In this document: positions 1 to 25,788 of the stretch, one piece after another
Layout of the letters: each line of letters opens with the position of its first letter
How positions within the stretch are numbered: the first letter of the stretch is position 1
DNA from: a virus
Length of the DNA stretch: 25,788 nt
IMG/VR virus record: IMGVR_UViG_3300044490_000073
Coordinates: 1-25,788 of that record
Reading direction: 5' to 3' (one strand)
Program-made: the position numbers and the translations under genes
The notes under the pieces: generated by a model
The model's input: the letters and a program-made list of their open reading frames with translations, nothing else
Told to the model about the DNA's origin: nothing
Databases searched by the model: none

Positions 1-2526
1 GTTGTCGAGGCCGCGCCGCCCGGCCACGCCGTACTTCTCCTCGTACTGCTCGTGGGTCAACTTGCCCTTCAAGCCAGACGGGTCGGCCTTGACGCGCTGC
101 TGCACCTTGTCGAACTCGTCGCTGATAGCCTTGGTCATCCCAGTCACGTTGATAGGTGACTTGCCGCCCAGCGCGCCCCGCAGGACATGACCTAGCTCAT
201 GGCGGTAGCTCCCGATACGGGTGTCAGACCCGCAGAGGATAGACCGCTCGCCTAGGTCCGCCACGGCTTCACCATTGACGGGGGCGTTGGACTGCGTGAA
301 CTTATTCAACACAGCCAAGTCGTAGGTCGGGGTCTCAGCGAACTGCGCCTTGGCGTTGGCAAGGTTGCCCGTGCCTATCTTGTCAAGCCGGCCGGGGTCG
401 CCCAGCTTGGTCAGGTGCAACACGGCGTCCTTGATTTCGGTGCCGCCTTGCAGGATGGCCGACGATACCTCGGCCCGCACCACGGGGTCGCCGCCTATGC
501 CGGCCTTAATGGCAGCCGCCGACAGCCCGGTAGCCTGCGCCACAGCGGGCAGCACGGCCGCTAGGTGGGCCGCTACGGCTTTGGGGGCCGTAAGCCCCTT
601 GGGGCTGCCAGGGGCCGCCACGGGCTCACTAGGGGCCTTGGCGGGGCTGCTGGGGGCTTTGGCAGGGTTGCCAGAGGCTTTGGTAGCCGGTGGGTTGCTG
701 CCCTTGCTACCCTTGCCCACGGCCTTCACTAGCGCCTCCTTGTACTCTTGCACCTTGGGGCTCGGCGTGCCGGGGTGGGCCTTCAGCCCTTGCAAGTTGC
801 CGGCCTTGGCCAGCGCCTCCAGCTCGCCCACGGCTTTCAGGTTCTCTTTGACGTTGCCCTTGTTGCTGCTGACGAAGGTGGGCTTGCTCGGCAGGTCACC
901 GCCGCCGCCAGAGCAACCCGGTCCAGTATGTTGGTTGCAGCCTTCGGGGTTTGCGTTACCGGCCAGGACGAAAGGGCGGAGGGTTCCTCCGATATTCCCT
1001 ACGGGCTTGCCCGTGCGCGGGTCCATGAGCTGCTCGCCGTCCTTGACCTTGACGACCGGCGGGTTGTTATCGCGGTCGGCCTGCGCGCGATCATCTTCCA
1101 GCGCCTGCTGGTCAGCTTGCTGCTGTGCCTGTTCCTCTTGCTTCTCCTCGACGGCCTCCTCGGCGCTTTCGAGCATCTGCTCAGCTTCTTCCTGTGGCAC
1201 TTCAAGTATGCGCGTAAGGAAGTCGAGCGGCGTGACCAGCGCTTCGACGCCGCCGCCGACGTAGGCCGCCATCGCCGTGACCTTCGCGTTGGCGATGGTG
1301 GCTTTGTCCTGCTCGCTGGTGGTGACCATGTCGGGCCAGTCCACGCAGAACTCGCTCGGCTCAGGCAGCACGCCCAGCATGATCAAGCGGTTGACCAGCG
1401 GCACGATAACCTTCGGCGTCAGGTAGTTGTTCTGGCGTGCGCTCATGCGCGCCTGCCAGCTCCCTAGGTCTTGGCTGCTGGCCAGCTCACCGCGCTCGCT
1501 GCCCATGAAGATGCGTTGCGGCACGCCCAGCACGATGCAGATTGCTTGGATGTGCGCGTTGATCTGCTGCGTCGGGTCTACGACCTGCGGAGCCAACGGC
1601 TTGATAGCCATGCCGCTTGTGACGAGGTATCGCTGCAAGCCGTTGGCGTAGTTCTCCAGCGTGTCGCGCAGGTCGTCGGCGTCAATGGTCACGTCGCCGC
1701 CTAGCTGCGGATGCGTCTCCAGCGACATGCCGGGGAATGCACCGCGCCAGTACATTTCGGCGCTGCCGCCGTAGGTCTTGCGCAGGTCCATCAGTCGGTT
1801 GAAGACCGGGCGCATACGCGGCACGCCCGCGTTGTCTTGCAGGTGAACGACGCGCGTCCAATGCACGTTCTGCGTTTGCGTGCTCACGCTCGCGCCTAGC
1901 TCGCTGATGGGGCTGGCGAGGCTGATGCTGTAGAGCGTGGGCTGGCCGAAGCGCGGGCTGCTGCGGTCGCTCTCGACTTGCTGGACCTTGGCCTGCACCT
2001 CGCTGAAGCTGTTGAGGTACAGCAGCTTCTTCGCCTTCTTGGCGGGCTTGCTCAGCTCATCACCGTCGTCCAGTCCCAACAGCAGCACGCCATAGCGGCC
2101 GATGCCACTGAGGATGTCGGCTTGCAGCAATGCTTCCCAGATGGGATTACCCTGCTCGCCCAGGAAGAAGTTCTCCTCGCCGTACAGCCCGGTCACCAGC
2201 TCCTTCCAGGCCGCCTCGAAAGCTGTCTCCTGCTCGCTGTCCTCGTCCTCGTAGATTGTAGGCTGCACAACCCACGACTCCTTCGGCAGCAGCTCAACGA
2301 CGCGCGTGGCCACGGGCTCGCGCTCATAGAAGTCGTTGTAGTTGTCAATGGTGATGGCATCCGTCTTGGGATAGCCACACTCATCATCAATATCGCGGCG
2401 CGGGTCAGGGCTGCGCGAGATGCGTGACGCCAGACTGTAGTTGGCGTTACTGATGAGCTGCTGCACGCGGTTCAGCGTAATCCAGTCGGGAAGACCGGCG
2501 AGGTGCGAGCCGTTAGACTTCGGCAT
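1..2526 (-). CDS. Phage portal protein (DUF1073-like) with long C-terminal extension containing an HELGH metallopeptidase motif; partial, runs off left edge
   Basis: The frame opens at ATG 2526 (TGGAG seven bases upstream) and stays open to the window edge, giving at least 842 residues; the C-terminus is outside. Residues 1-470 look like a DUF1073/Mu-type portal, the dodecameric ring at the capsid vertex through which DNA passes. The family-typical segment VPQRIFMGSERGELASSQD lies near residue 340. Residues about 440-485 are a Glu/Gln-rich coiled coil. From residue 526 the motif NPEGCNQHTGPGC, a linker type I associate with fused phage head-protein domains, leads into a Pro/Ala/Ser/Lys-rich stretch with PAKAPS repeats, then a globular part with HELGH at residues 776-780 (positions 187-201). 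Ordinary portals of this family end near 450-550 residues, so the extension is extra. A zinc-dependent protease is inferred from HExxH alone; the third zinc ligand is not identified. The start overlaps the upstream gene by 14 bases. Confidence 0.85.
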   Translation of the reverse strand, partial: MPKSNGSHLAGLPDWITLNRVQQLISNANYSLASRISRSPDPRRDIDDECGYPKTDAITIDNYNDFYEREPVATRVVELLPKESWVVQPTIYEDEDSEQETAFEAAWKELVTGLYGEENFFLGEQGNPIWEALLQADILSGIGRYGVLLLGLDDGDELSKPAKKAKKLLYLNSFSEVQAKVQQVESDRSSPRFGQPTLYSISLASPISELGASVSTQTQNVHWTRVVHLQDNAGVPRMRPVFNRLMDLRKTYGGSAEMYWRGAFPGMSLETHPQLGGDVTIDADDLRDTLENYANGLQRYLVTSGMAIKPLAPQVVDPTQQINAHIQAICIVLGVPQRIFMGSERGELASSQDLGSWQARMSARQNNYLTPKVIVPLVNRLIMLGVLPEPSEFCVDWPDMVTTSEQDKATIANAKVTAMAAYVGGGVEALVTPLDFLTRILEVPQEEAEQMLESAEEAVEEKQEEQAQQQADQQALEDDRAQADRDNNPPVVKVKDGEQLMDPRTGKPVGNIGGTLRPFVLAGNANPEGCNQHTGPGCSGGGGDLPSKPTFVSSNKGNVKENLKAVGELEALAKAGNLQGLKAHPGTPSPKVQEYKEALVKAVGKGSKGSNPPATKASGNPAKAPSSPAKAPSEPVAAPGSPKGLTAPKAVAAHLAAVLPAVAQATGLSAAAIKAGIGGDPVVRAEVSSAILQGGTEIKDAVLHLTKLGDPGRLDKIGTGNLANAKAQFAETPTYDLAVLNKFTQSNAPVNGEAVADLGERSILCGSDTRIGSYRHELGHVLRGALGGKSPINVTGMTKAISDEFDKVQQRVKADPSGLKGKLTHEQYEEKYGVAGRRGLDN

Positions 2527-3022
2527 GATCGGGCTCCAGTCGAGCGAGTTGTGCTTGGCAGTCGGTTACGTCTTGTCGCAGCCACGCGATGCGTCCTTGC
2601 AAGGCCGACAGGTCCAGGTCAACGCGCTCCACCTGAGCCTTCCCCTCAGTAGCATTGTACCGCAAGACTTGCTGTAGCGGTACGCTTTTAACCCGCTGTA
2701 GCTCGACTAGGTCGGCTACCTGCCGCTCCAGCCCCCGCAGCTCGGCCGTAACCACGGCCAGCCTAGTACGCCAATAGGTGCGTTGCAGGACTAGCAACTC
2801 CTCGGGGTCGGCGGGTGGCGGCCACTCTGGCCCGCCGTAGCGTAGGGCGCTGTACTGCCAGCCATCGGGGAACAGCAGCCGCCCGTCGCCGTAGGGCACG
2901 GGCTCGCCATGTTCCTGCTGGAACCTGCGCCAGTAGGCTTTCCAGTCCAGCCGCACGCTCAGCGGCGCAAGCTGCTTCTCGGTGGTGATCGGAACGGCAG
3001 AAACGAAGCGGACAGGAGGCAT
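2513..3022 (-). CDS. Hypothetical protein, coiled-coil C-terminal half
   Basis: A 169-residue protein that I do not recognise. The N-terminal half contains Trp-, Tyr- and Pro-rich segments (for example DGWQYSALRYGGPEWPPPADP). The C-terminal half, about residues 75-165, has heptad-like Leu/Val spacing with many Arg, Glu and Gln, and is likely a coiled coil. The start at ATG 3022 has GGAG seven bases upstream. The stop overlaps the portal start by 14 bases, so the two are probably translationally coupled. Its position directly before the portal suggests a virion-assembly or connector role, but that rests on context alone. Confidence 0.7.
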   Translation of the reverse strand: MPPVRFVSAVPITTEKQLAPLSVRLDWKAYWRRFQQEHGEPVPYGDGRLLFPDGWQYSALRYGGPEWPPPADPEELLVLQRTYWRTRLAVVTAELRGLERQVADLVELQRVKSVPLQQVLRYNATEGKAQVERVDLDLSALQGRIAWLRQDVTDCQAQLARLEPDHAEV

Positions 3023-3024
3023 CG

Positions 3025-3450
3025 TTACACTCCGTAGAGAACTTCTAGCCGACTCTCGAATAGCTGGAACGCCGTGAGCCCGTTGCCGCGCACTTGCACG
3101 CCGAGATGCTTACTGACGCTCTGCATCGTCAGTACGTTGAACAGGGCAAGCACGTCCACGGCCAACACCGTCGGCTCGCGGCGGTCGGACTGCGGCAGCA
3201 GCGCAGCCTCGATGATGTTCGTCGGCCCATCATCGAAATAGACCAGCCGCGCTTGATTGGCGCAGAGGTTCGGCGTCCAGATATGCACCCAGCGAGCAGC
3301 ACGCGCGAAGCACGTCCCCAGCTTGAACGGAAACGCCTTCGTGCTTGGGCTCAGCGCAATACCGGGGAACGTCCAAGTCGGGCCGGGGGATTGCACGAGC
3401 GGCGTCTGCACTGGCCCGAAGAACTGGTAAACGACTGGGATGTGTGGCAC
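3025..3450 (-). CDS. Hypothetical protein, probable virion-associated
   Basis: A 141-residue protein starting at GTG 3450, chosen because AAGGAG lies seven bases upstream. It is rich in aromatic residues and Pro at the N-terminus (VVYQFFGPVQTPLVQSPGP) and has alternating hydrophobic strands later, suggesting a beta-rich fold. No membrane segment or catalytic motif is visible. It lies two genes upstream of the portal, with only two bases between its stop and the next start. A small structural role is possible, since beta-rich proteins of this size are common near portals. I cannot assign a family. Confidence 0.65.
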   Translation of the reverse strand: MPHIPVVYQFFGPVQTPLVQSPGPTWTFPGIALSPSTKAFPFKLGTCFARAARWVHIWTPNLCANQARLVYFDDGPTNIIEAALLPQSDRREPTVLAVDVLALFNVLTMQSVSKHLGVQVRGNGLTAFQLFESRLEVLYGV

Positions 3451-3471
3451 TTCAAGTCTCCTTCTGGTTGC

Positions 3472-3624
3472 TCACTGTCGGCACCTCCACAGTATGGCCG
3501 CCGTGACTAGCACACAGACCGCCGTACCCGCAGCTATCAGTTGTCCAGGGTTCAGCAGATAGCCCAGCGCGATGCCAACGCTCGCGGCCAGCGCCGTAAT
3601 TGCAAGGAACAGCAAGACTCTCAT
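3472..3624 (-). CDS. Small protein with two membrane segments (holin-like size, function unknown)
   Basis: A 50-residue ORF from ATG 3624. Its start codon overlaps the stop of the upstream gene by one base (TGATG), and AAGGAG lies within the upstream gene just before the start. Two hydrophobic stretches are visible: residues about 3-24 and about 29-46, followed by a short WRCRQ tail. The order Arg, membrane segment, short Asn-Pro-Gly loop, second membrane segment, basic tail resembles small class II holins. Without a neighbouring endolysin this is only a possibility. The longer reading of the same frame back to 3834 lacks a ribosome-binding site and overlaps a better gene. Confidence 0.6.
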   Translation of the reverse strand: MRVLLFLAITALAASVGIALGYLLNPGQLIAAGTAVCVLVTAAILWRCRQ

Positions 3625-3863
3625 CACTTCTCTCCTTGCGGCGGGAACCGCTTGTCGCGCTCGGCAAGCATCTTGTCGGCATACCGCGCATGGTCCTCTG
3701 GGTCCATGGGCGTTCCACCGAGAATGCGAACGAGCCTTGCCGCAGCGTACAGGTCCCATGCGCGGCGGCGCTCGCTCTTGGTGACTTCGTCCAGGATGGT
3801 AACACGCACCTCCCCAGGAAGCTGATTGTAGCAATCACACTCTTGCGGGTTCTGCTCGGGCAT
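3624..3863 (-). CDS. Hypothetical protein, 79 aa
   Basis: A soluble, charged protein of unknown function. It has an early CDCYNQLPGEVRV segment followed by an Arg/Glu-rich helix and an acidic PEDHARYADKMLAERD region. The start ATG 3863 overlaps the TGA of the acetyltransferase gene (TGATG), and its own TGA overlaps the start of the small membrane protein, so it sits inside a coupled chain. No enzymatic motif is visible. Confidence 0.6.
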   Translation of the reverse strand: MPEQNPQECDCYNQLPGEVRVTILDEVTKSERRRAWDLYAAARLVRILGGTPMDPEDHARYADKMLAERDKRFPPQGEK

Positions 3864-4333
3864 CAGTCTTCCTCCTTCGGCAAGCGGTAGACGAAATGGT
3901 AGGCATCGTTGCCGTTGTCAAGACGCAGCACGTTCAGCGCGCGGAAGCCCATGTAGCGCAGGAACAGGTGGCAGCCGAGGTTCGTATCGCGCACGTCGCA
4001 GACGATTCGTGCGCGCTGCTGCGAGAGCTTGCCGACCAGCTTGCCCACCAGGAACTCGCCCACGCCACGGCGGCGGTACTGCCACGCCACGGCGAGGTTC
4101 TGCATGACGACCCTGGAGCGCATGAGCTCGTAGATGATGAAGCCCACCACCTCATCGCCGTGCTCGGCCACGAAGCCGATCACGTTGCGCTTGCCCAGCG
4201 CCTCCTTGAAGTCGTCGTAGGTCCAGGGGTCGTCGTAGGACTCCTGCTCGATGGCCATGACCTCTTCCATGTCGCGGCGCAGCATGAAACGGCACTTGAC
4301 TGACAGCCTGCGCGAGTTAAGCATCTTCGCCAT
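3863..4333 (-). CDS. GNAT-family N-acetyltransferase, RimI-like
   Basis: Predicted to transfer an acetyl group from acetyl-CoA to an amino group, in RimI the N-terminal amine of ribosomal protein S18. The 156-residue protein from ATG 4333 covers a complete GNAT domain. Visible parts are the RRDMEEVMAIEQESYDDPW N-terminal strand-helix, the central FVAEHGDEVVGFIIYEL strands (about 54-70), the acetyl-CoA loop QYRRRGVG (85-92), and a C-terminal YMGFRALNVLR segment. The start was chosen because GGAGG lies seven bases upstream; an upstream ATG at 4351 overlaps the terminase stop but has no such site. The wording of the conserved blocks recalls planctomycete RimI proteins, which is from memory. Phage GNAT proteins can act on phage or host proteins or on modified DNA bases, and the substrate cannot be read from sequence. 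Confidence 0.85.
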   Translation of the reverse strand: MAKMLNSRRLSVKCRFMLRRDMEEVMAIEQESYDDPWTYDDFKEALGKRNVIGFVAEHGDEVVGFIIYELMRSRVVMQNLAVAWQYRRRGVGEFLVGKLVGKLSQQRARIVCDVRDTNLGCHLFLRYMGFRALNVLRLDNGNDAYHFVYRLPKEED

Positions 4334-4347
4334 GATCGTACCTCCGT

Positions 4348-5883
4348 TCATACGCGCACGACTCCCGCCTGCTGGCGCACGGCACGCGGCGTCAAGCCGA
4401 ATACGGCCAGCACCAGCGCGTCTGCTTCATCGGGGCTGCACCCTAACAGGTCGGTGAGGGTTTGCTTCGTCTGGTTCTCGTCGCGGCGGGCCTTCGGGGG
4501 CAGGTACAGTCGCCCTTCCTCGTCGTACAGCAACGGCAGCGGACTCAATTGCCTACGCAACTCAGTATACTCGGCGGGCAGGGCAAAGCCCTTGCCGTTG
4601 GCCGGGTCCAATCGCTCGCGCAGTAGGCCGTACATCTCGGCGCGCCGGTTCTTGTAGACATAGCGCACCTCGGTCTGCCGCTTGCGCTGCTCCAGCGTGG
4701 CCATGCCATGCCTCAGCTCGGGGCTGGCCGACTCGCCGAAGGCCACGGTGCGCACGTTGTGTCCTTGCAGCCGCAAGCGGTCAGCGTGCTGCTTGCCGCC
4801 GCCCCCCGCGTCGAACAGCACGTTGCTCGCCAGCACGTTGTATTCCCGCATGAGCGCCAGCGTGCGGGCCGTGATAACGCTCGTGTCGGGCGTGCGCAGA
4901 GCCTCCAGGTAGATCAGTCCGAACTCGTCGCATACGGCATAGGCCGTCTTGTCGCCCCCCGCTGCGCTGTCGATCCCCAGCGTGCGCGCGTTGCGCTTGC
5001 TGCCGGCCAATTCGCGCGCTCGCGCCTCAGCGCGGTTGAGCCAGTCAGGCGGGTATAGCAGCACCTCAGCGCCTTCGTAGAACTCGGCGTCAAGGCCGAT
5101 GCTCTGCCGCACCTTGTCCCAGTTGGCGCGCCGCTCCAGGTACTCGGCGTAGGGCAGCACGCCGGGAACCAGCATCTCGCCCGTAAAGGCTTCGTCCCGC
5201 GCCAACTGCTTCAGCGCAAGGCGGACATTGGGGCTGGCCTCGGCCTTGATGCGGATAACCTTGCTGCGATAGGTCGTTCCGTCCACCGTGCGCTTGTCGC
5301 CGGCCTTCACGCCCTTGTAGAAGAAATTGTTGCAGGGGTAGGGATTGCCGATCACCAGCTTGCGGTCAGCCCAGGTGTCGGCGCGCTCGTAGCTTACGTC
5401 GTCGACGCCCGAGGCTTCGTCGGCAATGAAGAGTGTACGCGGCACGCCGTCTCCCGTCTTGGCGATGTGGTGTCCCAGCATCCCCTCGCCCTTCGCTGCT
5501 ACCCGGCCAATCAGGTAGCTCAGGCCGTCCACCTGTCCCTTGATCACCTTGCGCAGATGCAGGTGGTTGACCAGCAGCGGTCCGCCCTGCTCCGTTGCCA
5601 ACGGGTACTCGCTCGTCTGCAAGAAGCGCCTGATCTCTCCCCATAGCACCCCCTCCAACTGTGTGTGGTCTACGGAAGTGGTAACGACGCGGCAAGGCGT
5701 GCGCGACAGGAAGAACCACAGCGCGATGAACGCGGCCACGAAGTCCTTGCCGAGCATGTTGCCGGCCGGAACGTAGGTCTCGTGGTTGTCTCGCACCGAG
5801 TAGATGATCTCCCGCTGTTCCTTGTAGAAGGTAACGTGCGGCCAGCACAACTCGGCCAGCGCCAGCGGGTCAACTATCTGCAT
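4348..5883 (-). CDS. terL: Terminase large subunit
   Basis: ATP-driven DNA packaging motor and headful or cos-cutting nuclease that docks on the portal. It is 511 residues, normal length for the family. The ATPase half has a P-loop in the deviant form GNMLGKD (41-47) after VPA, Walker B LFIADEAS (151-158, with D155 and E156), and the GNPYP coupling segment (179-183). The RNase H-like nuclease half has acidic residues at D305 (LGIDSAAGGDKT), D358 (VLFDAGGGG) and D485/D488 (SPDEADALVLA). The Asp where Thr or Ser usually follows the P-loop Lys is unusual. The start overlaps the upstream small gene by 14 bases. The small subunit is not adjacent but nearly 4 kb upstream. Confidence 0.95.
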   Translation of the reverse strand: MQIVDPLALAELCWPHVTFYKEQREIIYSVRDNHETYVPAGNMLGKDFVAAFIALWFFLSRTPCRVVTTSVDHTQLEGVLWGEIRRFLQTSEYPLATEQGGPLLVNHLHLRKVIKGQVDGLSYLIGRVAAKGEGMLGHHIAKTGDGVPRTLFIADEASGVDDVSYERADTWADRKLVIGNPYPCNNFFYKGVKAGDKRTVDGTTYRSKVIRIKAEASPNVRLALKQLARDEAFTGEMLVPGVLPYAEYLERRANWDKVRQSIGLDAEFYEGAEVLLYPPDWLNRAEARARELAGSKRNARTLGIDSAAGGDKTAYAVCDEFGLIYLEALRTPDTSVITARTLALMREYNVLASNVLFDAGGGGKQHADRLRLQGHNVRTVAFGESASPELRHGMATLEQRKRQTEVRYVYKNRRAEMYGLLRERLDPANGKGFALPAEYTELRRQLSPLPLLYDEEGRLYLPPKARRDENQTKQTLTDLLGCSPDEADALVLAVFGLTPRAVRQQAGVVRV

Positions 5884-6091
5884 CGCCCTCCTCCTGTTGC
5901 GGCGGGCCGGAGATGCTTATCGTAAAGCTCTGGACGAACGTGGCGTTCTCGACAGTGAACTCGACCGGCTGCCCGATGGAGAAGACGCGCAGCATGTTCG
6001 TGAGCACGCGCTCGTCCGCGTAGTCCATCGCGGTGAGCGTGAAGCTTTTGATGCGCCCCGTCAGCACATTCTGTGCGAATTGAAACTGCAT
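5870..6091 (-). CDS. Hypothetical small protein before terL
   Basis: A 73-residue protein, probably beta-rich, with alternating hydrophobic residues throughout (for example GRIKSFTLTAMDY, QPVEFTVENATF) and an acidic EEGDADS tail. Its start ATG 6091 shares one base with the TAA of the gene upstream (TAATG), and its 3' end overlaps the terL start by 14 bases, so expression is probably coupled with the terminase. No known family recognised. Confidence 0.6.
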   Translation of the reverse strand: MQFQFAQNVLTGRIKSFTLTAMDYADERVLTNMLRVFSIGQPVEFTVENATFVQSFTISISGPPQQEEGDADS

Positions 6092-6372
6092 TACTTACGA
6101 CTCCGCTCATCTTCCAGCATCGCCGCCAGTACGCACTCAGCCAGGGTATCTTCGCGGACAGTGTTCCACTCGCCGCCTGCGTCAAGCCAAGTCAAAACCT
6201 TGTGCTCGCCGTCGTCGGCCCAGTAGAAGGTATTGGGGTGCAGGCGGCAGAACCACCCCAGCGCGCGCCGCCATCGCTCGGCCTCGGCACGCGCAATCTT
6301 CGCCCGATAGTTCGCCCAAGCGACCAGCAGGCAGGCAGCGAGCAGTCCCGTGAAAACAATCTCAGCGGCCAT
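6091..6372 (-). CDS. Small protein with N-terminal membrane segment
   Basis: 93 residues. One N-terminal hydrophobic stretch (about residues 5-20) is followed by a basic helix with many Arg, Lys and Ala, then a Trp-rich cytoplasmic or periplasmic part (FCRLHPNTFYWADDGEHKV) and a Glu/Arg tail. This resembles a single-pass anchored protein. GGAG lies six bases before ATG 6372. It belongs to the row of small membrane and soluble proteins between the two terminase subunits. Function unknown. Confidence 0.6.
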   Translation of the reverse strand: MAAEIVFTGLLAACLLVAWANYRAKIARAEAERWRRALGWFCRLHPNTFYWADDGEHKVLTWLDAGGEWNTVREDTLAECVLAAMLEDERSRK

Positions 6373-6384
6373 TGTTCGCTCCTC

Positions 6385-6576
6385 TCATATCAGCTCCTCA
6401 TTCTGTGGTCTGTCGGGTAGCGGCTCTTTGCTGCGTCGGGCGATGGCGACCGCGATCCCATAGTTAAGCCAGCCGTTGACCTGTGCGTACCTGTTGGGGT
6501 TGCGGTCATGGTTCGCATTGCAGGCTTGATTGAGCGCGTGCTCCATCTCGCCGCAGTATGTTCTTCTCTCGCTCAT
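6385..6576 (-). CDS. Hypothetical protein, 63 aa
   Basis: A small soluble protein with an N-terminal CGEMEHALNQACNANHDRNP segment and an RRSKEPLPDRPQNEELI tail. The start ATG 6576 overlaps the stop of the upstream gene as ATGA, and AAGGGA lies shortly before it. No motif that I recognise. The coding call rests on the coupling overlap, the ribosome-binding site and the even packing with neighbours. Confidence 0.5.
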   Translation of the reverse strand: MSERRTYCGEMEHALNQACNANHDRNPNRYAQVNGWLNYGIAVAIARRSKEPLPDRPQNEELI

Positions 6577-6785
6577 GGCGTTCCCTTCGTTTCCGGTTCT
6601 TCCCGATCATTCCAAACGAATATGGCCTTGCCCCTTCCCTTGTCGGTTATGACCCATCTCGCGTACCCGCGATTGACAGCACTCCTGCGCATGGCCGTGG
6701 CATCGTCAGCGAGGAAGATGCCGGCCAACACAAAACCAAAGAGAACCCCGCAGCCGAGTCCAACGGCGAGTGCAATACAATCCAT
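6573..6785 (-). CDS. Small membrane protein, 70 aa
   Basis: One strong membrane segment at residues about 3-26 rich in Gly, Val, Leu and Phe (ALAVGLGCGVLFGFVLAGIF), followed by a charged domain with Trp and Arg (NRGYARWVITDKGRGKAIF) and an acidic EEPETKGTP tail. AAGGG lies upstream of ATG 6785. The following gene starts within its stop codon (ATGA). It could be an inner-membrane effector or a lysis accessory protein, but no homologue is recognised. Confidence 0.6.
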   Translation of the reverse strand: MDCIALAVGLGCGVLFGFVLAGIFLADDATAMRRSAVNRGYARWVITDKGRGKAIFVWNDREEPETKGTP

Positions 6786-6788
6786 GAG

Positions 6789-7070
6789 CTATCGCCCTTC
6801 GTGTATCATCGCAGGCTCCCCGACGCGCCCGCCCCAAAACCGCTTGGGAATGTCACGCTTGCCTAGGTTGAATGTCACAAAGGAACCACAGCGGTCCATT
6901 ATGACAACGTGCAGACCCCCTCGATGCCAGGACAGGCGAGGTAGGAACCGCACCATTGCGATTGACCAGCGGCCAGAGAAGTAAATCCACCAGTATCCGT
7001 CGGCCTTCTCCGATAAGGGTGGCACGTTGTCGCTCTTGTTGTGCTGACGTGATCGTGTGCGAGTAGTCAT
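6789..7070 (-). CDS. Hypothetical protein, 93 aa
   Basis: Start taken at ATG 7070 with GGAGG five bases upstream, four bases overlapping the stop of the gene before it; the longer frame to 7241 reads through a Cys/Arg-rich shadow. The protein begins with a basic tail (TTRTRSRQHNKSD), then a Trp-rich segment (DGYWWIYFSGRWSIAMVRF) and a Gly/Arg-rich end (RDIPKRFWGGRVGEP). It looks like a small beta protein of unknown function. Confidence 0.55.
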   Translation of the reverse strand: MTTRTRSRQHNKSDNVPPLSEKADGYWWIYFSGRWSIAMVRFLPRLSWHRGGLHVVIMDRCGSFVTFNLGKRDIPKRFWGGRVGEPAMIHEGR

Positions 7071-7531
7071 GTTGGCCTCCAATCTGCCGGCGGCACGCGG
7101 TCTAGGTCGGTGGGGTCGGCGAGCACGATCTGTGCTGCGTATACCCAACCGTCCTTTCCGGCAGTCCACTCCGTCTGACCAGCAGCCCACACAAGCAGCG
7201 CGCCGGTGACAGACACGCCGGCGTAGTGCGAGCGAATCCACATAGCGGCAGCGTGCGCACGCGCCCAGACCTTAACGCCCTTGGGCGTGTCCGCGTCCGG
7301 CTGCTTCCAAACGTAAGGACGCTGGCGCAGAGACTCTTTCCACGGCGGGAGGCTCGCAGGGTCAAGGTCGAGGCAGGTACACCGTATCCACGTCGTCCCC
7401 TCGGGACTACGCCAGATAGAACCTCCCAGATAAGGCTTCTGCTCATAAACGTAGACTAAGCCGCTTTCGTATACCACAACCCACTCGCCCCAGACTGCTT
7501 GCCAGAACTCAGGGCTATCGTACTTAATCAT
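7067..7531 (-). CDS. Hypothetical protein, 154 aa
   Basis: Starts at ATG 7531, chosen because AAGAGGTG precedes it and because this leaves an 8-base overlap with the preceding gene. The sequence is rich in Trp and Tyr: the N-terminal part FWQAVWGEWVVVYESGLVYVY looks like a beta hairpin, and the centre DADTPKGVKVWARAHAAAMW could be a helix. No membrane segment is long enough to be certain. Function not recognised. It lies in the small-gene block between the terminase subunits. Confidence 0.55.
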   Translation of the reverse strand: MIKYDSPEFWQAVWGEWVVVYESGLVYVYEQKPYLGGSIWRSPEGTTWIRCTCLDLDPASLPPWKESLRQRPYVWKQPDADTPKGVKVWARAHAAAMWIRSHYAGVSVTGALLVWAAGQTEWTAGKDGWVYAAQIVLADPTDLDRVPPADWRPT

Positions 7532-7772
7532 CTTGACACCTCTTGCTAGGGTCTTCGTGTGACAAGTTCCACACTCGAATGTACGCCGCGCCGCACACCA
7601 GCGCCATGCCGGCAAAGAAGCATGGACCGAGCAGATGCATATAGCTTCGCGCTAGTTCTTCTGTGAGCGGCACGTCGAGCCACTCGTGCCGTATTCGTAT
7701 CACCCAAGCCCAGATGCCGGCCAAGTAGACCATCACTACGCCAGCGTAGAGAACGTGGTCAACGGCCCTCAT
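7524..7772 (-). CDS. Small membrane protein with two predicted segments
   Basis: 82 residues from ATG 7772 (GGAG seven bases upstream). Two hydrophobic stretches, about residues 6-27 (VLYAGVVMVYLAGIWAWVI) and 45-65 (LLGPCFFAGMALVCGAAYI), flank a charged loop (RIRHEWLDVPLTEELARS). The tail HEDPSKRCQDD is charged. The start overlaps the 57-residue membrane protein upstream by 14 bases. A pair of neighbouring two-pass membrane proteins could be a holin/antiholin pair or membrane-acting defence-evasion proteins. Neither is demonstrated. Confidence 0.6.
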   Translation of the reverse strand: MRAVDHVLYAGVVMVYLAGIWAWVIRIRHEWLDVPLTEELARSYMHLLGPCFFAGMALVCGAAYIRVWNLSHEDPSKRCQDD

Positions 7773-7932
7773 GCTCTCGCTCCTGTCGCCGCGCGACCAC
7801 CAAGGCCAACAGCCACACTGCCACGCCGACACCGGCCAGCGCGCAGCCCGTGTTCTTCACGCCGAACAGCCAGAGTACATAGCCTGATGCGGTGAACAAG
7901 AAGCTAGTCAGGCACAGGACGAATACGTTCAT
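7759..7932 (-). CDS. Very small two-segment membrane protein (57 aa)
   Basis: Minus-strand reading from ATG 7932 to TGA 7759. Translation begins MNVFVLCLTSFLFTASGYVL and continues through a second hydrophobic stretch (CALAGVGVAVWLLALVV), ending with a basic-acidic RRQEREHEGR tail. AGGAG lies six bases upstream. Two membrane helices joined by a short loop containing KN are predicted. The upstream 17 bases including the start are the same as those before the gene at 8145. Function unknown. Confidence 0.55.
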   Translation of the reverse strand: MNVFVLCLTSFLFTASGYVLWLFGVKNTGCALAGVGVAVWLLALVVARRQEREHEGR

Positions 7933-7941
7933 CGTCGGCTC

Positions 7942-8145
7942 CTACGGTTCGGTGGGGACGAAGCGTACTTCCTCTACGGAGCCGCGTCCACCGCAGCCCA
8001 TGCACAGCCCGTACATTTTGCCAGTGTAGTTCATTCCGCGACCGTGACACATCGCGCAGGGGACTTGCTTGCCGGTCTTCTGGTAGTAGCCCGGTCGCCC
8101 CTCACAGCCGAGCAACAGACAGAGACAGAGCAGTAGGTACTTCAT
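7942..8145 (-). CDS. Putative lipoprotein with DnaJ-type CxxCxGxG zinc motif
   Basis: 67 residues. The N-terminus is a short type II signal peptide: Lys-2, a Leu/Cys-rich hydrophobic core and a lipobox LLGC with Cys-14 as the predicted lipidated residue. The mature part carries two CxxCxGxG units, CAMCHGRG (30-37) and CMGCGGRG (48-55), spaced ten residues apart, the arrangement that binds one zinc ion in DnaJ-type cysteine-rich domains. A signal peptide on such a domain is unusual. AGGAG lies six bases upstream of ATG 8145. If exported it would sit on a membrane facing the periplasm or cell surface, but lipidation is inferred only from the motif. Confidence 0.65.
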   Translation of the reverse strand: MKYLLLCLCLLLGCEGRPGYYQKTGKQVPCAMCHGRGMNYTGKMYGLCMGCGGRGSVEEVRFVPTEP

Positions 8146-8154
8146 CGTCGGCTC

Positions 8155-8430
8155 CTAGAGAGACCTCAGCAACTTACGAATGCACAGAGTATTCAAGCTC
8201 ATCTCATGGCACTGCGCCTCGCGTTCTAGTTCACAGCGCAACCCGAGCGACATTCGTACCGTGATCGCGCTAGGGCTCGTACTCGCTCGTAGCTCCGCGT
8301 CGGTACTCTGTGTAGCCGACGGCAAGCTGTTCAGCTCGTAGGCCAGCGCTTCGAGACATCCGGCCTCACGCCGCAACCGAGTCGCGACGTTCAGCAACGC
8401 ATCGGCATGGCACTGGAGTGAATCGCTCAT
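8155..8430 (-). CDS. Ribbon-helix-helix (Arc-like) DNA-binding protein
   Basis: 91 residues. An N-terminal helical segment (residues 1-35) is followed by a linker, then an RHH-type region at about 56-90: a beta strand (AITVRM), helix one (LGLRCELEREAQCHE) and, after MSLN, helix two (TLCIRKLLRSL). RHH proteins dimerise through the strand, which inserts in the DNA major groove. The start directly follows the TAG of the zinc-finger gene upstream. It is probably a small transcriptional repressor, perhaps acting on phage or host promoters. A second RHH protein is encoded just upstream. Confidence 0.65.
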   Translation of the reverse strand: MSDSLQCHADALLNVATRLRREAGCLEALAYELNSLPSATQSTDAELRASTSPSAITVRMSLGLRCELEREAQCHEMSLNTLCIRKLLRSL

Positions 8431-8601
8431 CTAATCGTTCGCCTCGCTGTAGAAATGCTTGTCAAGGTAGCAGCCCTCGCACTCGTTGCTACAGAATACT
8501 TCGTCGTCCCAAGCGTTCCAGTACCACGCACCGCACCACTGGCAGCGGTAGTAGCCGAACCACTCAGCGACCGTCGTCAGCCACCGTGCAAGTAAGTGCA
8601 T
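8431..8601 (-). CDS. Small zinc-finger protein (56 aa)
   Basis: Minus-strand ORF from ATG 8601 to TAG 8431. Cysteines are arranged CQWC (20-23), then FCSNEC (C37, C41) and EGC (C44), the kind of CxxC...CxxxC pattern found in small zinc-binding treble-clef or FCS-like modules. It is Trp- and Tyr-rich between the cysteine pairs. GGAG lies seven bases before the start. It overlaps the end of the upstream RHH gene by 38 bases in another frame. It could recruit DNA, RNA or protein; the sequence does not tell which. Confidence 0.6.
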   Translation of the reverse strand: MHLLARWLTTVAEWFGYYRCQWCGAWYWNAWDDEVFCSNECEGCYLDKHFYSEAND

Positions 8602-8785
8602 GACTGCGCTCCATCAAGACGTTATGGGAGGCGTACCCCAGCGCGCGCACACAGAACTCGTTCAGGCTCACGCGCTGTAGGTAGGCCGCGTCGAGCAACT
8701 GCTTGTGCAGGCTTGCTCCCATCCTCACTGTCACCACGGCGGGCTTAACGGTCTGCCCGCTGTTCGCTCGCTTAGTTCTAGCCAT
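8564..8785 (-). CDS. Ribbon-helix-helix (Arc-like) DNA-binding protein
   Basis: 73 residues from ATG 8785 (AAGGG upstream). A basic N-terminal arm (ARTKRANSGQTVKP) is followed by a VVTVRM strand (about 17-22) and two helices (ASLHKQLLDAAYLQR and SLNEFCVRALGY), which fits the RHH fold. The wording of helix two matches the motif in the second RHH protein at 8155-8430, so they may be diverged paralogues. Likely a transcription regulator in the phage early or middle region. The TGA of the upstream gene overlaps the region just before this start. Confidence 0.65.
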   Translation of the reverse strand: MARTKRANSGQTVKPAVVTVRMGASLHKQLLDAAYLQRVSLNEFCVRALGYASHNVLMERSHALTCTVADDGR

Positions 8786-8786
8786 G

Positions 8787-9254
8787 TCAGGCACCCTTCG
8801 TATACCAGAACTTACGACCGCCAGAGCCCAGCTTACAGCCGAACGTCTGGTCGTCGTTGGACAGGACTTCTTCAATCGCGTCTACGGGCAGGTCCATATC
8901 TTTGGCCACAGTGACAGCGCGCGTCGGCCCCATCGTCAGCAGATAGGTGCGCAGCCGCTCGGTCAGGCTCATCGTCCCGTTGGGTTGCGAGACCAGCTTC
9001 AGCGATGGACTAGCTATGGGAATCTCGACGGGATCGGTCGTGTCGGCTGCGTCGGTGCGCGAGACAATCCGTTGCGCGCATACGACTAGATCGTACAACT
9101 TGCGCAGCCGGCCCAACTCGGCCTCGGTAGCGCGAATGCTTTCCTCCAGGACAGAGACGTTCGCGCCTGCCAGTCCCTTCTCGATTGAGCGCACCGCCAG
9201 CGTGCGGCGACGCTTATCAATACTGCTGGCAGGCGTCTTGGCACCCTTCTTCAT
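8787..9254 (-). CDS. Protein with coiled coil and C-terminal winged-helix-like domain
   Basis: 155 residues from ATG 9254, preferred over GTG 9257 because AAAGGAG then has a normal seven-base spacing. The N-terminus is basic (KKGAKTPASSIDKRRR), followed by a helix with heptads (about 35-65, LEESIRATEAELGRLRKLY). The C-terminal 65 residues are compatible with a winged helix: SLTERLRTYLL, DLPVDAIEEVLSND, then a wing-like GSGGRKFWYTKG end. Probably DNA binding, perhaps a regulator. Family not recognised, so the function is inferred from the fold pattern only. Confidence 0.55.
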   Translation of the reverse strand: MKKGAKTPASSIDKRRRTLAVRSIEKGLAGANVSVLEESIRATEAELGRLRKLYDLVVCAQRIVSRTDAADTTDPVEIPIASPSLKLVSQPNGTMSLTERLRTYLLTMGPTRAVTVAKDMDLPVDAIEEVLSNDDQTFGCKLGSGGRKFWYTKGA

Positions 9255-9290
9255 CACGGCACTCCTTTCGTGTATGGTGCGAGCCGTCGC

Positions 9291-9431
9291 CTACAGGGCA
9301 ACTGAATCGGTATCCACAGTCACTTCGGTCAGGCATTGCGTGACGCGGGCACAGACCCCCTGCAACCACAGAGATACTGCTGATGTACCCATCAGCCCGA
9401 TCCGCTCGACAGAGCTAGCTCGCGTGTTCAC
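9291..9431 (-). CDS. Possible very small gene (46 aa)
   Basis: GTG 9431 overlaps the TGA of the upstream gene as GTGA, and the frame stays open to TAG at 9291, ending just before the next gene's ribosome-binding site. The product would be a slightly hydrophobic peptide (SAVSLWLQGVCARVTQCL in its centre). No clear Shine-Dalgarno sequence is seen. It is listed because it fills the only 170-base gap in this tightly packed block and shares its coupling geometry; it could equally be non-coding leader. Confidence 0.35.
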   Translation of the reverse strand: MNTRASSVERIGLMGTSAVSLWLQGVCARVTQCLTEVTVDTDSVAL

Positions 9432-9634
9432 TTGCTACTGAGACCCACTTCGTCGTCGAGACCGACTGCGGGCACAACGCGCTTGCGGCAGGCAGGCAGC
9501 TCGGGGAACAGCTTGTCGAGCATGTCCTGCGCGTCTTGCTGCCGCTCGTAGCGGTAGGGGCGATTGCCTTCGGGCACCGAGGGCTTGAGGCTGTGCCAGT
9601 TGCCCTGTCGGTCTTGCACCTGCATTTCGTACAT
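9428..9634 (-). CDS. Hypothetical protein, 68 aa
   Basis: Starts at ATG 9634, one base after the terS stop, with GGGGAG close upstream within the terS end; a longer TTG start at 9670 would lie inside terS. The protein is soluble and charged, with QVQDRQGNWHSLKPSVPEG at the start and a helical RYERQQDAQDMLDKLFPE segment. It might be a small partner of the terminase because of its position, but no family is recognised. Confidence 0.55.
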   Translation of the reverse strand: MYEMQVQDRQGNWHSLKPSVPEGNRPYRYERQQDAQDMLDKLFPELPACRKRVVPAVGLDDEVGLSSK

Positions 9635-9635
9635 T

Positions 9636-10226
9636 TCACTCCCCTTCGGCTGGCAGCAGCTTGCCTTCAATCACATCAGGTGAGCTGCGGCGGTCCTCGA
9701 ATAACCGATCCCAATCCATTGTAACGGCGGCTTGCACCTGCACCTTGTCGGGCGCAAACAGACCCTTGTGCTTCATGGCCATTTCAACGCCTTGGGCCTT
9801 GGGGCTCAGGCGCAGCTTCGTTTTGATAGTGCGCTCACCCGTCTCAGGGTTCACGAACACCTGTTGGTCAATGCCGTCTATGCAAGCCCGCGCACGCTCG
9901 TTCATCTGCGGGATGGGCAGTACCTCACCCTGCGCGTCAACGAAGTCATGCGCGTCCCGCGTTGCCAAGTAGTACAGTTGCCGCAGCGCCTCTTCACGCG
10001 TCAGCTCCAGCTTTGCTAGGTCCTTGGCTTGTAGCGCGCCAATCGCTTGGCTGACCAGCCTGTGTCGCAGCAGCTTGGCTCCCGCTACGTCTGGCACCTT
10101 GTATCCTGCAGCTTGCGCAGCACGTTTGGCATTCTGGTCAATGCAGTATTCATGGACGAACTTGCGCTGGTTGTCGGTCAACCTTTCAGGGTTCACACCT
10201 CTCTTCATGAGTTTGTTCCTACCCAT
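9636..10226 (-). CDS. terS: Terminase small subunit
   Basis: DNA-recognition subunit of the packaging motor. The 196-residue protein from ATG 10226 (GGAGG five bases upstream) carries the terminase_2-type N-terminal helix-turn-helix: LTDNQRKFVHEYCIDQNAKR (16-35) followed by AAQAAGY and KLLRHRLVSQAI. The middle contains a helical multimerisation-like segment (about 68-90), and the C-terminus (DWDRLFEDRRSSPDVIEGK) is the tail that usually contacts the large subunit. A longer reading to 10310 has no ribosome-binding site. Placement is odd: terL lies nearly 4 kb downstream, separated by about 15 small genes, where the two are normally adjacent. Confidence 0.85.
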   Translation of the reverse strand: MGRNKLMKRGVNPERLTDNQRKFVHEYCIDQNAKRAAQAAGYKVPDVAGAKLLRHRLVSQAIGALQAKDLAKLELTREEALRQLYYLATRDAHDFVDAQGEVLPIPQMNERARACIDGIDQQVFVNPETGERTIKTKLRLSPKAQGVEMAMKHKGLFAPDKVQVQAAVTMDWDRLFEDRRSSPDVIEGKLLPAEGE

Positions 10227-10279
10227 GACTACCTCCCTGCGACCTATTGTTGGGCCAATCGGCATTGTGCCATCGGTTT

Positions 10280-10297
10280 GTAACCCTATAGGATTAC
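10280..10297. promoter_or_regulatory. Near-perfect 18-bp dyad (operator-like)
   Basis: The sequence gtaaccctataggattac matches its own reverse complement at 16 of 18 positions. It sits in the AT-rich gap upstream of terS, where leftward transcription into terS would pass. The dyad is the right size for a dimeric repressor such as one of the two RHH proteins in the window. Binding is inferred, not shown. Confidence 0.35.
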
Positions 10298-10313
10298 TGT
10301 TGCCAAACACGGG

Positions 10314-10341
10314 TTTACACTCGTCCCACCACCAGTATAAT
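10314..10341 (+). promoter_or_regulatory. Sigma-70-like promoter on the plus strand
   Basis: TTTACA (10314-10319, five of six to consensus) and TATAAT (10336-10341, perfect) are separated by 16 bases. Transcription would start near 10348 and run rightwards, antisense to the primase-helicase gene, with no plus-strand gene downstream. It could make an antisense or regulatory RNA beginning with the hairpin at 10360-10388. In a GC-rich region a match this good is uncommon by chance, but activity is unproven. Confidence 0.45.
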
Positions 10342-10359
10342 AGCTCTTGGCGGGGTCTA

Positions 10360-10388
10360 CTTACTATACTACTTTAGTAGTTAGTATG
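10360..10388. promoter_or_regulatory. AT-rich stem-loop or operator dyad
   Basis: Arms cttactatactac (10360-10372) and gtagttagtatg (10377-10388) pair almost fully, with one bulged base, around a ttta loop. It lies just after the stop of the primase-helicase gene on the minus strand and just downstream of the plus-strand promoter start. It has no T-run on either strand, so it is not a classical intrinsic terminator. It may be an operator, an RNA 3' stabiliser or the body of a small RNA. Confidence 0.4.
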
Positions 10389-10401
10389 CGTTGGATGCCG
10401 A

Positions 10402-12612
10402 TCAATCACTGATCACTTCGGCGTAGAGCCGGTGGAACCGCTCGGTCAAACGCCAGCGTGTCTTGCCTGCCAGCCCCTTCACGTCTGATTGGAAGGACTC
10501 GGCTACGCCAATCGCCTTGAGGAAGCGTAGCAGCACCCGCGTCTTCTCTTCGGTACGATTCGTGTGCATTGCAAGGGTCTGTACGGGCAGCCCCGCTTGC
10601 CCGCTGTGGTAGAGGTGGGCCGCAATCGCCATGCTCAGCCCGCGCGAGGTGTCTAGCGCCACGCGGCTTACCCGCTGCATCACTGCGCTTGACACCGTCG
10701 TTTCGTTGAGCACGAAGGCGAGGCACTTCGCCAGCCGCACGAGCTGGCTGACCAGCCGTGTAGCAAACTCGCGTTCGGCGTGCTCTTCCTGTCTTACGCT
10801 CGGCCGCGCCCGCATGAAGGCCGTAAACTTCCCCAGCCGCGTACAACGCCGCTTGGCCGCGTCGTCCATCTGCACCTGCGCCAGCTTGGCCGCCGCGTGC
10901 TTGCGCAAGTGCCCTACGTAGCCGCCCGTGAGCTGCATCGCCTCGGCCAGCTCGGGCTCGTACTGGCTTATGGCCTGCCCGTTGCTTTCGGCGGCCATGT
11001 TTCGGTCGGCTTGGTTGGCCTTGCGCCACAGGATCTCGTCCTCCAGGTCCTCGTCAATGCCCTCCATGATGACGCAATCCAGGAACCGCTCGCCCAGCTC
11101 GCTCTGGTCCAAAGCTCTCAACGAAGAAGTGCCGCACAGCAGCCATGTCATGCGGATGCCCGCGTAGTCCTTGCTCATCGCGTTGCGGTAGTGCGTGCGG
11201 GCCGTGCTGTCGTACAGGTCGCGGGCCTCGGCCAGTATCTGCGGCAGGTTCGGGCTCTGCAACAGCGTGTCGCCATCCTTGGTCACTAACGTCTTGTCCT
11301 TCACCAGCGGGATGAGGCTGTTGTCCACCTCCTTGCCCTGCTCCCCTTCCTGCCGGTAGCCGCTGTGGAAACCTCGTATCGTGCTCTTGGCCAATACATA
11401 CTGCGCGTTGACACTGAGGGCTTCGCACAACGTGCTCTTGCCACAGGCTGCCGGCCCAATCACCTTCACCCAGAGCTGGTCTCCGACGGCCTTCGTGCTC
11501 GCGACCGAGGCCAGCATCACGGCCAGCGCATGGTCCAGCCCATCCGTCCACTTCAATGCCTTGCGCCACGCATTGATCACATCCTTCCAGCGACTGCACG
11601 GCGCGCACTCCATCGCAACACTATGCCTCCCCGAGCGCACGCGCGGCACATCCACCAGCCAGTCTTGCGGAACGTCGCGCACCTTCGCAAGCAGCGTGCC
11701 CAGCGCCGCCACCCTGTCTGCCGGCGCGCGGCTCTTGGTCAGGTGATCGCGCACATCGTAGCCGTTCGGCAGCGCCGGGTCGTAGCCGTCTTGCCCCCAG
11801 CACAGGTAGCGCACCACGGTCGGCGGCTCAGGCGCAGCCGACAGGATACGCGCCACGCGGCGCATCCCTTCATACCCCGCGCTGCCCGCACGCTCGCGAG
11901 GATAGTCGTTGTCGTACAGCAGCACCACATCCATCCCAGCAAACAGCGGCAGCCACGACTCGAAGAACGTCGTGCAGCCCGGCACCGCCAGCACAGCCGC
12001 TCTGCTGAGCAGACTGCGGTCGGGGTTCGCCGTGAGCACCAGCTTGCCATCGTCGACCGACTTGGCGATGCGCAGCGTCTCCCACAGCGCCAGCCCGTCC
12101 CACGGCCCTTCGCACAGATAGACCGTGCGACAGCCCTTGCCCGGCAACCCCGGCGCACCGTGCAGAGCGTGGCCCAGCCCCGGCACAGGCAGCAGCCGGC
12201 GTCCCTGCCCGTGCCGCACATAGTGATAGAGCTGTTTCAGGCAGCCGTCGGCAGTGTAACCCGGCACAACCCAGTCACCCGTAAGCCGACTGCGGCAGAT
12301 ACCCCACGCCATCAGCGTCTCGGGGTACAGCAGCCGGCGCGACGCCATCAGCTCACTGTAGTCCTCGGTCTGCTCGTCGCTTGCGTCATGCAGCAACTCC
12401 AGGAACTGGCTGGCGTTCCCGCCGCCCTTGTCCGTCCCTTCACCGCAGACCCAGCACCGCCACAGCCCGGTCTGCGCGTTGACGCTGAACTTGCCCGCGC
12501 GCTTGCACCACGGACAGTCGCCGGTGAGCTGCTCGCCCACGCCCAGCAACGGCACGCCCAGGAACTCGTAAAGACGACGATAGTTCACCACGCCTGTTGA
12601 AACGCTTGGCAT
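10402..12612 (-). CDS. Primase-helicase: zinc finger, TOPRIM, AAA+-type ATPase
   Basis: Predicted to prime and unwind DNA at the phage fork. 736 residues from ATG 12612; the TGATG overlap with the upstream gene and AAGGA seven bases before it decide the start. N-terminal zinc binding: CPWC (33-36) and CWVC (53-56), as in DnaG-type and T7 gp4 primases. TOPRIM catalytic positions: E168 in CEGPWDG and D234/D236 in LLYDND. ATPase: P-loop GPAACGKST (386-394), a probable sensor segment LLCGTSSLRALDQ (491-503) and an arginine-rich ERFLDC near 508. The C-terminal third is helical and ends in a probable winged helix (about 665-735). The ATPase block resembles SF3 or D5-like helicases rather than the RecA-type T7 gp4 motor, so the fusion is less common. 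It is encoded next to DNA precursor enzymes. Confidence 0.85.
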   Translation of the reverse strand: MPSVSTGVVNYRRLYEFLGVPLLGVGEQLTGDCPWCKRAGKFSVNAQTGLWRCWVCGEGTDKGGGNASQFLELLHDASDEQTEDYSELMASRRLLYPETLMAWGICRSRLTGDWVVPGYTADGCLKQLYHYVRHGQGRRLLPVPGLGHALHGAPGLPGKGCRTVYLCEGPWDGLALWETLRIAKSVDDGKLVLTANPDRSLLSRAAVLAVPGCTTFFESWLPLFAGMDVVLLYDNDYPRERAGSAGYEGMRRVARILSAAPEPPTVVRYLCWGQDGYDPALPNGYDVRDHLTKSRAPADRVAALGTLLAKVRDVPQDWLVDVPRVRSGRHSVAMECAPCSRWKDVINAWRKALKWTDGLDHALAVMLASVASTKAVGDQLWVKVIGPAACGKSTLCEALSVNAQYVLAKSTIRGFHSGYRQEGEQGKEVDNSLIPLVKDKTLVTKDGDTLLQSPNLPQILAEARDLYDSTARTHYRNAMSKDYAGIRMTWLLCGTSSLRALDQSELGERFLDCVIMEGIDEDLEDEILWRKANQADRNMAAESNGQAISQYEPELAEAMQLTGGYVGHLRKHAAAKLAQVQMDDAAKRRCTRLGKFTAFMRARPSVRQEEHAEREFATRLVSQLVRLAKCLAFVLNETTVSSAVMQRVSRVALDTSRGLSMAIAAHLYHSGQAGLPVQTLAMHTNRTEEKTRVLLRFLKAIGVAESFQSDVKGLAGKTRWRLTERFHRLYAEVISD

Positions 12613-13157
12613 CAGTAGTTCCTTACTTCCCAGAACACGGTATTGAATCCAGCCACCGTCCCCCAGCACACGTCGTAGACAGAGAACTCCACGACGTGGC
12701 CAGGGTATCGCTCCAACAGGTCGCGCAGCCAATTCCAGCTACGCTCGTTCATCGCTTGTCTCACCAGCACCATCGCCGCCAGTCCGCAGGCATACGCGGT
12801 GCAGGCTTGCAACGCATCACGCATCGGCAGCTTGACCGTACTGTAGGTCAGTTGCCAGCCGCCCACATCCTCCATTACTTCGCCCTGAATTACCGTGCGC
12901 GGCGTGGGAGCCATCGCGCTGATATACAGCCCGTCCACGCCATACTCAGTAGCAGCCCGCTGCCACACGCCCGCCAGTTTACGCCGTGACACGTTGTACC
13001 AAGTGCGCCCGCCGGCCGTGCGGTTGCGCACGTGAAACGGACCGCGTGCCGCACTGGCCAAGCAGTCCTCCAGCTTGGGCCACGTTGGCGCAGCGTTGCC
13101 GAACTCGCCGGCAGCGTAGCGGCGCACGAAGTCGGCCTTGTCCAATACGGGTCGCAT
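12612..13157 (-). CDS. Hypothetical phage protein between primase and thymidylate synthase
   Basis: 181 residues starting at ATG 13157, with no strong ribosome-binding site. The beginning, ADFVRRYAAGEFGNAAPTW, has the look of a conserved motif, but I cannot name its family. The rest alternates strands and helices without visible catalytic residues; there is a VMEDVGGWQLTYSTVKLP beta segment and a Trp-rich C-terminus. It ends in TGATG overlap with the primase-helicase gene and lies six bases after the synthase gene, so it is part of the same message and may work in replication. Confidence 0.65.
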   Translation of the reverse strand: MRPVLDKADFVRRYAAGEFGNAAPTWPKLEDCLASAARGPFHVRNRTAGGRTWYNVSRRKLAGVWQRAATEYGVDGLYISAMAPTPRTVIQGEVMEDVGGWQLTYSTVKLPMRDALQACTAYACGLAAMVLVRQAMNERSWNWLRDLLERYPGHVVEFSVYDVCWGTVAGFNTVFWEVRNY

Positions 13158-13163
13158 ACTTGT

Positions 13164-14216
13164 TCAACCGTCAAGCGCTGCGGTGGGCGTAAGCGGCGCG
13201 CGGCTTTGGGCTTCCCAGCGTTCCTTGCGGCGCTGCAACCACAGCTTGCCCGCCAGCCGCCAGTCGCTCGCGGTAACTTGCTCCATCAGCTCCAGCGCGC
13301 TGTTGTCGCCGTAGTACAGCCGCAGCTTGTGCTTGCGGAAGGCAGCCATCATGGGCCGCGCAACGTGCTCCAGGAAGGGTTCCTTGAACGGTGCGCCGTC
13401 AATGCTGTCCACGAACCTTCGCACCTCGGCGTCGAAGAGCTTGACATTCCAGCACAGCACCACTCCGTCGCTGCTGACGTCACGACCGTAGGCCAGCGGC
13501 CGAGACCCGTACACCGTCAGGTCGTTGTCCAACCACTCTTTCGGCTTCCAGTTGTCAAGGTAAACATGCAGATTGTTTGTGATCTGGTGGTAACGGCCCA
13601 TCGGCACGTTCAACCGACTGGCCACGTACTCCAGCAGAACGGCGAACTGCACGGCGTTCGCGCCCAGCAGCCCCCAGATCAGGTCGTTGCTGCGGTTGCA
13701 CACCGTCACTTCCAGCTTGCCGTTCACCAAAGCGAAGTAGGCGTGCGTATTGCAGCAAACGTCCTTCGTCCAACTTACGTTCATCAGGTCGTCTTGCACG
13801 TTCCACATCTGCAAGACCGCCCGCCGACTGTCGGGCTTGCTGCGCAGGTGATCAACGATCAGGTCGAGCTGGTCAACCCCGTGCCGCCAGCGGTAGCCGT
13901 AAGCACCATTGAACGTGATGCCGTTGTCGCTGGCCACGTCAGCGATGTGACTGTTGTAGTACCGCAGTGGCTCGACATCATTGCGACCGGCCAGCAGCCA
14001 CAACGCTTCGAACAGATGGAAGAAAGGATTGGCGTCACGTGCGGGATGCAGCAGCACGCATTCGCGCGGATAGGCGTAGCTCACCACAACCGGCTCGGGC
14101 ACCATGAGTACATCGCCGGCGCGGCTGCTCGTGCGCACCGTCGGCAGGTCGCGGTTGTGAATGCCGCGCACCAGCCCCTGAAAGGCGTCGTTCACGTTGC
14201 GGAAGAAGAAGTGCAT
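13164..14216 (-). CDS. Thymidylate synthase / deoxypyrimidine hydroxymethylase family protein
   Basis: The family methylates or hydroxymethylates dUMP or dCMP at C5 using methylene-tetrahydrofolate. 350 residues from ATG 14216 (GGAG six bases upstream; a TTG four codons earlier would be a longer start). Visible are the phosphate-binding SRRAVLQMW (R131, R132), the catalytic Cys at VCCNTH (C154/C155; bacterial ThyA has PCH), RSND (175-178) and GANAVQF with N187, the Asn that in ThyA favours dUMP over dCMP. The Trp-rich IWDEW segment of bacterial ThyA is replaced by HIADVA (90-95). Loss of those Trp residues and the nearby predicted 5-hmdU kinase make dUMP hydroxymethylase a serious alternative. 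The gene overlaps the DUF4406 gene by 25 bases. Confidence 0.85.
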   Translation of the reverse strand: MHFFFRNVNDAFQGLVRGIHNRDLPTVRTSSRAGDVLMVPEPVVVSYAYPRECVLLHPARDANPFFHLFEALWLLAGRNDVEPLRYYNSHIADVASDNGITFNGAYGYRWRHGVDQLDLIVDHLRSKPDSRRAVLQMWNVQDDLMNVSWTKDVCCNTHAYFALVNGKLEVTVCNRSNDLIWGLLGANAVQFAVLLEYVASRLNVPMGRYHQITNNLHVYLDNWKPKEWLDNDLTVYGSRPLAYGRDVSSDGVVLCWNVKLFDAEVRRFVDSIDGAPFKEPFLEHVARPMMAAFRKHKLRLYYGDNSALELMEQVTASDWRLAGKLWLQRRKERWEAQSRAPLTPTAALDG

Positions 14217-14584
14217 GACTTGCTCCAAGGTAAGAGTTCGGGGTGCAGCGGCTCCATTGTCACTGCATCGTACACGGCCAGTCCCAGGAAGTGCGCCAAC
14301 GCCAGTTCGGCGGTAGCGCCCACGCTGCGCTCCCAGCCCGGCAGTAGTGCAATCGCACTAGATGCCATGATGGCGGCGCTATCCACGGCCCAGACATGCC
14401 GCAGATGATCAAGCGTTACCACGCTGTCCGGCAGGTAGCCTAGCGCGGCATTCGTGGCACGCGGACTGAACACTTGCCAGCCCGCAGCGACCCACGCCTG
14501 TTCGGCCTGCCGGAAAGCGGCGGCGTTCCAGCCCGGCAGCCCGCGAAATGGCCCGGCAAGGTAGATTTTCGGTTGGTTGCTCAT
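14192..14584 (-). CDS. DUF4406 / nucleoside 2-deoxyribosyltransferase-like protein
   Basis: 130 residues. Begins with KIYLAGPFRGLPGWN (6-20), the typical nucleotide-binding start of this fold, followed by a Trp-rich helix, then DSAAIMASSAIALLPGWERS (68-87) and GATAELALAHFLGL with E93 in the position of the family's catalytic Glu. These proteins cleave or transfer the base of deoxynucleosides or nucleotides, and phage versions often sit beside nucleotide-modifying enzymes. Here it is the first gene of the leftward block and overlaps the synthase. A plausible job is hydrolysing the unmodified host nucleotide, as in phages that replace thymidine, but that is inference. The start ATG 14584 lies 11 bases after a perfect TATAAT. 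Confidence 0.8.
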   Translation of the reverse strand: MSNQPKIYLAGPFRGLPGWNAAAFRQAEQAWVAAGWQVFSPRATNAALGYLPDSVVTLDHLRHVWAVDSAAIMASSAIALLPGWERSVGATAELALAHFLGLAVYDAVTMEPLHPELLPWSKSCTSSSAT

Positions 14585-14595
14585 AACTGTATTCC

Positions 14596-14601
14596 ATTAT
14601 A
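14596..14601 (-). promoter_or_regulatory. TATAAT -10 box upstream of the leftward nucleotide/replication block
   Basis: A perfect TATAAT reads leftwards at 14601-14596. No good -35 box lies 16-18 bases upstream (GGAATT at 17). A transcript from it would start within about five bases of ATG 14584, giving a leaderless or nearly leaderless message, so either the promoter is elsewhere in this gap or the first gene is translated leaderless. Confidence 0.35.
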
Positions 14602-14646
14602 CGGCAAGGACTTACGACAATTCCGCGCCAAGGCGGCTAAATCTCC

Positions 14647-14674
14647 TTGCAATTACTGGACGATTAGCAATAAT
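14647..14674 (+). promoter_or_regulatory. Sigma-70-like promoter for the plus-strand locus
   Basis: TTGCAA (14647-14652, four of six) and AATAAT (14669-14674, five of six) are separated by 16 bases. The predicted start near 14681 precedes the plus-strand gene by about 60 bases. Together with the leftward -10 box this makes 14585-14741 a divergent promoter region; I see no other gene in it. Confidence 0.4.
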
Positions 14675-14741
14675 GAACACGTTGGCTGCGAGTGCAACCA
14701 ACCAGCCGCCCGCCTGATTGCGGGCAACACGGGTGCCAGCC

Positions 14742-14903
14742 ATGTTTCCTGCCAACCACAAGCCGCTGCCGGTTGCCGTGGCCTACACAGGCCGACACGG
14801 CAAGCGCTGCACACGGCGCTTTGCCAACGCCTACGCGGCACGGCAATTCTACGTGGCCAAGGACAAGCACGGTGCGCACCCCCAAGTCCTAAGGAGCGAT
14901 GCT
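14742..14903 (+). CDS. N-terminal extension of, or separate small gene before, the winged-helix protein
   Basis: The frame of the downstream protein stays open upstream, and ATG 14742 would add 54 residues: a basic stretch with PVAVAYTGRHGKRC, RRFANAYAARQFY and VAKDKHGAHP that reads like a real domain. No ribosome-binding site precedes it. The frame passes through a five-C run (14879-14883). One fewer C would end the reading at TAA 14890-14892, inside the Shine-Dalgarno sequence of the next start, giving a stand-alone 49-residue gene. So this may be an alternative long N-terminus, a programmed frameshift, or a sequencing error between two genes. Confidence 0.5.
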
Positions 14904-15350
14904 ATGAGTACTGGTCTGACCGACGTTGCCGCCACCACCCCCGCCCCCGCCCCCGCTGCCAAGGCCCCCAAGCCCAAGCAGACCAAGGCCGCCGCCCCCA
15001 AGGCCGCCAAGCAGGCCAAGCCCAAGGCCGCCAAGCCCAAGGCCAAGGCCGACAAGGCCAACAAGGCCGAGCAGCCCAAGGACCCCAACGCGCTCACGGG
15101 CATGGCTGTGGCCGTGCTGAAGGCGCTGGCCAAGGGCAAGGAGCTGACCAAGGCGCAACTGAGCAAGGTGACCGGGGGTCGCGTGACCTCCAAGCTGTTG
15201 GGGGCCGCCAACCGGGATGGCTTTGGCGTGCAGGGCGGCGGCTTGCTGGAGCGCGGCTTGATCAAGGCCGCCAAGCACGAGGACAGCCGCGCCACCGTGT
15301 ACACGATCACCGCTGCCGGCAACAAGGCGCTGGCCAAGGCCAACGGCTAG
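14904..15350 (+). CDS. Histone H1-like protein: Ala/Lys/Pro-rich tail plus winged-helix domain
   Basis: The only plus-strand gene. 148 residues from ATG 14904, chosen for AAGGAG seven bases upstream. Residues about 14-60 consist almost only of Ala, Lys, Pro and Gln, with PKAAK and KAKADK repeats, like the tail of linker histones or bacterial AlgP/Hc1-type proteins. Residues about 64-145 form a compact domain compatible with a winged helix: VLKALAKGKELTKAQLSKVT, GGGLLERGLIKAAKH and a wing strand ATVYTITAAGNKAL. It should bind DNA with little sequence preference via the tail and perhaps specifically via the wing. It is transcribed away from all neighbours between its own promoter and a strong terminator, and may compact DNA or regulate the divergent promoters. 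Confidence 0.8.
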   Translation: MSTGLTDVAATTPAPAPAAKAPKPKQTKAAAPKAAKQAKPKAAKPKAKADKANKAEQPKDPNALTGMAVAVLKALAKGKELTKAQLSKVTGGRVTSKLLGAANRDGFGVQGGGLLERGLIKAAKHEDSRATVYTITAAGNKALAKANG

Positions 15351-15381
15351 CAGCCTGCCAGCCACCACCGCTAACCCGCAT

Positions 15382-15415
15382 AAGCCCCGTAGCAACGCTA
15401 CGGGGCTTTTATTTT
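15382..15415 (+). terminator. Intrinsic terminator of the plus-strand gene
   Basis: A perfect 12-bp stem (aagccccgtagc / gctacggggctt) closes a three-base loop (aac) and is followed by ttttatttt. It begins 31 bases after the TAG of the winged-helix gene. The stop codon of the leftward gene (15398) lies inside the hairpin; on the minus strand the stem is not followed by a good T-run, so it acts mainly rightwards, though it may also shield the 3' end of the converging message. Confidence 0.9.
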
Positions 15416-16195
15416 CGACTGACGACGCCATAGGCTGTGGCACCACTGGCAGTTCTTAGGGCCGTTACAGGCATTGCAGTCGGGTGTGGCTAGCTTGCCA
15501 GCCGGGCAGCCGCAGCCAGTTGACCGTATCAATACTGAACGGTTGTTGATCACCAGCCTGCGCCCGCACTCACAACGCACAACCCACCCCGTGCCCGGCT
15601 GGAACCGCTCGACTAACAGATGCCCGAACCGCAGCCCTTGTAGCCCTTGCAGTGCCGCCCTAGATTGCGCGCGCACTGCGTAGACACGCGGCCAGCGCCG
15701 TTGGAGTTGCTCCCATTCCCGGTCGCTAATATCTACGGTTGGCGTGCCAGCGAACGTAATCTCGTAGGCAACGGTGCGCGCAGGCCATTCCAGATACTCG
15801 CCTAGCTTAGCCATTGTGCGCGTCACGTCCATGAAGCTGTCAAACCGCGAGTTGCGCGGCAACACAGTCAGCGCAGGGTACTTGGCAGCGAACTTGCTGG
15901 CTTCAGCACGCAACAGCTTCTTCGTCGTGCCCTGCCAGTACAACAAGTTAGCAGTCTGGTACTCGCCCCAATCCGGGTGGCGCGCTTGCATACGCCGCAC
16001 GTGCGCGCCCAAGTCGAACTTCACCCAGATTGCCCACAGCGGTCTGTCGAACCGCAGTTGACAGGGAGTTAGGTCCGGCGGGCAACCAACGTGCCGATTG
16101 TAGTTCTTGCAGCCGCGCGGGTGCCCGTGATAGGCGCACGCGCACAGCCCCCAGACACGGTCATCCACAACAGGTGATATAACGGACCACGGCAT
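15398..16195 (-). CDS. Cys-rich metal-binding protein with DUF2284-like N-terminus and C-terminal zinc ribbon
   Basis: 265 residues from ATG 16195; a frame extending to 16471 overlaps the kinase and is a shadow. The N-terminus has CACAYHGHPRGCKNYNR followed by GCPP (C18, C20, C29, C38), similar to the Cys-rich start of DUF2284 predicted metal-binding proteins. The middle contains RFDSFMDVTRTMAKLGEYLE and a WPARTVAYEITFAG strand. The C-terminus adds two possible zinc sites: VVRCECGRR...TGCGC and CNACNGPKNCQWCH. Metal or Fe-S binding is likely; the reaction is unknown. It is the last gene of the operon containing the kinase and the aGPT-Pplase-family protein, so a role in base modification is a reasonable guess. 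Confidence 0.65.
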   Translation of the reverse strand: MPWSVISPVVDDRVWGLCACAYHGHPRGCKNYNRHVGCPPDLTPCQLRFDRPLWAIWVKFDLGAHVRRMQARHPDWGEYQTANLLYWQGTTKKLLRAEASKFAAKYPALTVLPRNSRFDSFMDVTRTMAKLGEYLEWPARTVAYEITFAGTPTVDISDREWEQLQRRWPRVYAVRAQSRAALQGLQGLRFGHLLVERFQPGTGWVVRCECGRRLVINNRSVLIRSTGCGCPAGKLATPDCNACNGPKNCQWCHSLWRRQSKIKAP

Positions 16196-16217
16196 GAAAT
16201 TACCCCACTCAAAATAC

Positions 16218-16778
16218 TCAGGGTCTATACAGCAGGCCGAGTAGTTGCGGCAGCGGCTTGCGGTAGTCCAGCAAGACCACAGCCCGCCCGAACTGGTTCT
16301 GCGCCTTGGCCAACACAGCTTGATTGGAATGGTAGATGCGCACGACGCTCTTATTAGGATCGAACGGCTTCGTGTTGCCGCGCCGCTGTCGCCTTGCAAC
16401 AATGCGCTGAATACACACGGCCAACGGCGTGTCCAGGAAGGCGAACACGAACTGCGCGCCGTAGACCTCACTGTCCCTGCCGATGTTCCCGTAGCTGTTG
16501 CTGATCAACGCTCCCTCAAACAGAACGTGTCCCAGCTTTGCCAAACGCGTCACGCGCGGCCAGATTTCCGCGTAAGGCTGGATACTATCGCAGCCACCGC
16601 ATTCGTTCACATAACTGCCGACAACGTAGAGCCGCGCACCGTTGCGCAACGTCATAACGTAGTTCTGCGGTCTACCGCGCTTATCCACAGACTCCGGCGT
16701 GGCGTGGTACTTGGCAAGCACCTGTCGTACGAGATAGCTTTTACCGCTGCCGTGCGTACCGCGTAATGAAATGATCAC
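16218..16778 (-). CDS. P-loop kinase, predicted 5-hydroxymethyl-dU DNA kinase type
   Basis: 186 residues from GTG 16778 (GGAG seven bases upstream, two bases after the previous stop). The P-loop GTHGSGKS (7-14) is followed by a conserved-looking GSYVNECGGCDSI (54-66), a HVLFEGALIS strand-loop (84-93), LDTPLAVC (115-122) and the lid RR (129-130). These segments match, from memory, the small P-loop kinases proposed to phosphorylate 5-hydroxymethyl-dU in phage DNA (as in phages ViI, M6, SP10 and phiW-14). An ordinary deoxynucleotide kinase is the alternative. The adjacent upstream gene belongs to the aGPT-Pplase family, which supports the base-modification reading. Confidence 0.7.
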   Translation of the reverse strand: MIISLRGTHGSGKSYLVRQVLAKYHATPESVDKRGRPQNYVMTLRNGARLYVVGSYVNECGGCDSIQPYAEIWPRVTRLAKLGHVLFEGALISNSYGNIGRDSEVYGAQFVFAFLDTPLAVCIQRIVARRQRRGNTKPFDPNKSVVRIYHSNQAVLAKAQNQFGRAVVLLDYRKPLPQLLGLLYRP

Positions 16779-16780
16779 AG

Positions 16781-17620
16781 TCAGACTCCGCTGTACTTGC
16801 GCTTGGGCTTGCCCTGTCCCCACAGCATCCGTTCATACTTATCCCATTCGCACAGACAGTTCTGCGCGTCCTGCGCGTGCAGCAATACGGGCAACTGCCA
16901 GCGCAGCTCTTCCAACTTGGCTTGCCAGTCACTTTCACGCCATGCCGCGCCTACAGGCCGGGAATGCAAGCGGTTCATCCCACGCCGGCTGCCCGGCCCG
17001 CTGGCAGCCCAAGTATACCAGTCTGCGGCATTCAGTAAGACGGGCGTGTACTTTGTGTCCGCGATCACCTGCCCGGCCATAAAACCACTCACTCCGTTGA
17101 GGGTTAGCAACCGCTTTGCGAACGCGGCCAGCGTGTCCCCCGGCTGAGGAGTGATTGTTGCACGGCGCTCCCACGCCGGCACAAGCACGCGGCGCAGCAC
17201 ATATTCAATCTTGTCCATTGCCACGCCGTTTGTAGACACGATGTAAGCGCCGTTGAACACCGTGTTCCCTGTCCGGCGCAACCGTCGCAAGCAACGCCGC
17301 GTCTTGGTCACTGACCAGTCGGCGTCCACAGGTAACACGGCCAGCGTGCTCGGCAGGTTGAACAACCGCGCCATGAGCATGTAGAACCAGCAGACTTCGG
17401 GCATTATAGCCAACGGCGCGCGCCAGTGGCTCGCTATCCACAGCGTCACCTTGTCGTGCTCGCGCTGCACGTTGCAGAAGCGGTACGATTGCAGGATGGG
17501 GTCGTCCGTCCAGGGCTTGGACGCGCCCAACTGGCGGACACGCCGTATATGCTCCCGCTCCGTGATCCAGTAGGCCAAGCGGTGCAGCGGGTCCAGCTTG
17601 CGTACAGCTTGCAGATTCAT
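16781..17620 (-). CDS. aGPT-Pplase / 5-hmdU DNA kinase helical family protein
   Basis: 279 residues. The N-terminal block ITEREHIRRVRQLGASKPWT (19-38), followed by DDPILQSYRFCNVQREHDKV (39-58), matches the signature of the alpha-glutamyl/putrescinyl-thymine pyrophosphorylase-like family (helix-hairpin-helix DNA-glycosylase-like fold), which recurs in phages that hypermodify thymidine via a pyrophosphorylated 5-hydroxymethyl-dU. Other visible parts are NTVFNGAYIV (about 118-127), a LTLNGVSGFMAGQVIADTKY segment like a helix-hairpin-helix (173-192), and LLNAADWYTWAASGPGSRRG (195-214). GAGG lies five bases before ATG 17620. It is followed after two bases by the P-loop kinase gene. Assignment is from remembered motifs; no search was run. 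Confidence 0.7.
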   Translation of the reverse strand: MNLQAVRKLDPLHRLAYWITEREHIRRVRQLGASKPWTDDPILQSYRFCNVQREHDKVTLWIASHWRAPLAIMPEVCWFYMLMARLFNLPSTLAVLPVDADWSVTKTRRCLRRLRRTGNTVFNGAYIVSTNGVAMDKIEYVLRRVLVPAWERRATITPQPGDTLAAFAKRLLTLNGVSGFMAGQVIADTKYTPVLLNAADWYTWAASGPGSRRGMNRLHSRPVGAAWRESDWQAKLEELRWQLPVLLHAQDAQNCLCEWDKYERMLWGQGKPKRKYSGV

Positions 17621-17633
17621 ACAGTCCTCGACG

Positions 17634-18248
17634 TTAAGGGTTCAGTCTACGGCCGCGCGCGTTGCGCTCGCCAACCAGCTTCCCATACTCGAACGGGCTC
17701 ATAGCCCCCTTCTCTTCGTTGCAACGCACACAGCTTGCCGCACAATTGAAGTCTACCGTCTTGCCGTGGTTGGCTACGGCAACAATGTGATCGCCCACCA
17801 CCCCGCCGCCGCTACAGTCACAGCCGCAGTAGAAGCACCGACCGCCCTGCCGGCGCAGCGCCGCCCAAAGCTGCTCGTCCGTGAACGTGCGGGGTTGCAC
17901 GGGTTCCACCTGACACGTGACCGCCCGGTAGGCGGCTTCCACACAGGCAAGATAGAGGTTGAATTCCTGGTATCGCCCTGTCTTGTCAGCGCGCTGGTAC
18001 AGCCGATTCGGCGTGATTTTGATGCCCGTGCGCGCGTAGGTTTCCCTACGAATCTGCTCAAAGGTAGTCTCACGGTTCAGCACGGCCTGCATGACTTGCG
18101 GACAGAGCGCATTCGTGCGCTGCCACAAGACATACGGCGAACGGCAGCCCGCCTCGTACTTGCGCAGGCAGTAGGCCAGCATCTTCAAGCAGGCAAGCTC
18201 ATCGGTGTTCCACCGCAAGATCCTACGTTGCGCCCTGTAGCGGCTCAT
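17634..18248 (-). CDS. HNH endonuclease
   Basis: 204 residues. The C-terminal third carries a zinc-bound HNH fold: CFYC (138-141), DH (153-154), N168 and CVRCN (173-177) followed by EEKG. The N-terminal 120 residues are helical and basic and probably contact DNA. The start ATG 18248 overlaps the previous stop as ATGA. It sits between the polymerase and the modification genes. It could be a free-standing homing-type nuclease or a nuclease that targets unmodified host DNA, a known strategy of phages with modified bases. The second role is inference from position. Confidence 0.85.
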   Translation of the reverse strand: MSRYRAQRRILRWNTDELACLKMLAYCLRKYEAGCRSPYVLWQRTNALCPQVMQAVLNRETTFEQIRRETYARTGIKITPNRLYQRADKTGRYQEFNLYLACVEAAYRAVTCQVEPVQPRTFTDEQLWAALRRQGGRCFYCGCDCSGGGVVGDHIVAVANHGKTVDFNCAASCVRCNEEKGAMSPFEYGKLVGERNARGRRLNP

Positions 18249-18445
18249 GCGGGGATTGCCTCCAACACAGTGCAGCCATGCGGCTCATCCGTTACGACGG
18301 CTAGTGTACCGCCACAGGTGCAGAGGTAGACTTCCAGACTGATTGAACTGTTTGGGACAAGCAAGCTGCACGCCGGGTCTAACCCGACAACAACGTCCAA
18401 ATCCCAATCCCAGTCCCACTGCTTATCGCACCAGCTACAAGTCAT
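18245..18445 (-). CDS. Small Cys/Trp-rich zinc-binding protein
   Basis: 66 residues from ATG 18445, which overlaps the polymerase stop as ATGA (AAAGGA upstream), and ending in ATGA overlap with the HNH gene. It begins with CSWC (3-6), followed by an Asp/Trp-alternating stretch (DKQWDWDWDLD), and has a CTC pair later, the four Cys ligands of a probable zinc ribbon. Function unknown; the tight coupling on both sides supports expression. Confidence 0.65.
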   Translation of the reverse strand: MTCSWCDKQWDWDWDLDVVVGLDPACSLLVPNSSISLEVYLCTCGGTLAVVTDEPHGCTVLEAIPA

Positions 18446-20472
18446 ATCGCCATTCCTTTGCTCCATGTTTCGGTATGGTACTCAACGCTGACAGGCGTTG
18501 GCAAGCCGATGTCATTGCCGCCCTGCTCCATCAACCGTTTGATGCGCCTGATCTTGGGCAGGTTTGTCTTCCAGGGCTGCGGGCCGGTGCCCTTGGGGAA
18601 GTCGAACACCAGCTCGTCATGAACCTGCATGATCATGCGGTACTCGCCGCCCAGCGTGCGCAGGTATTCGTAGCACCTGATCATCGCCTTCATCATCCAC
18701 CACATCGCCGTTCCCTGCACGTGATAGTTCAGCGGCACAGTGGGTTGAATGCCGCCCCACGCGCTACGCGAGCACAGCAGCGGATAGCCGCGCTCAGGGT
18801 CAACCGTCCTGTCGGGCATCGTCTCGACGTAGCCGTGCTGCTCGGCGAAGGCAATCATGCGCTCATTGAGCTGCTTGATCTTCTGGAAGCGCGCCTGCAC
18901 CTTGGCTTGCCCGCCCGGCACGTGATACGCGCGGTCGGCCGTGCCGCTGGCTTCCACCGCGCCGTACTGCACTGCGAAGTTCCCGTTCTTCACCCACTGG
19001 TACAGCGTGGCCTTGTACCTGTCCTTGAAACTGACACCGTCGCGCAGGCACTCGTCGAACTTCTCGGGATACAGGACATGCGCCACTAGGAGGTGGTTGC
19101 TGCCGTAGTAGGGCGGCTCATCAGGCTGCTCAAACAGCGCAACCATTTCCGTTTCGCCGGCCTCGTAAGCCGGTATGCGCAGCTCGATATTCTTCGCGTC
19201 GAGTGACCACCACTCCCTGCCCGGCGCAGGCCCGAAACAGTAGCGCAGGTTGAACCCATCCTGCTTGCTGATGTTCTGCTCGTTCGGGTTGCTGCTGCTC
19301 CAGCGCAGCGTATCCGTACCCGTAGGATTGAGCGAGGGGTGCAGCACGAACCAGTCATTACGCGGCAGCGGCAGCCAGAACCGCGTGTACGATTGCAGGT
19401 AGTTCACCGCCGTCATGCGCTTGCGGTAGTCGCGCAAGCCCTGCACGAACTTGCGCTCGCGGCTGCGCTCGGGCAGCGTCACAAGCCAGTGTTCGAGGAC
19501 GGTCTTGTCCATGCTGTCGTTGCCGCCCTTCGTGCGCTTGTTGGACTTCAGTCCAAGCTGCCCGTACACAACCGCTTTGAGCGCGTTGCTCGTGCCGCTT
19601 ACCGGCAGGTCCGCTAGCTTGCCGCCGCTCAGGTTGATACAGACGCGGCGGCACTTGTCGGCCTCCAAGCGGTAGGTCTTGCTCAGCTCTTTCAACCGTG
19701 AGCCGCTCACCGTGACGCCGGTCTGCTCCATACTGACCACGATGGGCAGCACCTTCAGGCGCTCGGCATAGATGCGCGCCAGCCCACGCCGCTCAATCAG
19801 CTCCATCTGCCGCCTGTAAAGCGCGACCGTCGTGGCACTGTCGCCGTTGGCATACTCAGCGCACACCGTCCAGTAGGGATGGTCGGCAGGCTCGCCACGT
19901 TCGGCAGCCACGCGGCGCGGCAGCCAATAGTCGTTGCTCGCCGCCGAACCCTTGGCTGACGGCATACAGGGCAACCCGGCTTCGGCCAGCAGCCAATCCT
20001 CGTGCTCGCGGCGCGCCCAGCGCCGGCACTCATTCACAGCTTCCTTCAGAGCGACTTCCAGCGGCAGGATGTTCACCTTCAGGTACACCGCCGCCATAGT
20101 CGTCAGGTCGTGCGGCTGATTGCTGGCCAGCAGATGCCCGGCCAACAGCGTGTCGCGCACCTTGTTCCAGTCCCACTGTAGCTCCCAGCCGTGGTCGGCG
20201 AACAGCAGCCGCAACCCTGCATAGTCGAACTTGGGGTTCTGTAGCACGAGCAGGTCGGCACGGTTGATTGCCTCCTGTACTTCCTCAAGGTCTTGCTTGT
20301 TGGCTTGCACCCGGCGCGTGAGTGGGTCAACGTCCCATTCCCAATAGGTGTTCTGCCCGTCCTCGTCGCAGACCGTTACCAGGAACGGCCGCGCGCCGTG
20401 ATACAGGTCCAGCCCGGTCGTCTCGGTATCGAGTGCGATTACCCTAGTCTTGCTCGGTGGTGGCTTAGGCAC
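18442..20472 (-). CDS. DNA polymerase, family A (Pol I-like)
   Basis: Replicative polymerase with a 3'-5' proofreading domain. 676 residues from GTG 20472 (AAGGAG seven bases upstream; eight-base overlap with the previous gene). Exonuclease: DTETTG (15-20), NPKFD (79-83), YANGD (207-211). Polymerase: conserved LRWSSSNPNEQNI (389-401), motif A SLDAKNIELR (423-432) with catalytic D425, finger motif KNGNFAVQYG (K495, Y503), motif C QVHDE (616-620). All catalytic residues are present. Lys-Asn replaces the usual Ser-Gln in motif A, a variant also found in other phage polymerases. No 5'-3' exonuclease domain is present, normal for phage. Confidence 0.97.
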   Translation of the reverse strand: MPKPPPSKTRVIALDTETTGLDLYHGARPFLVTVCDEDGQNTYWEWDVDPLTRRVQANKQDLEEVQEAINRADLLVLQNPKFDYAGLRLLFADHGWELQWDWNKVRDTLLAGHLLASNQPHDLTTMAAVYLKVNILPLEVALKEAVNECRRWARREHEDWLLAEAGLPCMPSAKGSAASNDYWLPRRVAAERGEPADHPYWTVCAEYANGDSATTVALYRRQMELIERRGLARIYAERLKVLPIVVSMEQTGVTVSGSRLKELSKTYRLEADKCRRVCINLSGGKLADLPVSGTSNALKAVVYGQLGLKSNKRTKGGNDSMDKTVLEHWLVTLPERSRERKFVQGLRDYRKRMTAVNYLQSYTRFWLPLPRNDWFVLHPSLNPTGTDTLRWSSSNPNEQNISKQDGFNLRYCFGPAPGREWWSLDAKNIELRIPAYEAGETEMVALFEQPDEPPYYGSNHLLVAHVLYPEKFDECLRDGVSFKDRYKATLYQWVKNGNFAVQYGAVEASGTADRAYHVPGGQAKVQARFQKIKQLNERMIAFAEQHGYVETMPDRTVDPERGYPLLCSRSAWGGIQPTVPLNYHVQGTAMWWMMKAMIRCYEYLRTLGGEYRMIMQVHDELVFDFPKGTGPQPWKTNLPKIRRIKRLMEQGGNDIGLPTPVSVEYHTETWSKGMAI

Positions 20473-20938
20473 GCCCGAACTCCTTGATCCATTCCTGCTC
20501 GGTTCGCAGCGGCTCGTATTCCTTACTGCCTACGACCAGCCGCCAGTCGTCCCAAGGCGCGAACGGCCCGTCGTAGGGCGGCAGCCTGCGCAGCCCCGCA
20601 GCGCCCAGCACCGCGTCGCCGTGTTGCATGATGGCAGCATACTTCAGATGGTTCATCTCACCGCGTTCCACCAGCGCCTCGCTTCGGCCGCAGTGAATAT
20701 AGGCATGGCACAGGTGGCACAGCGGCACGGCGCGCTCGTAGGTAGCCCGGCCGGCTAGGTAGTCCACCGCGTAGACCTCATGGGCTTCCAGCCACTTGCG
20801 CCACACCGCGTCGCCCTTGTAAACGCCACAGGCAAGGCAATGGTAAGCCGTGCTGCGATAGGCCGCCTGCCGCGTGGCATCCCACCACTTAGCGCCTAAT
20901 ACGACCCTTGGGGCGAGGCCGTGTAGCGGCCTTGGCAC
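20465..20938 (-). CDS. HNH-like zinc protein
   Basis: The conserved part holds CLAC (34-37), WLEAHEVYAVDY (H53), then LCHLCHAYIHCGR (C74, C77, H78, H82): a zinc-bound treble clef with a His-Glu, as in HNH-type nucleases, though the central Asn is not obvious. The frame is open back to GTG 21058 (197 residues), but that start overlaps the CxxCxGxG gene by 170 bases and its first 40 residues look like a shadow. I therefore use GTG 20938 (157 residues), which has no clear ribosome-binding site, so the start is unsure. The stop overlaps the polymerase start by eight bases. Confidence 0.7.
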   Translation of the reverse strand: MPRPLHGLAPRVVLGAKWWDATRQAAYRSTAYHCLACGVYKGDAVWRKWLEAHEVYAVDYLAGRATYERAVPLCHLCHAYIHCGRSEALVERGEMNHLKYAAIMQHGDAVLGAAGLRRLPPYDGPFAPWDDWRLVVGSKEYEPLRTEQEWIKEFGRA

Positions 20939-21116
20939 TTGCGGCAGCAACAGCAGGCGCGGGTCGGGCGTCCACAGCCGGGGCTTTACCCCCGCCCGGC
21001 GTAGCCGGTTTGCCAGCGAATCGCCCGCTTCCTTTGCACGGCCAGCATTTTTCGCCACGGCTACTGATCCCCGTTCCTTGGCAAGCGACGCATCGAGCTT
21101 GCGGCGGCTTGGGCAT
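20889..21116 (-). CDS. Small protein with CxxCxGxG zinc motif and Ala/Pro/Lys-rich tail
   Basis: 75 residues from ATG 21116. Two CxxCxGxG units, CVACQGTG (9-16) and CWPCKGSG (24-31), form a single DnaJ-type zinc site, followed by a low-complexity tail of Ala, Pro, Lys and Arg ending in RPRPKGRIRR, suited to binding nucleic acid. No ribosome-binding site is visible; a stem-loop lies just upstream (21135-21166). The 3' end overlaps the next gene in another frame. The paired motif resembles the lipoprotein at 7942-8145. Confidence 0.55.
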   Translation of the reverse strand: MPKPPQARCVACQGTGISSRGEKCWPCKGSGRFAGKPATPGGGKAPAVDARPAPAVAAASAKAATRPRPKGRIRR

Positions 21117-21134
21117 GATGGTGGTTAGAATGAG

Positions 21135-21166
21135 GGCGGCAGCCCCCGTCCCTGAGGACTGCCGCC
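21135..21166 (-). other. GC-rich stem-loop between the acidic protein gene and the CxxCxGxG gene
   Basis: Eight-base arms ggcggcag and ctgccgcc enclose a 16-base loop. On the minus-strand RNA the loop contains AGGGACG, a GGA presented in a hairpin loop, about 20 bases before ATG 21116. It lacks a U-run, so it is not a standard terminator. It may stabilise the upstream message or be a site for the phage CsrA encoded 1.1 kb upstream; the latter is speculative. Confidence 0.4.
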
Positions 21167-21184
21167 AAGGTTCCCTCCCTGGAA

Positions 21185-22210
21185 CTACTCGCCGCTCAAC
21201 TCGCTCCAGGCGACCCCGCGATACAGCGTCTTGCCGTCGTCGAGGTTCTTGGCGTTGACCGTCTGCTTCTTCTCATCCACGGCCATGATTTCCACGTCAA
21301 CCGGCTTCTTGGCCTTGGGCGGCTTGTAGCCGTAGACCTCGCCCTTGGCCGGCTGCCAGTCATCGGCGGCAGTCTCCTTCCCGTCGTCACCGCCACCGTC
21401 GCCAGCCGACTGGATCAGCGCAACCACGCCCGCCCAGTCGGCAGCGCTGTCGCGGTCGTCGTCGCTCACACCCGCCTCGCCGGCCAGTTCCGTCAGCCGC
21501 GTCTGCGCTTCCGTGTCACCACCGTCAGCGGCCTCGGCCAGCGCGTCCAGGTCGTCACCGTCGGTGGCAGCCTTCGGCGCGGGCTTGCCCTTGCCGGCAG
21601 CCGGCTTACCCTTGCTGGGAGCGGGCTCGTCGGGGGTGTCGTCCACCACGCCGGCGTCACCCTCCTCGGGAACGTACTCCGTCACGCCCCGCCACTCGTG
21701 CTGCACGCGCGGCTCACGGTTGGCATACGGCCCGCTGGTCTGCTTCTCGCCCTTCCAGGTGCGGAAGCGGAAGTGCGGCTGCGCTTCCTTGAGCGCCTCG
21801 GCAGCGGACTCCATTCCGTCGAGGTCCAGCTCCTTGGTATCAATGCCCAGCTTGCGCAGCTCGTTCATCGCCCATGCGACATGCTCGTCTACGGTTGAAC
21901 GCTTGCGAGTGGGCGTGGCGCACATCGGCTCCATGATCTGCGTCCTCAGCCCGGCTACCCGCACCCCGTTCACGTCGGAGGGCGACACCACCACGCCGGC
22001 GGCGTAGAAGAAGTACTCGCCCTCGTTCTCGCCTTTCTTGTAGGTATCGAACTTGCATTCGACCAACTGAGCGATCCCGCCTTCAATACCGGCCGGCAGG
22101 TCGCTACCGGCACCGTAGTCGGTGTCGTCGTTCTTGTGGTCCTCGAACGCCTGTTGCGCGGCCGTGCCCAGCTTCGCAGCCAAGCCACTCTTCATCACTT
22201 TCTTCGGCAT
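21185..22210 (-). CDS. Large acidic protein, possible single-stranded DNA-binding or recombination accessory protein
   Basis: 341 residues from ATG 22210 (AAGGA seven bases upstream). Residues about 40-180 form a beta-rich domain (LVECKFDTYKKGENEGEYFF, GVRVAGLRTQIMEPM, PHFRFRTWKGEKQT, YANREPRVQHEWRG) that could be an OB fold. Residues about 180-290 are highly acidic and rich in Asp, Gly, Ala and Glu, with a KGKPAAGKGKPAPK insert. The C-terminal 50 residues form a second small beta domain (GEVYGYKPPKAKKPVDVEIM). The location beside csrA, Sak4 and exonuclease genes, and the acidic linker, suggest a phage SSB or DUF669-like partner, but I recognise no defining motif. Confidence 0.55.
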   Translation of the reverse strand: MPKKVMKSGLAAKLGTAAQQAFEDHKNDDTDYGAGSDLPAGIEGGIAQLVECKFDTYKKGENEGEYFFYAAGVVVSPSDVNGVRVAGLRTQIMEPMCATPTRKRSTVDEHVAWAMNELRKLGIDTKELDLDGMESAAEALKEAQPHFRFRTWKGEKQTSGPYANREPRVQHEWRGVTEYVPEEGDAGVVDDTPDEPAPSKGKPAAGKGKPAPKAATDGDDLDALAEAADGGDTEAQTRLTELAGEAGVSDDDRDSAADWAGVVALIQSAGDGGGDDGKETAADDWQPAKGEVYGYKPPKAKKPVDVEIMAVDEKKQTVNAKNLDDGKTLYRGVAWSELSGE

Positions 22211-22247
22211 GACACTATCCTTCTACTAGGGTTGGGTTGAACACAAG

Positions 22248-22433
22248 CTACTTCACTGCATGGCTGCGCTCTTTGGCCAGCCGTACCTCCAAGCGATCGA
22301 CGGGGATGCCTGTATTAGCCACGATCCCCAGCCGCACCTTGTCGCCGCGAATTTCGACCACTTCGACCTCCACGCGGTTCTCGCCCTCGCCAATCACCAC
22401 AACCTCACCGACCTTGCGGTTCAAGATCAGCAC
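22248..22433 (-). CDS. csrA: CsrA/RsmA-family RNA-binding translational regulator
   Basis: 61 residues, full length for the family. CsrA dimers bind GGA motifs near ribosome-binding sites and block or stabilise messages. The sequence begins MLILNRKVGE and keeps the RNA-contact residues L4 and R6; the core EVEVVEIRGDKVRLGI and the IPVDRLEV end with R47 (R44 in E. coli) are also conserved. GTG 22433 is preceded by GGAG at eight bases. It lies between the recombination block and the acidic protein, in the same leftward message. It might retune host carbon or motility regulons, or time phage translation. Confidence 0.93.
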   Translation of the reverse strand: MLILNRKVGEVVVIGEGENRVEVEVVEIRGDKVRLGIVANTGIPVDRLEVRLAKERSHAVK

Positions 22434-22448
22434 GCTGCACGCTCCTTT

Positions 22449-23270
22449 CTACCGCCCGTTGATTAACGCCACGACCTTGTCATAGTCAGGGTCCACGATG
22501 TCCAGCGGCAAGCTGTGGCCTTTCGGCAGCCGAAACTTCGTGGTGAACACGTCGTCCGGTGCAACCCGCAGGCAGTATTCTACCCCTGCCACCTTCTGCT
22601 TGGTTGGCACCATTTTCGTGCCGACCTTCACTTCCTTGATCTCCGTCTTACGACGGATGAAGGTCTGTACAATGTAGTCGCAGGCCGGGTTCAGCCAACC
22701 GACGATGCTCGGCGTCAGCGCGCTGGCAACGTAGGGCATGAGCAGGTCGCTCTCAACCTCGGTGTTGAACTCACGCTCCTGCGCCACCACCACTACGTTC
22801 TGCGGCAGCGACAGCAGCGCCCGCAACAGTTCTTTGACCTGCAAGGCACACTGCCCCCACTGCTCGCGTGCGGCCATACCCCAGCTTCCTTGCGCTGGCA
22901 GCTCGTCCAGCCCCAAGATCTCCTTCAGTACGAGGTCCTGCAACCCGCTGGCATGGTCGAGCACCACCGTTTCGTAGTCGCTGGCCTGCTCCAGCAGCGT
23001 CCTAATCTGCCGGCTGTTGCTGACGATTACCGGGTTGATCTTCTTGCGGTACGCGGGCGTGTCAATACTGCGCAGCTCACCCGGCTGGCTGCCGCCGCTG
23101 CACACTAGCGCCAAGACTGGTCCAGGGAAGGTCGCCCAGAACGTGGTCTTGCCCGTCCCGGAGCGGCCGTAGACGTTCATCTTGATGCGCATGTCGCTCG
23201 GCCACGCGCTACTCGCCGCCGGGGCCTTGCGGCCCGCTGGCTTCATACTCTGCTTGGTTACAGTTGGCAT
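22449..23270 (-). CDS. RecA-like ATPase, Sak4 / AAA_24 type recombination protein
   Basis: 273 residues from ATG 23270 (AAGGA six bases upstream). Walker A GRSGTGKTT (35-43) and a Walker B-like TVVLDHASG (101-109) mark a RecA-core ATPase without the usual RecA L1/L2 loops. Sak4 proteins assist annealing of single strands together with a phage SSB, and here an exonuclease and two candidate SSB-related proteins are neighbours. The basic N-terminus (KQSMKPAGRKAPAAS) is a probable flexible DNA contact. The stop lies 15 bases before the csrA start. Confidence 0.85.
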   Translation of the reverse strand: MPTVTKQSMKPAGRKAPAASSAWPSDMRIKMNVYGRSGTGKTTFWATFPGPVLALVCSGGSQPGELRSIDTPAYRKKINPVIVSNSRQIRTLLEQASDYETVVLDHASGLQDLVLKEILGLDELPAQGSWGMAAREQWGQCALQVKELLRALLSLPQNVVVVAQEREFNTEVESDLLMPYVASALTPSIVGWLNPACDYIVQTFIRRKTEIKEVKVGTKMVPTKQKVAGVEYCLRVAPDDVFTTKFRLPKGHSLPLDIVDPDYDKVVALINGR

Positions 23271-23285
23271 ACTGGTTCCTTGTTG

Positions 23286-23552
23286 CTAGAAGGGGATGTC
23301 ATCAGTCGGTGCGGCTTTCGTCGGATCCACGCCGTAGCTCATCAGCCGCCACGTCAGGTCTTGTAGCCGGCCTGCCAGTTGCAGCAGGTCGCAGCGCACC
23401 TGCTCCACTGCGTTTAGCAGTTCGCCATGCGTGACGGGGCCGCAACCGTCTCGCTTGTCGTACTTGGTCGGAACTGGCTTCGTCCCGTTGGTCAGCGCCT
23501 CGCGCAGCGTGCGTTGTGCCTTGCGCTTGGCAGTGGTGGGCGGCTTTGGCAT
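23286..23552 (-). CDS. Small protein with SSB-like C-terminal tip DDIPF
   Basis: 88 residues. A basic N-terminus (MPKPPTTAKRKAQR) is followed by a helical centre (VTHGELLNAVEQVRCDLLQL) and a C-terminus ending exactly in APTDDIPF. The acidic Asp-Asp-Ile-Pro-Phe tip is the peptide by which bacterial SSB recruits exonuclease I, PriA, RecO and other partners. No OB fold is present. AAGGA lies seven bases before ATG 23552. It could act as a decoy that occupies SSB-binding pockets of host enzymes, or as an adaptor bringing the phage recombination proteins to the fork. Neither is proven. Confidence 0.65.
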   Translation of the reverse strand: MPKPPTTAKRKAQRTLREALTNGTKPVPTKYDKRDGCGPVTHGELLNAVEQVRCDLLQLAGRLQDLTWRLMSYGVDPTKAAPTDDIPF

Positions 23553-23554
23553 GG

Positions 23555-23911
23555 TCAGTTCCTTTCGGCCATGCCCCGCAGGTCGTCCTCGACCATGCGC
23601 GCAATCTGCTCGGCGACCTTGGAGACCGCTGACTCCTCGTCTCTGAGCCGGCGAATCTCCCGCATCAAGCGCCGAACCGACTCGTCGTCGTATTCCTCCA
23701 TGCAGCCCGTCATCGCAGATGCCAGAGACTCCGGCATCGCGCCGCGCCCGACCAGCGCTCCCACCCCTGACGCGATCATCAGGCGTATCACTAGCACCCT
23801 GTCGTCGGGCACTTTCAGTATGAGGGAAACCGACGCTTCAGGGAAACAGTTGCAGATTACGACTGCAAACGACTCCACCTGCACGTCGCTAGCGCGGTAC
23901 TGCTCAGTCAT
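23555..23911 (-). CDS. Hypothetical protein with coiled-coil tail
   Basis: 118 residues from ATG 23911, chosen for AAGGAG seven bases upstream and the eight-base overlap with the exonuclease gene; the frame continues further upstream as a shadow. A beta-rich start (RASDVQVESFAVVICNCF, SVSLILKVPDDRVLVIRLMI) precedes a long charged helix (DDESVRRLMREIRRLRDEES) ending in a second helix. No family recognised. Lying between exonuclease and SSB-tip gene, it may be a recombination accessory protein. Confidence 0.6.
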   Translation of the reverse strand: MTEQYRASDVQVESFAVVICNCFPEASVSLILKVPDDRVLVIRLMIASGVGALVGRGAMPESLASAMTGCMEEYDDESVRRLMREIRRLRDEESAVSKVAEQIARMVEDDLRGMAERN

Positions 23912-24965
23912 TTTCCAACTCCTTGAACAAGCGGTCGGTGCGCTCCAGTCCCAGCTCGCTGCCGGTGGCAAGGTACTCGTCCAGCTCGCTGCTGCCGCCC
24001 TCGGCCAGCACGTTGTAGATGCCGTGGGGCAATCGGTAGTGCAGCCCGCTCGGGCAGCATCGCCAAGGATCGTCAGGAGCAGCCGCAATCCACTCCCACC
24101 AGTCGCAGAGCTGCTCTAAGCACGGATCGAGGAACTCATGCTTGAACCGATCCACATCGGCCTTTGTGATCTCCACCAGCCACCGCATGAAGTACCACTC
24201 TGGTTCAGCGGTAATCAATCCAGCCAAGCGCGCGTAGAACTCGGCGGGCGTTTCCTTCTGCGTCTGCCGGATGCTGTTCTTGCCGCCGCTGAGCGGCCGG
24301 CGCACGACATTATAGCGGACGCCGGCCAGCGTAGCGTCGTTGGCCAGTATGCCGCTGCCACCCAGCGCGATGAAGTAGAACATCGTCTGCAGGTCGAACC
24401 GCAACTGATTGCGCAATTGCGCTTCGTTCACGTCTCCCTTTGTCTTGTGCTCAGGGAGATAAATGCGAGCGGACCGGCCCTTGCCGATCTGCTCTACGCC
24501 GTCCCACTTGCCGCGCAGCCGCGCGACGCGCCCCGACGGCAGCTTGTAGGGCACGTCGAAGACCCGCTCCTGCATCAGCGGCGTGCAGTTCTTCACGTCT
24601 GGGTGTTTACGCCAGTACGTGACGTAGACCGGAAACTGCCGCTCGCAGACGTTCGTCCAGTGGACGACCTGCTCTTGTTGCAGCGGGTACTTCCGGCACA
24701 GCTTGGATGCGTAGTCGTTCAGCGCGCTGGTCCACGGCGTGCCGTTGGGATTGCCACTACCTGCCCACGCCGCCTCGCAGACATGCCACAGGTGGCCGTA
24801 TTCGATCCGGTGATTGAAGGTGTCGGCAGGCCGCAGCCCCTCGACTACCAGCAACCTAAACCGTTCGCGACAGCAAAGCCACCGCGAGAGCATGGACTGC
24901 GTCACGCCGTCCTCGATTGGCCCGCGCCACACGGTCGCACGCTTGCTACTCTTGACCGTTGGCAT
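23904..24965 (-). CDS. RecB/Cas4-like PD-(D/E)XK exonuclease
   Basis: 353 residues from ATG 24965 with GGAGGT five bases upstream. The N-terminus QSMLSRWLCCRERFRLLV (23-40) is the usual start of RecB-type nucleases. The EYGHLWHVCEAAW (55-67) helix supplies the His-containing motif. The PD-(D/E)XK core is D155 in RGKWDGVE and E172/K174 in LPEHKTKG. A Cys pair (CCPSG) occurs late, near residue 305, but a full Fe-S set as in Cas4 is not evident. The enzyme probably resects DNA ends for the adjacent Sak4-type ATPase, forming a phage recombination pathway. It overlaps the upstream gene by 20 bases. Confidence 0.85.
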   Translation of the reverse strand: MPTVKSSKRATVWRGPIEDGVTQSMLSRWLCCRERFRLLVVEGLRPADTFNHRIEYGHLWHVCEAAWAGSGNPNGTPWTSALNDYASKLCRKYPLQQEQVVHWTNVCERQFPVYVTYWRKHPDVKNCTPLMQERVFDVPYKLPSGRVARLRGKWDGVEQIGKGRSARIYLPEHKTKGDVNEAQLRNQLRFDLQTMFYFIALGGSGILANDATLAGVRYNVVRRPLSGGKNSIRQTQKETPAEFYARLAGLITAEPEWYFMRWLVEITKADVDRFKHEFLDPCLEQLCDWWEWIAAAPDDPWRCCPSGLHYRLPHGIYNVLAEGGSSELDEYLATGSELGLERTDRLFKELEND

Positions 24966-25371
24966 TGTCCACCTCCTCCTCGTCCGACTCCAGCGCCTCG
25001 CACAGGGCCAGGACGCTCGGGCTGACCACCGAGCCCATTGACGCTACGAGCATCCGCAGCTCGTTGGCCACGATCTTCAGACCGGCCCGCAGCCGCCGAA
25101 TGCTGTTGAGCGCCTTCGGCCCGGCAGCGCGGGGGAACTCAATGCCCAACGCCTGACACGCTCCGCCCACGTTCGCCGCCGTGATGGGCCGCCCCATCCG
25201 GTGCGCCGCGCTGTTGGCCAGCGTGGTCTTCGTCCACTTGCCCTGCTCGACCTCCTGCTTGTGTTCGAGGAGGAAGTCTTCAAGCACGCGCTCATCCTTG
25301 CGGTTGAGCACGTTTCGCACGACCTTCTCCTTCTTGGAGGGTTCCGCGACTGGCACCACCTTCTTGACCAT
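24946..25371 (-). CDS. Hypothetical protein, probable DNA-binding regulator
   Basis: 141 residues from ATG 25371 (GGAG six bases upstream). The basic N-terminus (VKKVVPVAEPSKKEK) is followed by helices, a TKTTLANSAAHRMGRPITAA segment (47-66) and NVGGACQALGIEFPR that could form a helix-turn-helix, then a helix rich in Leu and Arg and an acidic C-terminus (ESDEEEVDNANGQE). Probably a small regulator or adaptor of the recombination block. No known family recognised. Confidence 0.6.
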   Translation of the reverse strand: MVKKVVPVAEPSKKEKVVRNVLNRKDERVLEDFLLEHKQEVEQGKWTKTTLANSAAHRMGRPITAANVGGACQALGIEFPRAAGPKALNSIRRLRAGLKIVANELRMLVASMGSVVSPSVLALCEALESDEEEVDNANGQE

Positions 25372-25395
25372 GACACGCTCCTTATGCTAGACACC

Positions 25396-25635
25396 CTACA
25401 GAATCTCGTCGTCGCACCGCGCAACGAAGAGGATACCCTCACTGTTCTTGGTAAACCGCTGGCCATTGTAGACCAGCGCACGGTCGCCGTTCAGGTGCAT
25501 GACCCGCGCGATCTCATCTACCGCCGGCTGGACAGCTTCCTCCACGCATCGCAACTCATCCACCAGCGCCTTACGCTTGGCGTCTAGGTCTTGGTACGCC
25601 TTGCAGGCTGCCACGAGCTTGTCGCGCATGTTCAT
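25396..25635 (-). CDS. Hypothetical protein with N-terminal coiled coil
   Basis: 79 residues from ATG 25635 (AAGGA eight bases upstream; a longer frame to 25677 has no ribosome-binding site). Residues about 3-40 form a helix with heptad spacing (MRDKLVAACKAYQDLDAKRK, then LVDELRCVEEAV). The C-terminal part (RALVYNGQRFTKNSEGILFV) is beta-like. Function unknown. Confidence 0.6.
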   Translation of the reverse strand: MNMRDKLVAACKAYQDLDAKRKALVDELRCVEEAVQPAVDEIARVMHLNGDRALVYNGQRFTKNSEGILFVARCDDEIL

Positions 25636-25678
25636 GCGTGGTTTCCTTAGATTGACTGCCGGGTGCAAAACCAACACT

Positions 25679-25684
25679 ATTATA
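25679..25684 (-). promoter_or_regulatory. Possible -10 box upstream of the leftward recombination block
   Basis: TATAAT reads leftwards at 25684-25679, about 44 bases before ATG 25635. No recognisable -35 box lies 17 bases upstream (CGCAAG). It also overlaps the stop codon of the partial gene at the edge, so the match may be incidental. Confidence 0.3.
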
Positions 25685-25788
25685 AACCGTCGAGCAGGTC
25701 GCTTGCGGCGTCGGCCAGTATTGCGACGGTGCGTTGCACGGCCAGCCCGCGCTGGCTGACGTCGGCGCGTAGAATCGCCGCCGGATGA
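25680..25788 (-). CDS. C-terminus of an upstream gene (partial at right edge)
   Basis: The minus frame from the window edge to TAA 25680 encodes 35 residues ending in RTVAILADAASDLLDGL, with no internal stop and a codon use like its neighbours. The Ala/Leu/Asp composition suggests a helical C-terminal tail. Its start and identity lie outside the window. Confidence 0.45.
   Translation of the reverse strand, partial: HPAAILRADVSQRGLAVQRTVAILADAASDLLDGL

Follow-up and report, generated by a model that had tools for sequence, protein, structure and literature searches.

Organization of the locus

The window analysed here, a stretch of viral DNA taken over its full length of 25.8 kb, is a linear fragment representing part of the genome of an uncultured virus. 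The exchange of thymine for 5-hydroxymethyluracil, with phosphorylation in DNA, is a known phage counter to host defences. A first-pass annotation had proposed a thymidine hypermodification module of four genes, coding for a thymidylate synthase (TS) family protein, a DUF4406 protein, a P-loop kinase and an aGPT-Pplase family protein. All four open reading frames (ORFs) are present where it placed them, on the minus strand (table 1). The gene for P0003, located directly after the kinase gene and absent from that list, also belongs to the module. The kinase gene and the PF18723 gene (hereafter hel), described as directly adjacent, are separated by 2 bp, and the DUF4406 gene overlaps the start of the TS gene. 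The neighbouring family A DNA polymerase is presumed to copy DNA containing 5-hydroxymethyl-dU (5-hmdU).

Table 1. Genes of the module and adjoining ORFs in the window.
Feature	Position	Strand	Basis
ORF directly after TS (P0008), conserved in the lineage	12612..13157	-	52% to L215, 48% to L178
dUMP hydroxymethylase-type thymidylate synthase homologue (P0001)	13164..14216	-	PF00303, phrog_5131, residues
DUF4406 protein, nucleoside 2-deoxyribosyltransferase-like	14192..14584	-	PF14359, phrog_355
DUF2284-related Cys/His-rich protein (P0003)	15398..16195	-	homologue in L215, family alignment
P-loop kinase, 5-hmdU DNA kinase homologue (P0004)	16218..16778	-	BLAST, motifs
HMUDK_hel / aGPT-Pplase1 protein, DNA-glycosylase-like fold (P0005)	16781..17620	-	PF18723, predicted structure
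HNH endonuclease-like ORF adjoining the module	17634..18248	-	PF01844 1e-6; same position in L215
Small Cys-rich ORF (P0007)	18245..18466	-	tblastn 1e-14 to L215, where it lies between hel and kinase
Family A DNA polymerase (PolA)	18442..20472	-	PF00476 7e-35; syntenic in L215, L178, L182

The same gene order (PolA, HNH, hel, kinase, P0003 homologue, TS, P0008, primase-helicase) is found in record L215 (IMGVR_UViG_3300005253_003498). Two differences separate it from the window: a 5'-nucleotidase gene (NT5C) precedes TS where the window has DUF4406, and the small Cys-rich gene has moved. Records L178, L182 and L183 belong to the same lineage and carry PolA, hel, kinase (57% identical to P0004 in L178 and 49% in L182/L183) and TS. 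In L178, the kinase gene is followed by ADDT and then by an FAD enzyme gene; in L182 and L183, ADDT follows the kinase and precedes other genes, for example a myo-inositol-1-phosphate-synthase-like gene. The 735-kb relative LR756501 gave no PF18723 match.

The cluster gp51-gp58 of Pseudomonas phage M6 resembles the window in that a hydroxymethylase-type TS, a kinase (gp54) and a PF18723 protein (gp55) are encoded at short distances from one another and near a family A polymerase. However, the order of hel and kinase is reversed, P0003 and DUF4406 are features of the window, and the M6 genes for ADDT (gp51), PALP/PLP (gp52), radical SAM (gp53) and Nmad5 (gp56) have no counterparts found there. 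In Pseudomonas phage PaMx11, the kinase (gp49), PF18723 (gp50) and TS (gp51) genes likewise stand in a row, and beside the kinase are ADDT (gp46, the glycinyltransferase of PDB 8z2n), an FAD enzyme (gp47) and an acetyltransferase (gp48). The only GNAT gene found in the window, in contrast, lies far from the module and adjoins the terminase. This acetyltransferase (3863-4351) was rejected as a PaMx11-like tailoring enzyme: it overlaps the end of the terminase gene, and no link to the module was found.

Predicted functions of the conserved proteins

P0001 matches PF00303 (3e-22) and phrog_5131 (8e-96), and is 40% identical to M6 gp58 and 42% identical to both Pam3_52 and Ab18 gp14. Cys146 and the uracil residue Asn177 are kept, while His147 is replaced by Asn and Trp80 is missing, both as in SPO1 gp29, the reference dUMP hydroxymethylase of the TS superfamily; by these residues P0001 falls with that enzyme. 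The profiles and the residue comparison confirm the earlier description of a TS family protein devoid of the IWDEW Trp segment. Homology, residues and conserved gene order together make the predicted synthesis of 5-hmdU by P0001 well supported. The product of 14192-14584 is indeed a DUF4406 protein (PF14359, 2e-15; phrog_355, 4e-20), for which we infer a role in the nucleotide pool.

P0004 contains the motifs GTHGSGKS, ECGGCDSI and HVLFEG, the last two already noted in the first reading, and the Walker A and EG motif columns are invariant in the alignment. It is 30% identical to M6 gp54 (BLAST, 6e-10) and also matches Pam3_49 (1e-18) and P26218 gp15 (8e-22); two Delftia phage records also match. 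The first reading placed relatives in phages ViI, M6, SP10 and phiW-14; the check covered M6 and a ViI-like Kuttervirus and confirmed both. Assignment to the HMUDK family holds by homology to M6 gp54 and fails at the profile level, the PF18748 score being 15.2 bits against a cut-off of 27; Ab18 gp12 and P26218 gp15, deposited kinases of the same kind, are likewise under this cut-off. P0004 combines M6 gp54 homology, the Walker A and EG motifs, and linkage to TS and PF18723. The purified M6 5-hmdU DNA kinase modifies TG sites of 5-hmdU DNA, as reported from unpublished work (PMC6449724). The same three lines of evidence as for P0001 (homology, residues and gene order) give good support to the prediction that P0004 phosphorylates 5-hmdU in DNA.

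P0005 matches PF18723 (HMUDK_hel, alias aGPT-Pplase1) with 127.7 bits (cut-off 25; E 7e-37). Its assignment to the aGPT-Pplase family is correct in the older naming, under which deposited homologues are listed as aGPT-Pplase clade 1. Amino acid:DNA transferase activity, however, has been demonstrated for a separate family, ADDT (clade 2, PF18724), solved as PaMx11 gp46/PUGT, and for this reason P0005 was rejected as the transferase of known function. Among the solved structures searched, no PF18723 member was found. The predicted structure (pLDDT 95.8) has as its top structural matches the PaMx11 5-phosphomethyl-dU (5-PmdU) glycinyltransferase 8z2n (Z 10.7, 4.0 Å over 218 residues) and 8-oxoG glycosylases (Z 10.6). 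A weak sequence alignment was also obtained between the C-terminal halves of the hel and ADDT profiles (hhalign P 5e-4, probability 32%). On this model, HMUDK_hel appears to have the same fold as the glycinyltransferase.

In loci anchored on the kinase, hel is present in 34 of 36 and TS in 31 of 36, and hel accompanies 40 of the 46 ADDT-anchored loci. In most hel-anchored loci the kinase is undetectable; the survey found the 'HMUDK helical domain' protein with the hydroxymethylase in 45/46 loci and with the kinase in 10/46. The proposed activation of 5-hmdU on DNA by the last two genes is therefore firm for the kinase alone. Given this tracking of TS and the fold, the name 'HMUDK helical domain' may mislead; the activity can be assayed.

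P0003 and the search for ADDT

P0003 is rich in Cys and His, with a Cys-rich, zinc-ribbon-like C-terminal part. Its homologue in L215 also lies directly after the kinase (phmmer, 7e-33). P0003 itself has no match to DUF2284 (PF10050, predicted metal-binding) at E<=1, while its family members L259 (35.0 bits) and L269 (28.9 bits) exceed the cut-off of 25, so that we call it only a relative of DUF2284, with a shared Cys/His motif. No function of DUF2284 was found in the literature searched, and no P0003 was found in bacterial genomes. AlphaFold, with two sequences, gave no usable model of P0003 (pLDDT 34). In unrelated viruses, P0003-family genes adjoin kinase-like genes, and in L273 the two overlap.

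The slot after the kinase is occupied by ADDT in L178, L182 and L183 and by the P0003 family in the window and L215. The idea that P0003 replaces ADDT was rejected: pooled counts are not significant, and in L269 an ADDT-like gene and a P0003-family gene occur together, so that the presence of P0003 need not mean replacement. Some ten further records with the kinase show neither an ADDT match nor P0003, and the link is therefore not statistically firm.

No PF18724 match was detected in the 25.8-kb record at E<=10 or E<=1, and none with a 13-row ADDT profile. When divergent copies were included, hmmsearch --max found no significant match among the window ORFs (lowest E 0.088, on a plus-strand ORF). 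ADDT is variable, and in L182 the gene is recognised by Pfam but not by the 13-row profile, so a copy could still be hidden. An apparent abundance of kinases without ADDT, obtained with the same profile, was rejected, since in most kinase-anchored records a divergent ADDT is recognised by Pfam. PLP and radical-SAM genes had been reported absent, and none matched in the window; a complete M6/ViI-type amino-acid thymine pathway was accordingly not found in this fragment. The earlier suggestion that the final base is new or finished by genes outside is strengthened by the additional absence of ADDT.

Proposed pathway and alternatives

The locus probably encodes the early steps of a variant phage thymine-hypermodification pathway, with P0003 and/or HMUDK_hel carrying out the finishing step, which is possibly new. 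Gene families, synteny and the lack of detectable ADDT, PLP and radical-SAM genes in the record are the observations from which we infer all of the chemistry. P0001 would make 5-hydroxymethyl-dUMP, and after conversion to the triphosphate the phage polymerase would incorporate it into DNA. Phosphorylation of 5-hmdU in DNA by the kinase would then give 5-PmdU. HMUDK_hel, whose predicted fold is the DNA-glycosylase-like, base-flipping one of the 5-PmdU glycinyltransferase family, may work on this base as well, either as a partner of the kinase or as a transferase, and in the window and L215 P0003 would fill the slot held by ADDT in other members of the lineage. The product would be at least 5-PmdU, probably finished by one or both of these proteins. 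With P0003 in the position that the customary next enzyme has in relatives, the finished base is not predictable from known pathways.

Because the record covers only part of a genome, ADDT or tailoring genes could be encoded beyond its ends. An ordinary pathway, with ADDT and PLP, radical-SAM, FAD or acetyltransferase genes beyond the 25.8 kb and a known amino-acid-derived thymine, is the strongest alternative, though an unlikely one. In one PF18724 search, 17 of 18 other kinase records have an ADDT match, as against none in the window or L215, and L178, with the closest kinase among the relatives found, has both ADDT and FAD. However, the IMG/VR loci that were measured have ADDT at a distance of 0.6-3.7 kb from hel or as the next gene behind the kinase, and the window, which reaches 8 kb to one side of hel and 16 kb to the other, shows no ADDT in either direction; the syntenic L215 record (55 kb) likewise has no ADDT match.

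It is less probable still that the pathway stops at 5-PmdU or its pyrophosphate, P0003 being a regulator, nuclease-like or unrelated gene. Pyrophosphorylated hmU builds up in the DNA of a phiW-14 mutant, so polymerised DNA can carry it (PMC5977210), and several larger records (L010, 44.7 kb; L017, 50 kb; L021, 104 kb) have the kinase and no ADDT match. Against this, no phage with 5-PmdU as its finished base was found in the literature searched, and P0003 and hel are both conserved in the module. A TS making ordinary dTMP beside a nucleotide or RNA kinase, with no hypermodification, would fit the plain thymidylate synthase label of P0001 in Pfam and the sub-threshold kinase score, but is made very improbable by the residue changes shared with the SPO1 enzyme, the clear PF18723 neighbour and the gene order conserved with M6 and PaMx11.

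Within the favoured reading of a variant pathway, we tentatively suggest that P0003-type proteins may be a new class of DNA-base modification enzymes, acting on the product of the 5-hmdU DNA kinase step, either instead of ADDT or together with it, and giving an undescribed thymine derivative. If P0003 does finish the phosphorylated base, it would add a new enzyme class to phage DNA hypermodification, with a specific gene pair that can be tested.

Gene content and front end of the module

The IMG/VR record is linear and 25,788 bases long, and since the window spans all of it, it is probably a fragment of a virus genome. The four ORFs grouped by the first-pass annotation as a thymidine hypermodification module are all present at the positions given there, on the minus strand like the other module genes, and the front end of the pathway proposed there is supported by sequence. 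The last step had to be corrected and extended: the amino acid:DNA transferase (ADDT, PF18724) is a separate family without a match in the window, and a further ORF, P0003, was added to the module. The evidence now comprises a predicted hydroxymethylase-type thymidylate synthase (TS), a base-kinase homologue, a PF18723 protein, a DUF2284 relative and a conserved gene order. The module is of a known pathway kind in a new variant, with one promising uncharacterised component.

Features of the window and of related IMG/VR records
Record	Positions	Strand	Feature
Window	3863-4351	-	GNAT acetyltransferase gene; overlaps end of the gene for the putative large terminase subunit
Window	12612-13157		P0008, ORF after TS
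Window	13164-14216	-	P0001, TS homologue
Window	14192-14584	-	DUF4406 protein
Window	14904-15350	+	Lys/Ala-rich ORF, possible winged-helix end
Window	15398-16195	-	P0003, Cys/His-rich protein
Window	16218-16778	-	P0004, P-loop kinase
Window	16781-17620	-	P0005 (hel), PF18723 protein
Window	22248-22433	-	CsrA-like ORF, 61 aa
L010	8740-9402		220-226 aa gene overlapping kinase start; Nmad2-like (23.6 bits, below cut-off)
L017	1827-2507		220-226 aa gene overlapping kinase start
L092	7968-8438		P0003-family ORF, N-terminal Cys motif missing or shifted out of frame (possible frameshift)
L182	8542-12348		hel, kinase, then divergent ADDT
L183	8563-11661		hel, kinase, then divergent ADDT
L269	4240-8471		cluster of ADDT-like, amidoligase-like and DUF2284-related genes with a P-loop kinase, then DNA methyltransferase-like ORF
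L270	1597-4720		radical-SAM-like, kinase-like and DUF2284-related genes
L273	4784-8486		radical-SAM-like, kinase-like and DUF2284-related genes

P0001 matches PF00303 (3e-22) and phrog_5131 (8e-96) and is 37-42% identical to the TS proteins of M6, Ab18, Pam3, P26218 and Rhizobium I65, all of them phages that hypermodify their DNA or have a similar gene set. In an alignment with E. coli ThyA, T4 gp42 and SPO1 gp29, P0001 retains the catalytic Cys146 as well as Arg166, Asp169, Asn177, His207 and Tyr209; Asn occupies the position of His147 and the Trp80 segment is missing, as had been noticed at first pass, both as in the SPO1 dUMP hydroxymethylase. We read P0001 as a predicted dUMP hydroxymethylase.

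P0005 matches HMUDK_hel (PF18723) at 7e-37. P0004, in which the kinase motifs described earlier are present, scores 15.2 bits against PF18748, below the cut-off of 27. The kinases of Ab18 and P26218 likewise miss this cut-off. By BLAST, P0004 matches M6 gp54 (6e-10), which itself matches PF18748 at 8e-18 and which we take to be the purified M6 5-hmdU DNA kinase. RefSeq labels M6 gp54 'terminase small subunit', also the label of PHROG 800, which P0004 matches. The same name is carried in PHROGs or RefSeq by the 5-hmdU DNA kinase homologues phrog_800, M6 gp54, Ab18 gp12 and PaMx11 gp49, and is apparently a propagated misannotation. The purified M6 kinase modifies TG dinucleotides in 5-hmdU DNA (cited as unpublished in PMC6449724).

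Fold and gene neighbours of the PF18723 protein

Homologues of hel are deposited as alpha-glutamyl/putrescinyl thymine pyrophosphorylase clade 1. Its structure model, built from 41 sequences, was confident (pLDDT 95.8); Foldseek returned no match at E < 0.001, the best row being an 8-oxoguanine glycosylase. The top VIA-align row was the PaMx11 5-phosphomethyl-dU (5-PmdU) glycinyltransferase 8z2n (Z 10.7 over 218 residues, 4.0 A). Level with it were 8-oxoguanine glycosylases (Z 10.6, 181-185 residues), and most of the rows below were other DNA glycosylases. Z values of this size are by themselves only moderate when the model is mostly helical, yet nearly all top rows belong to one superfamily. 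As 8z2n is PaMx11 gp46, recovered by the ADDT profile at 8e-95, hel and ADDT appear from the model to have a common fold. A profile comparison with hhalign (191 hel and 99 ADDT sequences; P 5e-4, probability 32%) agrees weakly with the fold match and covers a C-terminal motif containing LC. Common ancestry is likely, though not proven.

The neighbours of hel were surveyed in IMG/VR at the best-scoring 80 hel, 80 ADDT and 80 kinase loci, counting only those flanked by 4 kb or more on each side. In counts that are not independent, because the loci are the best-scoring 80 and the marine hel loci include many near-identical ones, hel was accompanied by TS at 45 of 46 loci, by the kinase at 10 and by ADDT at five; ADDT-anchored loci contained the kinase (44/46) and hel (40/46), and kinase-anchored loci hel (34/36), TS (31/36) and, with our own profile, ADDT (12/36, an undercount, since Pfam finds ADDT in 17 of 18 such records). 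The majority of loci that have hel and TS without the kinase look pelagiphage-type, clades of which have been described (PMC9599517). P26218 and ctfPj964 carry kinase, ADDT and TS, with hel unmatched in the stretches fetched. From these counts and loci, hel is tied more closely to the hydroxymethylase than to the kinase.

In the pelagiphage-type loci L041-L089, with HMUDK_hel and TS and the kinase undetected in nearly all, hel must have some kinase-independent role. One hel and TS locus without the kinase, L064, has a TET-associated glycosyltransferase, with a 2OG-Fe(II) oxygenase also nearby.

The slot after the kinase

ADDT was sought in the window with PF18724 (no match at E<=10), a 13-row profile (no match) and a widened profile under hmmsearch --max (nothing significant). 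Searches of the window for PF18746, radical SAM, PALP and DAO were also empty, in agreement with the earlier statement that it holds no PLP or radical-SAM gene. Where its position was measured, ADDT sits 0.6-3.7 kb away from hel or is the next gene after the kinase; the window extends for 8.2 kb upstream of hel and for 16.8 kb downstream of it.

P0003, absent from the first-pass list, lies 22 bp beyond the kinase gene. As sole query it found just a single relative among phages, encoded by an uncultured phage of 735 kb. The kinase-anchored scan yielded a 55-kb record (L215, IMGVR_UViG_3300005253_003498) in which the P0003 homologue (phmmer 7e-33) and the end of the kinase gene overlap. Window and L215 share PolA (family A DNA polymerase), HNH, hel, kinase, P0003, TS, P0008 and primase-helicase in synteny, and ADDT, radical SAM and DAO searches of L215 gave no match. 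L178, L182 and L183 resemble the window in hel, kinase and TS (L178 and L182 also in PolA), but have ADDT directly after the kinase (L182, PF18724 4e-25; L183, PF18724 5e-7; L178, profile 3.5e-67). Within the lineage, P0003 versus ADDT is a clean slot difference.

Among the pooled kinase records tested, PF18724 found ADDT in neither of the two with P0003 and in about 23 of 33 others, a difference that falls short of significance (p about 0.11); an ADDT-like and a P0003-family gene are both present in L269. We therefore consider it possible but rather doubtful that P0003-type proteins form a new class of DNA-base modification enzyme after the kinase, in place of or alongside ADDT. In the proposed pathway, 5-hmdUTP would be copied into DNA and the kinase would convert 5-hmdU there to 5-PmdU; hel may flip the base and then bind or convert it, and P0003 may add a later or parallel step. 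The chemistry of phiW-14 shows that phosphorylated intermediates of this kind occur in phage DNA (PMC5977210).

A four-row alignment collected the P0003 family from 18 IMG/VR loci, two of them already known. Conserved in it are C-x(3)-Y-x(2)-H-x(3)-C, an LYWQ motif and a third Cys, often in the form CPP. The L259 and L269 members exceed the DUF2284 cut-off and others fall just under it, so we call P0003 a DUF2284 relative, P0003 itself and its L215 homologue giving no match to the DUF2284 profile. The family gene overlaps a kinase-like gene in L273 and lies near radical-SAM-like and kinase-like genes in L270, hel and TS being undetected within both fetched stretches. Most other family loci, many from large records, showed no such partner genes within the stretch fetched. 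No title or abstract found in a literature search links DUF2284 to DNA modification.

In L182 and L183 a myo-inositol-1-phosphate-synthase-like gene lies one or two genes past ADDT (PF01658 7e-25 in L182), and L182 additionally has a TET-associated glycosyltransferase. These genes are suggestive of a cassette for sugar- or inositol-based modification in the window's lineage. Neither L010 nor L017 has an ADDT match. The Lys/Ala-rich ORF lies inside the module on the opposite strand, and Lys-rich ORFs are likewise found upstream of the kinase in L025, L026 and L031. A stretch similar to the CsrA-like ORF occurs in L178 near an SSB-like gene (tblastn 1e-7).
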